A DNA stretch of 64,000 nucleotides from Flavobacteriaceae bacterium (GTDB taxonomy: Bacteria; Bacteroidota; Bacteroidia; Flavobacteriales; Flavobacteriaceae): positions 17,342-81,341 of the forward strand of contig JALWKK010000102.1 in assembly GCA_027081505.1 (NCBI GenBank), given 5' to 3'. Position numbers and translations under genes: made by a program. Positions 1 through 64,000 of the stretch are shown piece by piece. The notes beneath the pieces were generated by a model. That model did no database searches, had not been told where the DNA came from, and worked only from the letters and a program-made list of their open reading frames with translations. Every line of letters begins with the position of its first letter. Position 1 is the stretch's first letter.

Positions 1-586
1 CGGTTTCACTTTGTCCTACTCCTACGGTTTCTATGATAATGGTGTCAAAGCCGGCTGCTTCGCACAATACAATTGCTTCTCTTGTTTTTTTGGCAACTCC
101 TCCCAAAGAATCTCCGGATGCAGACGGTCTAATAAAAGCGTTTTCTTCTTTTACCAACTCCTGCATTCTTGTTTTGTCTCCAAGAATACTTCCACCGGAT
201 AATGAGCTACTGGGATCTATGGCTAATACAGCAACTTTATGGTCTCTTTGGGTAAGAAGTTTTCCCAATTGTTCTATAAAAGTACTCTTTCCCACTCCGG
301 GAACTCCGGTAATACCAACTCGAACCGATTTATTACTATAAGGTAAACAGCCTTTTATAATTGCTTTTGCTTTTTCTTGATGCTTATAAGCTGTACTTTC
401 TATAATGGTAATGGCTCTGCTTAATGCAGTTTTATTGCCTTTACGAATTTGACCGACCAGCTCTTCGGCAGAAGGATTTTTTTTTCGGTTTTCTTTGTAA
501 TTCTTGACAACGGTTTTGTTAAAAGAAGCAGGTGCAACAATACCTTTCACTTCAAGTAAAGCACTTTTGTTTTTACTCTTTGCCAT
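1..586 (-). CDS. meaB: methylmalonyl-CoA mutase-associated GTPase MeaB/ArgK family (3' end truncated by window edge)
   Basis: Reverse-strand translation [15 protein letters not shown]...[24 protein letters not shown]...[24 protein letters not shown]...[43 protein letters not shown]; Walker A and MeaB-typical motifs. ORF runs off the window so it is absent from the track. Confidence 0.93.
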
Positions 587-600
587 ACTGTAAAGATACA

Positions 601-634
601 AAAAAAGCCCCAATCTTTAAGAAAGGGGCTTTTT
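601..634. terminator. intrinsic terminator, AAAAAGCCCC...GGGGCTTTTT
   Basis: 10-bp inverted repeat (602-611 / 625-634) with flanking A and T runs, between meaB and the 652-1008 gene. Confidence 0.8.
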
Positions 635-651
635 ATTTTTATTAGACAAAT

Positions 652-1008
652 CTAATTATTTTGCATTTTTTGCCAAATAGCAAATTGTTTTTCCGTAAGT
701 ATTTTTTTAACGGAAGCTACATAACTTTCATCAAATTTTTTCTTGTTGTCAATTACTTCTTTACTGTTTATGTTTTTTCCTGCAATGTGTTTTTTGTAGT
801 TTACTTCTTTTGCAACAATTGCTCTAAACAATGCTCGCTGTTGATCGCCGTTTAATTCTAATTTTTCAGATAAATCGGCTACTTGTGCTTTAGCTATTAC
901 TTCGGGTTTTTTTCTAGCTGCCAATTCATCGGCAGATTGCGCAGAGGCAGTTTGAATACCCAACAGCATTACAACAGAAAAGACGGCTAATGATACTAAT
1001 TTTTTCAT
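652..1008 (-). CDS. small secreted helical protein, hypothetical
   Basis: 118 aa, signal peptide MKKLVSLAVFSVVMLLGIQTASAQ, charged helical mature part. Confidence 0.75.
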   Translation of the reverse strand: MKKLVSLAVFSVVMLLGIQTASAQSADELAARKKPEVIAKAQVADLSEKLELNGDQQRALFRAIVAKEVNYKKHIAGKNINSKEVIDNKKKFDESYVASVKKILTEKQFAIWQKMQNN

Positions 1009-1140
1009 GGTTTAATTTATTAAAGTTTAGTTACTAAATATTTTCTTGCTAAAAATACCAATAATTAAGCCAAAAACAAGATTTTAGCATATTTTTTTTA
1101 AAAATTTCCAAAATAGATTTTAAAAAGTACTTATCGGAAA

Positions 1141-1264
1141 AGCTATACCTGTTCTTAATATAAAATAGTCAAAAACTGTTTTATATAGCGCAGTTACAGA
1201 GTGAAAATAGTTCAATGAGAAAACTTGAAATTGAACTATATTGTACTCGTGTTCGGTATAATTG
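1141..1264 (+). repeat. dispersed intergenic two-hairpin repeat, copy A
   Basis: About 120 bp with clear similarity to 37495-37613; hairpins ATAAAATAGT/ACTGTTTTAT (1160-1169/1175-1184) and ATAGTTCAAT/ATTGAACTAT (1207-1216/1230-1239). Confidence 0.8.
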
Positions 1265-1475
1265 TTTTTAGCTTTTTTACAATTTTCATTATTTCGTCGG
1301 TCGATAGTTTTATGTGTCCTCTTTGTTTATTTTTTTAGATACTTGTTAATGTCTATTTGGATAAAAAAAATCTTCTCCCATATATTTTCCCTATTTATTT
1401 AGTTAAATTATAAACTTAGATATCAAAATTTTCAAAAGTGTAAATAACCTGTTTGGTTTAGACTTTAGGTAAACC

Positions 1476-3365
1476 TTATTTAATCATTTCATAACTTCGT
1501 TTGATAAAGGAAGTAAGCTCCTTACCGGTAAGTAAGTTTTGCGATAGTTTTGCTAAATCTAAGGCTTGATTGATTAAGCGTTCTTTTTTCTTTTTGGTTT
1601 TGGTTTGTAAAATATTCGAAATAAGTTCGCTATTGGTGTTTACAACCAAATTATACATTTCGGGGAAATTGCCCATACCAAACATACCACCACCGGTTTG
1701 TTGCATCTCTTTCATACGGCGCATAAATTCGGGTTGGGTGATGATAAACGGATTGGCATTGCTGTCCATCGCTTCTAGCTGAATACTAAATTTTTCTTGC
1801 GGAATGACTTCCTCCAACACTTTTTTAAGTGTTTCTTTTTCTTCATCGCTTAATTTAGATGTTTGTGTATCTTCCTTTTTTATTAAGTTTTCGATGTGAT
1901 CTGCATCTACTCGTGCTAAAGTGATGTTTTCTTTTTTGTGTTCTAATTTTTGAATAAGATGCGACACAATAGGCGAGTCTAATAACAATACCTCGTAGCC
2001 TTTTTCTTTTGCCGCTTCAATATAAGCGTGTTGTTCGTCTTTATTAGAGGCATATAATAGCACGGTTTTACCATCTTTATCGGTTTGATTGTCTTTAATC
2101 TTTTCGAGTAGTTCATCAAAAGTATAATACGTCTCATCTACGGTTGGATATAGTGCAAATGCTTGTGCTTTTTCAAAAAATTTGTCTTCGGTAAGCATTC
2201 CGTATTCAATAATCACTTTAATATCGTTCCATTTACTTTCAAAGTCTTTTCGGTCTTTATTAAATAAACTTTTTAGTTTATCTGCTACTTTTCGTGTAAT
2301 GTAGTTCGATATTTTTTTAACAGCAGCATCGGCTTGTAGGTAACTTCTGGAAACATTTAGCGGAATATCGGGCGAATCAATCACGCCTCGAAGCATGGTT
2401 AAAAATTCGGGAACAATACCTTCTACATTGTCGGTTACAAATACTTGATTTTGATAAAGTTGAATTTTATCTTTTTGTACACTAATGTCCTGCGTTATTT
2501 TAGGGAAGTATAAGATTCCGGTAAGATTAAAAGGATAATCTACGTTAAGATGAATCCAAAACAACGGTTCTTCCAGTTGCATAGGATAAAGTTCTCTGTA
2601 AAAAGCCAAATAATCTTCATCTTTTAACTCGCTTGGTTTTTTTGTCCAAATAGGATTTGGATTATTGATGATGTTGTCCACTTCCCTAGTAGGAGCAGGG
2701 TCATCTTCTTTAGCTCCTTCAGGTTTTGGAAGTGTTTCGGTACGCGTTCCAAACTTAATAGGAACCGGCATAAAACGGTTGTACTTTAAAAGTAGTTGGC
2801 TAATACGAGATTCTTCTAAAAATTCGGTAGAATCTTCTGCAATATGCAAGATTATTTCGGTGCCGATTTCTTTTTTCTTTGCTTTTTCTAAGGTATAATT
2901 TGGTGAGCCGTCACATTCCCAATGTACAGCAGGAGCATCTTCTTTGTAGCTTTTTGTTATAATTTCCACTTTATCTGCAACCATAAAAGCCGAGTAAAAA
3001 CCAAGCCCGAAGTGTCCTATAATACCGGCATCGTCTGCTTTTTTATCTTTGTATTTTTCTAAAAATTCTTCGGCTCCGGAGAAGGCGATTTCGTTAATGT
3101 ATTTTTCAACCTCTTCTTGAGTCATTCCCACTCCTTGATCTATGATATGAAGTGTTTTTTTATCCTTGTCTATTTTTACTTCAATGATGGGGTTGTAATT
3201 TTCTATTTTGGCTTCTCCTATGCGGATTAAATGTTTTAGTTTTAAAGTTGCATCGGTTGCATTCGAAATTAATTCGCGTAAAAATATTTCGTGGTCGCTA
3301 TATAAAAACTTTTTTATTAACGGGAATATATTTTCTACCGCTACATTAATAGTTCCTTTACTCAT
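1476..3365 (-). CDS. htpG: molecular chaperone HtpG (Hsp90)
   Basis: MSKGTINVAVENIFPLIKKFLYSDHEIFLRELISNATDA...; the internal ATG at 3365 is preferred to the track start at 3455. Confidence 0.97.
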   Translation of the reverse strand: MSKGTINVAVENIFPLIKKFLYSDHEIFLRELISNATDATLKLKHLIRIGEAKIENYNPIIEVKIDKDKKTLHIIDQGVGMTQEEVEKYINEIAFSGAEEFLEKYKDKKADDAGIIGHFGLGFYSAFMVADKVEIITKSYKEDAPAVHWECDGSPNYTLEKAKKKEIGTEIILHIAEDSTEFLEESRISQLLLKYNRFMPVPIKFGTRTETLPKPEGAKEDDPAPTREVDNIINNPNPIWTKKPSELKDEDYLAFYRELYPMQLEEPLFWIHLNVDYPFNLTGILYFPKITQDISVQKDKIQLYQNQVFVTDNVEGIVPEFLTMLRGVIDSPDIPLNVSRSYLQADAAVKKISNYITRKVADKLKSLFNKDRKDFESKWNDIKVIIEYGMLTEDKFFEKAQAFALYPTVDETYYTFDELLEKIKDNQTDKDGKTVLLYASNKDEQHAYIEAAKEKGYEVLLLDSPIVSHLIQKLEHKKENITLARVDADHIENLIKKEDTQTSKLSDEEKETLKKVLEEVIPQEKFSIQLEAMDSNANPFIITQPEFMRRMKEMQQTGGGMFGMGNFPEMYNLVVNTNSELISNILQTKTKKKKERLINQALDLAKLSQNLLTGKELTSFIKRSYEMIK

Positions 3366-3555
3366 AATGGTATTTTTTATTGTTGTTTTATTATTTTTTT
3401 TTGTTTTTTCACTGACAAAGAAAATACCAAAATCATCAAAATGACAAGATGGCATATTTTGACGAATAGGTATAATTCGAAACTAAATATCTTTTTATCT
3501 TTTGTTTAAATTTGAAGTTAAATATGTACCTTTCGGCACTTAAAATAAAAATACT

Positions 3556-4563
3556 ATGTACACTTCAAAAATAATAGGTCTTGGAAAGTATGTACCGGAT
3601 AATATAATAACAAATGATGACTTGTCTAAAATGATGGACACCAATGATGAATGGATTCAAGAACGTACCGGAATTAAAGAACGTCGCTGGGCAGAAAAAA
3701 GTAAAGGCGAAACTACGACAACAATGGGCGTTAAGGCTGCGAAAATAGCGATAGAGAGAGCCGGAATAGATAAAGATGAAATTGATTTTATCGTTTTTGC
3801 TACATTAAGCCCCGATTATTACTTTCCCGGTCCCGGAGTTTTTGTACAAGAAGCTCTCGATATTAAAACCATAGGAGCCTTAGATATTAGAAATCAATGC
3901 TCTGGCTTTATTTATGCACTTTCGGTTGCCGATAACTTTATTAAAACCGGAATGTATAAAAATATTTTGGTTATTGGAGCCGAATTACACTCGTACGGAT
4001 TGGATAAAACCACTAGAGGGCGTGGGATTTCGGTAATTTTTGGTGATGGTGCCGGAGCTGTGGTTTTAAGTAGGAGTGAAGACGATAAAGGAATACTTTC
4101 TACGCATCTTCATTCGCAAGGAAAATACGCAGATGAGTTGGTACTTAAAGCCCCCGGAATGGGAAACAGATGGGTGAGTGATATTGTAGCCGATAACGAC
4201 CCAAATGATGTTTCGTACTATCCGTATATGAACGGACAATTTGTATTTAAAAATGCTGTTGTTCGGTTTTCGGAAGTTATTAATGAAGGACTACACAGCA
4301 ATAATCTTAGTGTAAGTGATATAAATATGTTAATTCCTCACCAAGCAAATTTGCGGATTTCTCAATTTATTCAGCGTAAATTTAAATTAGACGACTCACA
4401 GGTTTATAACAACATACAACGATACGGAAATACGACAGCGGCATCTATTCCTATTGCGTTAACCGAAGCTTGGGAAGAAGGTAAAATTAACGAAGGCGAT
4501 TTGGTTGTTTTGGTTGCCTTTGGTAGTGGTTTTACGTGGGGAAGTGCTATTATTAGATGGTAA
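3556..4563 (+). CDS. fabH: 3-oxoacyl-ACP synthase III family protein
   Basis: KAS III fold motifs: NQCSG (Cys), PHQAN (His), YGNTTAAS (Asn), TNDEWIQERTGIKERR. Confidence 0.9.
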   Translation: MYTSKIIGLGKYVPDNIITNDDLSKMMDTNDEWIQERTGIKERRWAEKSKGETTTTMGVKAAKIAIERAGIDKDEIDFIVFATLSPDYYFPGPGVFVQEALDIKTIGALDIRNQCSGFIYALSVADNFIKTGMYKNILVIGAELHSYGLDKTTRGRGISVIFGDGAGAVVLSRSEDDKGILSTHLHSQGKYADELVLKAPGMGNRWVSDIVADNDPNDVSYYPYMNGQFVFKNAVVRFSEVINEGLHSNNLSVSDINMLIPHQANLRISQFIQRKFKLDDSQVYNNIQRYGNTTAASIPIALTEAWEEGKINEGDLVVLVAFGSGFTWGSAIIRW

Positions 4564-4579
4564 TAAAAAAGTAAATAAA

Positions 4580-4613
4580 AAAAAGTGCTTCAGAAGAAAA
4601 GAAGCACTTTTTT
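4580..4613. terminator. intrinsic terminator after fabH-like gene
   Basis: AAAGTGCTTC agaagaaaa GAAGCACTTTTTT. Confidence 0.85.
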
Positions 4614-4716
4614 AAAACCTAACATAACAATATTCTTTTATCAAAGCATCGAAAGATTAATCCCCAAAAAACATCGAGTACTTAAAATTTGTTATATTTC
4701 AAATGTAGTGGGTATT

Positions 4717-4774
4717 TAAACACTTTACAATGCGTAGAAATACGTATTTTTTAAGTGTCTCATTTGGGTGTTTA
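4717..4774. promoter_or_regulatory. nested palindromic region upstream of pfkA
   Basis: Perfect 12-bp palindrome AAATACGTATTT (4738-4749) inside ACACTT...AAGTGT and TAAACAC...GTGTTTA inverted repeats. Confidence 0.45.
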
Positions 4775-4917
4775 CAAAACATAAAAAATTGTCGGTGGCA
4801 CTTAGTTGTTTTAAAATTCCGTGAATTTTTCGGATTAATTAAACAAGTACTTAAATTCAAAAAAAAATAAAACAAATTATGAAAACTGTATAAAATAGTA
4901 TTATTTTAGCTATCCAA

Positions 4918-5907
4918 ATGAAAAACAGAAAAATTAAAAAAATAGGTGTATTAACAAGTGGTGGCGATTCGCCCGGTATGAATGCAGCCATACGTGCCGT
5001 TGTGCGTGCATCGGCATATAATAATTTAGAATGTATTGGTATTTACAGAGGCTATCAAGGACTTATTGAAGGCGATTTTATACCGCTAAATGCACGTTCG
5101 GTTAAAAACATAATTAACAGAGGAGGTACGATGCTTAAATCGGCACGCTCTTCCTTATTTAGAACAAAAGAAGGACGCAAAATAGCACATCAAAAATTAA
5201 TCGATGCATCGGTAGATGCTCTTGTGGTGATAGGAGGCGACGGTACATTTACAGGAGCCAAAGTTTTTAACGAAGAATTTGATTTTCCCATTGTCGGACT
5301 TCCCGGAACCATCGATAACGATATAAATGGCACCGATTTTACCATAGGTTACGATACGGCTTTAAATACCGTAGTAGAAGCCATTGATAAAATTAGAGAT
5401 ACCGCAAATTCGCACAACCGATTATTTCTCGTTGAAGTAATGGGGCGTAATGCCGGAGACATTGCCTTAAGTGCTGGAATAGGAGCCGGAGCCGAAGCCA
5501 TTATTATCCCCGAACAAGATTTAGGAAAGGATTATTTGGTTAGTTCTTTACGAAAAAGCAAAAAATCGGGTAAATCATCTTCAATAGTTGTTGTATCTGA
5601 AGGAGATGAAATAGGAAAAAACATTTTTCAAGTAGCAAAATACATCGAAGAAAATTTAAAAGAATACGAAGTGCGAGTAACGGTTCTTGGTCACATTCAG
5701 CGTGGAGGAACTCCAAGTTGTTACGATCGAGTTTTAGCAAGTAAATTGGGAGTAGCTGCAATCGATGCTTTATTAGAAGGAAAAAAAGATTGTATGATTG
5801 GTATTCATAATTCTAAAGTAGTAGCCGTTCCTTTTGCTAAAACAATTCAAGGTGAAAACGAGATAGATAGAGCGTTACTGCGTGTCGCAGAAATTGTTTC
5901 GATATAA
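4918..5907 (+). CDS. pfkA: ATP-dependent 6-phosphofructokinase
   Basis: KKIGVLTSGGDSPGMNAAIRAVVR, GGDGTFTGA, GLPGTIDNDINGTDFTIGYDTA, LGHIQRGGTPSCYDR. Confidence 0.97.
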   Translation: MKNRKIKKIGVLTSGGDSPGMNAAIRAVVRASAYNNLECIGIYRGYQGLIEGDFIPLNARSVKNIINRGGTMLKSARSSLFRTKEGRKIAHQKLIDASVDALVVIGGDGTFTGAKVFNEEFDFPIVGLPGTIDNDINGTDFTIGYDTALNTVVEAIDKIRDTANSHNRLFLVEVMGRNAGDIALSAGIGAGAEAIIIPEQDLGKDYLVSSLRKSKKSGKSSSIVVVSEGDEIGKNIFQVAKYIEENLKEYEVRVTVLGHIQRGGTPSCYDRVLASKLGVAAIDALLEGKKDCMIGIHNSKVVAVPFAKTIQGENEIDRALLRVAEIVSI

Positions 5908-6927
<1,020 letters not shown>

Positions 6928-6930
6928 ATT

Positions 6931-7782
6931 ATGTTACTTTTTACAGACGGAGGGTCAACAAAATGCGACTGGGTTGTTTTAGATAATAACAAAGAGATTA
7001 TCTTAAAGACTCGTACCAAAGGCTTAAACCCTGCAGTATTACCTCGTAAAGTTTTAACAAACAGGATTTTAGAAAACAAAGCATTACTATCGGTTGCAAA
7101 AAAAATTACGAGATTAGATTTTTATGGTGCCGGTTGCGGTACGGCAGCTCCTTCAATAATATTGAAAAACATTTTACAAGATATTTTTGTAAACGCAACA
7201 ATAACAGTAAAAGAAGACACCTTAGCTGCTGTACACGCCATAACAAAAGAACCCTCAATAGTATGTATTTTAGGTACCGGTTCCAACAGTTGTTATTACG
7301 ACGGTAATAAAATTCATCTGGCAATTCCCTCACTGGGGTATATTATTATGGATGAGGCAAGTGGCAATTATTATGGTAAAAGATTAATTAGAGATTACTT
7401 CTATAACAGAATGCCTACAGAACTTAGAGAATCGTTCAAAAAAAAATTTGATTTAAACACCGATTCAATTAAACGGCATCTATACAAAGAGCCAAATCCT
7501 AATACATATTTAGCTTCTTTTGCAGAATTTATTTTTGCAAATGAAGAGATGAACGGATATTTTTATAAACTCCTTTCCGAAGGAATCAATAATTTTATCA
7601 AATCAAGAATCCTTTGCTATAAAGAAGCGCAACAAGTTCCTATTCATTTTATAGGCTCTATCGCTCATTTCTCTAAAGAAATAATTGAAGATGCTATGAA
7701 ACCGTACCACCTTAGTCTGGGCAAAATAGTTCGCAGACCAATAGACGGATTAATTAAATACTATCAAAAACAATCCCTGTAA
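6931..7782 (+). CDS. BadF/BadG/BcrA/BcrD ATPase-family / N-acetylglucosamine kinase-like sugar kinase
   Basis: MLLFTDGGSTKCDWVVLDN, FYGAGC, ILGTGSNSC, GSIAHF; ASKHA kinase motifs. Confidence 0.85.
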   Translation: MLLFTDGGSTKCDWVVLDNNKEIILKTRTKGLNPAVLPRKVLTNRILENKALLSVAKKITRLDFYGAGCGTAAPSIILKNILQDIFVNATITVKEDTLAAVHAITKEPSIVCILGTGSNSCYYDGNKIHLAIPSLGYIIMDEASGNYYGKRLIRDYFYNRMPTELRESFKKKFDLNTDSIKRHLYKEPNPNTYLASFAEFIFANEEMNGYFYKLLSEGINNFIKSRILCYKEAQQVPIHFIGSIAHFSKEIIEDAMKPYHLSLGKIVRRPIDGLIKYYQKQSL

Positions 7783-7793
7783 CAATTAACCTT

Positions 7794-9290
7794 ATGTCAT
7801 TTCCTTCAGTAAATCCTACAACCACAGAAGCTTGGAGAAAACTTAAACATCATTTTGAAGAAATAAAACACGAGCATATGGTAGATTTATTTGCTGAAAA
7901 TTTAGACCGTAAAAAGCAATTTTCGGTTACACTTGAAGACGTTCAGTTAGATTATTCAAAGAATCGCATCACGCAACAAACCAAAGATTTATTGTTTCAA
8001 TTAGCCGAAGAATGTAAGTTACAAGAAGCTATAGAAGCACAATTTTCGGGAGAAAAAATAAATAAAACCGAAGATAGAGCCGTGTTGCATACAAAGTTAC
8101 GGGATTTTGGTGAGATGAAGTATTCGGTTAAAAAAGTGCTTCGGAAAATGAAACGCTTTTCGAATCATATTATCAAAGGAAAATGGACCGGTTTTTCCGG
8201 AAAAAAAATTACCGATGTTGTAAATATAGGAATTGGCGGAAGCGATTTGGGTCCCAAAATGGTAACCAACGCATTGTCTTTTTATAAAAATCATTTAAAC
8301 ATACATTACATATCTAATGTAGATGGCGACCATGTACAAGAAATTTTAAAAAAAATAAAGCCCGAAACCACTGTATTTATAATAGTATCTAAAAGTTTTA
8401 CTACTCAAGAAACCATGGCAAATGCCAATACAATAAGACAATGGTTTTTGCAAAAAGCAACACAATTAGATATCGAACGCCATTTTGTTGCGGTTACGGC
8501 AAATAAAAAAGAAGCTGAAGGATTTGGTATTTATTCCGAAAATATTTTCCCGATGTGGGATTGGGTAGGAGGAAGATTTTCTTTGTGGAGTGCAGTAGGA
8601 CTTTCTACTTGTTGTGCCATCGGTTATAAAAACTTTGAATCCTTACTTCAAGGTGCTTACAAGATGGATACTCATTTTAAAAATGCACCATTTTCTGAAA
8701 ACATACCGGTTTTAATGGCGTTACTTTCTATATGGTACACTAATTTTTTTGATTTTGAGACCGAAGCCGTTATTCCATATTCGCAATACTTACACTATTT
8801 TGTAGATTACTTGCAACAAGCCTCGATGGAAAGTAACGGGAAAAGTACAGATCGCAACGAAAATCCAGTTACATACCAAACCGGAACCATAGTTTGGGGA
8901 AGCACCGGAACCAATGCCCAACACGCTTTTATGCAATTGTTGCATCAAGGAACAAAGATTGCTCCGGTAGATTTTATTGGTTTCAATCAACCACTTTTTG
9001 ATAACAAACTACATCACAATCTGTTAATGGCAAATTTTTATGCACAATCTACTGCCTTGATGAAAGGAACCTACAAAACCGATGTAGCGAATAAGTATAA
9101 TTTTTTTGCCGGCAACAAACCTTCAAACACCATTTTATTTAAACAACTTGCTCCTTACACATTAGGTATGCTAATCGCGATGTATGAGCACAAAATTTTT
9201 GTGCAAGGTGTTATCTGGAATATCTTTAGTTACGACCAATGGGGTGTAGAATTGGGTAAAAAAATGGCAACTACTATTTTGCGTAAGTAA
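7794..9290 (+). CDS. pgi: glucose-6-phosphate isomerase
   Basis: VVNIGIGGSDLGPKM, VSKSFTTQET, WDWVGGRFSLWSAVGL, FDQWGVELGK-type C-terminal motif (YDQWGVELGKKM). Confidence 0.97.
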   Translation: MSFPSVNPTTTEAWRKLKHHFEEIKHEHMVDLFAENLDRKKQFSVTLEDVQLDYSKNRITQQTKDLLFQLAEECKLQEAIEAQFSGEKINKTEDRAVLHTKLRDFGEMKYSVKKVLRKMKRFSNHIIKGKWTGFSGKKITDVVNIGIGGSDLGPKMVTNALSFYKNHLNIHYISNVDGDHVQEILKKIKPETTVFIIVSKSFTTQETMANANTIRQWFLQKATQLDIERHFVAVTANKKEAEGFGIYSENIFPMWDWVGGRFSLWSAVGLSTCCAIGYKNFESLLQGAYKMDTHFKNAPFSENIPVLMALLSIWYTNFFDFETEAVIPYSQYLHYFVDYLQQASMESNGKSTDRNENPVTYQTGTIVWGSTGTNAQHAFMQLLHQGTKIAPVDFIGFNQPLFDNKLHHNLLMANFYAQSTALMKGTYKTDVANKYNFFAGNKPSNTILFKQLAPYTLGMLIAMYEHKIFVQGVIWNIFSYDQWGVELGKKMATTILRK

Positions 9291-9506
9291 TTTTACAAAA
9301 TTGCATCTTTTTATTCGCAAATCACTTATAATAAACAAGTTAAACTTAATTTGTATTAGTTCAAATTTATAAATTCAATCTTCGTTTTTATAAATATCGA
9401 CTACAATAGTTTGTTTTTTTATTACGGTGCTACTAATTTTAGTCTCGTAAAAAGTAGAAAAATGTACACATTTCTACAGCCTATTAACCATCAAAAAATT
9501 ATAATT

Positions 9507-11141
9507 ATGAAAAACAAGATTCTTTTAGTTTTTTTACTAAGTAGTGTATTCTTTTCTTGCGAAAACAACACAATTAATACCGAGATAGAAAACGAGCCTG
9601 AATATACTGTAGCAGATATGAATGCATCAATAGTATATGTTCAAAATCAATTGCCTTTGTTTGTTAATGCATTAGGACAATTAGGAGGTGACCTTACTAG
9701 GATTGGTTATTTATTTGGAGATTACACCAGATTTGATAATCAAGATGTTTCAGGCAGTTGGTTTCAATTTGGCACTTGGTCAATAGCTTATAATGAGATT
9801 ATTCCTAATATCGAGAGCGCATTAAGCTATGCAACACAACAAAACCTTACAAACGAAATAGGTGTTTTAAAAACCATAAAAGCTTATGTATATATGACAT
9901 TAGCCGATTTTTATGGTAAAGTACCTTATTTTGATGAATCGCATCCTCAATCTATCCTTTATGATGAGGCACAATTATATAATATAGTAACGTATGATTT
10001 ATTAGACGATGCGATAAGCAATTTTAGTCAAGGAGGAACACCATTAGAAACCGATTTGTATTACGATAACGATTTTTCAAAATGGGTTAAACTTGCCAAC
10101 ACTTTAAAGTTAACTTCTTTTTTAAAAGTAGGCGACAGTAATTCTTTTCAACAAATTATTAATAACGGAAATTATATTATCGATACAGCAGATGATTTTG
10201 AGTATCAATACGGAGTAAGTAGTGAGAATCCTACCCATCCTCTCTTTAAAATGTGTTATCATGAAAATGGTGCTATTTTATATGCATCCAACTGGTTAAT
10301 GAATAAAATGTTACAAACCAACGACCCCAGAAGGCGTTATTATTTTTACAGACAAAACGGTTGTGCACCCGGAAATGTAGATAATAATGGTGCTTATTGT
10401 CCTGAAAATGAATATTTATTAGCTTGCTCAACATACTCGTACCCACTTCATTATCCTACCGATATGATTTTTTGCAGCGTAGCAGAAGGATATTGGGGCA
10501 GAGATCATGGTGATAGACGAGGAATTCCACCAGATGGAGCTACTAGAACCACAATGGGAGTATATCCTATAGGTGGTAAGTTTGATGGGAATGAATTTTC
10601 TTATTATAAAGATTTAAGCAATGGTGCAGGATTGGGCATAACCCCTATCTTACTTGCCTCTTGGGTAGATTTTATGCAAGCAGAAATGGCTTTAAACAAT
10701 AATAATTCAACAGAAGCAGAGAATTATATTGCTGCAGGGTTGTTAAAATCTGTAGAAAAATCAATGACATTTTCACAACTTGATAGTGGAGCTAACGCTA
10801 ATTATTTTCCAAGTAGTTCCGAAATATCCGATTTTATAAATTCTATTACACAAGATTTTAATAACGGTACTATTGAAGATAAATGGAATATATTAGCCGA
10901 ACAATTTTTTATAACCCAATACAGTAACGGAATATTGGCATACAACTTTTACAGAAGAAAAGGTTATCCTACCACGCTTCAGTATCATCTTAATCCAAAC
11001 CCCGGTGCTTTTGTGAGATCGTTGTTATATCCTACCGAAGCATTACAAAATTTTCCAGATTTAGAACAAAAACCCAATACACAAGTTCAAGTATTTTGGG
11101 ATACAAATCCGGGATATCCTGCGTTTCCTGTCGCTAATTAA
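9507..11141 (+). CDS. SusD/RagB family nutrient-binding lipoprotein
   Basis: Lipobox LLSSVFFSC after MKNKI; SusD-type helical region (AYVYMTLADFYGKVPYFDE), C-terminal NFYRRKGYPTTLQ. ATG at 9507 preferred. Confidence 0.82.
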   Translation: MKNKILLVFLLSSVFFSCENNTINTEIENEPEYTVADMNASIVYVQNQLPLFVNALGQLGGDLTRIGYLFGDYTRFDNQDVSGSWFQFGTWSIAYNEIIPNIESALSYATQQNLTNEIGVLKTIKAYVYMTLADFYGKVPYFDESHPQSILYDEAQLYNIVTYDLLDDAISNFSQGGTPLETDLYYDNDFSKWVKLANTLKLTSFLKVGDSNSFQQIINNGNYIIDTADDFEYQYGVSSENPTHPLFKMCYHENGAILYASNWLMNKMLQTNDPRRRYYFYRQNGCAPGNVDNNGAYCPENEYLLACSTYSYPLHYPTDMIFCSVAEGYWGRDHGDRRGIPPDGATRTTMGVYPIGGKFDGNEFSYYKDLSNGAGLGITPILLASWVDFMQAEMALNNNNSTEAENYIAAGLLKSVEKSMTFSQLDSGANANYFPSSSEISDFINSITQDFNNGTIEDKWNILAEQFFITQYSNGILAYNFYRRKGYPTTLQYHLNPNPGAFVRSLLYPTEALQNFPDLEQKPNTQVQVFWDTNPGYPAFPVAN

Positions 11142-11178
11142 TTTGTACATTTAACAAATCGGTAAAACCAACCAATAA

Positions 11179-13962
11179 ATGAAACATTTTTTCCTTTCTG
11201 TTATTCTCCTGTGTGTTACTTCGGTAATGGCACAGGAGAATTTTCCTAAAGTTTCTGTGCAGGCTACAGAAGCTCCAATTAAAGATGTATTATACAAACT
11301 CGAAAATTCAACATCCTATAAATTTTATTATATCGAAGATTGGTTAAAAGAGGAGTTAATTACAGTTTCCATTAATTCTATTCCATTAAATGAAGCTTTA
11401 CCTATAATTTTTAACCAAACGAGCCTTAACTATTACATTTCAAAAGATAAAAAAATAATACTAACAAAAAACACATTAATCTATGACCAACTACCCGAAG
11501 GTTTTTTTAATGAAATCGATTCTACTTTACCGGTAAAAAAGGAAAAGTATATTGTGGATCAAGAAAAACTTGATTTTAATCCAGTTTTTTTTGAAAATAA
11601 AAATTCCAATCAAGACATAGAAGTGTCGATTGTCAGAATTGGAAAAGAAAGTAAAAACAATTCTCTTAAAACCTACACACTTACAGGTTTTGTTGCAGAT
11701 GCTAAAACCCAAAACCCAATTTCAAGAGCTACACTAAAAGTTATAGGTAAAAACAGCGGAAGCGTAACACGAGCAGATGGAACTTTTACCCTTCGGTTAC
11801 AAGCGGGATTAAACAAAGTCATTATACGCTCTTTAGGTTATAAACCAATACAGAAAAACATTATTATGTTTAGTGATGGTGAGCTAAATGTACTATTAAA
11901 AGAAAAAGTTGAAAGTCTGGGACTAGTGGTTATTGATGCCAATAAAGATAAAAACATTAAAACTGCAAATACAGGTACGGTAGATGTGGATGTTAAAAAA
12001 ATAAAAAACATACCGCTGGTATTAGGCGAACGAGACATATTTAAAGTGGCTACCACTTTACCGGGTATAACTACAGCAGGCGAGGGTTCTTCCGGTTTTA
12101 ATATTCGTGGAGGAAAAACCGATCAAAATTTAATTCTGTTGGACGGTGGTGTGCTTTATAATCCCACACATTTTTTTGGTATTTTTTCGGCTATTAATCC
12201 TTTTACAACCTCTAAAGTTACTATTTATAAAGGAAACATACCTTCTGAATTTGGTGGCAGGCTTTCTTCCGTAATCGATATAGAAACCAAAAACGGTAAT
12301 GTTTCCAAATTATCGGGAGAAGCTTCAATAGGTCCTGTAACGGGTAATCTTTCTTTGGAGATTCCTTTGGCAAAAGACAAATCGTCTCTTTTAATTGGAG
12401 GTAGAAGTACCTATTCCGATTGGGTTTTAAAGGCAATAGATAACGAAGATTTAAAAAATAGTGTAGCAAATTATTACGATGCCATTGTAAAATACCATAA
12501 TAAAGTTGACGATAATAACACCATCAACCTTACCGGATATTACAGCAAAGATAAATTTAGCATTACGGCAGATTCTTTATACGGCTTTTCAAACCGGTTA
12601 CTAACAGCAGAATGGAAGCGCCGGTTTAATGATAAAAACTCGGGTAGTGTTCGAGTTTCTAACAGTCAATATACTTTTTCTATCGATTATAATGGTAATG
12701 CAAACCGAAATTTTAAACTGGGATATAAAAACAATGAAACACAAGTACAAATACAAGCACAATACAATCCCAATAAAAAACATTCTTTAACCTACGGTTA
12801 TTCAGGGAAACTATATTCTATTTTTCCCGGTGAAATTAATCCAAAAGGAAATGCTTCAATCGTTACACCGCTTGTTATCGATAGCGAAAAAGCTTTAGAG
12901 AATGCTATTTTTATTTCCGACAAGTTTAAAGTAAACAAGCAATTAATGATACATGCCGGCATACGCTACTCGTATTACTTAGCACTAGGAGAAGGTGTTC
13001 AAAGAATTTATAATGCTAATTTGCCAAAAAATCAAAGCACACTAATCGAAACAAAAACCTTTGGAAATAATGAGGTAATTAAACAATACGGAAACCCCGA
13101 AATACGACTGGCAACTCGTTATTTGTTTCCCAACGATCTAGCCGTCAAAGCAGGGTTTAATACAACCGTACAATACATTCACTCAATATCAAACAACACC
13201 ACAGATTCGCCCACAGATACCTGGAAACTATCAGACACAAATATTAAACCTCAAAAAGCAACACAATATACATTGGGAGTATATAAAAATTATAATGATA
13301 CTATGTATGAACTAAGTTTGGAAGGTTTTTACAAACGGTTTAAAAATGTTTTGGACTTTAAAGTAGGCTCGCAATTTTTACTAAATGAAACCTTAGAAAC
13401 CGAAGTCATTCAAGGAGTTGGAAAAGCCTATGGTGCCGAGTTGTTATTAAAAAAACATCGCGGAAAGTTTAACGGGTGGATTAGTTATACTTATTCACGT
13501 TCGTTTTATAAAATGAAAAGTGATTTTTCTGAAGAAACCATAAACAACGGCAACTATTTTCCTTCAAATTTTGACAAGCCGCATAACCTGAATATCATTT
13601 CTAATTTTAAAATTACAGAACGATTTAGCCTGTCCGGAAATTTTATATACCAAACCGGAAGACCGGTTACCATACCGGAAGGGAAGTACATCTTTAATAA
13701 TGCCGAATTTGTAATTTACAGCGATAGAAATGCCTACCGAATTCCCGATTATTATCGGTTGGATCTAAGTTTAAATATTGAAGGAACCCATAAGATTAAA
13801 AAACTCGCACATAGCTTTTGGAACATTTCTGTGTATAATGTTTTAGGGCGTAACAATCCGTATTCGGTATTTTTTGTTACTGATAATGGTGAAGTAAAAG
13901 CCTATCAAAGTTCCATATTTGCCGTACCGGTACCTACCATAACCTATAATTTAAAATTTTAA
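11179..13962 (+). CDS. TonB-dependent receptor with N-terminal STN and carboxypeptidase-like regulatory domains
   Basis: Signal peptide, STN-like region (VSVQATEAPIKDVLYKLENSTSYKFYYIEDW...), CarboxypepD_reg-like region, plug (GFNIRGGKTDQNLILLDGGVLYNPTHFFGIFSAINPFTTSKVTIYKGNIPSEFGGRLSSVIDI), barrel. Confidence 0.93.
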   Translation: MKHFFLSVILLCVTSVMAQENFPKVSVQATEAPIKDVLYKLENSTSYKFYYIEDWLKEELITVSINSIPLNEALPIIFNQTSLNYYISKDKKIILTKNTLIYDQLPEGFFNEIDSTLPVKKEKYIVDQEKLDFNPVFFENKNSNQDIEVSIVRIGKESKNNSLKTYTLTGFVADAKTQNPISRATLKVIGKNSGSVTRADGTFTLRLQAGLNKVIIRSLGYKPIQKNIIMFSDGELNVLLKEKVESLGLVVIDANKDKNIKTANTGTVDVDVKKIKNIPLVLGERDIFKVATTLPGITTAGEGSSGFNIRGGKTDQNLILLDGGVLYNPTHFFGIFSAINPFTTSKVTIYKGNIPSEFGGRLSSVIDIETKNGNVSKLSGEASIGPVTGNLSLEIPLAKDKSSLLIGGRSTYSDWVLKAIDNEDLKNSVANYYDAIVKYHNKVDDNNTINLTGYYSKDKFSITADSLYGFSNRLLTAEWKRRFNDKNSGSVRVSNSQYTFSIDYNGNANRNFKLGYKNNETQVQIQAQYNPNKKHSLTYGYSGKLYSIFPGEINPKGNASIVTPLVIDSEKALENAIFISDKFKVNKQLMIHAGIRYSYYLALGEGVQRIYNANLPKNQSTLIETKTFGNNEVIKQYGNPEIRLATRYLFPNDLAVKAGFNTTVQYIHSISNNTTDSPTDTWKLSDTNIKPQKATQYTLGVYKNYNDTMYELSLEGFYKRFKNVLDFKVGSQFLLNETLETEVIQGVGKAYGAELLLKKHRGKFNGWISYTYSRSFYKMKSDFSEETINNGNYFPSNFDKPHNLNIISNFKITERFSLSGNFIYQTGRPVTIPEGKYIFNNAEFVIYSDRNAYRIPDYYRLDLSLNIEGTHKIKKLAHSFWNISVYNVLGRNNPYSVFFVTDNGEVKAYQSSIFAVPVPTITYNLKF

Positions 13963-13963
13963 T

Positions 13964-15181
13964 ATGAAACCAATAACATACCTTGTATTCGGATTGATAG
14001 TGTTACTAAGTTTTTCTTGTGTAGAAGAAATAGACTTTGCAACATATACAGAAACTTTTGAAAGTGCATTGGTAGTGGAAGCTACCATCACAAATGAATA
14101 TAAACAACAACAAGTAAAACTAAGTCGTACCTATAAAATTGAAGAAGATGGACCCAATCCCGAAACCGGTGCGCAAGTAACCTTATTGGTAAATGGCTCG
14201 CCAATTTCTTTTGTGGAAACAGAAAATGGTATGTATTTATCTGAAACAGCATTTGCCGCACAGCATAATGCAGATTACCAATTAAAAGTAATAACTTCCA
14301 ATGGCAGAAAATATTCATCTACACCTATACAACTAACCCAAGAAACCCAAATAGATAATATTTATGCAGAACGCATTACCAACGAATTTGGTGAGGACGG
14401 AATAGCAATACGTATTGATAGTTTTGATCCCACTTCAAACTCCCGTTTTTATAGATACGAGTATGAAGAAACCTATAAAATAATTGCTCCTTTTTATAGC
14501 GGAAGCAAACTTATTGTTACCGGAAACGTATATCCAAACTGCTCGGTACAGTTAGTGAGTAGAGACGAAGATGTTAGAACTTGTTTTAAAACAGATTTTT
14601 CTACCAATATTATTTTAACCTCGACACAAGACTTACAAGAAGATATAGTGGAAGGATTTCAAGTCTGTTTCTTGAATAAAAACAATTTTAAAATATCTCA
14701 CCGTTATAGTGTTTTAGTAAAACAATATGTGCAACAACCCGAAGCTTTTCTGTATTATAGTAAATTAAAAGACATAGCCGAACAAGACAGTAATTTGTTC
14801 TCTCAGCTACAACCCGGTTTTTTAAACGGAAATATATTTTCAGAAACCAATACCGAAGAAAAAGTAGTAGGTTATTTTGAAGTTGCTTCGGTAAGCAAAA
14901 AAAGAATATTTTTTAATTATACAGATTTTTATCCAGACGAACCATTGCCGCCTTATGTAATTTCGTGTGTTCCTTTTGCTCCAAAATTATCGGTTTCAGG
15001 ACTTGGAGGCAGTGGACGCTGTGGAGAATTAATAACAAGCCTTGAAGCAGATAGAATCACTTTTTGGGATATAAATTCCTTTCCTGAACCCGGAGAAGGA
15101 CCGTATTTAGTGGTTATAAAAGAATGTGGCGACTGTACGGCTTTGGGCACAAACGAAGTACCCGATTTTTGGGTAGAATAA
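13964..15181 (+). CDS. DUF4249-type lipoprotein
   Basis: Lipobox LLSFSC; VVEATITNEYKQQQVKLSRTY, GAQVTLLVNG, YQLKVITSNGRKYSS typical of DUF4249 proteins adjacent to TonB receptors. Confidence 0.8.
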   Translation: MKPITYLVFGLIVLLSFSCVEEIDFATYTETFESALVVEATITNEYKQQQVKLSRTYKIEEDGPNPETGAQVTLLVNGSPISFVETENGMYLSETAFAAQHNADYQLKVITSNGRKYSSTPIQLTQETQIDNIYAERITNEFGEDGIAIRIDSFDPTSNSRFYRYEYEETYKIIAPFYSGSKLIVTGNVYPNCSVQLVSRDEDVRTCFKTDFSTNIILTSTQDLQEDIVEGFQVCFLNKNNFKISHRYSVLVKQYVQQPEAFLYYSKLKDIAEQDSNLFSQLQPGFLNGNIFSETNTEEKVVGYFEVASVSKKRIFFNYTDFYPDEPLPPYVISCVPFAPKLSVSGLGGSGRCGELITSLEADRITFWDINSFPEPGEGPYLVVIKECGDCTALGTNEVPDFWVE

Positions 15182-15197
15182 CAGAAAAAAATACACT

Positions 15198-16919
15198 ATG
15201 AAGAAACTTATTTACACATTTATCGCAGTATTAATATCTCAATCTGTTTGTTCTCAGATAATTGATGGTTTTAGTAGGGTTTCTCCCGAGAAAATTTATG
15301 TTCACAAAAACGCTTCGGTATTATTAACCGGTGAGTATTTATATTTTTCTATTTTTTGTATAAACACAGAAAACAATGAATTTAGTACTTTTAGTAAAGT
15401 AGCTTACATTGATTTGGTTGACCAAAGCAAACAGGTTGTTCTGCACCAAAAAGTGTTGTTATCACAAGGAACCGGACAAGGAGATTTTTTCATCCCTACA
15501 AGTTTAAAATCAGGAAGTTATAAATTAATTGTGTACACCAAGTGGATGCAAAATAATCGTTCCGAAAAATTTAACCAATCCAATCTTATTATTATCAATC
15601 CCTATTTAGCCGTTCAGCCTAATGCAAGCAATGTAATAAACAAAAAGAACAATAAAATAAGGCTCAATAACACGACATCCTATGGCGTAAAAGTAGCAAC
15701 CGATAAGAATGTTTACAAAAAACGAGAAAAAGTTTCTTTAAACATACAGCCTATTACAAAAAGTAACAAACTCTCTAGAATTTCTATTTCAGTAAGACGA
15801 ATAGATAGTTTGGATTTACTTGTGAATGATACAACTTCAAGTTACAATTTTATTAACAAAACAAATAACAAAGAGTCTTTGGTAAATCCGTTAAAGTTCT
15901 ATCCCGAAAATAAAGGAGCTATTTTAGAAGGAAAACTTATAAAAAAAGAAAGCAACGAAGGTAGTGGCTTTAAAGATATTGCTATCTCGGTACCCGGAAA
16001 TGTAGATTTTTTTAAAATGGTTAAAACAAATTTTAATGGTGATTTTAGAATCGATTTTAATTCTTATTTCGACGGAAACCTTGCATTGTTACAATTAGTT
16101 TCCGACAAAAAAGATAAAAAAGACTCCATAGTTTTAACAAAAGATTACAGACCGTCTTATAAAAACTTAACTTTTGAAAAATTTTCAATAACACCGAATT
16201 TAAAACAGGAATTAATTAACAGAAGTATTTACAACCAAATAGAAAGCAATTATTTTACTGTAAAACCCGATAGTATTATAACTCCAATACCGCAGAAACC
16301 GTTTTATTATAAAGAAAAAGCAATTATTATTAAACTAGATGATTACAGACGATTTGCAACACTAAAAGAAACCTTCCTTGAAGTTGTAGACCCCGTTTAT
16401 GTCAAGAGAATAAACGGCGAAATAACTTTTAATATCAGAAGACCGGAAGATTATTTATACGAAAATTTAAAACCACTTGTTTTATTAGATGGTGTTCTCA
16501 TTCAAGATTATAATTGGTTGTTAAATTTTAATGCGTACAGAGTTGATAATATCCGAATTATTAAAAAAAATATCGTGTTGGGTCCCAAAAATTTTAAAGG
16601 AATAATCGCAATTGAAACAACAAAAAAAGATGTAGATTTTGCAAAAGAATTACCTGATATAATACCTTACAAAATAGAAAAACCTTTATTACCTAAAAAA
16701 TATTTTCAGCAAAACTACGATACGGCATCAAAAAAACTTGAAAGAATACCGGATTATCGAATTCAGCTTTTATGGAAACCAAGAATGTACCTTTCCAAAT
16801 CTGCTGTAACACTACCTTTTTACACTTCAGATAGTGAAGGAACTTATAAAGTTGTTGTTGAAGGATTTACAAACACAGGAAAACCCATTTCTGCAACCAC
16901 CTATTTTAAAGTAGAATAA
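15198..16919 (+). CDS. secreted MG2-like / TonB-plug-like protein, hypothetical
   Basis: PEKIYVHKNASVLLTGEYLYFSIFC, SGSYKLIVYTKWMQN (MG2-like) and C-terminal plug-like PLVLLDGVLIQDYNWLLNFNAYRVDNIRII...FKGIIAIETTKK. Confidence 0.65.
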   Translation: MKKLIYTFIAVLISQSVCSQIIDGFSRVSPEKIYVHKNASVLLTGEYLYFSIFCINTENNEFSTFSKVAYIDLVDQSKQVVLHQKVLLSQGTGQGDFFIPTSLKSGSYKLIVYTKWMQNNRSEKFNQSNLIIINPYLAVQPNASNVINKKNNKIRLNNTTSYGVKVATDKNVYKKREKVSLNIQPITKSNKLSRISISVRRIDSLDLLVNDTTSSYNFINKTNNKESLVNPLKFYPENKGAILEGKLIKKESNEGSGFKDIAISVPGNVDFFKMVKTNFNGDFRIDFNSYFDGNLALLQLVSDKKDKKDSIVLTKDYRPSYKNLTFEKFSITPNLKQELINRSIYNQIESNYFTVKPDSIITPIPQKPFYYKEKAIIIKLDDYRRFATLKETFLEVVDPVYVKRINGEITFNIRRPEDYLYENLKPLVLLDGVLIQDYNWLLNFNAYRVDNIRIIKKNIVLGPKNFKGIIAIETTKKDVDFAKELPDIIPYKIEKPLLPKKYFQQNYDTASKKLERIPDYRIQLLWKPRMYLSKSAVTLPFYTSDSEGTYKVVVEGFTNTGKPISATTYFKVE

Positions 16920-17180
16920 CGCAATTGATGATTTGGGATCGGATATTGGTATTCGAGTCTGTCTACAACAGATAGATTTTCAACTTGCCTAAAGTATCGA
17001 GAATACCGCAATTGATGAATTAGGATTTATAATTTTTTCGATTGAAAACCTAAGATATAACACGAAAAATTTAATGAGATTTATCCTGCAATGTTTCAGA
17101 AGGAGAAAGTAAGGGCAGCCTTGTAGGTCTGAAATTAGAGTCTTATTAAAAAAATCAAAAGGTAATCCTAAAACTTTAAA

Positions 17181-18288
17181 TTATAATTCATTTTCGTTTT
17201 CTTTTTGTCCGGTCATCATTAAGTAGGCTTTTAAAAATTCGTCGATTTCTCCGTTTAAAACCGCTTCGGTGTTTCCGGTTTCGTAGCCTGTGCACACGTC
17301 TTTAACCAATTTGTATGGATGAAGAACGTAGTTTCTAATTTGCGAACCCCATTCAATCGCCATTTTGTTTGATTCTATTTCGTCTCGTTGGGCTTGCCGT
17401 TTTCTAAGTTCAATTTCATACAATTGCGATTTAAGCATTTGCATGGCTTTTTCTCTGTTTTCGAGTTGTGACCTGGTTTCGGAGTTATGAATTACAATTC
17501 CGGTAGGATGGTGGGTAAGTATGGCTTTGGTTTCTACTTTATTAACGTTTTGTCCACCGGCACCACTGCTTCGGGCAAAATCCCAAGAAATATCCGCCGG
17601 ATTTATTTCAATTTCAATACTATCATCTGCAAGCGGATACACATACACCGACGCAAAACTGGTGTGTCGTTTGGCATTGCTGTCGAAGGGAGAAATACGT
17701 ACCAACCGGTGTACACCGTTTTCACTTTTTAACCAACCAAATGCATACGCACCGTCTATTTCAATCGTAACGGTTTTTACACCTGCCACATCGCCCTCTT
17801 GATAGTTTAATTCTTTTACTTTAAACCCTCTTTTTTCTGCCCACATTAAGTACATTCGCATAAGCATTTGTGCCCAATCGCAACTTTCGGTACCACCTGC
17901 ACCCGCAGTAATTTGCAATACGGCACTCATCGAATCGCCTTCCTCGCTAAGCATATTCCTGAACTCTAATGCTTCAATTTGTTCTAATGCGTTATGATAC
18001 GCTTTTTCAACTTGCTCGGGCGTTCCTTCTCCTTCTTTTAAGTATTCAAAGTAAATCTCTACTTCTTCGGTATAAGTTTCTGCTTTTTCAAAATCTATTA
18101 CCCAACTTTTTTTATTTCGAAGCATCTTCATAAAAGCTTCCGCTTCTCTGGGATTGTTCCAAAAATCGGGATCAAAAGTTTTTTCTTCGTCGTTGCTTAT
18201 TTCTATTTTTTTTCCGGCAACGTCAAAGATACCTCCTTAACGCATCCAGGCGTTTTTTAAGATTATTTACTTGGTCAATCGTTATCAT
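17181..18288 (-). CDS. prfB: peptide chain release factor 2, expressed through a programmed +1 frameshift
   Basis: Frame 0 from ATG at 18288: MITIDQVNNLKKRLDALRRYL then TGA (18223-18225) in AGGAGG TAT CTT TGA C; +1 frame continues DVAGKKIEISNDEEKTFDPDFWNNPREAEAFMKMLRNKK... into the track ORF (GGQNVNKV motif region, RSSGAGGQNVNKVETK). Confidence 0.95.
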
Positions 18289-18629
18289 AAGCCATTATTA
18301 TTTGAAGCAAAAATAGAATTTAACAGTGTATCTTAAAATTATTTGCAAGTAAATTTATACATTTCGGGAAAATATTTTGATATGAGTAAAAATCTCGCAT
18401 TACATGTATGTTTATTGAATGTTTTTTTGGTTTCGAAACAAATGATTTAGAATAATTATTAAAAATAGATTTTATTATATAATTTTCAACCTTTCGACAG
18501 TTATTTTGATGAAAATAACAGGATTGTTTTATGCAATCCGAAAAGAATTATGTATTGCGAGTCAAGGATATCTCGGATAGAAGTACGATAGGAAGTTTAC
18601 AATGTTTAAACAATTAAAAAATACACAAA

Positions 18630-19655
18630 ATGATTATAGATTTACGAAGCGATACCGTTACAAAACCAACTCCTAAAATGATGGAAGCCATTTTAAAAGC
18701 CAAAGTAGGTGATGATGTCTTTGGAGAAGACCCAACCGTTACTAAACTTGAGCATTATATGGCAAAATTATTCGGGATGGATACTGCGGTTTATTTCCCC
18801 ACCGGAAGTATGGCAAATCAAGCTGCAATTAAACTTCATACCCAACCGGGAGACGAATTAATATGCGATATATGGGCACATGTGTATAATTTTGAAGCAG
18901 GCGGAGCTTCTTTTAACAGTGGTGTTTCTTGTAAACTCATTCAGGGTAATAGAGGTATGATAACTGCAGAACAAGTTGAAGAAAGTATCAATCCACCCGA
19001 CTTTTATCACAGTCCGCTAACTTCTTTGGTTTGTTTAGAAAACACCACCAATAAAGGAGGAGGAGCCTGTTATGATTTTAATGAAATACTTAAAATTAGA
19101 GAAGTTTGTAATAAACATAACTTAGGTTTTCATTTAGATGGTGCCAGATTAATGAATGCCATTGTAGCAAAGGGACATACCCCAAAACAATATGGCGAAG
19201 TGTTTGACACCATATCGGTTTGTTTAAGCAAAGGACTGGGCGCTCCAATAGGTACTGTGTTAATGGGAAATAATGTAATAATGAAAAAAGCCAGAAGAAT
19301 AAGAAAGGTTTTTGGAGGTGCTATGCGACAAATCGGATTTATGGCAGCCGCCGGTTTTTACGGAATAACAAATAATGTTGAACGCCTGCAAGAAGATCAT
19401 CAAAAAGCGAAAGAAATAGAAGAAACTTTAAAAGAACAAATGTATGTAAGAAGAGTAGAACCGGTAGAAACCAATATTGTTATTTTTTATTTAAAAGAAA
19501 GCATATCGCAAGAATTATTTTTAAGTAAAATGAGTGATTTAGGTGTAAAAATAAGCAATATAGGGCAAGGTAAATTGCGATTGGTAACACATCTGGATTA
19601 TACACCGGAAAAGCACAAAAGATTTTTGGAAATAATAAATTCTGTTAAGCTATAA
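18630..19655 (+). CDS. low-specificity L-threonine aldolase / GLY1 family
   Basis: MIIDLRSDTVTKPTPKMMEAI, DDVFGEDPTV, GFHLDGARLMNA, SVCLSKGLGAPIGTVLMG. Confidence 0.92.
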   Translation: MIIDLRSDTVTKPTPKMMEAILKAKVGDDVFGEDPTVTKLEHYMAKLFGMDTAVYFPTGSMANQAAIKLHTQPGDELICDIWAHVYNFEAGGASFNSGVSCKLIQGNRGMITAEQVEESINPPDFYHSPLTSLVCLENTTNKGGGACYDFNEILKIREVCNKHNLGFHLDGARLMNAIVAKGHTPKQYGEVFDTISVCLSKGLGAPIGTVLMGNNVIMKKARRIRKVFGGAMRQIGFMAAAGFYGITNNVERLQEDHQKAKEIEETLKEQMYVRRVEPVETNIVIFYLKESISQELFLSKMSDLGVKISNIGQGKLRLVTHLDYTPEKHKRFLEIINSVKL

Positions 19656-19658
19656 CAC

Positions 19659-19684
19659 AAAAGGTCGCCCGCTGGGCGACCTTT
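19659..19684. terminator. intrinsic (bidirectional) terminator
   Basis: AAAGGTCGCCC gctg GGCGACCTTT between convergent genes. Confidence 0.85.
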
Positions 19685-19706
19685 GCATTTTTAAACAATG
19701 GGTTAA

Positions 19707-20030
19707 TTAAGCCTCTATTTCTTTAACTTCAGCTCCCGGAGCATTTTCTTTAACAGACCTTATACCGTTTTCCATACCGGATTCCCCGGCATACATTTGG
19801 CTTGAACCAATGATTTGTCCATTTGTTGACTTTAAATTAAAGTAATGTTTGCCGTTTTTTGCTATTTTGCGTTCCCAGCAGTTGTCGTCACCGCAATTTT
19901 TCTTTACAGATTCAATCCCGTTAAGCGCACCGCTTTTGCTTGCGTACATCTGACTGGATAAAATTACCTGACCGTTTTTTGCCTTAAGTACAAAGTGGTA
20001 CTTATCGTCTTTTTGTTTTAATTCGAACAT
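19707..20030 (-). CDS. YegP family protein with two tandem DUF1508 repeats
   Basis: MFELKQKDDKYHFVLKAKNGQVILSSQMYASKSGALNGIESVKKN...YFNLKSTNGQIIGSSQMYAGESGMENGIRSVKEN; start at 20030 preferred. Confidence 0.92.
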   Translation of the reverse strand: MFELKQKDDKYHFVLKAKNGQVILSSQMYASKSGALNGIESVKKNCGDDNCWERKIAKNGKHYFNLKSTNGQIIGSSQMYAGESGMENGIRSVKENAPGAEVKEIEA

Positions 20031-20253
20031 ATTTTTGAGTTTAAAATTATACTTTTTTTCAGAGTATAAATATCTGAAAAAAAAATAACATACAAAAACA
20101 ATGTGAAAAGTATGAAATATATAAAACAATGCACTTTGTCGATATTTTATCACAGATTAACGAAAAAGGTCTTTATTAATTAATCTTTTATTAAAATAAA
20201 TTTTGTATATTAGTACTTTCGCAAAGTAAAATTTAAACAAAACATCAACGATT

Positions 20254-21357
20254 ATGAAAAAAATTATTCTTTTCGGTATTGCGTTATTTGTTGCAAACAT
20301 TGCACAAGCGCAAGATTTACCACCCAATCCGACTCCCGGAAAATGTTATGTACGTTGTACAACCCCGGATGTGTATGTAAATGAGACAGTTCAAATTATG
20401 ACCCGTCCCGCTTACAAAAAATTACGTGTTGTGCCGGCTTCTTACCGTACGGTAACAGAAAAAGTACTGGTAAAAGAAGCTAGTAAAAAACTACGTATTG
20501 TACCTGCAAAATGGGGAACAGAAACGATTAGTTATGTAAAAAAAGAAGGTGCTTCTACCATAACAATTACCCCTGCTTCATTTACATCGGATTCTGAAAC
20601 TATCGAAATTAAACCGGCTTACGCACAATGGGAATTAGGCGCACCTGCACCCGACTGTGCTTCCGGAAATCCGGATGATTGCCGTTACTGGTGTTATAAA
20701 GGTTACCCTGCAGAGTTTACCACTGTTTCGGTAACGCGTCTTGCAAACGATGCCTCGTTTAACAGAAATCCAATACCAGAAAAAACTGCAACCTATACAA
20801 AGCGTGTTGTTGTAGAACCTGCCAAAGTAATTGAAGAAGAAGTTCCTGCAGAATATGCAACCATCACCAGAACTGTTTTGGATAAAGATGCAACAACTAC
20901 AGAAGAAACCATTCCTGCCGAATACAGAACAATAACTAAAGAAGTACTTAAAACCAAAGGAGGATTAACTACTTGGAAAGAAGTAGAATGTGCATTAGTT
21001 GAATACCAAGCGCTTCCAATAAGATGGAATCTCGGTAGTGCTACATTAACTGCAGAAGCAAAAAGACTCATAGATACTCGTTTAATGCCGGTATTGCAAC
21101 AAAATCCGGGTGTTAAGTTAGAAATAGCTTCTCATACAGACTCAAGAGGTTCTAAAGCTTCAAATCAAGATTTGTCTGAAAGAAGAGCGCAAGCTGTTGT
21201 TAGATATCTGGAGTCTAAAGGTGTTAACCCAAGCTTATTGGTAGCTAACGGTTATGGTGAAACCAGACTTAAAAACAGATGTGCAGACGGTGTTTCATGT
21301 ACTGAACGTCAACATGCTGTTAACCGTAGAACAGAATTTAGATTGATAAACAACTAA
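20254..21357 (+). CDS. OmpA family protein with repeated N-terminal PA-x-[YWF] segments
   Basis: Signal peptide; C-terminal OmpA domain LEIASHTDSRGSKASNQDLSERRAQAVVRYLESKGV...RRTEFRL. Confidence 0.9.
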   Translation: MKKIILFGIALFVANIAQAQDLPPNPTPGKCYVRCTTPDVYVNETVQIMTRPAYKKLRVVPASYRTVTEKVLVKEASKKLRIVPAKWGTETISYVKKEGASTITITPASFTSDSETIEIKPAYAQWELGAPAPDCASGNPDDCRYWCYKGYPAEFTTVSVTRLANDASFNRNPIPEKTATYTKRVVVEPAKVIEEEVPAEYATITRTVLDKDATTTEETIPAEYRTITKEVLKTKGGLTTWKEVECALVEYQALPIRWNLGSATLTAEAKRLIDTRLMPVLQQNPGVKLEIASHTDSRGSKASNQDLSERRAQAVVRYLESKGVNPSLLVANGYGETRLKNRCADGVSCTERQHAVNRRTEFRLINN

Positions 21358-21406
21358 TAAATTTTCTGGTTAGTCATTACGTTAAAACCATCAACGTAAG
21401 AAGAAA

Positions 21407-21440
21407 GAGAATTCTCAAATTTTGGGAATTCTTTTTTTTT
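21407..21440 (+). terminator. intrinsic terminator after OmpA-family gene
   Basis: AAGAGAATTCTCAAATTTTGGGAATTCTTTTTTTTT. Confidence 0.75.
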
Positions 21441-21496
21441 ATAATAAATTTGGCACAAATTATGCTAAATAAGTAATGATGATTAGAACGGTATAT

Positions 21497-21949
21497 ATGA
21501 AAAAAATATTTTTAATAATAGTCTTATTATCGACCGGTTATTCTTTTTCCCAAGAAACGAATATAAAATTAGACTGGTTAACCAACCTTGAAAAGGCTCA
21601 AAAAATATCGAAAAAAACCGGCAAACCCATACTTGTGTACTTTACCGGAAGCGACTGGTGCGCCCCTTGTAAAATGCTTAAAGAAGATTTTTTCTACACA
21701 AAAGAATTTGAAGAAAAAGCAAGTAATTTTGTTTTGGTTATGATTGATAAACCTCGACGAATCGATATAATTTCTGAAAAGCAGATGAAATATAATGATA
21801 ATATTATCGCTAAATACAACAAACAAAAAACGTTTCCGAAAATATTAATTCTTAACGAAAAAGGGCGTTTACTCGATGAAATAGACGGCTATAATTACCT
21901 GCACGACACAACGCTTCATTTTTCTTTTATCAATAAATATATCAAGTAA
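21497..21949 (+). CDS. secreted thioredoxin-family protein
   Basis: Signal peptide MKKIFLIIVLLSTGYSFSQ; GKPILVYFTGSDWCAPCKMLKEDFF (WCAPC), KTFPKILILNEKG. Confidence 0.88.
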   Translation: MKKIFLIIVLLSTGYSFSQETNIKLDWLTNLEKAQKISKKTGKPILVYFTGSDWCAPCKMLKEDFFYTKEFEEKASNFVLVMIDKPRRIDIISEKQMKYNDNIIAKYNKQKTFPKILILNEKGRLLDEIDGYNYLHDTTLHFSFINKYIK

Positions 21950-21991
21950 AGCAGAAAATAAATATTTTTTTCTGTACATTCTTATTATAAA

Positions 21992-23671
21992 TTAATACGA
22001 ATCATCGTGTATGTTTATTACAGCTCTTCCGCTTGGTTCGTTCATATGTTTAAAGCTTTCGTCCCATTCTAATGCAATTTTTGAACTACAAGCAACCGAT
22101 GGTTCTTGCGGAACACTTAAGGCAGCCGTATCACTCGGGAAATGACTTTCAAAAATGCTTCGGTAGTAAAATTCTTCTTTTGTAGTTGGAGGTTGTATTG
22201 CAAACCTAAAATGAGCGTTTTTAAGTTGTTCGTCTGTTACCTCTTTTTCAACCAGTTCTTTTAAAGTATCAATCCAACTATAACCAACACCATCGCTAAA
22301 TTGTTCTTTTTGACGCCAAGCTACACTTTCGGGTAACATATCTTCAAAGGCTTTGCGAAGTATCCATTTTTCCATACCTCGCTTTGTTTTTTTATCGTTT
22401 CCCGCCATTTTATCTTTTGGATTTAATCGCATCGCCACATCCATAAACTCTTTATCTAAAAAGGGGACACGTCCTTCAATTCCCCAAGCGGCGAGCGCTT
22501 TATTTGCGCGTAAACAGTCGTACATATGTAGTTTTTCTAATTTTCGTACGGTTTCTTGATGAAATTCTTTTGCCGAAGGCGCCTTATGAAAATACAAATA
22601 ACCTCCAAATATTTCATCACTTCCTTCACCCGAAAGTACCATTTTAATTCCCATTGCTTTTATCGCACGAGCCATAAGGTACATTGGTGTAGAAGCACGT
22701 ATGGTAGTAATATCATAAGTTTCTAAATGATAAATAACATCTTTAATAGCATCTATACCTTCTTGAATGGTGAATTTTATTTCGTGGTGAACGGTATCTA
22801 AATAATCGGCTACTTTTCGGGCTGCGATTAAATCCGGAGACCCTTCGAGTCCAATTGCGAAGGAGTGAAGTCGAGGCCACCAAGCCGCTTCTTTATCGCC
22901 ACTTTCTATACGTTTGTCTGCATACATCTTTGCAATAGCCGAAGTAATAGACGAATCCAAACCGCCCGAAAGTAAAACTCCATACGGAACATCGCTCATT
23001 AACTGTCGATGTACAGCTTCTTCCAATGCATTTTTTAATTCGTCTATACTACTGGTGTTGTCTTTAACAGCATCAAATTGCATCCAATCGCGGTGATACC
23101 ATTTTTTTAGCTTACCGTATTTACTGTGTAAATAATGTCCGGGAGGGAATAATTCGATTTTAGAACAAATGCCCTCGAGAGCTTTTAATTCGGAAGCTAC
23201 ATAAAAAGTACCGTTTTTATCCCAACCCATATACAACGGAATAATGCCCATATGATCTCTTGCTATTAGGTATTCGTCTTTTTCTGCATCGTAAAGCGCA
23301 AATCCGAAAATTCCGTTTAAGTCATCTAAAAACTCGGTGCCTTTTTCTTTATAAAGAGCCAAAATAACTTCGCAATCACTTTTGGTTTGAAACTTAAAAT
23401 CGGTTTCTAATTCTTTTCTAATGTTAAGATGATTATATATTTCACCATTTGCAGCGAGGACTAATTTTTTGTCTTCAGAAAACAAGGGTTGTTTTCCTGA
23501 AGTGGGATCTACAATTGCCAATCGCTCGTGGGCTAATATTGCTTTCGGGTGTGAGAAAATCCCACTCCAATCCGGTCCGCGATGCCTAATGATTTTAGAC
23601 ATTGTTAATAGTTGAGGTCTTAATTTTTCAGAAGGTTGCTTTAAGTCAAAAGCGCATACAATTCCGCACAT
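21992..23671 (-). CDS. asnB: asparagine synthase B (glutamine-hydrolysing)
   Basis: MCGIVCAFD N-terminal Cys2 amidotransferase; RGPDWSGI; GVLLSGGLDSS; SGEGSDEIFGGY; GRVPFLDKEFMDVAM. Confidence 0.97.
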   Translation of the reverse strand: MCGIVCAFDLKQPSEKLRPQLLTMSKIIRHRGPDWSGIFSHPKAILAHERLAIVDPTSGKQPLFSEDKKLVLAANGEIYNHLNIRKELETDFKFQTKSDCEVILALYKEKGTEFLDDLNGIFGFALYDAEKDEYLIARDHMGIIPLYMGWDKNGTFYVASELKALEGICSKIELFPPGHYLHSKYGKLKKWYHRDWMQFDAVKDNTSSIDELKNALEEAVHRQLMSDVPYGVLLSGGLDSSITSAIAKMYADKRIESGDKEAAWWPRLHSFAIGLEGSPDLIAARKVADYLDTVHHEIKFTIQEGIDAIKDVIYHLETYDITTIRASTPMYLMARAIKAMGIKMVLSGEGSDEIFGGYLYFHKAPSAKEFHQETVRKLEKLHMYDCLRANKALAAWGIEGRVPFLDKEFMDVAMRLNPKDKMAGNDKKTKRGMEKWILRKAFEDMLPESVAWRQKEQFSDGVGYSWIDTLKELVEKEVTDEQLKNAHFRFAIQPPTTKEEFYYRSIFESHFPSDTAALSVPQEPSVACSSKIALEWDESFKHMNEPSGRAVINIHDDSY

Positions 23672-23729
23672 AATAGTAAATTTTAATAGATAGCTAATAA
23701 TGGTTTGCTTTTTATTTTAATATAAATTC

Positions 23730-23766
23730 AAAAAAAAAAACCCGCCAAGTTCAAAAACCTGACGGG
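23730..23766 (-). terminator. intrinsic terminator in the asnB 5' leader (candidate attenuator)
   Basis: Minus strand CCCGTCAGGTT TTTG AACTTGGCGGG + T11; 11-bp stem with two G-U pairs, located between the leader ORF and asnB start. Confidence 0.88.
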
Positions 23767-23790
23767 AATAAATATTGCGACAAGTTTTTG

Positions 23791-23838
23791 CTACAGCATC
23801 TTGTTATTATTATTATTATTAAAAATGTTGTTTAGCAT
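23791..23838 (-). CDS. candidate Asn-rich leader peptide MLNNIFNNNNNNKML upstream of asnB
   Basis: ATG CTA AAC AAC ATT TTT AAT AAT AAT AAT AAT AAC AAG ATG CTG TAG on the minus strand; 8 of 15 codons are Asn, immediately upstream of the terminator in front of asnB. Confidence 0.82.
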   Translation of the reverse strand: MLNNIFNNNNNNKML

Positions 23839-23868
23839 AACTTGTATTGTTACTTTTTTACTATGTGG

Positions 23869-23876
23869 CAAATATA
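23869..23876 (-). promoter_or_regulatory. candidate -7 element TATATTTG for the asnB leader transcript
   Basis: Matches the Bacteroidota TAnnTTTG -7 consensus about 31 nt upstream of the leader ATG; no clear -33 TTG at ideal spacing. Confidence 0.55.
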
Positions 23877-23981
23877 ATGTGTTTTTTTAAAACTGAAAGA
23901 AATATAACTGTTAAAAAATTAAGGTTGTAATACGCTTTAAAAAATTATAACAATTTTAACGTTAGCTAATCGTTTGATTTG

Positions 23982-24011
23982 TTGTGTAGCAACAGGAATT
24001 TATTACTTTTG
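23982..24011 (+). promoter_or_regulatory. candidate Bacteroidota promoter TTG-N19-TACTTTTG
   Basis: TTG (23982-23984) and TACTTTTG (24004-24011) upstream of the PPIase operon. Confidence 0.6.
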
Positions 24012-24039
24012 CTCTGCTTAAACAAAAACTCACTATATC

Positions 24040-25998
24040 ATGGCAATAAAAAAAATAATTACGGTTCTTTTTGTTTTTATTTCAATTCTTTCTTATTCAC
24101 AAAAAAAAGAAGAAGTTTTGTTAACCATTAACGATAAACCGGTTTTTGCTTCAGAGTTTAAGAGAGTCTTTAAAAAGAATTTAGATTTGGTTCAAGATGA
24201 TTCTCAAAAAAGTGTAGAGGGTTATTTAGATTTATTTATTGATTACAAACTTAAAATAGCCGAAGCTTATGCACAAGGATTAGATACAACCGCTTCCTAT
24301 ACCAGAGAGTTTAACAAATATAGAGACCAGTTGGCTCGTACTTATATTTATGAAGATGCCATAAAAGAAGAAGTCGCCAAAGAAGCGTATAACAGAGGGC
24401 TTGAGCAAATTAACGCAGATCACATATTAATTAAAGTAAATTTTGATGCTTTGCCACAGGATACGTTAAAGGCGTATAATAAGATTGCCGAAATCAGAAA
24501 AAAAGCAGTTGCAGGTGAAGATTTTAATGAATTGGCAAAAAAATATTCGGAAGAACCGGGTGCAAAAGAACGAGGCGGTAAGTTGGGGTGGTTTTCTGCT
24601 TTTCAAATGGTATATCCTTTTGAAACGGGCGCATATAATACAAAAGTAGGAGCGGTTTCAAAGATTATTAGAACTTCTTACGGCTACCACATAATTAAAG
24701 TTAACGACAGACGTGCCAAAGGAAATGAAGTAAGCGTATCACATATTATGATTTCGCCTAAAAAAAATGACTCTACTTTTAATCCCGAGCAACGCATTAA
24801 CGAGATTTATGCAATGCTTCAACAAGGCGAATCTTTTGAAAGTCTTGCCAAACAATTTTCAGATGATAAAGCTTCCGGAAAAAACGGAGGAAAATTAAGA
24901 CCTTTCGGAAAAGGACAACTGCGAGCGCCAAAATTTGAAGAAGAAGTATTTAAACTAAAAAAAGAAGGAGAAATATCCAAACCCGTACAATCTAAATTCG
25001 GGTGGCATATTATTCGATTAAATGAAATTCTTCCAATAAAATCTTTTGAAGAACAAAAAGCAGAATTGGAAAAACAAGTTTCTAGAGGAGAACGTTCAAA
25101 AGTAATTAATCAAAGTGTTATACAGCGTATTAAAGAAAAATACGGATTTATACAGGGTGAAGCTTACACGTCCTTTTTTAATAAATATGTTTCCGATAGC
25201 ATCTTAAAACTAAAATGGAAGTACACACCAATAGCAAGCAAAGATAACAAGGTATTGTTTACAATTGGAAATAAAAAAGTGTATTTTGATGATTTTGCTC
25301 GCTTTATAGAAAGTAAACAAATAACAACAAGACGCTATAAAACCAAGGAAGCTAAAATTGAAGCCCTGTATGAAGATTTTAAAGCTACAACGATTAAAGA
25401 TTACTCAAAAGTACAATTGGAAAAAGAAAATCCCGAATATGCGGCTATTCTTGATGAATACAGAAACGGATTGCTTATTTTTGATGTAATGGAAAAAAAC
25501 ATTTGGGATAAAGCTAAAAACGATTCGATTGCTTTGGAAAAATTTTATCAAAATAATAAACAAAATTACCTTTGGAAAACAAGAGTAGATGCCATTTTAT
25601 TTTCTGCAACCGATAAAGACGTTGCACAACAAGTAAAACAAATGTTAACCGAGAATAAAACTGCAGACCAAATAAAAGAAACACTAAATAAAGACGGAAA
25701 AGTAGCGGTTATTATAAGTAAAGGCATTTTTGAAATAGACCAAAGAGAACTACCACAAGGATTTGAACCCACACCCGGAATATCAAAAATATATAATCAA
25801 GAAGATTCGTTTGTTATTGTACAAGTAAACGAGGTTTTGCCACCATCAATAAAGCCCTTAGAAGATGTTAAAGGAAAAGTTATTAGCGATTATCAAAACT
25901 ATCTTGAAGAACAATGGATGGCGCAACTTCATCAAAAATACAATGTATCGGTTAGAAAAAAAGCATTAAAAAAATTAAAAAAACAACTTAAATCTTAA
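24040..25998 (+). CDS. periplasmic parvulin-type peptidylprolyl isomerase with two rotamase domains
   Basis: Signal peptide; two PpiC-type segments (NADHILIKV...GGKLGWFSAFQMVYPFE; VSHIMISPKK...GGKLRPFGKGQL). Confidence 0.92.
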   Translation: MAIKKIITVLFVFISILSYSQKKEEVLLTINDKPVFASEFKRVFKKNLDLVQDDSQKSVEGYLDLFIDYKLKIAEAYAQGLDTTASYTREFNKYRDQLARTYIYEDAIKEEVAKEAYNRGLEQINADHILIKVNFDALPQDTLKAYNKIAEIRKKAVAGEDFNELAKKYSEEPGAKERGGKLGWFSAFQMVYPFETGAYNTKVGAVSKIIRTSYGYHIIKVNDRRAKGNEVSVSHIMISPKKNDSTFNPEQRINEIYAMLQQGESFESLAKQFSDDKASGKNGGKLRPFGKGQLRAPKFEEEVFKLKKEGEISKPVQSKFGWHIIRLNEILPIKSFEEQKAELEKQVSRGERSKVINQSVIQRIKEKYGFIQGEAYTSFFNKYVSDSILKLKWKYTPIASKDNKVLFTIGNKKVYFDDFARFIESKQITTRRYKTKEAKIEALYEDFKATTIKDYSKVQLEKENPEYAAILDEYRNGLLIFDVMEKNIWDKAKNDSIALEKFYQNNKQNYLWKTRVDAILFSATDKDVAQQVKQMLTENKTADQIKETLNKDGKVAVIISKGIFEIDQRELPQGFEPTPGISKIYNQEDSFVIVQVNEVLPPSIKPLEDVKGKVISDYQNYLEEQWMAQLHQKYNVSVRKKALKKLKKQLKS

Positions 25999-26852
25999 TG
26001 CAAAAAAAAGGACTGATTTTCATATTATTTTTAACATTACTTTCTTGTGAGTATCTTAAACAAGATACCAAACAAATGCCCATAGCAAGAGTAAAAGATA
26101 ATTATTTGTACATCGACGACATAAAAGATATTGTTTCTCAAGCAACAACAAAAGAAGATAGTGCGTTGCTGGTAACCAATTTTATAAATAGGTGGGCAAC
26201 AAAACAATTGCTGTTAGATCAATCTCAAATTAATTTATCCGTAAAACAACAAAAGGTATTTGACAAACTCGTTAAAGACTACAAAACCGAATTATATACC
26301 GAAGCTTATAAAAGCAATATCGTATCAAAACAACTGGATAGCACGATTACAGAACAAGAGTACGAAACTTTTTATAATAACAATAAAGAAAACTTTAGAC
26401 TTAACGATCATTTACTTAAAATACGCTATGTGTATTTAGACCGTAACTTTTCAGACATTGATGCCGTGAAAAAGCAAATTAAAAATTTTGAAAAAGAAGA
26501 TCAACAATTGTTAAAAGAAAAAAGTCTAACATTTAAAGCCTATAATTTTAACGATTCTACTTGGATAAAAAAAGAAAATATAATTGAGAAGATACCTGTT
26601 TTAAAAAATCAAGAAAAACAATTGTTAAAAAAATCTAATTTTGTACAATTACAAGATTCAATAGGAGTATATTTGGTCAAAATTAAAGATATACTAACCA
26701 TTAATGATATAGCGCCGTTAACGTATGTAAAACCTACCATTAAACAAATAATACTCAACAGAAGAAAACTGGATTTAATTAAAAAACTGGAAAAAGATAT
26801 TACCAAAGATGCACTTAAAAATAAAAAATTTGAAATTTACCCACCTCAGTAG
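25998..26852 (+). CDS. SurA/PPIase-like lipoprotein, hypothetical
   Basis: Lipobox LFLTLLSC; SurA-N-like helical architecture; between two rotamase genes. Confidence 0.7.
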   Translation: MQKKGLIFILFLTLLSCEYLKQDTKQMPIARVKDNYLYIDDIKDIVSQATTKEDSALLVTNFINRWATKQLLLDQSQINLSVKQQKVFDKLVKDYKTELYTEAYKSNIVSKQLDSTITEQEYETFYNNNKENFRLNDHLLKIRYVYLDRNFSDIDAVKKQIKNFEKEDQQLLKEKSLTFKAYNFNDSTWIKKENIIEKIPVLKNQEKQLLKKSNFVQLQDSIGVYLVKIKDILTINDIAPLTYVKPTIKQIILNRRKLDLIKKLEKDITKDALKNKKFEIYPPQ

Positions 26853-28266
26853 CCTGTTTGTTGCAATACTATTTGCTTCATCTATGCAAGGGCAAATAAA
26901 TGTAATACAAGATTCAACTCTTACAAAAGAAACAAAAATAATTGAAACGGATACCGTAAAACCTTTTAAGCGTTTTAGAGCAGAAGGAGTAGCAGCCGTA
27001 GTGGGCGAATATGTTATTCTAGACAGCGATATAGATAAAAGTTATTTAGAATTACAGCAACAAGGCATATCTATTGAAGGGATAACCCGTTGCCAGCTTT
27101 TAGGAAAATTAATGGAAGACAAACTCTATGCGCACCAAGCAAAGATAGACAGTCTTTTAGTGTCTGACGAGCAAATTAATGCAAAAATAGAACAACAAAT
27201 AAAATATATGGTATCACAACTTGGAACCGAAGAAAAAGTTGCTCAATTTTATAAAAAAGATAATATACAAGAAGTAAGAAATGATCTTTTTGAAGTAAAT
27301 AAAACCGTTGCACTTGCCAGTCAGATGCAGTCTAAAATAGTCGAAAGTGTTGAAATTACACCGGAAGAAGTTAGAAAGTTTTTTTACAGTTTTCCCGAAG
27401 AAGAACGACCTATTTTTGGTGCAGAAGTCGAGGTAGCCCAGTTGGTTATTGAGCCGGAAATAACCGAAGAAGCCAAACAAAAAGTAATCGATAGACTTAA
27501 TGTACTTCGGAGTGATGTAATAGATAACGGAGCTAGTTTTGCAACCAAAGCCGTTTTGTATTCAAAAGATCCCGGAAGTGCATCAAAAGGAGGATTAATT
27601 GAAGGAATTACTCGCGATGCCCCTTTCGCAAAAGAGTTTAAAGACCATGCTTTTTCTTTATTAGAAGGAGAAGTTAGCGAACCTTTTGAAACCCAATTTG
27701 GTATTCATATATTATATGTAGAAAGAATAAGAGGTCAAGCAGTAGATGTAAGGCATATTTTATTATTTCCCGAAGTTTCGGAAAAATCGGTTAAACAAGC
27801 ACGTGCAAAATTAGATAGTATTCGAACCAAGATAATCAATAAAGAAATAACCTTCGCAGATGCCGCAAAACGCTATTCAACAGACAAAGAAACACGTAAT
27901 AACGGCGGACAACTGGTAAATCCCGTTAATCTCGATACAAGTTTTGATTTAACAAAAATGGATCCCGAACTTGGAGCGCAAGTTTATAACCTACAAAAAG
28001 GCGATGTTTCCGAAATTTTACAAGAAAGAGATTATGCCGGTAGAATAAAATTTAAAATTCTAACCGTAACAAAACGACACGACGAACATCCTGCAGATTT
28101 CGTTAAAGATTATGAAAAAGTGAAAGAATTGGCACTAAAACAAAAACAAATTAAAGCTATTGAAGAATGGCAAAACAAAACAATAAAAAACACTTTTGTC
28201 CAAGTAAATAACGAATTTCGTGATTGCGATTTTACCGGTAATTGGTTAAAAAAAGGAGAAAATTAA
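26809..28266 (+). CDS. SurA-like peptidylprolyl isomerase
   Basis: VAAVVGEYVILDSDIDKSYLELQQQG (SurA N-domain), two rotamase segments incl. VRHILLFPEVSEKSVKQARAKLDSIRTKI. Confidence 0.9.
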   Translation: MHLKIKNLKFTHLSSLFVAILFASSMQGQINVIQDSTLTKETKIIETDTVKPFKRFRAEGVAAVVGEYVILDSDIDKSYLELQQQGISIEGITRCQLLGKLMEDKLYAHQAKIDSLLVSDEQINAKIEQQIKYMVSQLGTEEKVAQFYKKDNIQEVRNDLFEVNKTVALASQMQSKIVESVEITPEEVRKFFYSFPEEERPIFGAEVEVAQLVIEPEITEEAKQKVIDRLNVLRSDVIDNGASFATKAVLYSKDPGSASKGGLIEGITRDAPFAKEFKDHAFSLLEGEVSEPFETQFGIHILYVERIRGQAVDVRHILLFPEVSEKSVKQARAKLDSIRTKIINKEITFADAAKRYSTDKETRNNGGQLVNPVNLDTSFDLTKMDPELGAQVYNLQKGDVSEILQERDYAGRIKFKILTVTKRHDEHPADFVKDYEKVKELALKQKQIKAIEEWQNKTIKNTFVQVNNEFRDCDFTGNWLKKGEN

Positions 28267-28292
28267 TACCTCACAAATAATACAGAATAACT

Positions 28293-29246
28293 ATGTCAGA
28301 CGTTGAAGCCATAAAACAATTAGTTACAAAATATAAAAATCTTCGACAAGAAATAAAAAAAATCATTGTAGGGCAAGATCAAGTCGTAGAACAAGTGTTA
28401 CTTGCTATTTTTTCCGGTGGTCATGCACTTTTAATCGGTGTACCCGGTTTGGCAAAAACATTACTTATAAATACCGTTGCTCAAACTTTAGGATTAGATT
28501 TTAAACGTATCCAATTCACACCCGATCTAATGCCCAGTGATATTCTAGGTTCCGAAATATTGGACAATAACAGAGAATTCAAATTTATAAAAGGACCTAT
28601 TTTTGCTAACATTATTCTGGCAGACGAAATTAACCGAACACCACCCAAAACGCAAGCAGCACTCCTTGAGGCTATGCAAGAAAAGTCGGTAACCATTGGC
28701 GGGCAAAATCACAAATTAGCACAGCCTTATTTTGTGCTGGCAACTCAAAACCCAATAGAACAAGAAGGTACTTACCCGTTACCCGAAGCACAATTAGACC
28801 GGTTTATGTTTGCTATTAACTTAGATTATCCAAGTTTTAGTGAAGAAGTAGAAGTCGTAAAAGCAACCACCGTAGGTGCAAATCCAAAAGTGAACGTCCT
28901 TTTTACTGCAGAAGAAATAATAAATTATCAACAGTTAATTAAAAAAATTCCGGTTGCAGACAATGTAATTGAATATGCCGTTACTTTGGTAGGAAAAACA
29001 AGACCAAAAAGTCCGGCTGCACCCGAAATAGTAAAAAAATATATAGATTGGGGAGCAGGACCAAGAGCATCACAAAATCTTATTTTAAGCGCAAAAGCAA
29101 ATGCCGCATTGCACGGAAAATTTTCGCCCGATATCGAAGATGTTCAAAAAGTTGCATTTGGTATTCTTCGGCATCGTTTAATAAAAAATTACAAAGCCGA
29201 AGCAGAGGGGCTTACTATTGAAGAAATCATTAAAAGTTTATTTTAG
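28293..29246 (+). CDS. MoxR family AAA ATPase
   Basis: GGHALLIGVPGLAKTLL, ILADEINRTPPKTQAALLEAMQE, LATQNPIEQEGTYPLPEAQLDRFM. Confidence 0.95.
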   Translation: MSDVEAIKQLVTKYKNLRQEIKKIIVGQDQVVEQVLLAIFSGGHALLIGVPGLAKTLLINTVAQTLGLDFKRIQFTPDLMPSDILGSEILDNNREFKFIKGPIFANIILADEINRTPPKTQAALLEAMQEKSVTIGGQNHKLAQPYFVLATQNPIEQEGTYPLPEAQLDRFMFAINLDYPSFSEEVEVVKATTVGANPKVNVLFTAEEIINYQQLIKKIPVADNVIEYAVTLVGKTRPKSPAAPEIVKKYIDWGAGPRASQNLILSAKANAALHGKFSPDIEDVQKVAFGILRHRLIKNYKAEAEGLTIEEIIKSLF

Positions 29247-29310
29247 GAACACCTGCAAAATTCAGGGTTAAGAATTCAGAGTTAATCATTAATCATAAAT
29301 CGAGAAAATC

Positions 29311-29420
29311 GTCAGTGGGCAGTTTTCAGTCGTGTTTCGTGAGTAGTGAGTCGTGTTTCGTGAGTCGAAAAATAGTTAGCAGTATTCAGTAGGCAGTCTT
29401 CAGTTGGCAGTAGGCAGTTT
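29311..29420. repeat. degenerate short repeats (CAGT-nn-GGCAGT and GTCGTGTTTCGTGAG)
   Basis: AGTCGTGTTTCGTGAG at 29328-29343 and 29349-29364; multiple GGCAGT/TTCAGT units in 29311-29418. Confidence 0.7.
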
Positions 29421-29502
29421 CAATCCTCAATTCCAAACCCCTAATCCTCATCAACTCACCACCTAATTCCTCAATCCCACTTTATTCGGTATAAATACTT
29501 CT

Positions 29503-29532
29503 TTGTAACTCAATGTGCAATTAGTATCTTTG
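29503..29532 (+). promoter_or_regulatory. candidate promoter TTG-N19-TATCTTTG for ffh
   Basis: TTG 29503-29505 and TATCTTTG 29525-29532 upstream of ffh. Confidence 0.7.
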
Positions 29533-29580
29533 TAGTAAATTCTATATTTTCAATTGAAGAATTAAAATACTATATACAAT

Positions 29581-30909
29581 ATGTTCGATAATTTAAGTGA
29601 TAAATTAGACAAAGCACTTCATGTACTAAAAGGACACGGAAGCATTACCGAAGTAAATGTAGCCGAAACACTAAAAGAAGTGAGAAGAGCGCTATTAGAC
29701 GCCGATGTTAACTTCAAAATTGCAAAAGATTTTACCAACAAAGTAAAAGAAAAAGCGCTGGGACAAAACGTACTTACTACACTACATCCCGGGCAGTTAA
29801 TGGTAAAATTGGTAAAAGACGAGCTAACCCAATTAATGGGTGGAGAGACGGCTGGAATTAACCTTAGCGGAAATCCAACGGTTATTCTTATGGCAGGTTT
29901 GCAAGGAAGTGGTAAAACTACTTTTTCAGGAAAATTGGCTAACTTTCTAAAAACCAAAAAATCTAAAAAACCATTACTGGTAGCTTGTGATGTGTACAGA
30001 CCCGCAGCGATAAATCAATTGCACGTAGTTGGCGACCAAATTGGTGTAACGGTTTTTAGTGAAGAAGGTAATAAAAATCCGGTTGAGATTGCAACAAAAG
30101 CCATAGAATATGCAAAGCAAAACGGTTTTAACGCTGTCATTATAGATACCGCCGGACGATTGGCTGTAGATGAAGAAATGATGACCGAAATTGCCAACAT
30201 TCACCAAGCTGTAAAACCGCACGAAACCTTATTTGTAGTAGATGCAATGACGGGTCAAGATGCTGTAAATACGGCAAAAGCATTTAACGATAAACTTAAC
30301 TTTGAAGGAGTTGTTCTTACAAAATTAGATGGAGATACGCGAGGAGGAGCTGCCTTATCTATAAGAACGGTTGTAAGTAAACCCATTAAGTTTGTTGGTA
30401 CTGGCGAAAAAATGGACGCAATAGATGTATTTCATCCTTCCCGTATGGCAGAACGAATTTTGGGTATGGGCGATGTGGTTTCATTAGTAGAAAGAGCGCA
30501 AGAACAATTTGATGAAGAAGAAGCACGAAAACTTCAAAAGAAAATAGCCAAAAATCAATTCGGGTTTGATGATTTCTTAAAACAAATCCAACAAGTTAAA
30601 AAAATGGGAAACATGAAAGACCTTATTGGTATGATTCCCGGTGCAGGAAAAGCACTAAAAGGTGTAGATATAGATGACGATGCTTTTAAAGGAATAGAAG
30701 CAATTATTCATTCTATGACTCCCGAAGAGCGCACAAAACCCGCCATTATTAATGCCAGCCGAAAAAAACGAATTAGTAAGGGAAGCGGAACTTCCGTGCA
30801 AGAAGTAAACCAACTGCTAAAACAGTTTAACCAAATGAGTAAAATGATGAAAATGATGCAAGGAGGTGGCGGAAAAAAAATGATGCAGATGTTGGGAAAA
30901 ATGAGATAG
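29581..30909 (+). CDS. ffh: signal recognition particle protein
   Basis: GLQGSGKTTFSGKLA, DTAGRLAVDEEMM, TKLDGDTRGGAALS, Met-rich C-terminal M-domain. Confidence 0.97.
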   Translation: MFDNLSDKLDKALHVLKGHGSITEVNVAETLKEVRRALLDADVNFKIAKDFTNKVKEKALGQNVLTTLHPGQLMVKLVKDELTQLMGGETAGINLSGNPTVILMAGLQGSGKTTFSGKLANFLKTKKSKKPLLVACDVYRPAAINQLHVVGDQIGVTVFSEEGNKNPVEIATKAIEYAKQNGFNAVIIDTAGRLAVDEEMMTEIANIHQAVKPHETLFVVDAMTGQDAVNTAKAFNDKLNFEGVVLTKLDGDTRGGAALSIRTVVSKPIKFVGTGEKMDAIDVFHPSRMAERILGMGDVVSLVERAQEQFDEEEARKLQKKIAKNQFGFDDFLKQIQQVKKMGNMKDLIGMIPGAGKALKGVDIDDDAFKGIEAIIHSMTPEERTKPAIINASRKKRISKGSGTSVQEVNQLLKQFNQMSKMMKMMQGGGGKKMMQMLGKMR

Positions 30910-30968
30910 TTTTATATTGAATTTTTTTACCAAAATTAAAACAAACCCACCAACTAAGACCAAAATAA

Positions 30969-31853
30969 ATGATACTACTCGACGGAAAAAAAATAAGCAA
31001 CCAGATAAAAGACGAAATAAGCCAAGAAGTTACTGTTTTAAAACAACAAGGCAAGCGTACACCGCATTTGGCTGCTGTTTTAGTGGGAAATGACGGCGCC
31101 AGTCTTACCTATGTAGGCAGCAAAGTAAAAGCTTGCGAAAGAGTAGGATTTACATCTTCATTAATACATCTTCCGAAAAACACAACCGAAGAAAATTTGC
31201 TTTTAAAAATAGACGAATTAAATAACGATGACACGCTTGATGGCTTTATAGTACAACTACCTTTGCCCAAACATATTGACGAGCAAAAAGTATTGCTAGC
31301 CGTAAACCCCAAAAAAGATGTAGATGGTTTTCATCCCGAAAATTTTGGACGAATGGCTCTCGATATGGAAAGCTACATTCCCGCAACTCCTTTTGGAATT
31401 ATGGAAATGTTAAAACGCTATAAGGTAGAAACCTCCGGAAAACACACCGTAGTAATTGGACGTAGCCATATAGTAGGAAGACCAATGAGCATCTTGATGA
31501 GCCAAAAAGGAATAGACAGTACCGTAACGCTTACCCACAGCCGAACTAAAAATTTAGCAGACATTACCAGACAAGCCGATATTATTATTATTGCGCTGGG
31601 TAAACCCGAATTTTTAACCGGTGATATGGTAAAAAAAGGAGTAACTGTGATAGATGTAGGAATTACAAGAGTACCGGATGACACTAAAGCAAAAGGATAC
31701 ACCATAAAAGGAGATGTAGATTTTGACAGCGTAAGCAGAAAAGCAGATTTTCTTACACCGGTTCCCGGTGGAGTAGGACCTATGACAATTGCGATGTTAT
31801 TAAAAAACACACTTATAGCCAGACAACGACAACTAAAAGAAAATAGAGAATAA
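30969..31853 (+). CDS. folD: bifunctional methylenetetrahydrofolate dehydrogenase/cyclohydrolase
   Basis: VGNDGASLTYVGSKVKACERVGF, VQLPLPKHIDEQKVL, KDVDGFHPENFGRM, VVIGRSHIVGRPM, PVPGGVGPMT. Confidence 0.97.
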   Translation: MILLDGKKISNQIKDEISQEVTVLKQQGKRTPHLAAVLVGNDGASLTYVGSKVKACERVGFTSSLIHLPKNTTEENLLLKIDELNNDDTLDGFIVQLPLPKHIDEQKVLLAVNPKKDVDGFHPENFGRMALDMESYIPATPFGIMEMLKRYKVETSGKHTVVIGRSHIVGRPMSILMSQKGIDSTVTLTHSRTKNLADITRQADIIIIALGKPEFLTGDMVKKGVTVIDVGITRVPDDTKAKGYTIKGDVDFDSVSRKADFLTPVPGGVGPMTIAMLLKNTLIARQRQLKENRE

Positions 31854-31876
31854 ATTCACAAACCACTAACAATTTA

Positions 31877-32899
31877 ATGACCACACAACAAATAAAGCAA
31901 ATAAAAACCCTTCTTTCTCAACCCAAAAATATTGTTGTTGTCGGACATAAAAATCCGGATGGTGATGCCGTAGGTTCTTGTTTGGGATTGTGTAATTTTC
32001 TCAATCAAATAGGGCATCATGCAACAGTAGTTATGCCTAACGATTTCCCCGAATTTTTAAAATGGATACCCGAAGCAGATACCATTGTAAACTTTGAAAA
32101 AAAAACTTCAAAGGTCAGACAATTAATCAACCATGCCGATATTATTTTCACCCTCGATTTTAATGCGCTCAGTCGTACGGGAGATTTAGAACCTTTATTA
32201 GAAAAATCGGAAGCAGATTTTATAATGATAGATCACCACCAAAAACCCGATAATTATGCCATTATTACGTACAGCGATATAACAATGTGTTCTACTTCAC
32301 AAATGGTATTTCAAACCATTGAAGCATTAGACGGAACCAAAAAGATAAATAAAAATATAGCTACGCAATTATACACCGGAATTATGACCGACACCGGCTC
32401 ATTTCGGTATGCTTCAACTACGGCAAAAACACATCAAATTATTGCCAAATTAATTGAAGCGGGAGCTAATAACGCAGAAATACATCAAAATGTCTATGAC
32501 ACAAATACACCGGATAGAATTAAACTGTTGGGAACGGCTTTAAATAATTTGGTGATTCTGTCCGATTATAAAACAGCTTATATTACGCTAACTCAAAAAG
32601 AATTGGATGAGCATAATTTTAAAAAAGGAGATACAGAGGGATTTGTAAATTTTGCGCTTTCAATAAAAGGAATAATTTTTGCCGCAATTTTTATTGAAAA
32701 TAAACAAGAAGGAATTGTTAAAATTTCATTTAGAAGTAAAGGAGATTTTTCGGTTAATGAATTTGCCCGAAACCATTTTAACGGAGGCGGTCATACCAAC
32801 GCAGCCGGAGGAAGAAGTGATACAACCTTACAAAAAACCATCTCAAATTTTATTGCTATCTTGCCGAACTATAAAGATGACCTGCTTAAAAATGTTTAA
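31877..32899 (+). CDS. DHH/DHHA1 phosphoesterase (NrnA-like oligoribonuclease/PAP phosphatase)
   Basis: VVGHKNPDGDAVGSCLGL, FIMIDHHQKPDNYA, GIMTDTGSFRYA, GGGHTNAAGGRS. Confidence 0.93.
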   Translation: MTTQQIKQIKTLLSQPKNIVVVGHKNPDGDAVGSCLGLCNFLNQIGHHATVVMPNDFPEFLKWIPEADTIVNFEKKTSKVRQLINHADIIFTLDFNALSRTGDLEPLLEKSEADFIMIDHHQKPDNYAIITYSDITMCSTSQMVFQTIEALDGTKKINKNIATQLYTGIMTDTGSFRYASTTAKTHQIIAKLIEAGANNAEIHQNVYDTNTPDRIKLLGTALNNLVILSDYKTAYITLTQKELDEHNFKKGDTEGFVNFALSIKGIIFAAIFIENKQEGIVKISFRSKGDFSVNEFARNHFNGGGHTNAAGGRSDTTLQKTISNFIAILPNYKDDLLKNV

Positions 32900-33452
32900 A
32901 TTAATTGTATTTAGTATCGGTATTTTATCTTTGGTTTCCTGCAAAACACCGGAGCCCAGACGACCGGTAACCCATTCGTCCGGTTCCTTTATTAACAAAA
33001 GTGCCGAACGCAACAAAGAAATATACAACCAAGAAGAAATGTTGTTTAAGCAACTAATGAAAAACGATTCGTTACAAACATATTTTGCTTCTCAAAATGG
33101 ATTTTGGTATTATTACAACAAAAAAGATTCTTTAAACAACAAAAAACCTAAAGTAGGAGACACCATAGTTTTTACTTATGATGTTAAACACCTTAACGGA
33201 AAAGTTATACTTTCTGAAGAAGAAGTAGGAGAACAACATTATATTGTAGACAAAACAAACCAAGAATTAATTTCGGGTATTAGAGATGGTATCAAACTAA
33301 TGAAAGAGGGAGAGGTTGTTACCTTTTTATTTCCATCCTATAAAGCATACGGATATTACGGAATAGAAAATAAATTAGGAACAAATATACCCGTACAAAG
33401 CACGGTAACTTTAAAATCAATATCTAAAACTCAAGAAAACAAACAATTATGA
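32892..33452 (+). CDS. gldI: gliding motility-associated FKBP-type PPIase lipoprotein GldI
   Basis: MFKLIVFSIGILSLVSCKTPEPRRPVTHSSGSFINKSAERNKEIYNQEE...; FKBP C-terminal domain. Start overlaps the DHH stop (ATGTTTAA), not the track start at 32679. Confidence 0.85.
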   Translation: MFKLIVFSIGILSLVSCKTPEPRRPVTHSSGSFINKSAERNKEIYNQEEMLFKQLMKNDSLQTYFASQNGFWYYYNKKDSLNNKKPKVGDTIVFTYDVKHLNGKVILSEEEVGEQHYIVDKTNQELISGIRDGIKLMKEGEVVTFLFPSYKAYGYYGIENKLGTNIPVQSTVTLKSISKTQENKQL

Positions 33453-34555
33453 AAAAAATAGCATTTTTTGCACTTACACTACTTTTATTTATCGGATGTA
33501 AAAGTCGGCAGTATCCGGATTTAAAAGATGGCATTTATGCCGAAGTAAAAACAAACAAAGGAACCTTTGTTTTAAAACTTTATGAGAAAGCTACACCATT
33601 AACAGTAGCCAATTTTGTAGAGCTTGCCGAAGGAACAAATCCAATGATAGACTCTACCTATAAAGGAAAAAAGTTTTACAACGGACTTACTTTTCACAGA
33701 GTAATTAAAGATTTTATGATTCAGGGAGGCGACCCCAAAGGAGATGGAAGCGGAAATCCGGGATATAAATTTCCCGACGAAATTGTAGATTCGTTAAAAT
33801 TTGACAGAAAAGGTCTTCTTGCGATGGCAAATGCGGGTCCTGCAACAAACGGAAGCCAGTTTTTTGTAACATTAAAAGAAACGCCCTGGTTAAACGGTAA
33901 GCATACTATTTTCGGAGAAGTTGTTAAAGGTCAAGAAATAGTTGATTCTATAGGAAGTGTAAAAACGGCAAATCCCGGAAATAAACCTGTTTCTCCAATA
34001 GTAATGGATGAAGTGAACATAATAAATGTTGGTAAAGTAACCGTGCCTTCCTTTAAAGATGAATTGGCGAAAGCCGAAGAAATTCAAAAACAAAAAGAAG
34101 CTAAAAAATTAAAAATGCTTGAAGATGTTGCACAATCTTTTGAAGCCATCAAAGGAGATGCTGAAGAATTAGCATCCGGATTAAAAATGAAATTTATTAA
34201 AACCGGAACCGGTAATAAACCTACAATGGGTTCAAAAGTATTGGTTAATTATGCAGGTTACCTTACTAATGGTAAGTTGTTTGATTCTAATATTCCGGAA
34301 GTAGCCAAAAAATATGATGTTTTTGACCAGCGTAGGCAATCTGCCGGTGGATATGCTCCGGTTCCAATGGATTATAGCAAGGACGCACAATTAATTCCCG
34401 GATTTAAAGAAGCTCTTTTACGTATGAAAATCGGCGATAAAGCCGTGGTATTTATGCCTTCACATCTTGCATATGGCGAAAGAGGAGCCGGAGGTGTAAT
34501 ACCTCCCAATGCCGATTTAATTTTTGAACTTGAGATTGTAGGAGAACAAAAATAA
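33449..34555 (+). CDS. dual-domain lipoprotein peptidylprolyl isomerase (cyclophilin + FKBP)
   Basis: Lipobox; cyclophilin FHRVIKDFMIQGGDPKGDGSGNPGYKF...NGSQFFVTL; C-terminal FKBP VLVNYAGYLTNGKLFDSN...LIPGFKEALLRMKIGDKAVVFMPSHLAYGERGAGGVIPPNADLIFELEI. Confidence 0.93.
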   Translation: MKKIAFFALTLLLFIGCKSRQYPDLKDGIYAEVKTNKGTFVLKLYEKATPLTVANFVELAEGTNPMIDSTYKGKKFYNGLTFHRVIKDFMIQGGDPKGDGSGNPGYKFPDEIVDSLKFDRKGLLAMANAGPATNGSQFFVTLKETPWLNGKHTIFGEVVKGQEIVDSIGSVKTANPGNKPVSPIVMDEVNIINVGKVTVPSFKDELAKAEEIQKQKEAKKLKMLEDVAQSFEAIKGDAEELASGLKMKFIKTGTGNKPTMGSKVLVNYAGYLTNGKLFDSNIPEVAKKYDVFDQRRQSAGGYAPVPMDYSKDAQLIPGFKEALLRMKIGDKAVVFMPSHLAYGERGAGGVIPPNADLIFELEIVGEQK

Positions 34556-34596
34556 ATCCGTCGATAATACATTTCAAATTATTATTTCAAAATAAC

Positions 34597-34645
34597 AGAC
34601 CTATTAGGTTTTCCGCCTTAGACGGAAAACCTAATAGGTCTTTTT
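34597..34645. terminator. long perfect hairpin, 19-bp stem with T run
   Basis: AGACCTATTAGGTTTTCCG (34597-34615) / CGGAAAACCTAATAGGTCT (34623-34641) followed by TTTT. Confidence 0.85.
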
Positions 34646-34760
34646 GATTATTTGAGTTTCACAGAAACAAAAACATTTTAATTTTTGTGTAAGATACTAG
34701 CTACGTTCTATAAAAAAAAAATCTTGGTACGCTTTATAATATTGATTTTTGATTTTAGTG

Positions 34761-37244
34761 TTATAAATTAAGCATTCTTAAAAATTTTAATCCAAAAACA
34801 AAATGCCCTTGAGTTTTGCCGTTAAAATTAGAAATTACATAATCCAAGCGTAAGAATCTAAATTTTCCAAAACCAAGATTATCAAGTCCTATAGAAAACT
34901 CGGAGTAGGGTTTGTTATTTTTTGTGCTTAATAAGTGAGCTCCTATAACCAAATTATAGTTTAATTGATTAATACCAGGTATTTTTCCTAAAACCCAGCC
35001 CTTAAAATTATGTTCGAGATGTGCTTCAAAATAAGATTTATTAGTGCTAAACAAATAATAGGGCATTAAATTAAATACATTACTGTAATTTGAAGATGTT
35101 CCAACGCGGGTTTGATTTCCGTTAAAGTGTTGGTAATCGATAAACGAAATATCTTTGCCATTTATAAAAGTTCCGGCATGCAAGTTGTACCGAAGCCTTC
35201 CTTTGTTACCTAATGCTATGCTTTGAGAAACTATTGAAGATACTTTGGTAAAATTGTATTTTGAATTTGATGCACCAAAACCGTTTTCAACAGAAAAAGA
35301 AAGGTTTGGATAGTCGGAATTTCCAGTATAATATTTTCCGTCCGGATAACTCATATACTTTTGCTTAAACCGAATAAAAACAGAACTATTTGATTTGTAG
35401 ATTGAATGTTTTTCAAAAACGGCTGTAGTAAAATCGGTAGGAGCAAGAGGATTGTTGGACGTGTATGATACATCTTCTTGTGGTAATGTAACATAGTTTG
35501 TTGTGTTAAAAAGCGGTCTTCGGTCTTGGTAACTTAGCTTTGTAGCAAACGTAATACCATTGCTAATTTCTTGGCTGTATGAAGCCTGTAGGTAATTTAA
35601 TTCGTATAGTTTTATATAATTTCTTTCAAAATACAAAGTAGCAATGCTATTAACTAATGGCGAAATAGGTTGCGAGGCGTTAAACTGCTGCACTTTACTT
35701 CCTCCCGATAGCGATAAGGTAAGTCTGTTAATGCTGTTAAACTTTTTGGCAATACTTCCGGTGGCACGTACCCTGTCGTCTGATAATCCATAAGTTATAT
35801 TTCCCGATATGCGCAACCATTTGTTATAATATTGGTCGTACCATTTAAAGTACGAAATCCCGGTTTTCGAGTTCCACCCTTGAACAGTGTTAAATTGTGT
35901 TTTTAATAAAGGCGCATCGTAGGAAATGTTCCATTTTTTGAAGGTGTTGGTGTAGGTGTAACCCATTAACGGATCTAACAAGCTAAACCTGTTTTTTTTT
36001 GCATCAACAGAATCTAAATATTTTTGAGATTTTCGAAGGGTTTGTATGCTATCTTTTTTTACGTAGTCTTTTTTCTCTTCCAAAGTTAACGGAATGGGTC
36101 TGTATTGTTTCCAATACAAGCTATCTTTTTTATTGGCTTCGGGTAAAAAAGAAAGTACTTCATTTGTAAATTCATTCTCTTTAAAGTTGGGATTAAAGTT
36201 GTAATTACTATATACAGCTACAAATCTACCTGCGCCTTTAAATCCAAAAAAATCAAATCCGAAATCAATGGTTTGTGAGATTTTTACCCACCGCTCAAGG
36301 ATTTTGTTATAGCTGAAATTTTGTTTAAAAACCAGTTGTGTAACCATAGGGACTTGTATAGCACTGCCGGTTGTGGTAAGCTCAACACCGTATAATTGCC
36401 ATAAATCTTCTACAATATAAATTATACCGCTCCAAGTTCTATCGTTAGGGCGTTTGGGTGTTACTTTTATTTTATTAATTAATTGGTTGTCTTCATAAAA
36501 AACACCTTCCAATTTGTAGTTATAATAGCTTAAAGCATTTGATGCAATGGGAGAGATTATTGATGCGTTAATATCTATGGTATTATTATAAAAAGTAAAG
36601 TCGGCATCTTGTGCGGTGTTAAAGCTAAATCCATTGTCATTTCCACTCACTTTACTTGCAATGATGGTTTCTTTTAGTTCATGAGGTCTTTTAAAGGCAA
36701 TTTTAGAAACGGTTTCGGATAAGTAAATAATGCCGGTTCGTGTAGAATCTAAAGCGCCATCAAAATCACCTACTTCTTGTCCCATTATTTTTTTTGGCAT
36801 ATCTTTCACTTTCCATAAACCTTTTGAGTAAAAATCGGAAGTAAAAGATTTAATTTTGTTTAAGTTTTCTTTTCTCTTTTCTATTGCGTTTCGTATAATC
36901 GGGTAGGCTGGGTCTTCAGATGTCTTGATAACAACTTCATCTAACTGTGTTGAAGTTTCATTTAACACAACATTTAACTCTAAAGGAAATTTGTCCGGGT
37001 TAATGGTGATTTTTTTTGTTTCGTAGCCAAGATACTGAAACACCAATTGGTAATCTTTTTTCTGATAGACATCCAATTTGTAAACCCCGTTTTCGTTGGA
37101 AGTAGTACCGGTATAAGTACCTTCTATATACACATTTACAAAAGGCAAAGATGCGCCTTCGGAGTCTGTTATTGTTCCTTGAATTTGTGCTACTGCTGAA
37201 ACTGATAAGGTGATAAACCCAATGAGAAATATTATTTTTTTCAT
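34761..37244 (-). CDS. DUF5686 / carboxypeptidase-like regulatory domain outer-membrane protein
   Basis: Signal peptide, IQGTITDSEGASLPFVNVYIEGTYTGTTSNENGVYKLDV (CarboxypepD_reg-like), C-terminal beta-barrel-like region. Confidence 0.85.
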   Translation of the reverse strand: MKKIIFLIGFITLSVSAVAQIQGTITDSEGASLPFVNVYIEGTYTGTTSNENGVYKLDVYQKKDYQLVFQYLGYETKKITINPDKFPLELNVVLNETSTQLDEVVIKTSEDPAYPIIRNAIEKRKENLNKIKSFTSDFYSKGLWKVKDMPKKIMGQEVGDFDGALDSTRTGIIYLSETVSKIAFKRPHELKETIIASKVSGNDNGFSFNTAQDADFTFYNNTIDINASIISPIASNALSYYNYKLEGVFYEDNQLINKIKVTPKRPNDRTWSGIIYIVEDLWQLYGVELTTTGSAIQVPMVTQLVFKQNFSYNKILERWVKISQTIDFGFDFFGFKGAGRFVAVYSNYNFNPNFKENEFTNEVLSFLPEANKKDSLYWKQYRPIPLTLEEKKDYVKKDSIQTLRKSQKYLDSVDAKKNRFSLLDPLMGYTYTNTFKKWNISYDAPLLKTQFNTVQGWNSKTGISYFKWYDQYYNKWLRISGNITYGLSDDRVRATGSIAKKFNSINRLTLSLSGGSKVQQFNASQPISPLVNSIATLYFERNYIKLYELNYLQASYSQEISNGITFATKLSYQDRRPLFNTTNYVTLPQEDVSYTSNNPLAPTDFTTAVFEKHSIYKSNSSVFIRFKQKYMSYPDGKYYTGNSDYPNLSFSVENGFGASNSKYNFTKVSSIVSQSIALGNKGRLRYNLHAGTFINGKDISFIDYQHFNGNQTRVGTSSNYSNVFNLMPYYLFSTNKSYFEAHLEHNFKGWVLGKIPGINQLNYNLVIGAHLLSTKNNKPYSEFSIGLDNLGFGKFRFLRLDYVISNFNGKTQGHFVFGLKFLRMLNL

Positions 37245-37494
37245 AAACACTTTTTAATAGAGAGACGATTATTTTAGTTAAAAGGTTGCCTGCCTTATCA
37301 AACGTTGTCGCAAGATATTTTTTTTAATTTAATAATAAAGTTAAAAAGATATTAATAAAAAGATAAATTTCGGTTATAAAGTAGCTTTTCTTTATTTGAA
37401 AAAGAAGCAATAGAATTACTACTTGGCTTTGCACTACAAAAGTTGCTTAGCTAATTTTTTGAAGGTTTAACCGTAAACAACAACACGATGTTAT

Positions 37495-37613
37495 AGCTAT
37501 TCTTAATATAAAATAGTCCAAACTATTTTATGTTAATGCCGTTACAGAATGAAAATAGTTCGATGAGAAAACTTGAAATTGAGCTATATTGAATTCCTAT
37601 TCGGTATTAGTTG
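37495..37613 (+). repeat. dispersed intergenic two-hairpin repeat, copy B
   Basis: ATAGCTATTCTTAATATAAAATAGTCCAAACTATTTTAT...GTTACAGAATGAAAATAGTTCGATGAGAAAACTTGAAATTGAGCTATATT...TTCGGTATTAGTTG; aligns to 1141-1264. Confidence 0.8.
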
Positions 37614-38824
37614 TAGATATAATCGGGTTGAGATGCAACCAGCGAATGATCTTCTTGTACTCTTTCGTTTATTTCTAACTTTTCGTAAAGCGTTTGGGTG
37701 TATTCTTTTACTTCTGTGTCTGACAGTTTTAATTTTCGGGATATTTTTTTGTTGGATTTCCCTTCCGAAATATACTGCAATAATTTTACTTCCAAACCGG
37801 TTAAATCATAATGCATAATAAGATTTTCCAAATAAACATCTTCTACTAATCTTTCTACATTGCTTCGCATAAGCGTGTCTTGTTGTTTTAAGAATATTTT
37901 CATTTCAGTTTTTTTAATTTCTATTTCTTCTGTTAGTGAGTTCATTCTAAATAGTATGGCATAAGTAAGTATAAGGATTTCAAAAACGGTTGCTACTTCG
38001 ATATGCAGCAGTGTTGTACCTAAAAAATTAATATTAAAAGGCTGCAATACAAAATAGTCTATCATAAACAGTAGGGGAATAGCGGTGGCAATTACATAAA
38101 ATTTGACGTAATTTTTTTTACTAAAAAGAGTAATACCGACAACAAAATAAAGCCCTATAGCAGAAATTGTAAGAGCATTTGCAATTTTAAAAAGAATAAC
38201 GTTTTTAGTTAAAATCCCACTTAAAATTAACAAAATAGAAATGCCAACTGCTATATAAGAAGGAGTTTTTATGGAAGGTGAAAATTTGTTTAGAGATAGG
38301 AAAAAATATGCAAACACGAGCCACAAGCACCCGAGAAACAATATCGATACAGTTTGAAAAAAAAGATTTCCTGAAGCTACACCGGAAGTAATATTAAATA
38401 GCCAAAATACACTCGCAGTTGAAGAAACCAAACCGGAAAAATATAAAAAAAGTTTTTCATTAAATAAAAAATAACCGGCTAAGTTTAACAAAATCATGGT
38501 TATTATAAATCCGAATAATATTCCTTTTCCAAAATTAAAATCTTCTACATATTTGTAAGAATTTTCTCTAACTAAAACAAGGTTTTCATTTTCGGTTGCT
38601 GTTGCATTATTAAGTGAATTTTCATTTCTATTGGTTACTATACTATTATAAGTTACAGTGTTTGTAAGACTGTTATTGTTGATTTTGTTTAATGCAAAAT
38701 TAGTATTAATTAGCTGGTATCCAATAGAATAATCTAATATTTTGGCGTGAATTGTTGTTGGGCTTACAATGTAAAAAAACAACAAACCAATGCAAATAAG
38801 CAGGTAGTTAGCTTGTATTTTCAT
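37607..38824 (-). CDS. 7TM membrane-anchored regulator with C-terminal LuxR-like HTH
   Basis: Multiple TM helices, then coiled coil and LTGLEVKLLQYISEGKSNKKISRKLKLSDTEVKEYTQTLYEKLEI. Confidence 0.8.
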   Translation of the reverse strand: MKIQANYLLICIGLLFFYIVSPTTIHAKILDYSIGYQLINTNFALNKINNNSLTNTVTYNSIVTNRNENSLNNATATENENLVLVRENSYKYVEDFNFGKGILFGFIITMILLNLAGYFLFNEKLFLYFSGLVSSTASVFWLFNITSGVASGNLFFQTVSILFLGCLWLVFAYFFLSLNKFSPSIKTPSYIAVGISILLILSGILTKNVILFKIANALTISAIGLYFVVGITLFSKKNYVKFYVIATAIPLLFMIDYFVLQPFNINFLGTTLLHIEVATVFEILILTYAILFRMNSLTEEIEIKKTEMKIFLKQQDTLMRSNVERLVEDVYLENLIMHYDLTGLEVKLLQYISEGKSNKKISRKLKLSDTEVKEYTQTLYEKLEINERVQEDHSLVASQPDYIYN

Positions 38825-38972
38825 AGTATAGGTTTTTCAAATTTGGGTATCACAATATACTAAAAAAATACATTTCACCTAATAAATATGCTTTTAATCG
38901 ATAAAATATTAATTTTTTACAAAATTTCTTTTTAGAAAATCGATTGAAAAAAATACTGTCACTAACGTTATT

Positions 38973-40364
38973 TTATAGTCCGACCATTTTTTCGGGGCGT
39001 ACCCATTGGTCAAATTCAGCTTCGGTTAAATAGCCTAACTCAACCGCAGCTTTTTTTAAGGTAATATCCTTTTTGTGTGCAGTAGTTGCAATTTCGGCAG
39101 CTTTATAATATCCTATTTTTGTATTAAGAGCTGTTACAAGCATTAATGAATTATTAAGTTTTTCTTTAATGACCTTATTGTTAGGTTCTATTCCGGTTGC
39201 ACAATGAATATCAAAAGAGGCACAAGCATCACCCAATAATTGTGCAGACTGTAAGAAATTTGCAGCTATTACGGGTTTAAATACGTTTAATTCAAAATGT
39301 CCTTGCATACCTCCGGCTGCAATTGCCATATCATTACCTATTACTTGTGCGCAAACCATTGTAAGAGCTTCAGCTTGTGTTGGATTTACTTTTCCGGGCA
39401 TAATAGAAGAACCGGGTTCGTTGGCGGGTATGGTAATTTCACCAATTCCACACCTGGGACCACTGGCAAGCAAACGAATATCATTTGCAATTTTATTAAG
39501 CGAAACTGCAAGTTGCTTTAAGGCTCCGTGTGTTTCTACAATAGCGTCATGAGCTGCAAGTGCTTCAAATTTGTTTTTTGCCGTAATAAACGGATAATCT
39601 GTAAATTTTGAAATATAACCGGCAACTTTTTCAGCATAGCCTTTGGGAGTGTTTATTCCGGTTCCTACCGCGGTACCACCTAAAGCAATTTCAGATAAAT
39701 GAGATAAGGTGTTTTTTAAGGCTGTAATTCCGTGTTCTAATTGGGAAGCATAACCACTAAATTCTTGACCGAGCGTTAAGGGTGTCGCATCCATTAAGTG
39801 GGTTCTTCCTATTTTTACAACATTGTTAAAATCTTCCGACTTTTGTTTTAATGTTTTATAAAGTTGCTCTACACCGGGTAGGGTTACCTCCGTAATTTTT
39901 TTATAACCGGCAATATGCATTGCTGTTGGAAAGGTATCGTTAGACGATTGCGATTTATTCACATCATCGTTGGGTTGTAATGTTTTTTCGCCTTCACCTA
40001 TTATTTTTCCAGCAAGTTGGTGGGCTCTATTTGCAATTACTTCGTTAACATTCATATTGCTTTGTGTACCGCTTCCGGTTTGCCAAATAACAAGCGGAAA
40101 TTGGTCGTTGTGCTTACCTTGTAATATTTCGTCACAAACGGTAGCTATAAGATCTCTTTTTTCTTCCGTAAGAACCCCTAATTCACAATTGGCAAAAGCC
40201 GCCGCTTTTTTTAAATATGCAAAACCGTAAATTATTTCTAAGGGCATAGAAGCGGGTTTTCCAATTTTAAAATTGTGTCTGGAACGTTCGGTTTGTGCGC
40301 CCCATAATTTGTCGGCAGGCACTTTTACCTCGCCCATAGTGTCTTTTTCAATTCGGTATTTCAT
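38973..40364 (-). CDS. fumC: class II fumarate hydratase
   Basis: [60 protein letters not shown]. Confidence 0.97.
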
Positions 40365-40465
40365 GACTATTATTTTAAAGGATAAGCTGCCACAAAATTA
40401 CTTAAAAGAAGTTCGATACTCAACAATAGTCCTGTTTATTTTGTGTTAATAAATTAAAAAAAATC

Positions 40466-40497
40466 TTGTTTTTTATAAAAAAATCATAGTATCTTTG
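40466..40497 (+). promoter_or_regulatory. candidate promoter TTG-N21-TATCTTTG
   Basis: TTG 40466-40468; TATCTTTG 40490-40497; upstream of small ORF 40526-40696. Confidence 0.6.
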
Positions 40498-40525
40498 GAG
40501 CAACTTAAAAAAAACACATATAACT

Positions 40526-40696
40526 ATGTTTGAGTTTGATCAATATTTAGGATTTTTGTTAGTGCTAACTATTTTAACCATAGGGTTTTGGCTAATGTTG
40601 TTTTTGATTGGTTTTGTGATACCGTATTGGATAGGCGGCTCATTACTTGAACGTTGGAAGCTAAAAAAAGAAGAAAGAAAAAACGAAGAAATGTAA
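40526..40696 (+). CDS. 56-aa small membrane protein, hypothetical (missing from ORF track)
   Basis: MFEFDQYLGFLLVLTILTIGFWLMLFLIGFVIPYWIGGSLLERWKLKKEERKNEEM*; flanked by promoter-like and terminator elements. Confidence 0.75.
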   Translation: MFEFDQYLGFLLVLTILTIGFWLMLFLIGFVIPYWIGGSLLERWKLKKEERKNEEM

Positions 40697-40726
40697 TATT
40701 TTTGTTTTCTCATATACTTAGTTTTT

Positions 40727-40750
40727 AAGAAGCTTTCGGGCTTCTTTTTT
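40727..40750 (+). terminator. intrinsic terminator after small membrane protein gene
   Basis: AAGAAGC tttcgg GCTTCTTTTTT. Confidence 0.85.
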
Positions 40751-40879
40751 GTTATTTGTTATTTTGTACAGGATTTTTGTAAAAAAATAAATTTTTCAAA
40801 AAACAATCCTTTCCAAACTTTATTATCCACATTAATAGTTTTTTTATACTTTTGTTTTCTATCAATAAATTAAAACCAT

Positions 40880-41824
40880 TTGAAACTGTCCAGAGAAGTT
40901 AAAACCGGAATTTTTGCACTTGTATCCATCTTATTATTCATCTTTGGGTACAACTATTTAAAAGGAACCGATTTGTTATCAAAATCTAAAGTGTATTATG
41001 TATCATATAGTAATGTGGGCGGGCTGGAAAACAGCGCACCGGTAAACGTAAATGGTTATAAAATAGGCAAAGTTTCCAATATAGATTTTTCCTCCTCAGG
41101 TAAAGAATTAATAGTAAAATTTACTATTGAAAAAGACTTCCGATTTTCAAAAAACAGTGTAGTAAAGTTGGCAAGCGGAGGGTTTCTGGGCGGAAAATAC
41201 CTTTCAATTATTCCCACAGAAGCAAAAGAACCTATTGCTAAAGATGGCGATACGCTTAGAGGAATAATAGAGCAAGGGATGATAGAGTCTATGACAACCG
41301 GTCTTAAACCTATGGAGCAAAAAGTTAATAAGGTAATGAGTAACTTGGACTCCTTACTTATTAACCTAAATAAAGTTTTAGACTCTACAACACAACAAGA
41401 TTTAAAACAAACAATCGCGGGTTTAAATCAAACCGTTCGTTCATTTAAAGTTACATCCGGAAATTTGAATGCCTTGTTAGCCGAAAATAAAACCAAGCTA
41501 TCTTCTACATTTTCTAACCTCGAAACCACTTCTTCAAATTTTGCAAAGCTATCCGATTCGTTAGCACAAGTAAAAATTAAACCCATGATGCAAGATTTAC
41601 AAGTTACTATTACAAAATTTAAGAATATTGCCCTGCAAATTGAAAGTGGTGAAGGAAGTGTAGGAAAATTATTAAAAGACGAAAAACTATACGATAATCT
41701 CGAAGGCGCTTCAAAACAACTAGAGCAACTCTTGGAAGATATGAAACTTCATCCCAAACGATATGTGCATTTTTCCCTTTTCGGAAAAAAAGAAAAAGCA
41801 TATCAACAACCTAACCAAAACTAA
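40880..41824 (+). CDS. MlaD/MCE family protein
   Basis: REVKTGIFALVSILLFIFGYNYLKGTDLLSKSKVYYVSYSNVGGLENSAPVNVNGYKIGKV; TTG start codon. Confidence 0.9.
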   Translation: MKLSREVKTGIFALVSILLFIFGYNYLKGTDLLSKSKVYYVSYSNVGGLENSAPVNVNGYKIGKVSNIDFSSSGKELIVKFTIEKDFRFSKNSVVKLASGGFLGGKYLSIIPTEAKEPIAKDGDTLRGIIEQGMIESMTTGLKPMEQKVNKVMSNLDSLLINLNKVLDSTTQQDLKQTIAGLNQTVRSFKVTSGNLNALLAENKTKLSSTFSNLETTSSNFAKLSDSLAQVKIKPMMQDLQVTITKFKNIALQIESGEGSVGKLLKDEKLYDNLEGASKQLEQLLEDMKLHPKRYVHFSLFGKKEKAYQQPNQN

Positions 41825-41833
41825 CAAAACGTT

Positions 41834-43156
41834 ATGCAATACATACCAAACATTCTGTTTTTTTTAGCACTTGTTGCAGGTATTGGCTATTTTATTAAAA
41901 ACTGTAAGAAAATTTACCGTAACATAAGACTAGGTAAAGAAATAGGAGAAATAGATAACAAAAGCCGGCGAATGAATAATGTTATTCGTATCGCCTTGGG
42001 GCAATCCAAAATGACCGTTCGTCCTATTGCAGGATTGCTTCATATTATTGTTTATGTAGGGTTTATAATTATTAACATTGAAGTTTTAGAAATCATCATC
42101 GATGGTCTGTTTGGTACGCATAGGGTGTTTGCCGGAATGGGAAGTTTATACAATGTGCTTATCGCTTCATTTGAAATCTTGGCGTTTTTGGTTTTAGTTA
42201 GTGTTATTTTATTTTGGATACGCAGAAATATTATAAAAATAAGACGTTTTTGGAAACCCGAAATGAAAGGTTGGCCTAAAAACGATGCTAACTATATTCT
42301 GTATTTTGAAATGGTACTTATGTTACTTTTCTTAATTATGAATGCAGCAGACCAGCAACTTCAACTTTTAGGAGCAGAACATTACATCAAAGCCGGATCT
42401 TTTCCGGTGAGTAGTTGGTTATTACCGTTGTTTGATAATTTTTCGGAAAGTACATTGATCATTATGGAGCGTTCGGCTTGGTGGCTACATATTCTCGGAA
42501 TTTTAATTTTCTTAAACTACTTATATTTCTCTAAACATTTACACATTCTATTAGCCTTCCCGAACGTTTACTACGGAAAAATTACACCAAAAGGAAAACT
42601 ACCAAACTTGCAATCGGTTACCAATGAAGTACAATTAATGATGGATCCAAATGCCGACCCGTTTGCTGCTCCACCTGAAGGACAAGAAGCTCCCGAAAAG
42701 TTTGGTGCCAGTGATGTAACCGATTTAAACAGGGTACAATTACTCAATGCCTATACCTGTACAGAATGTGGTCGGTGTACAGATAACTGCCCCGCCAACC
42801 TAACCGGCAAAAAATTATCGCCTCGAAAAATTATGATGGCAACCCGTGATAGGTTAGAAGAAATTGGAAAAAACATAGATAAAAACGGAACGTTTAAACC
42901 CGATGATAAACAATTACTGGATGATTATATAAGCAGAGAAGAGCTTTGGGCTTGCACTGCTTGTAACGCCTGTGTAGAAGCTTGTCCCGTTAGTATCGAC
43001 CCTTTATCAATTATTATGGATATGCGACAATTTTTGGTTATGGAACAGTCTGCAGCCCCGCAAGAACTCAATATAGCAATGACCAATATTGAAAATAACG
43101 GAGCACCTTGGCCTTATAACCAAATGGATAGATTAAACTGGAAAAATGAAGACTAA
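41834..43156 (+). CDS. (Fe-S)-binding membrane protein, heterodisulfide reductase subunit C-like
   Basis: TM helices then CTECGRCTDNCPANLTGK and CTACNACVEACPVSIDP ferredoxin motifs. Confidence 0.9.
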   Translation: MQYIPNILFFLALVAGIGYFIKNCKKIYRNIRLGKEIGEIDNKSRRMNNVIRIALGQSKMTVRPIAGLLHIIVYVGFIIINIEVLEIIIDGLFGTHRVFAGMGSLYNVLIASFEILAFLVLVSVILFWIRRNIIKIRRFWKPEMKGWPKNDANYILYFEMVLMLLFLIMNAADQQLQLLGAEHYIKAGSFPVSSWLLPLFDNFSESTLIIMERSAWWLHILGILIFLNYLYFSKHLHILLAFPNVYYGKITPKGKLPNLQSVTNEVQLMMDPNADPFAAPPEGQEAPEKFGASDVTDLNRVQLLNAYTCTECGRCTDNCPANLTGKKLSPRKIMMATRDRLEEIGKNIDKNGTFKPDDKQLLDDYISREELWACTACNACVEACPVSIDPLSIIMDMRQFLVMEQSAAPQELNIAMTNIENNGAPWPYNQMDRLNWKNED

Positions 43157-43466
43157 CGCTTTAATACTACTATTTTTGTTATTCAATATAGATGCTATTG
43201 CGCAACATTCCTATAGAAAGGATTCGCTTCAAATAAAAGTATATTCAAGATTGTATGTAAGCAAAAAGTTGACAATAGATTCAATAAAAATTAAAAAAGT
43301 CTTTTGCGATTTTTGTACAGAAAGACAAAAAAACCATTTTAGAGAAGAAGCTTATTATAGAACCAAACAAGAAGCATTACATCCCAAATATCGAAAGCCG
43401 GGATTACATAAAATGGCTCTCTATATAAGAATAAGCAAAAAAGAGTTTTCAAAATTAAAACAGTAA
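43146..43466 (+). CDS. small secreted protein, hypothetical
   Basis: Signal peptide MKTNALILLFLLFNIDAIAQ; CDFC motif; overlaps preceding gene by 11 nt. Confidence 0.6.
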   Translation: MKTNALILLFLLFNIDAIAQHSYRKDSLQIKVYSRLYVSKKLTIDSIKIKKVFCDFCTERQKNHFREEAYYRTKQEALHPKYRKPGLHKMALYIRISKKEFSKLKQ

Positions 43467-43470
43467 AATT

Positions 43471-43905
43471 ATGAAGAAAGAAGAAGTGGAGAAAATGTTA
43501 AAAGAAAAAGTAGAAAAAGGCGAAAAAATAAGTCCCGTTCTACCCAAAGGAATAAAAAATTACCTTATAGATATAGACGGAACCATCTGCGATGATATCC
43601 CTAATGAAGAACCGGAACGTATGCTTACAGCAAAGGTATATCCCGATGCTCTCAAAACCGTTAATAAATGGTATGATGAAGGACACATAATTTGCTTCTT
43701 TACATCTCGTACCGAAGCACATCGAGAATATACACAACGCTGGTTAGATAAACACGGTTTTAAATACCACTCTTTGTTAATGGGAAAACCGCGAGGCGGA
43801 AATTACCATTGGATAGACAATCATATTGTAAAAGCCACCCGATATAAAGGAAAATTTACAGATTTAGTAGAAAAAGAAGTAACCATCGAAGTTTTTAAAG
43901 ACTAA
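43471..43905 (+). CDS. HAD-superfamily phosphatase-like protein
   Basis: NYLIDIDGTICDD (DxDGT), FFTSRTEAHREYTQRWLDKHGF. Confidence 0.8.
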   Translation: MKKEEVEKMLKEKVEKGEKISPVLPKGIKNYLIDIDGTICDDIPNEEPERMLTAKVYPDALKTVNKWYDEGHIICFFTSRTEAHREYTQRWLDKHGFKYHSLLMGKPRGGNYHWIDNHIVKATRYKGKFTDLVEKEVTIEVFKD

Positions 43906-43908
43906 GCT

Positions 43909-44700
43909 ATGAGTGAGACTATAAAAGTACCAACTATGGCAGAATATATGGCGCAAGGCAAACAACCCGAAGTATTGTTCTGGGTAGGTTGCGCCGGAAG
44001 TTTTGACGATAGAGCAAAAAAAATAACAAAAGCATTTGTAAAACTACTTAACAATGCCGGAGTAGAATTTGCCGTTCTCGGAACAGAGGAAAGCTGTACA
44101 GGCGACCCTGCAAAACGAGCCGGAAATGAGTTTTTATTTCAAATGCAAGCAATGATGAATATTCAAGTGTTAAATGGCTATGAAATAAAAAAAATAGTTA
44201 CTGCTTGCCCGCATTGTTTTAACACCTTAAAAAATGAATACCCCGATTTAGGAGGAAACTACCAAGTACTTCATCATACTCAATTCTTAAAAACACTATT
44301 AGAAGAAGGACGACTTAAAGTAGAAGGAGGGAAGTTTAAAGGAAAACGAATTACCTATCATGACCCTTGTTATCTGGGAAGAGCCAATGGCGAATACGAA
44401 GCACCAAGAGATTTGCTCAAAAAATTGGAAGTAGAACTTATTGAGATGAAACGTTGTAAAACAAAAGGATTATGCTGTGGAGCAGGTGGAGCACAAATGT
44501 TTAAAGAAGCCGAATCGGGAGATAAAGAAATTTTTGTAGAACGCACCGAAGAAGCGCTGGAAACAAAACCGGAAGCCATTGCAGCCGGTTGCCCGTTTTG
44601 TAATACCATGTTAACAGACGGAGTAAAATTTAAAGAAAAACAAGATGAAATTAAAGTATTGGATATCGCCGAAATGATTGCCAATGCCGAAGATTTATAA
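43909..44700 (+). CDS. (Fe-S)-binding protein, HdrB-like CCG domains
   Basis: WVGCAGSFDDRA, TACPHCFNTLKNEYP, YHDPCYLGR, GLCCGAGGAQMF, AAGCPFCNTML. Confidence 0.92.
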   Translation: MSETIKVPTMAEYMAQGKQPEVLFWVGCAGSFDDRAKKITKAFVKLLNNAGVEFAVLGTEESCTGDPAKRAGNEFLFQMQAMMNIQVLNGYEIKKIVTACPHCFNTLKNEYPDLGGNYQVLHHTQFLKTLLEEGRLKVEGGKFKGKRITYHDPCYLGRANGEYEAPRDLLKKLEVELIEMKRCKTKGLCCGAGGAQMFKEAESGDKEIFVERTEEALETKPEAIAAGCPFCNTMLTDGVKFKEKQDEIKVLDIAEMIANAEDL

Positions 44701-44797
44701 ATTATTTTAAACGGCTAACTTGTTTCAAGCAAATTTATATATTTGACTCAATACCTACAGAAGTTATTTTGGTGAAAGATTAAAAACAAAAACAACA

Positions 44798-46042
44798 ATG
44801 AATACATTAAATAAAACACAATCACAACAAGCTATCGATTTAGAAAATAAATACGGAGCCCACAACTATCACCCGCTACCTGTAGTATTATCTAAAGGTG
44901 AAGGTGTATATGTTTGGGATGTAGAAGGAAAGCGATATTACGATTTTCTTTCAGCTTATTCGGCTGTAAATCAGGGACATTGTCATCCTAAAATTGTAAA
45001 TGCCTTGGTAGAACAATCCAAACGTTTGGCATTAACTTCTCGGGCTTTTTATAATGATATGTTGGGTAAATACGAAAAATTTGCTTGTGAGTATCTTGGT
45101 TTCGATAAATTACTCCCAATGAATACCGGAGCCGAGGCGGTAGAAACCGCACTAAAAATTTGTCGCCGTTGGGCTTATGAAAAAAAAGGAATAACCGAAA
45201 ATAAAGCAGAAATTATTGTTTGTAAAAATAATTTTCATGGGCGCACAACCACTATCATTTCCTTTTCAAACGATCCCGTGGCACGAGCGCATTTTGGACC
45301 TTATACAAACGGTTTTATTAAAATTGAATACGATAATTTACAAGAATTAGAAACAACTCTAAAAACCAATCCAAACGTAGCCGGATTTTTAGTTGAGCCC
45401 ATACAAGGAGAAGCCGGAGTGTATGTACCTTCTGAAGGCTATTTAAAACAAGCCAAAACGCTTTGCGAAAAATACAATGTACTTTTTATTGCAGATGAAG
45501 TACAAACCGGAATTGCCCGTACCGGAAAACTACTCGCCGTTCAACACGAAGATGTAGTACCGGATATTTTAATTCTCGGTAAAGCTATGAGTGGTGGTGC
45601 TTATCCTATTTCGGCTGTTTTGGCAAATAACGATATAATGAATGTTATAACTCCGGGATCTCACGGGTCTACCTTTGGCGGCAATCCTGTAGCTGCTGCC
45701 GTTGCAATAGCAGCTTTAACCGTTGTGAAAGAAGAAAATCTTGCCGAAAATGCCGAAAAATTAGGACAACTATTTAGAAATAGGATGAATGAATACATCA
45801 ATACATCAAACATTGTTCGTTTGGTGCGGGGAAAAGGATTGCTTAATGCCATAGTGATTAATGAAGAAGAAGAAAGCGAAACAGCTTGGAATATTTGCTT
45901 GCGACTTCGAGACAATGGATTGTTAGCCAAACCCACACACGGTAACATAATTCGTTTTGCTCCACCACTGGTGATGACTCAAGAGCAATTGGTGGACTGT
46001 GTTTCTATTATTATAAAAACATTGAAAGAATTTGAAAGATAA
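44798..46042 (+). CDS. rocD: ornithine--oxo-acid transaminase
   Basis: [75 protein letters not shown]. Confidence 0.96.
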
Positions 46043-46087
46043 TACGAAATAGTTTTATTCTTTTCCGATTTTAGAATTGCCTTCTAT

Positions 46088-48802
46088 TTATTCTTTTTTA
46101 AAATCTCCTGCATTAACAACCGTCCACTCTTTAAAAGGTTTTAAATATTTTTTAATTGCTTTATTAACATCATCTACCGTAAGTTTTTTGATATCTTCTT
46201 CTAACTTTTTCTGAAAATCCATAGTTCGGTGATAATATAAATTATTGTTGATTAAAGTGGATAGTTCTCCGTCTTTTGCTCTCGAAACAGCTTGTCCCTG
46301 TACCCAACCGTTTATGGCATTATCCAATTCTTCTTGGGTAATTCCGTCTTTAATTAAACGATCTATTTCCTCTTTAAGTCCTAATTGTACTTTATCATAA
46401 TTTGAAGGCGCATAAATGGCATACACAAAGAAAGAAGAGTTTTTATCTTCTTTATCTCCATCTGCGCTAAAATTAGCACCTACGCCGTAACTAACACCAT
46501 CTTTTTGGCGTAACCTGTCCGCCAATCTGGAATTTAAAAAACCGCCACCTAAAATAGAAGAAGCAATTCGTATAGCCGGATAATCAGGATCGGTATCACA
46601 CATTTTAACGGCTAATGTTGCGAAAGTAGTCGCATTTTTCTTATCCGGAGTTATAATATCCTCATTTACCGGTTTGTTGGGAGTATAAGGATCTTTTATT
46701 TCTTTGTATGGATGTTTGCTTTTAAAATTAGAAAATTCTTTTTCAATAAATTGTTTAACTTCATCTTTATTAAAAGTACCAATTCCAATTAATGTACTTC
46801 GTCCTAAGCCATAAAATTCGTTATAGAATTTTGAAATATCTTTAACAGTCACATTTTTTATCGCATCAACTTCCTCATCAATTGTCATATTGTATAAAGG
46901 GTGTCCTTTGGGATAGTGATTATTAATAATTCTAAGCCGTTTTGATGCTAAAAACTGCGGGTTGGTTTTATTTTGCTCTATTCTAGCCAATCGCTGGGTT
47001 TTGAGTTTTTCCAATTCGGCTTCGTCAAATTCGGGTTGTTTTATCATTTCTGCCATTAGTTGAAGCGTAGGCATTATATTTTCACGGGTAGAATTTACCG
47101 TTACATATATGTTTCCGCCTCTGGCGTAAAAGAAGATAGAAGATTTTAATTTACTTAATTCGTCTTCAATTTGTTGCCTGGTTTTAGATTTTGTTCCTTT
47201 ATTAAGCATAGATGCTGTAAGTGAAGGAATAAGACCTTTTCCGGTAAGCGACTTTACGTCGCCGTTTCTAAGATTAAAGCTAATGGTAACGGTTTCTCCT
47301 CTATTGGTTTTTTCAATCAATCCGTATTCAACGCCATTTTTAAGTTTACCTTGATCTAATCTTTTTGTAATATTGTCGTAGCTTACATCAAAGGTTTCAC
47401 CGATGTCAAATCCTTCTTTGCCTTTGTAGTTACTAACTAATTCTTCAAGATTTTCGGTGTGGTCTATTTTTACTCGTTGTGGTTCTTCAGTGGGAATAAA
47501 GCGTCCTATCGTTCGGTTTGTCTTAATTAAATATTTTTTTGCTGCCTCATTTACTTGTTCAAGAGTTATATTTTCGATTCTATCTCTGTAAATAAAGGCT
47601 AATCGCCAGTCTCCCGCACCAATAAACTCACTCATATAGGTACCCAAAAAAGCGGAGTTGCGACTCATCTGGTCTATTTGTTTTAAGATGTTTGCTTTTG
47701 CTCTATCCAATTCTTCTTGTGTAATGGGTTTGATGTTGTCCAGAGTATTTTTTAATAAGGTTTCTACTTCGTCTGCATTTTTATCACTCGGAACATCAAT
47801 GTTTATATACATAAATCCCGGTTCTTTGGTAAAAGGAGCAAATGCCCAAAGCGAAGAAGCCTTTTGGGTATCTACCAATTCTTTGTACAATCTTCCTGAT
47901 GGTGTGTCGGTAAGTACTTCTTTTACGAGAATCATTGCGGCATAATCTATGTGCGAACCGGCAGGAATATGGTACAAAGCCGAAACAATTTGTAAGTCTC
48001 CGGTTCGGTTTACGGTTACCCTTTTTTCTCCGTCTTGAGGTGGCTCTTCTGTGTAGGACTGAGGAAGAGGCGTTTCCGGATTTTTGAGATTTCCGAACTT
48101 TTCTTCAATTAATTTTAGTACTTCCTCTTTATCAAATTTTCCGGTTACCATTAAAACGGCATTATCGGGACGGTAAAATTTATGGTAAAAAGCTTTTAAA
48201 TTTTCAATAGGAACACGCTCAATGTCAGACCGATTTCCTATTGTGGAGTTCCCGTAGTTATGCCATAAGTAAGCGGCATCAGTTACTTTTTGCATAAGTA
48301 CTCTGGTTGGATTGTTTTCACCGCTTTCAAATTCATTTCTCACAACGCTAAATTCACTTTCCAAATCTTCTTTTGCTATAAAGGAATTTAACATTCTGTC
48401 GGCTTCTAAGTCTAAAGCCCATTCAAGATTTTCGCTTGTAGCGTTAAATGTTTCAAAATAATTGGTACGATCGTAGTAAGTGGTTCCGTTTGGTCTTGCT
48501 CCTCGTGAGGTGAGTTCTTTCGGAATGTCTTTGTGCTTGGGTGTGCCTTTAAAAACCATGTGTTCTAATAAGTGAGCCATTCCTTTTTCACCATATCCTT
48601 CGTGTCTAGAACCTACTAAATACGTTATGTTTACGGTAATGGTTTGAGCCGAATTGTCCGGAAAAAGTAACACTTTAAGTCCGTTGGGTAGTTGATACTC
48701 GGTAATACCTTCTACTTGAGCGGTTTGTTTTAATTGTGCCCAAGAGGTTGTTACTAAAAATAAAAATAGTAAATAGGCGATGGAAGTTAATTTTTTTTTC
48801 AT
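46088..48802 (-). CDS. M16 family zinc metallopeptidase (two-domain)
   Basis: HLLEHMVFKGTPKH (HxxEH), NEFESGENNP; 904 aa with signal peptide. Confidence 0.94.
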   Translation of the reverse strand: MKKKLTSIAYLLFLFLVTTSWAQLKQTAQVEGITEYQLPNGLKVLLFPDNSAQTITVNITYLVGSRHEGYGEKGMAHLLEHMVFKGTPKHKDIPKELTSRGARPNGTTYYDRTNYFETFNATSENLEWALDLEADRMLNSFIAKEDLESEFSVVRNEFESGENNPTRVLMQKVTDAAYLWHNYGNSTIGNRSDIERVPIENLKAFYHKFYRPDNAVLMVTGKFDKEEVLKLIEEKFGNLKNPETPLPQSYTEEPPQDGEKRVTVNRTGDLQIVSALYHIPAGSHIDYAAMILVKEVLTDTPSGRLYKELVDTQKASSLWAFAPFTKEPGFMYINIDVPSDKNADEVETLLKNTLDNIKPITQEELDRAKANILKQIDQMSRNSAFLGTYMSEFIGAGDWRLAFIYRDRIENITLEQVNEAAKKYLIKTNRTIGRFIPTEEPQRVKIDHTENLEELVSNYKGKEGFDIGETFDVSYDNITKRLDQGKLKNGVEYGLIEKTNRGETVTISFNLRNGDVKSLTGKGLIPSLTASMLNKGTKSKTRQQIEDELSKLKSSIFFYARGGNIYVTVNSTRENIMPTLQLMAEMIKQPEFDEAELEKLKTQRLARIEQNKTNPQFLASKRLRIINNHYPKGHPLYNMTIDEEVDAIKNVTVKDISKFYNEFYGLGRSTLIGIGTFNKDEVKQFIEKEFSNFKSKHPYKEIKDPYTPNKPVNEDIITPDKKNATTFATLAVKMCDTDPDYPAIRIASSILGGGFLNSRLADRLRQKDGVSYGVGANFSADGDKEDKNSSFFVYAIYAPSNYDKVQLGLKEEIDRLIKDGITQEELDNAINGWVQGQAVSRAKDGELSTLINNNLYYHRTMDFQKKLEEDIKKLTVDDVNKAIKKYLKPFKEWTVVNAGDFKKE

Positions 48803-48854
48803 TGTAAGGTCGTTTAATTGTGAATTATTATAGGCGATTTTTTTTCTTTAAAAA

Positions 48855-49625
48855 TTATTTTCCTCCTTTTGCTTGTAAATCTTCAATACATAACGGGTCT
48901 AACTGCGGGAGTACGCTTTTCCCTTTTAACATTTGAGCACTTCTGCTGTTGCTTTCATAATACATTAAACAGCCTTCAACTTTACAGTGCTTGTTATGGG
49001 ATATATCTTCATGATATTGATGAGTATCATCATCCTGAATATTTACCAGTCCAAAAATATGAGCAAATTCGTGATTTAGTGTGGTTGCTTCTAAGGTAGA
49101 AAGAAGGATGCCCTGTGACGCACTAACTTCGACAAGTGTCTTTTGGTAAATTACTATTGAAGTATTTCTGTAGGCAGCTCCCAAAGTTTTTAATGTGTTT
49201 GTGTCGGAACTGCTATTTCCGTTAGAGAAGAAAATATAGACAGCAATATTATCACCAACGGTAAACTCTGTCCGGTTTTGATCTTCAATCGTTTTTATTT
49301 CATCAAGCGTAAAGGGAAGCCCGGAAGGGTCTTGTATGGTTCTCTCTATATACGTTATACCGTCAGGTTTATTAACACGTTCGTTTAAAAAATTTTTAAA
49401 TGCATCGATACTCTCCTCAAGCGGTTTGTATGATTGTGTATATACCAACTCAACAGTCATACTTTTATAAATATCGCTTGATAATAAATCTTCGGCAGAA
49501 ATGCCCAGTGCTTTTAAATTTTCGGCTTTACTATCATCAATTACACTTTCGGTATCTTTTTTGCAAGAAGTAAAAACAAAACCAAATAAAATGAAGAATA
49601 AAAATATTGTATTGTTAATTCGCAT
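48855..49625 (-). CDS. metzincin-like membrane metalloprotease (lipoprotein)
   Basis: Lipobox FVFTSC; NHEFAHIFGLVN and HCKVEGCLMYY. Confidence 0.82.
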   Translation of the reverse strand: MRINNTIFLFFILFGFVFTSCKKDTESVIDDSKAENLKALGISAEDLLSSDIYKSMTVELVYTQSYKPLEESIDAFKNFLNERVNKPDGITYIERTIQDPSGLPFTLDEIKTIEDQNRTEFTVGDNIAVYIFFSNGNSSSDTNTLKTLGAAYRNTSIVIYQKTLVEVSASQGILLSTLEATTLNHEFAHIFGLVNIQDDDTHQYHEDISHNKHCKVEGCLMYYESNSRSAQMLKGKSVLPQLDPLCIEDLQAKGGK

Positions 49626-49670
49626 TATAGTATCTTTGTTGTTCTACAAACTTAATTTTAAATTATTGAA

Positions 49671-50210
49671 ATGAAAAAAACATTCCTTTTTTTAACGTTC
49701 TTTTTAACATTTTGTTTTACCGGAAACGCACAAACAGACGATTTTAGTAAAACTATTGTCGAATACCTAAAAATAAACGGTACACCAGAGCAATACAGCC
49801 TTGCCTATGATAATATGTTTGATGTGTTGAAAAAACAGTTTAAAAATGCCAATGTACCCGAAAAAGTTTGGACAAAATTGCACAATGACGGAAAACAAAA
49901 AAGCATAAACGATATTTTAAACTTTTTAACCTTTGCCTACAGAAATCATTTCACAAAAGATGATATTATAGCCTTAACCGAATTTTATAAAACCGATGCC
50001 GCAAAGCAAATGCTTACCGATGTTGCCGGATTAACACAAAAACAAAATGAAGAAATAGCCGCTTTTTTTACCGGAGAGGTAGGAAAGAAAACCTTAGACG
50101 TAAAAGACGCGCTGGCAAAAGACATTTCCGAAATATCCGGTCAATGGAGTCGTGACTTGTTTAAAGAAAAATTAAGCACATTGGTAAAAATGGGATATAG
50201 CAATAATTAG
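49671..50210 (+). CDS. DUF2059-like secreted protein
   Basis: Signal peptide; DIIALTEFYKTDAAKQMLTDVAGLTQKQNEE. Confidence 0.75.
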   Translation: MKKTFLFLTFFLTFCFTGNAQTDDFSKTIVEYLKINGTPEQYSLAYDNMFDVLKKQFKNANVPEKVWTKLHNDGKQKSINDILNFLTFAYRNHFTKDDIIALTEFYKTDAAKQMLTDVAGLTQKQNEEIAAFFTGEVGKKTLDVKDALAKDISEISGQWSRDLFKEKLSTLVKMGYSNN

Positions 50211-50262
50211 ATATATTTTTTGACCCAAGTTTTTAATTAAATAGCGGAAACAAAATAACTGT

Positions 50263-50748
50263 ATGTTAAGAAAGTTTGAGTACTTACCGGATGAATCTCG
50301 TATTTGGATATATCAAGCCAACAGAAAATTATCCGATAATGAAGTGCGTTTCATTAAAGAAAAAACTGCTGTTTTTCTTGAAAATTGGACGGCGCACGGG
50401 CAAGATTTGGAAGCCGGATTTGAAATAAAATACAACCGGTTTATCATCATTGGTCTCAATCAACAAAACGCTTCGGCTTCCGGATGCAGTATTGATGCTT
50501 CGGTGAAATTTATTCAATCGTTAGAGAAAGAATTAGGAGTTGATTTACTCGACAAAATGAATGTTACTTTTTATAACGGTGAGTTTATAGCACATAAATC
50601 ATTGCCGGATTTTAAGAAAATGGCAAAAGCACGCTCGATATCTAAAGATACGATAGTGTTTAACAATTTGGTTACAACAAAAGCCGAATATCTCACAAGT
50701 TGGGAAGTACCGGCTAAAGACAGTTGGCATAGCAGATTTATATCCTAG
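50263..50748 (+). CDS. conserved Bacteroidota protein of unknown function (often labelled ABC transporter ATPase)
   Basis: MLRKFEYLPDESRIWIYQANRKLSDNEV...; no Walker A/B or signature motif visible. Confidence 0.7.
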   Translation: MLRKFEYLPDESRIWIYQANRKLSDNEVRFIKEKTAVFLENWTAHGQDLEAGFEIKYNRFIIIGLNQQNASASGCSIDASVKFIQSLEKELGVDLLDKMNVTFYNGEFIAHKSLPDFKKMAKARSISKDTIVFNNLVTTKAEYLTSWEVPAKDSWHSRFIS

Positions 50749-50759
50749 ATGTACGTGAT

Positions 50760-53714
50760 ATGAAAAAAATAATAGCTCCCGCATTTTTTCTACTATTGTG
50801 TTTTACCGTTTCCGCACAGCAAATTAATCCACTGCTTGTTAAAGACTACCAAGCTCAGAAAAAATGGGTAGATAGTGTGTACGGAACGCTTTCATTGCAA
50901 GAAAAAGTCGGGCAGTTGTTTATGGTCGATATTTACTCCAGCGATCCGAAAGAAAAAGTCGATAAAATAAAATCCTTGATTAAAAAATATTACATCGGAG
51001 GCATTATTTTTTCAAAAGGAGGACCCAAACAGCAAGTAAAACTTAATAATGAGTTCCAATCTCTTAGTCGTGTGCCTTTAATTATGGCAATGGATGCCGA
51101 GTGGGGTTTGGCAATGCGATTAGATTCTACATATGCGTTTCCTTATAATATGACACTTGGAGCTATCAAAGAAGACAGTATTATTGAAAAAGTGGGTTTT
51201 AGAATAGGCGAGCAAGTTAAAAGAATGGGAATGGCAATTAATTTTGCTCCTGTAGTTGATATTAACACCAATCCTAAAAATCCGATCATAGGAAGCCGAT
51301 CCTTTGGCGAAGACAAAGAAAATATAACCCGTAAATCGCTGGCTTTCCTTACCGGAATGCAACGTGCCGGAATTCTCGGAAATGCCAAACACTTTCCCGG
51401 ACACGGAGATACCAGTACAGATTCTCACAAAACATTACCTACCGTTTCTTTTTCCGGAAAACGATTAGACAGTGTCGAATTATACCCATACAAGCAGCTT
51501 ATTTCTCAAGGGTTAAGCAGTGTAATGGTAGCACATCTTAATGTTCCTTCGCTTGAAGAGGAAGAAGGATTACCTTCTTCGGTTTCAAAAAAGATTGTTA
51601 CCGGTTTGTTGAAACAAAAATTGGGTTTTAACGGATTGATATTTACCGATGCATTAAGTATGAAAGGAGCTTCAAACTTTAAAGAACCCGGTGAGATAGA
51701 CTTAGTAGCTTTTCTTGCAGGAAACGATATGTTGTTAATACCCGAAAATGTACCAAAGGCGCATAAACTTCTTGTAAATGCTTACCGTGAAGGTGTAATT
51801 TCCGAAAAACGATTGGCACATTCGGTAAAGAAAATTTTACAGGCAAAATACAAAGTAGGATTAAATAACTACAAACCTGTTTCCTCAAAAAATATAATCA
51901 AAGACCTAAACACACCCTTCGACGATGCTTTGTATGAAGAAGTTATCGCTAATGCGGTAACTCTTATACAAAACAAAGAAGGTATTCTTCCTATCAAAAA
52001 TTTAAAAGACACAAAAATTGCGTATGTTAATTTTGGAAATTCCAACGGAAAAGAATTTTTAAAAACCCTTCGGAAATACACACAGGTAAGTTGGATAAAA
52101 GGGAAAAACATCACCGATTATTTAAAAAAATTAGAAAAATACGATTATGTAATTTTAGGCTTTCATAAACCAAATGATTCACCTTGGGAAAGCTACCGGT
52201 TTACCGAAAAAGAATTGGATTGGATTTCGCATATAGCCCAACAAAACAAAGTTATTCTGGATGTATTTGCAAAACCCTACGCTTTACTCGATATAAAAGA
52301 TATTTCTTCTATTGAAGCTATTATGGTGTCGTACCAAAATAGTAAAATAAGCCAGAGTATTTCCGCTCAAATTATTTTTGGAGCCAGACCGGCTAAAGGA
52401 GTATTGCCGGTTTCGATTGGCAAAGCTTTTCCGGTAGGAACATCTCTTGAAACACAATCGTTAAAAAGGCTTCAATACGGTACTCCCGAAAGTGTGGGAG
52501 TAAGTTCTGAAGGCTTAAAATCAATAGATTCTCTCGCAAATGTCGGACTTTGGGGAAAAATGATGCCCGGTGCGCAAATTCTTGTTGCCCGTAAGGGAAA
52601 GGTGATTTATCAAAAAAACTTCGGGTATTTTACTCCTAAACGTAAGACAAGTGTAAAAGATAACACCATCTATGACTTGGCTTCACTAACCAAAATATTG
52701 GCTACCTTACCCATTATTATGCAACTTTATGATAGAGGTATAATTACGATGAATACCACTGTAGGAGAGTTGCTTCCCGAGTTTAAAAATAGTAATAAGT
52801 CTAAGATAACCCTTAAAAAAATGCTTTCGCATTATGCGCGTTTAAAAGCCTGGATTCCGTATTATATTCATACGGTAGATAGCGTAACCAAGCAACCTTT
52901 AAAAAAATATTACGCCAAGAAATACTCCAAAGAATTTAAATATAAAGTGGCTAAAGATTTATACATGCGAACCGATTATAAAGACAGCATTTATAAATTA
53001 ATAAAAGAAAGCGAGTTGCGCGAACGGGTTGGATATAAATACAGCGATTTACCTTATTACTTATTAAAAAAATACATCGACGAATTTTACGGTACTCCAC
53101 TTGAGGAAGTTGTGCAACGAAGTTTTTACAGAAGTCTTGGAGCCAATTATACGGGTTTTTTACCGCTGAAACGTTTTTCGATAAATCAAATTCCACCCAC
53201 CGAAGACGACGACTACTTTAGGCAACAAACCGTACGAGGATACGTTCACGATCAAGGTGCTGCTATGTTGGGAGGAGTAAGCGGACACGCCGGACTTTTC
53301 AGCAATGCAAACGACGTGGCAAAAATTATGCAAATGTATCTTCAAAAAGGATTTTACGGAGGAGTACGCTATTTTAAACCCGAAACGCTGGATGCATTTA
53401 ACACTTGTTATTTTTGCGATAAAGATGTAAGGAGAGGCGTAGGTTTCGACAAACCACAGCTGGGAGATATAGGTCCTACTTGTGGATGTGTTTCTATGTT
53501 AAGTTTCGGGCATAGTGGATTTACCGGAACATTTACATGGGCAGACCCCGAAAAAGAAGTGGTGTATGTCTTTTTATCGAATAGAACATATCCTACCTCA
53601 ACAAACAGAAAAATTATTAAAAGCAATTTAAGAAGTAACATACAACAAGCCATTTATGATGCTATCGATAGGTTTGAATATGAAAAATTAATGAAGTATA
53701 AAGTAGAACGATAA
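50760..53714 (+). CDS. glycoside hydrolase family 3 (NagZ-like) fused to serine beta-lactamase-like domain
   Basis: KHFPGHGDTSTDSHKTLPTVSF (GH3/NagZ), C-terminal DLASLTKILATLPIIMQLYDRG (SxxK) and GHSGFTGTF. Confidence 0.93.
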   Translation: MKKIIAPAFFLLLCFTVSAQQINPLLVKDYQAQKKWVDSVYGTLSLQEKVGQLFMVDIYSSDPKEKVDKIKSLIKKYYIGGIIFSKGGPKQQVKLNNEFQSLSRVPLIMAMDAEWGLAMRLDSTYAFPYNMTLGAIKEDSIIEKVGFRIGEQVKRMGMAINFAPVVDINTNPKNPIIGSRSFGEDKENITRKSLAFLTGMQRAGILGNAKHFPGHGDTSTDSHKTLPTVSFSGKRLDSVELYPYKQLISQGLSSVMVAHLNVPSLEEEEGLPSSVSKKIVTGLLKQKLGFNGLIFTDALSMKGASNFKEPGEIDLVAFLAGNDMLLIPENVPKAHKLLVNAYREGVISEKRLAHSVKKILQAKYKVGLNNYKPVSSKNIIKDLNTPFDDALYEEVIANAVTLIQNKEGILPIKNLKDTKIAYVNFGNSNGKEFLKTLRKYTQVSWIKGKNITDYLKKLEKYDYVILGFHKPNDSPWESYRFTEKELDWISHIAQQNKVILDVFAKPYALLDIKDISSIEAIMVSYQNSKISQSISAQIIFGARPAKGVLPVSIGKAFPVGTSLETQSLKRLQYGTPESVGVSSEGLKSIDSLANVGLWGKMMPGAQILVARKGKVIYQKNFGYFTPKRKTSVKDNTIYDLASLTKILATLPIIMQLYDRGIITMNTTVGELLPEFKNSNKSKITLKKMLSHYARLKAWIPYYIHTVDSVTKQPLKKYYAKKYSKEFKYKVAKDLYMRTDYKDSIYKLIKESELRERVGYKYSDLPYYLLKKYIDEFYGTPLEEVVQRSFYRSLGANYTGFLPLKRFSINQIPPTEDDDYFRQQTVRGYVHDQGAAMLGGVSGHAGLFSNANDVAKIMQMYLQKGFYGGVRYFKPETLDAFNTCYFCDKDVRRGVGFDKPQLGDIGPTCGCVSMLSFGHSGFTGTFTWADPEKEVVYVFLSNRTYPTSTNRKIIKSNLRSNIQQAIYDAIDRFEYEKLMKYKVER

Positions 53715-53731
53715 ACCCAATAATCTCCTCA

Positions 53732-54874
53732 ATGAAAATAGCCATTGTTTGTTATCCCACCTTTGGAGGAAGTGGTGTAGTTGCCACCGAATTAGGTATT
53801 GCACTATCCGAAAAAGGACATGAAGTACATTTTATAACGTACAAACAGCCGGTTAGACTGGAGCTGCTACATAAGCATGTGCATTACCACGAAGTAGAAG
53901 TTCCCTCATACCCGTTATTTCATTATCAGCCTTACGAGTTAGCACTATCAAGCAAGTTGGTAAATATGATTAAAAAATACGATATAGAATTACTACATGT
54001 GCATTATGCCATACCTCATGCTTATGCCGGTTATATGGCAAAAAAAATATTAGCCGAAGAAGGTATTTTTATTCCTATGGTTACAACACTTCACGGAACC
54101 GATATTACCCTGGTAGGGAGTCATCAGTTTTATAAACCTGCAGTTACCTTTAGTATTAATAAAAGTGATATCGTAACCTCGGTTTCACAAAGTTTAAAAG
54201 AAGACACCCAACGGTTATTTGATATTGAAAATGAAATTTATGTAGTTCCTAATTTTATTGATATGTCTAAGTCTGCTAATCCGTTTACTCCCTGTCAGCG
54301 GGAACTTATGGCAGACAACGACGAAAAAATTATTACGCATATAAGTAATTTGCGCCCTGTCAAACGAATTAAAGATGTAATAGAAATTTTTTATCGAATT
54401 CAAAAAGAAATTCCTTCAAAATTAATTGTAGTGGGAGAGGGACCCGATAAATTACCGGCAGAAAAATTATGCAAAGAATTAGAAATTGAAGGAAAAGTCT
54501 TTTTTGTAGGAAACAGTAGCGAGATAGACAAAATATTGTGTTTTAGCGATTTGTTTTTATTGCCTTCCGAAAAAGAAAGTTTCGGATTGGCTGCACTCGA
54601 AGCTATGGTATGTGGCGCGCCGGTTATTTCAAGTAATACCGGCGGTTTACCCGAAGTAAACATACAAGGTTACAGCGGTTATTTAAGCGATGTGGGTAAT
54701 GTAGAAGAAATGGCAAAAAATGCTATTTCAATTCTTAAAGATAAAGAAAAATTGGACTTGTTTAAGAAAAATGCAAAAGAAGTAGCTTCTCGTTTCGATA
54801 CAAAAAAAATAGTGCCTCAATACGAAGCACTATATACAAAAGCGATTGAAAATATTTCGGTTAAAAGTAATTAA
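53732..54874 (+). CDS. bshA: N-acetyl-alpha-D-glucosaminyl L-malate synthase
   Basis: MKIAIVCYPTFGGSGVVATELGIALSEKGHEVHFITY, LHVHYAIPHA, TTLHGTDITLVG, GT4 C-terminal KESFGLAALEAMVCGAPVISSNTGGLPE. Confidence 0.95.
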   Translation: MKIAIVCYPTFGGSGVVATELGIALSEKGHEVHFITYKQPVRLELLHKHVHYHEVEVPSYPLFHYQPYELALSSKLVNMIKKYDIELLHVHYAIPHAYAGYMAKKILAEEGIFIPMVTTLHGTDITLVGSHQFYKPAVTFSINKSDIVTSVSQSLKEDTQRLFDIENEIYVVPNFIDMSKSANPFTPCQRELMADNDEKIITHISNLRPVKRIKDVIEIFYRIQKEIPSKLIVVGEGPDKLPAEKLCKELEIEGKVFFVGNSSEIDKILCFSDLFLLPSEKESFGLAALEAMVCGAPVISSNTGGLPEVNIQGYSGYLSDVGNVEEMAKNAISILKDKEKLDLFKKNAKEVASRFDTKKIVPQYEALYTKAIENISVKSN

Positions 54875-55360
54875 TTAAAATTGGTATCGTATTCCCAGAG
54901 CAATATCAAAACCTACGTCATCTCTATAATTCCCAAAACCGAGTTCCGGTCTAAAATCCAAAGAGAGCAAGAGCGGAAAATCAAAATTATATTCAACGCC
55001 TATGTCACCGGCTACAAAAAGAAAAGTTTCACTACCGGAATTTCCCGGGAATGAATCTTTGAACGTAATTTGTCCCAAACCACCTCCGGCTCCGGCATAC
55101 CAATTAATATTTCCGTCCAATTTCCATACCCATTGATATAATCCGGTGAGCTTATATGCCGAAACGTCCTTGTTGCTGTTCCAGCCCAAACCAAATTCCA
55201 ATCGGTTATTATCGCTTATTATTCTTTGAAAATTTATTTCGGTTCCAAAACCGTCGTTATCTCCTATACGCAAGCCAATTGCATTGTCTGCTATGCGTTG
55301 TCCTTGAACTTGCATAAAAGTAAAAAAGAGCAAAGCAGAAAGTGAAACTAATTTTTTCAT
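54875..55360 (-). CDS. outer membrane beta-barrel protein
   Basis: Signal peptide MKKLVSLSALLFFTFMQVQGQ; alternating beta pattern ending in IALGIRYQF. Confidence 0.8.
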   Translation of the reverse strand: MKKLVSLSALLFFTFMQVQGQRIADNAIGLRIGDNDGFGTEINFQRIISDNNRLEFGLGWNSNKDVSAYKLTGLYQWVWKLDGNINWYAGAGGGLGQITFKDSFPGNSGSETFLFVAGDIGVEYNFDFPLLLSLDFRPELGFGNYRDDVGFDIALGIRYQF

Positions 55361-55427
55361 ATAAATAATTTTATATACAATAAACATAACGATTAATAGT
55401 GACTTATATTATTTATATTTGACAGTT

Positions 55428-58331
55428 ATGAAGGAAAATTTTAAGACATTTTCAAAAAACTTTACAGGCGAGTTTTATTTTAACGACTTGTACAAAAAAA
55501 TGTATGCTACCGATGCTTCGGTGTATCGCATGATACCTCAAGCAGTCGCGTTTCCCGAAAACGAAGTTGGAATAAAACAACTTATCGACTTTGCTTTAAA
55601 AAACAACCTTTCCTTAATACCCAGAGCCGCCGGAACGTCCCTCGCCGGACAATGCGTTGGTGATGGTATTGTGGTGGATGTTTCAAAACATTTTACAAAA
55701 ATAATTTCGGTTGATAAAAAAAGGAAAACGGTAACCGTGCAACCCGGAGTAATTAGAGACGAACTCAATAATTTTTTAAAACCTTACGGGTTGTTTTTTG
55801 GTCCCAATACTTCTACCTCCAACCGCTGTATGATAGGTGGTATGGTAGGAAACAATTCCAGCGGTACAACTTCTATCCAATACGGTGTTACGCGTGATAA
55901 AATAATTTGTTTAAAAGGATTTCTTTCTAACGGCGAAGAAGTAATTTTTTCGGAACTTACCGAAAAAGAATTTGCCGAAAAAACAAAATTAAACACCCTT
56001 GAAGGTAACATATACAAAAAAATAGATGCGCTTTTATCATCCAAAGAAAATCAAAACGAAATACTAAAACATTTTCCCAAACTCGAAATTCACCGTCGTA
56101 ATACCGGTTATGCGGTAGATACTTTGTTGAATTTTAAACAATTTGGCGGAACAGAAAATACCGTAAACCTTGCCAAACTGCTTTGCGGAAGTGAAGGAAC
56201 ACTCGTTTTTACTACAGAAATCACCTTACAATTGGATGCGCTGCCTCCCAAGCACAATGTCATGGTTGTGGCGCAATATGCTTCAATCAAAAATTGCTTG
56301 AACGATGTAAATTTGGTTATGCAGCACGACTTGTTTACGTGCGAAATGATGGACGATGTAATATTAAACTGTACGAAAAACAACAAAAAATTCAACGAAT
56401 ATCGTTTTTTTATTGAAGGAAATCCCAAGGCCTTATTATTGCTTGAGGTCCGCGACGAAACAGAAAAAGGTTTGCAACAAAAAACACAAAAATTATTAAA
56501 AACGCTTCAACAATCGGGAAGGAGTTATGCTTATCCGGTTTTAAAAGGAAAACAAATTTACCAAGCTTTAGCACTTCGCAAAGCCGGATTAGGACTTCTG
56601 GGAAATATGGTAGGCGACAAAAAAGCAGTTGCCTGTATTGAAGACACAGCCGTAGCCTTACCCGATTTACCCAAGTATATTGAAGAATTTACCGCTTTAA
56701 TGCAACGGTTTAACCAGCAAGCGGTTTATTATGCACACGCCGGAGCGGGTGAGCTGCATTTGCGCCCCATTTTAAACTTAAAAAAACAAGAAGAGGTTGC
56801 ACATTTTAGAGAAATTACTACTCAAGTTGCACACTTGGTAAAAAAATACAAAGGTTCTTTTTCGGGAGAACACGGCGACGGAATTGTACGTTCGGAGTTT
56901 TTACCTTTTTTAATTGGTGAAAAAAATTATCAAACTTTAAAGGAAATTAAAACCGTTTTCGATTCCGATTTTGTTTTCAATAAAGGTAAAATCATTCAGC
57001 CTTTTAAAATGGATGCATCGCTTCGGTACAAAGCAGGTAAACCCGTGCCTGAGATTAAAACCCTAACCGATTTTAGCGATTCGCAAGGCGTGCTAAGATT
57101 GGTAGAAAAATGCAACGGAAGCGGCGATTGCCGGAAGCCGGCTTCGTTGGGAAGTGTGATGTGTCCCAGCTACCAAGCCACTAAAAACGAAAAAGACAGT
57201 ACTCGTGCCAGAGCTAATGTTTTGCGGGAAGTATTGACCAATAATGCACAACGCAACAAATTTAATTCCGATGAAATAAAAAAAGTTTTAGACCTGTGCT
57301 TAAGCTGTAAAGCCTGTGCTACCGAGTGTCCCAGTAACGTGGATATTGCACGAGTAAAATCCGAATTTTTATACCAATATCACCAAGTAAATAAAGTGCC
57401 TTTTGCTACAAAACTAATTGCCAAAAGTAGTGCGATAAATAAAAAGGCTTATGAATTAAAAGGAATTTCTAATTTCGTTTTAAAAAATAAAATTACTTCT
57501 TCCGTATTAAAAAAAATAACCGGTATTGCACAAGAGAGAAGTTTACCATTATTTTCTTCCGAAAAATTATTCAATCCAACCAAGCTGAATAAAAAACCCG
57601 ATAAAGAAGTTCAAATCTTTTTATTGATAGACGAATTTAGTAAGTATTACGATGTTGGTGTAGCCAATGACGCTTTGTTTTTGCTTACAAAATTGGGTTA
57701 TGAAGTGAAAATGATTTCGCATTTAGACAGTGCCAGAGCCTTGCTGTCTAAAGGATTTTTAAAAGAAGCAAAAAAAGAAATAGATACCAATATTACCTTT
57801 CTTAAGGATAAACTTAATGCCAAAAACGTACTTGTAGGCTTGGAACCTTCAGCCGTTTTAGGATTTAGAGACGATTATTTACATTTGGCATCCAATAAAA
57901 AAGTAGCCGAAAAAATAGCCAAACATACTTTTTTAATCGAAGAATTTCTCGCTTCCGAAATAGAAAAAGGAGCGATTACCGCTTCTCAATTTACTTCCGA
58001 TAAAGCCATTGTTAAAATTCATACACATTGCCATCAAAAAGCATTGAGCAACCAAAAAATTACTTTCGACATACTTAATTTACCCGAAAATTATACTCCA
58101 ACGCTTATTGTTTCGGGTTGTTGCGGTATGGCAGGCAGTTTTGGTTTAGAAAAAGAGCACTATAAGGTAAGTATGCAAATAGGTGAGCTAAAACTCTTTC
58201 CGGCAATTAGAAAAACTCCCGAAGAAACTATTATTGTCGCCAACGGCACCAGTTGCCGCCACCAAATAAAAGACGGAACGCAACGTAAAGCCTTGCATCC
58301 GGTAACGGTTTTAAGAAATGCGCTTTTGTAG
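55428..58331 (+). CDS. FAD-binding and (Fe-S)-binding oxidoreductase (GlcD/D-lactate dehydrogenase-like, fused CCG domain)
   Basis: PRAAGTSLAGQCVGDGIVVDVSKHF, GGMVGNNSSGTTSIQYG, CLSCKACATECPSNVDIA, VSGCCGMAGSFG. Confidence 0.92.
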   Translation: MKENFKTFSKNFTGEFYFNDLYKKMYATDASVYRMIPQAVAFPENEVGIKQLIDFALKNNLSLIPRAAGTSLAGQCVGDGIVVDVSKHFTKIISVDKKRKTVTVQPGVIRDELNNFLKPYGLFFGPNTSTSNRCMIGGMVGNNSSGTTSIQYGVTRDKIICLKGFLSNGEEVIFSELTEKEFAEKTKLNTLEGNIYKKIDALLSSKENQNEILKHFPKLEIHRRNTGYAVDTLLNFKQFGGTENTVNLAKLLCGSEGTLVFTTEITLQLDALPPKHNVMVVAQYASIKNCLNDVNLVMQHDLFTCEMMDDVILNCTKNNKKFNEYRFFIEGNPKALLLLEVRDETEKGLQQKTQKLLKTLQQSGRSYAYPVLKGKQIYQALALRKAGLGLLGNMVGDKKAVACIEDTAVALPDLPKYIEEFTALMQRFNQQAVYYAHAGAGELHLRPILNLKKQEEVAHFREITTQVAHLVKKYKGSFSGEHGDGIVRSEFLPFLIGEKNYQTLKEIKTVFDSDFVFNKGKIIQPFKMDASLRYKAGKPVPEIKTLTDFSDSQGVLRLVEKCNGSGDCRKPASLGSVMCPSYQATKNEKDSTRARANVLREVLTNNAQRNKFNSDEIKKVLDLCLSCKACATECPSNVDIARVKSEFLYQYHQVNKVPFATKLIAKSSAINKKAYELKGISNFVLKNKITSSVLKKITGIAQERSLPLFSSEKLFNPTKLNKKPDKEVQIFLLIDEFSKYYDVGVANDALFLLTKLGYEVKMISHLDSARALLSKGFLKEAKKEIDTNITFLKDKLNAKNVLVGLEPSAVLGFRDDYLHLASNKKVAEKIAKHTFLIEEFLASEIEKGAITASQFTSDKAIVKIHTHCHQKALSNQKITFDILNLPENYTPTLIVSGCCGMAGSFGLEKEHYKVSMQIGELKLFPAIRKTPEETIIVANGTSCRHQIKDGTQRKALHPVTVLRNALL

Positions 58332-58496
58332 TTTATTGATCTGTTATAATGCTTACGTTTTATTCTTTGTTTTAATCATTTTTACAAATACACTCACTTC
58401 TTTTTTAGTGCGATTCCTGTATGTTTTTTAATAATATTTTGATGACATTTTTAAACGCTTACGATGTTTGGTAAACTAAATATCAAAAATTTTATT

Positions 58497-59267
58497 ATGA
58501 AAACAACAAAGCGAATTTTTCTAAATTTATTTTTTCTGTTTACTCTTATTGCTTGTAGTAAAAAAGATAAAGACAACTCAGAGGAGGATGCACTATCCAA
58601 TTACACTTCGCAATTATGCAATAACGTATCCGGTGTCAAAGCAGTATATTGGGACGGAGCAAACGGCTTACAAATGCCGTTAACAGAGATACCGTTACTT
58701 GAAAACACGGAGGGACAATTTATTCACAGTCAGTATCCGTATCTTGGGTTTCCCTTGCCGCAAGGTTTTACAGGTTATGAAGTGTATGATGTGCAGACCG
58801 CAACCATTGGAGTTAACGTAATAAGAAACGACAGTCAGGTGGTTTGGCGATACGTTCCAACTTCAACCTTTCCGGGAAATACTACAATTACAGATGTTAT
58901 TGATTTTGAGATTAACCAGTTGCTTTCATACTATCAATTCAATGACAGTCCGGACGTGTTATGCACAGAAACAAGAACAACAAGCGAAATCGGAATAACA
59001 ACAATTTTTAGCGCACGTTTTATAAATTTTGATAATTATACCGCACTGATATGGGCAAATTTACATGCTGTTGATGGATTAAACTCTGTTTTTACCGCAT
59101 CGGCTGTTTCGGTTGGGCAATCCGCCGAGTACGATGATTTGATAATGTCTGTTTTCTTACCCTTAAATTTTCAACTTCTGGTTAATGATAATGGTGTCCA
59201 GGATTCCGATTTGGACGGCACTCCCGATTCCCAAGATAATTTTCCTTTTGATCCTACAAGACAATAA
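58497..59267 (+). CDS. secreted lipoprotein, hypothetical, with C-terminal calcium-binding TSP3-like segment
   Basis: Lipobox LFTLIAC; C-terminus DNGVQDSDLDGTPDSQDNFPFDPTRQ. Confidence 0.7.
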   Translation: MKTTKRIFLNLFFLFTLIACSKKDKDNSEEDALSNYTSQLCNNVSGVKAVYWDGANGLQMPLTEIPLLENTEGQFIHSQYPYLGFPLPQGFTGYEVYDVQTATIGVNVIRNDSQVVWRYVPTSTFPGNTTITDVIDFEINQLLSYYQFNDSPDVLCTETRTTSEIGITTIFSARFINFDNYTALIWANLHAVDGLNSVFTASAVSVGQSAEYDDLIMSVFLPLNFQLLVNDNGVQDSDLDGTPDSQDNFPFDPTRQ

Positions 59268-59293
59268 TTTAAAACACATAAAAATATAATAGA

Positions 59294-60532
59294 ATGAAAA
59301 CAATTAAATATTTTTTTTATCTCGTAGCTTTTTTGGTGATAGAATTGAAAGCAAATGCTCAAACCACCTACGTCCCCGATGATAATTTTGAACAAGCTTT
59401 AATTGATATGGGCTATGACGATGTATTGGACGATTATGTGCTTACCGAAGACATAAATACCATTACTGTTTTAGATGTATCTTCAAAAAACATTAATGAT
59501 TTAACAGGTATTGAAGATTTTACGGCATTGGAGACTTTACATTGTTATAGTAATAATTTAACTGTTCTGGATTTGTCTGACAATATTATATTAGTAACTT
59601 TAGATTGCCGTTTCAACAACTTATCATCACTAAATATTTCTAATAATACAGCTTTAGAATGGTTAGCTTGTAGTGCAAATAATTTGACGAATTTAGATGT
59701 TTCCGGTAATCCTAATTTAACAAATTTATTTTGTGATCAAAACAATTTATCAAGCCTTGATGTTACAAACAATACTGCACTGGTATATATGGGATGTGGT
59801 CAGAATAATTTGACAAGTCTTGATGTGTCAAACAAAACGGCATTAGAAACCCTATCCTGTGGTGGTAATAATTTAACAAATTTAAATGTTTCAAATTGCC
59901 CTATATTAAATTCAATATATTGTGAAGAGAATGATCTAACGAATTTGAATATTTCTACTGTTCCAAATTTATTTTACCTAAATTGTTCTCAAAATAATCT
60001 TGAAAGTATTGATGTCTCCTCAAACCTTTCGCTATATTATTTTTTCTGTTATCAAAATAATATAACAAGTCTTGATGTTTCTGGCAATATTTTTTTAGCA
60101 TTACTGGATTGTAAGGATAACCTACTCACCCAATTAAATGTAAAAAACGGAAATAACCAAGCCATTAATTATAATTTTTATGCTACCAATAATCCAAATC
60201 TAACCTGTATTCAGGTAGACGATGCTGCTTGGAGTACTGCCAATTGGACAAACATTGACCCGCAACAGTATTTTAGCGAAGATTGTAGCTTGGGTATTGA
60301 TGATTATAATGCAGAAAATCTATCTGTTTTTCCAAATCCTACACAAGATTTTTTTCAAATAGAAACAAATATGACAATTCAAGAAGTAATTATTTACAAT
60401 TCGCTTGGGAAAACTATTGTAAAATGCCATTCAAAAGAGAGGTATGATGTGTCAAACCTAAATAAAGGCATTTATTTTCTTTCCATTCGGTTAAATAACA
60501 AAAAAGTAATCCACAAATTATTAATTGATTAA
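59294..60532 (+). CDS. leucine-rich repeat protein with T9SS type A C-terminal sorting domain
   Basis: Repeats such as NNLTNLDVSGNPNLTNLFCDQNNLSSLDVTNNTAL; C-terminus LSVFPNPTQDFFQIE...GIYFLSIRLNNKKVIHKLLID. Confidence 0.9.
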   Translation: MKTIKYFFYLVAFLVIELKANAQTTYVPDDNFEQALIDMGYDDVLDDYVLTEDINTITVLDVSSKNINDLTGIEDFTALETLHCYSNNLTVLDLSDNIILVTLDCRFNNLSSLNISNNTALEWLACSANNLTNLDVSGNPNLTNLFCDQNNLSSLDVTNNTALVYMGCGQNNLTSLDVSNKTALETLSCGGNNLTNLNVSNCPILNSIYCEENDLTNLNISTVPNLFYLNCSQNNLESIDVSSNLSLYYFFCYQNNITSLDVSGNIFLALLDCKDNLLTQLNVKNGNNQAINYNFYATNNPNLTCIQVDDAAWSTANWTNIDPQQYFSEDCSLGIDDYNAENLSVFPNPTQDFFQIETNMTIQEVIIYNSLGKTIVKCHSKERYDVSNLNKGIYFLSIRLNNKKVIHKLLID

Positions 60533-60545
60533 ATACCCAATAAAA

Positions 60546-62030
60546 ATGAAAATAACACGATACACAAAAAAAGAAATTCTTAAAATACTATTGTTTTTAA
60601 ATTTCCTATTACTCTTTCATGCCTTACAATCACAAACTTGGAATCAAGTAGGTAATAACATAGACGGAGAGGCTGCTAATGATTTTTCCGGTCTTTCTGT
60701 TTGTATGCCGGACACACAAACCGTCGCCATTGGAACACCAAATAACGATGGTAACGGTGCGGATGCCGGTCACGTTCGAATTTACGAGTTAAATAGTGGT
60801 AATTGGATTCAAAAAGGGCTGGATATAGATGGAGAAGCAGAGGGAGATTATTCAGGCGAATCCATTAGCATGCCGGATAACAAAACTATTGCCATTGGTG
60901 CACCTTTTAATGATGGAAACGGAGCATATTCCGGTCATGTTCGGGTTTTTGAATGGGACGGTAGTAATTGGATACAAAAAGGACAGGATATAGATGGAGA
61001 AGCCGGATTTTCATTAGGAAAAAGCGTGAGTATGCCCGATACAAATACCCTTGTAATAGGAATGGTAGGAGATAATAATATAAAAGGGTTAGTACGAATA
61101 TATCAATGGGACGGTAACAATTGGATACAAAAAGGGCAGGAAATTGAAGGGGAAGCAAGTGAAGATAGGTCCTGGATTGTTAGTATGCCTGATACGAATA
61201 CCGTTGCCATAGGAGCTCCGACTGGAGATGCAAACGGAGTAGATTCGGGTTATGTTCGAATTTTTGAATGGGACGGAAACAACTGGGTACAAAAAGGACA
61301 AACTATTGCAGGCGAAGCAGAAAATAATTTTTCGGGAAGCAGTATAAGTATGCCGGATGCCAATACCATAGCCATTGGAGCACCCGCAAATGATAACGCA
61401 GGACATGTACGAATTTATGAATGGAACGGAAGTAATTGGATACAAAAAGGGCTGGATATAGACGGAGAAGGTCCGGGAGATTATTCGGGAGGCTCGGTAA
61501 GTATGCCGGACGCCAATACAGTAGCAATTGGAGCCGAAGGTTATTATAGTACCCAAAATCAATACGGACAAGTGCGTGTGTTTGAATGGAACGGTAGTAA
61601 CTGGATACAAAAAGGACAAGATATAGACGGAGAGCAAATTCTTAGTATTTTTGGGTCATCGGTAAGTATGCCGGATGCAAATACGGTAGCTGCCGGCTCT
61701 CCATACTTTGATAGTGATAATGGTGAGGCTTCCGGAAACACAAGAGTGTTCTCTTTTCAAAACCTAGGTGTTAATGATAGCAATTTTGGAAACCAAATAA
61801 CACTTTACCCGAACCCGGCTTGCCAAGAAGCAACAATACATCTGGGAACAACTTACGAAAACATCTCGCTAAGAGTAACCAATATAGTGGGACAAACCAT
61901 TGTTCAAAAACAACACACAAACATCGATTCTATTTCGCTAAAACTTAATCAAGAAGAAGGAATTTACTTTGTAACCGTTACCAACAAATCAAAACAAAAA
62001 ACCTTAAAATTAATAGTTTGCAGTAACTAA
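60546..62030 (+). CDS. seven-repeat beta-propeller-like secreted protein with T9SS C-terminal sorting domain
   Basis: Seven copies of [QL]xIDGEA...S.SMPDxNTVAIGAP...GHVRIYEWxGxNWIQKG; C-terminus ITLYPNPACQEATIHL...GIYFVTVTNKSKQKTLKLIV. Confidence 0.88.
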   Translation: MKITRYTKKEILKILLFLNFLLLFHALQSQTWNQVGNNIDGEAANDFSGLSVCMPDTQTVAIGTPNNDGNGADAGHVRIYELNSGNWIQKGLDIDGEAEGDYSGESISMPDNKTIAIGAPFNDGNGAYSGHVRVFEWDGSNWIQKGQDIDGEAGFSLGKSVSMPDTNTLVIGMVGDNNIKGLVRIYQWDGNNWIQKGQEIEGEASEDRSWIVSMPDTNTVAIGAPTGDANGVDSGYVRIFEWDGNNWVQKGQTIAGEAENNFSGSSISMPDANTIAIGAPANDNAGHVRIYEWNGSNWIQKGLDIDGEGPGDYSGGSVSMPDANTVAIGAEGYYSTQNQYGQVRVFEWNGSNWIQKGQDIDGEQILSIFGSSVSMPDANTVAAGSPYFDSDNGEASGNTRVFSFQNLGVNDSNFGNQITLYPNPACQEATIHLGTTYENISLRVTNIVGQTIVQKQHTNIDSISLKLNQEEGIYFVTVTNKSKQKTLKLIVCSN

Positions 62031-62175
62031 TTTTAATAAATATTGATGACATTTTAAAATATTTTAGATGTATAGATGTAAAACAACAAAAACCATATTA
62101 TTATGAAAGTTTCACATTTTTTATACTTTTAAACTGTCTTATTTTTGAGGGATATTACAACTTGAACTTATTTCA

Positions 62176-63099
62176 TTAATCAAGTTTTAATAAATTTTCA
62201 AATGGTTTTGTTCGTTTTTTTGTCAGGTTAATATAATCTTGACTAATTTCAAAACCTACATATTTTCTATCACTTTTTAAGGCAGCAACTGCTGTTGTTC
62301 CACTACCCATAAATGGATCTAAAATAATATCTGTTTTAAAAGAATACAGTTGAATTAATCTATAAGGCAAATCAATAGGGAAAGGTGCGGGGTGTCCGAT
62401 TCTTCTTGCAGATTCAGCATTGAATGTCCAAATGGATTTTGTCCATTCCATAAATTCTTCTTTTGAAATGGTGTTTTGTTTTATCTCTTTTTCATCTTTT
62501 TTTCTGTCTCTTTTATAATTTCCTTTTGAAAAAACTAAAATATATTCGTGAATATCTCTTAAAATAGGATTTGATGCTGACATCCAACTTCCCCAAGCAG
62601 TTGATGGACTTGCACTTGCCGCTTTATTCCAAATTATTTCTCCACGCATATTAAAGCCAATGTCAATCATCATTTTTGAAATGTAATCAGATAGCGGTAT
62701 GTAGGGTTTTCTACCAAGATTTGCAACATTTATACAAGCTCGCCCGCCATTTACTAAAACACGATACGTTTGGGTAAAAACCCTTTTAAGCATTTCTAAA
62801 TATTCTTGCAAAGAAAGGTCTTCATCATATTCTTTTGATACATTGTAAGGGGGAGATGTAATCATCAAATGCAAAGAATTATCAGGTATCATAGACATAT
62901 CTTCTGCTGAACCTAAAATTGTTGTGTTTAGCAAATTTTCAGGAAAAAGATTAGTTTCTTTACTAACCTGTTTTTTGTTTCCTAATTCTTTGTATAATTT
63001 AGAATTATAAAATTTAGAAGAGTCGTGATTAATTCTTCCATTTGTCCCGAATGAGCTTGATTCTGTTCCGTTTCTTTTATATGTATTAGATTTTTTCAT
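62176..63099 (-). CDS. type II site-specific DNA methyltransferase, beta-class order (TSPPYN then DPFMGSGTT)
   Basis: MITSPPYNVSKEYDED, DIILDPFMGSGTTAVAALKSDRKYVGFEIS. Confidence 0.94.
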   Translation of the reverse strand: MKKSNTYKRNGTESSSFGTNGRINHDSSKFYNSKLYKELGNKKQVSKETNLFPENLLNTTILGSAEDMSMIPDNSLHLMITSPPYNVSKEYDEDLSLQEYLEMLKRVFTQTYRVLVNGGRACINVANLGRKPYIPLSDYISKMMIDIGFNMRGEIIWNKAASASPSTAWGSWMSASNPILRDIHEYILVFSKGNYKRDRKKDEKEIKQNTISKEEFMEWTKSIWTFNAESARRIGHPAPFPIDLPYRLIQLYSFKTDIILDPFMGSGTTAVAALKSDRKYVGFEISQDYINLTKKRTKPFENLLKLD

Positions 63100-63103
63100 T
63101 TTA

Positions 63104-63892
63104 TTATCTAATTAAACTTAAAAATTTTTCTGCTTTGGCTATTTCATCTTTTTCTTTTGCAGAAATTGTAATAATTTGTCCTAATTTTCTTTTAGGTAAC
63201 ATTGATGAAAAGAAATTCATACCGGAATTTACTACTTCTGTGATGTATTTTTGTAAATTATTGTAATCATCAAAAGTTTGAAATCCTTTGTTTTCAGTGT
63301 TTTTAATACAATCATCTGTGGGATTCGGATAAAGTGAAATAAAATTTTGAATAATCCCTGCTTTTTTCAAAAAATCAACTTTTTTAGTATAATTTTTTGT
63401 TATGGGACTGTTACCTAAAATAATAATTGGAATTTTAGTTGATTCTATGCCTGAAACTCTGATATTTATAGATTTTCCAATTGCTTTTAACATTGAATCG
63501 GAACGAAGAATTGACGGATTTCCTTTGTGTGTTTTGTAATCTCCAACATAAATTACTTGACTATTTTCATATTTGTAATTATTAACAATACTCATTTTTA
63601 TTTCAAAAAGCAATTTGATGTTTTCGGCTTTTTGATGTTTTTCATTTGTAGTGCAGAATGCTAAATCGGCATCACTTTGAGAGGTTAATCCAAGTTCCGG
63701 ACAAACGACACTATTTACGACAAATAGTCCTAAACTTTCAGCAATTGGATGAAAAAAATCTTTACTCCACTTTTCCGTATATTGTCCAATCAGGGAATTT
63801 CTACTTTGCAACGTTTGTCTTTCAGCACTCTTTCCTTTTGGAACATAGGCAAAATACCCGTCAGTTAAATTGTAAAATTGTAGTATTCCCAT
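63104..63892 (-). CDS. putative type II restriction endonuclease (PD-(D/E)xK-like)
   Basis: Adjacent, 4 nt upstream of the methyltransferase; SDADLAFCTTNEKHQKAENIKLLFEIKMSIV fits a D...ExK core. Confidence 0.78.
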   Translation of the reverse strand: MGILQFYNLTDGYFAYVPKGKSAERQTLQSRNSLIGQYTEKWSKDFFHPIAESLGLFVVNSVVCPELGLTSQSDADLAFCTTNEKHQKAENIKLLFEIKMSIVNNYKYENSQVIYVGDYKTHKGNPSILRSDSMLKAIGKSINIRVSGIESTKIPIIILGNSPITKNYTKKVDFLKKAGIIQNFISLYPNPTDDCIKNTENKGFQTFDDYNNLQKYITEVVNSGMNFFSSMLPKRKLGQIITISAKEKDEIAKAEKFLSLIR

Positions 63893-64000
63893 TTTTAAGA
63901 CAATGCTAAGATAGACTTTTTTTATAATTTTTATTAATTTCTTGATGATGATGAGATGTTGACTTGTTGGAAACTCGAGGCACGAGAGTTTTCAATAAAT

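Follow-up and report, generated by a model that had tools for sequence, protein, structure and literature searches.

An asparagine-rich leader peptide before asnB in Flavobacteriaceae is probably part of a transcription attenuator

The asnB gene in the window (the whole 64,000-nucleotide stretch of Flavobacteriaceae DNA analysed here) is preceded by a short Asn-rich open reading frame (ORF) and by an RNA leader with two competing helices. Comparative sequence evidence indicates that this leader is very probably a ribosome-mediated transcription attenuator sensing asparaginyl-tRNA. The original prediction had proposed such control of asnB from the window alone, and it now finds support in a leader, a terminator and an antiterminator that are conserved and show both coding and structural constraint. 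What we observe in the sequences is the ORF and two alternative helices that are conserved and co-vary, the spacing of these helices from the ORF, and an exclusive association with asnB. The strength of the case rests on the antiterminator, the protector strand and the ribosome spacing, none of which figured in the original prediction.

The leader is encoded on the minus strand, where direct reading of positions 23838–23791 gives ATG CTA AAC AAC ATT TTT (AAT)5 AAC AAG ATG CTG TAG, exactly the 15-codon Asn-rich ORF first noted. Its product, MLNNIFNNNNNNKML, is followed by a TAG stop, and the frame is conserved in 48 homologous leaders. Asn accounts for eight of the 15 codons, six of them consecutive (23803–23820, minus strand); we regard this run as the control codons. 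Six AAY codons in a row occur once in the window, compared with 0.00 expected from dinucleotide-preserving shuffles, and the six-Asn-codon run has no second occurrence in the whole 2.1-Mb assembly. A His-run leader was also sought in this assembly; two runs were found, neither of them attenuator-like.

From the leader stop to the ATG of asnB (at 23671) is 119 nt, in agreement with the predicted gap of about 120 nt, and an intrinsic terminator is present in between. The downstream gene (21992–23671, minus strand), the proposed target of regulation, encodes a glutamine-hydrolysing asparagine synthase B of 559 amino acids. This identity, assigned in the original prediction, is established by matches to NF006949 (931.7 bits, cut-off 499) and TIGR01536 (471.4 bits, also over the cut-off). 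On the other side of the leader, the neighbouring gene is divergent (24040–25998, plus strand). The terminator therefore cannot serve the upstream gene and belongs to the asnB leader transcript. The same genome encodes an AsnRS (590.8 bits), and thus tRNA-Asn can be charged from free asparagine. Thirty nucleotides 5′ of the leader ATG is a promoter-like box, TATATTTG (23869–23876, minus strand), which fits the Bacteroidota −7 consensus TAnnTTTG. We assign this box tentatively, because the strict consensus is found within 75 nt 5′ of the ATG in only 4 of 48 leaders against 1.9 in shuffles, which is not clearly above chance.

The 135-nt leader folds at −29.5 kcal/mol, compared with −18.4 ± 3.1 kcal/mol in shuffles (z = −3.6), and the minimum free energy fold consists of segments 1:2 plus segments 3:4, as in classical attenuators. 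All four segments are on the minus strand. Segment 1, the protector (ACAAGTT, 23839–23845), is located directly 5′ of the leader ATG and pairs in this fold with AACTTGT of segment 2. Segment 2 (CAAAAACTTG, 23781–23790), the 5′ strand of the antiterminator, is located directly 3′ of the leader stop. Its alternative partner is segment 3 (CAGGTTTTTG, 23752–23761), the 3′ strand of the antiterminator, which overlaps the terminator in its 5′ arm and loop; the 10 bp that segments 2 and 3 can form are mutually exclusive with the terminator. The terminator itself, formed from segments 3 and 4, is the stem-loop CCCGTCAGGTT-TTTG-AACTTGGCGGG (23741–23766), in which an 11-bp stem has segment 4 as its 3′ arm. 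It is followed in the sequence by a tract of 11 T (23730–23740).

These elements suggest how the switch would operate. A ribosome would translate the 15-codon leader in the wake of RNA polymerase. With ample Asn-tRNA, the ribosome would run to the stop codon and cover segment 2, leaving segments 3 and 4 to pair, and transcription would end at 23740–23730. With little Asn-tRNA, the ribosome would stall in the Asn run, and segment 2, left free, would pair with segment 3 while segment 4 has yet to be transcribed, allowing polymerase to read through to asnB. Without translation of the leader, segments 1 and 2 would pair and termination would be the default. It is from the sequence that we infer where transcription starts, that the ribosome stalls, that polymerase terminates or reads through, and in which direction the switch responds. 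The leader has these sequence and structural features of the leader-peptide attenuator class: an ORF rich in cognate codons, a terminator, an antiterminator that excludes it, an appropriate placement of the stop and Asn codons, and a protector.

Regions upstream of asnB were compared among 104 Flavobacteriaceae loci, almost every one representing a different genus. Of these, 15 have a clear Asn-rich leader of the window's type with an ATG start, and three more (L003, L004 and L043) were found on inspection. The 18 leaders (alignment A1) were built into a covariance model, which was searched against 400 Flavobacteriaceae genomes with E below 1e-8 defining a strong match. Forty genomes contain a strong match, from about 25 genera of one Flavobacteriaceae clade, and in all 40 the match is immediately before asnB. 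The original prediction had pointed to asnB 5′ regions of relatives as the place to look, and the Asn-rich ORF and terminator are conserved there throughout these genera. The carriers are marine flavobacteria and include Aequorivita capsosiphonis, A. aurantiaca, Patiriisocius marinistellae, Luteirhabdus pelagi and Thermobacterium salinum, along with several Flavobacteriaceae MAGs. Matches of 49 bits or less, where inspected, are terminators without an Asn-rich ORF and look generic. A search of 398 genomes across the phylum gave no strong match beyond Flavobacteriaceae.

Most other asnB genes in the family are without the leader, indicating a lineage-specific acquisition and not a general control of flavobacterial asnB. 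Among the asnB genes of named Flavobacterium records examined, none has the leader with one exception, a MAG labelled Flavobacterium sp. NORP82 (L158), which falls within the leader clade. Several individual loci deserve mention. One model match of 48.9 bits (G321:C94:1-93) is cut by a contig end and comes from the same genus as the leader-bearing genome G130; it is probably a truncated true member. Six genomes of genus g130 (G129, G320, G560, G564, G463 and G532) have two asnB-type genes close together, the second with about 48–51% identity to the AsnB of the window. The asnB match at L308 (genome G133) contains two in-frame stops (TGA and TAA) and is possibly a decayed gene or the product of sequencing errors.

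Both alternative helices are preserved among relatives. In an alignment of 48 distinct leaders (A2), which is partly fitted to the terminator model, 98.0% of the pair cells of the terminator are paired, with five pairs changed on both sides, and 97.0% are paired in the antiterminator. Double-change cells number 35 in the terminator against 10.3 in shuffles and 14 in the antiterminator against 5.0, and covariation is 0.302 against 0.192 and 0.188 against 0.142, respectively, the shuffle controls on this 48-row alignment being inflated by related sequences. One pair of the antiterminator is exchanged from A-U to G-C in 13 sequences. The 18-sequence alignment A1, unfitted to any structure, gives a matching picture of terminator and antiterminator. 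Folded separately, all 48 leaders form both structures, with mean energies of −18.5 kcal/mol for the terminator and −8.6 kcal/mol for the antiterminator.

The protector is likewise maintained. The mean energy of the 1:2 duplex over the 48 leaders is −6.15 kcal/mol, compared with −3.43 ± 0.24 kcal/mol for shuffled upstream sequences and −5.67 ± 0.15 kcal/mol when partners are swapped between species; none of 300 trials was as low in either control, although neither wholly removes relatedness among the leaders. In L018 and L238 the two strands have changed together (AAGCAC/GTGCTT and GCACAAG/CTTGTGC), and in a few members (L019, L138 and L241) the pairing is weak or absent.

The distance from the leader stop to segment 2 of the antiterminator helix is identical in 44 of 48 leaders. 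Assuming a footprint like that of the E. coli ribosome, the predicted ribosome edge coincides with the final base of segment 2 when the A site holds the stop codon, and in 37 of 48 leaders it is 4 nt short of that base when the A site holds the last Asn codon. Because the stop spacing is fixed, the antiterminator strand would be covered by a ribosome that has reached the stop but would stay exposed if the ribosome stalls at Asn; the attenuation model demands just this placement of the stop and Asn codons. In L163 and L241 the stop-to-segment-2 distance is 3 nt longer than elsewhere while the Asn-to-helix distance is still 4, which suggests that the latter spacing is the quantity under selection.

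In some relatives the gene upstream of the leader is apparently co-directional and ends a little 5′ of it, raising the question whether the element is the terminator of the neighbouring gene, with the small ORF incidental. The neighbour in the window is divergent, and a conserved antiterminator and a conserved stop spacing would have no role in such a terminator. On these grounds we reject this reading, which we consider very improbable.

In the coding sequence, an ATG ORF of 8–25 amino acids with at least four Asn is present in 45 of the 48 leaders, compared with a shuffle mean of 0.46 and maximum of 3. GTG is the start codon of one leader, and two leaders of the clade have only three Asn codons. 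In-frame Ile, Phe, Leu, Thr, Ser or Lys codons break up the Asn run, as in MSQFVFNNNNINNNRLT, MFTSVINNNFNNNNAKT and MLRSNNFNTNNSNNGKP. The length and interruptions of the run vary freely, and beyond Asn the peptide is unconserved except for a C-terminal tendency to Pro/Thr. This variability bears on whether the leader might be an arrest peptide, acting through nascent-chain contacts, or might act in trans, instead of stalling the ribosome at specific codons. A trans-acting leader peptide has a precedent in peTrpL (PMC7298713). The lack of conservation of all but Asn and the C-terminal tendency is unlike arrest peptides, and there is little chance that the leader works in either of these ways.

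Codon usage in the leaders argues against a repeat that is open by chance. The 48 leaders contain 324 Asn codons, 237 AAT and 87 AAC, and no Asp codon. Within the Asn-rich stretch, AAT (237) and AAC (86) are the commonest codons, AGT occurs three times and GAT or GAC never. The transition that keeps Asn is thus tolerated, and those that lose it are not. An AAT microsatellite beside an ordinary terminator might have been expected from the AT-rich intergenic region and from the make-up of the window's run, five AAT and one AAC. Against it, the run occurs nowhere else in the assembly, other codons interrupt it in frame with the phase kept in 48 leaders, AAT changes to AAC far more often than to Ser or Asp codons (87 AAC; 3 AGT; 0 GAT/GAC), and the run stands at a fixed spacing from a co-varying antiterminator. 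The original prediction had itself raised a mere microsatellite, with no leader at orthologous loci, as the outcome to fear; both the leader and the Asn run proved to be conserved. A drifting microsatellite is refuted by the conserved Asn frame at orthologous asnB loci, and we give it almost no credence.

In Firmicutes, Asn genes are known to be under T-box control, with the same signal, tRNA-Asn charging, and the same kind of target as proposed here, and a T-box-like element or metabolite riboswitch sensing tRNA-Asn or Asn directly was considered for that reason. A T-box binds tRNA directly through its RNA; the conserved parts of the asnB leader are a coding frame and short alternative helices, and no Rfam T-box model matches it, even at E up to 1, so this reading is rejected as scarcely credible. 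No Rfam cis-regulatory family scores above its gathering cut-off. The best match is PyrR with 27.8 bits (cut-off 54), and the only other is a plastid family with 20.3 bits (cut-off 45).

Leader-peptide transcription attenuators control the trp, his, leu, ilv, thr and phe operons of Proteobacteria. The asnB leader shares with them an ORF rich in codons for the end product, an intrinsic terminator, a mutually exclusive antiterminator, a protector, and a stop codon placed to mask segment 2. It is unlike them in sensing Asn, in controlling asnB, in its Bacteroidota host and in having no Rfam match, and also in its geometry, with segment 1 immediately 5′ of the ATG and segment 2 immediately 3′ of the stop. 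Leader peptides were known in Proteobacteria and Actinobacteria before bacilli were added (Naville and Gautheret, 2010; PMC2965389). Actinobacterial examples are the attenuators of trp, leuS and ilvB (PMC1262725); in bacilli, hisS/hisZ have a His leader peptide (PMC2965389). These have the classical architecture outside Proteobacteria but concern other amino acids and genes, and the main texts of both papers contain no asparagine case. Within Flavobacteriaceae, strong clues for leader-peptide attenuation of amino-acid operons were reported in Flavobacterium psychrophilum, where pheA and hisG are among the genes preceded by a conserved 5′ element (Guerin et al., 2021; PMC9723704). The mechanism proposed there is the same as that of the asnB leader; the main text mentions neither asnB nor asparagine. 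A full-text literature search returned no description of an Asn leader-peptide attenuator, though subscription papers were mostly outside its scope and absence is therefore unproven. The literature searched also yielded no experimental proof of leader-peptide attenuation in Bacteroidota. The proposed mechanism of the asnB leader is classical; its asparagine specificity is not described in the papers searched.

When 107 asnB proteins are placed on a tree, the 28 rows with the leader group in one clade (support 99) in which every member, 28 of 28, has the leader and no loss is seen. The device was thus probably gained once in this clade and then kept. A second Asn-rich leader stands before asnB in g11, a distantly placed genus of Flavobacteriaceae whose asnB is about 72% identical to that of the window. 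It is found at 18 of 19 parsed loci (L257–L275); L276 is without it, and L274 has the attenuator but its CDS was not parsed. The g11 leader, for example MIKNNNIRFNNNSLLT, has its own terminator (AAGGTCTAC/GTAGACCTT) and its own antiterminator strand (GTAG...) directly 3′ of the leader stop. Its sequence is unrelated to that of the window's leader and its architecture is alike. The two leader groups are separate in 200 of 200 bootstrap trees, and an AU test does not formally reject a single clade for both (p = 0.08). Based on these observations, the g11 leader is probably a second origin; two origins are favoured, not proven.

A scan of asnB upstream regions in the sister family f2 and in other members of the class gave no convincing Asn leader except at L280 (genome G809, family f67). 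Here, in one genome of f67, a short ORF with ten Asn (MQFRHNGNFGGNHNVNFNIVNSNNNS) lies about 150 nt before asnB. After it, about 20 nt from the gene, comes a GC-rich hairpin that has no T tract. This could be an Asn leader that acts on translation.

The leader would extend the range of amino acids sensed through leader-peptide attenuation to asparagine. It also provides a very complete comparative case for attenuation in Bacteroidota, where the mechanism has so far been suggested for amino-acid operons, and the two unrelated leaders before asnB illustrate well how a regulatory device has probably evolved by convergence. Runaway transcription is ascribed in a 2026 paper to six phyla, Bacteroidota not among them (PMC13323073), which fits transcription-translation coupling in Bacteroidota and is no test of it. 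Because the switch needs a ribosome that keeps pace with polymerase, it would be a ready reporter of such coupling in the phylum. We lean, with a little better than even confidence, towards a broader reading in which an Asn-specific attenuator, of a specificity not previously recorded, arose at least twice in Flavobacteriaceae. In the same reading, the precision of the ribosome spacing implies that translation keeps close pace with transcription in these Bacteroidota, and attenuation would probably be an ordinary form of amino-acid gene control in Bacteroidota that has been overlooked.
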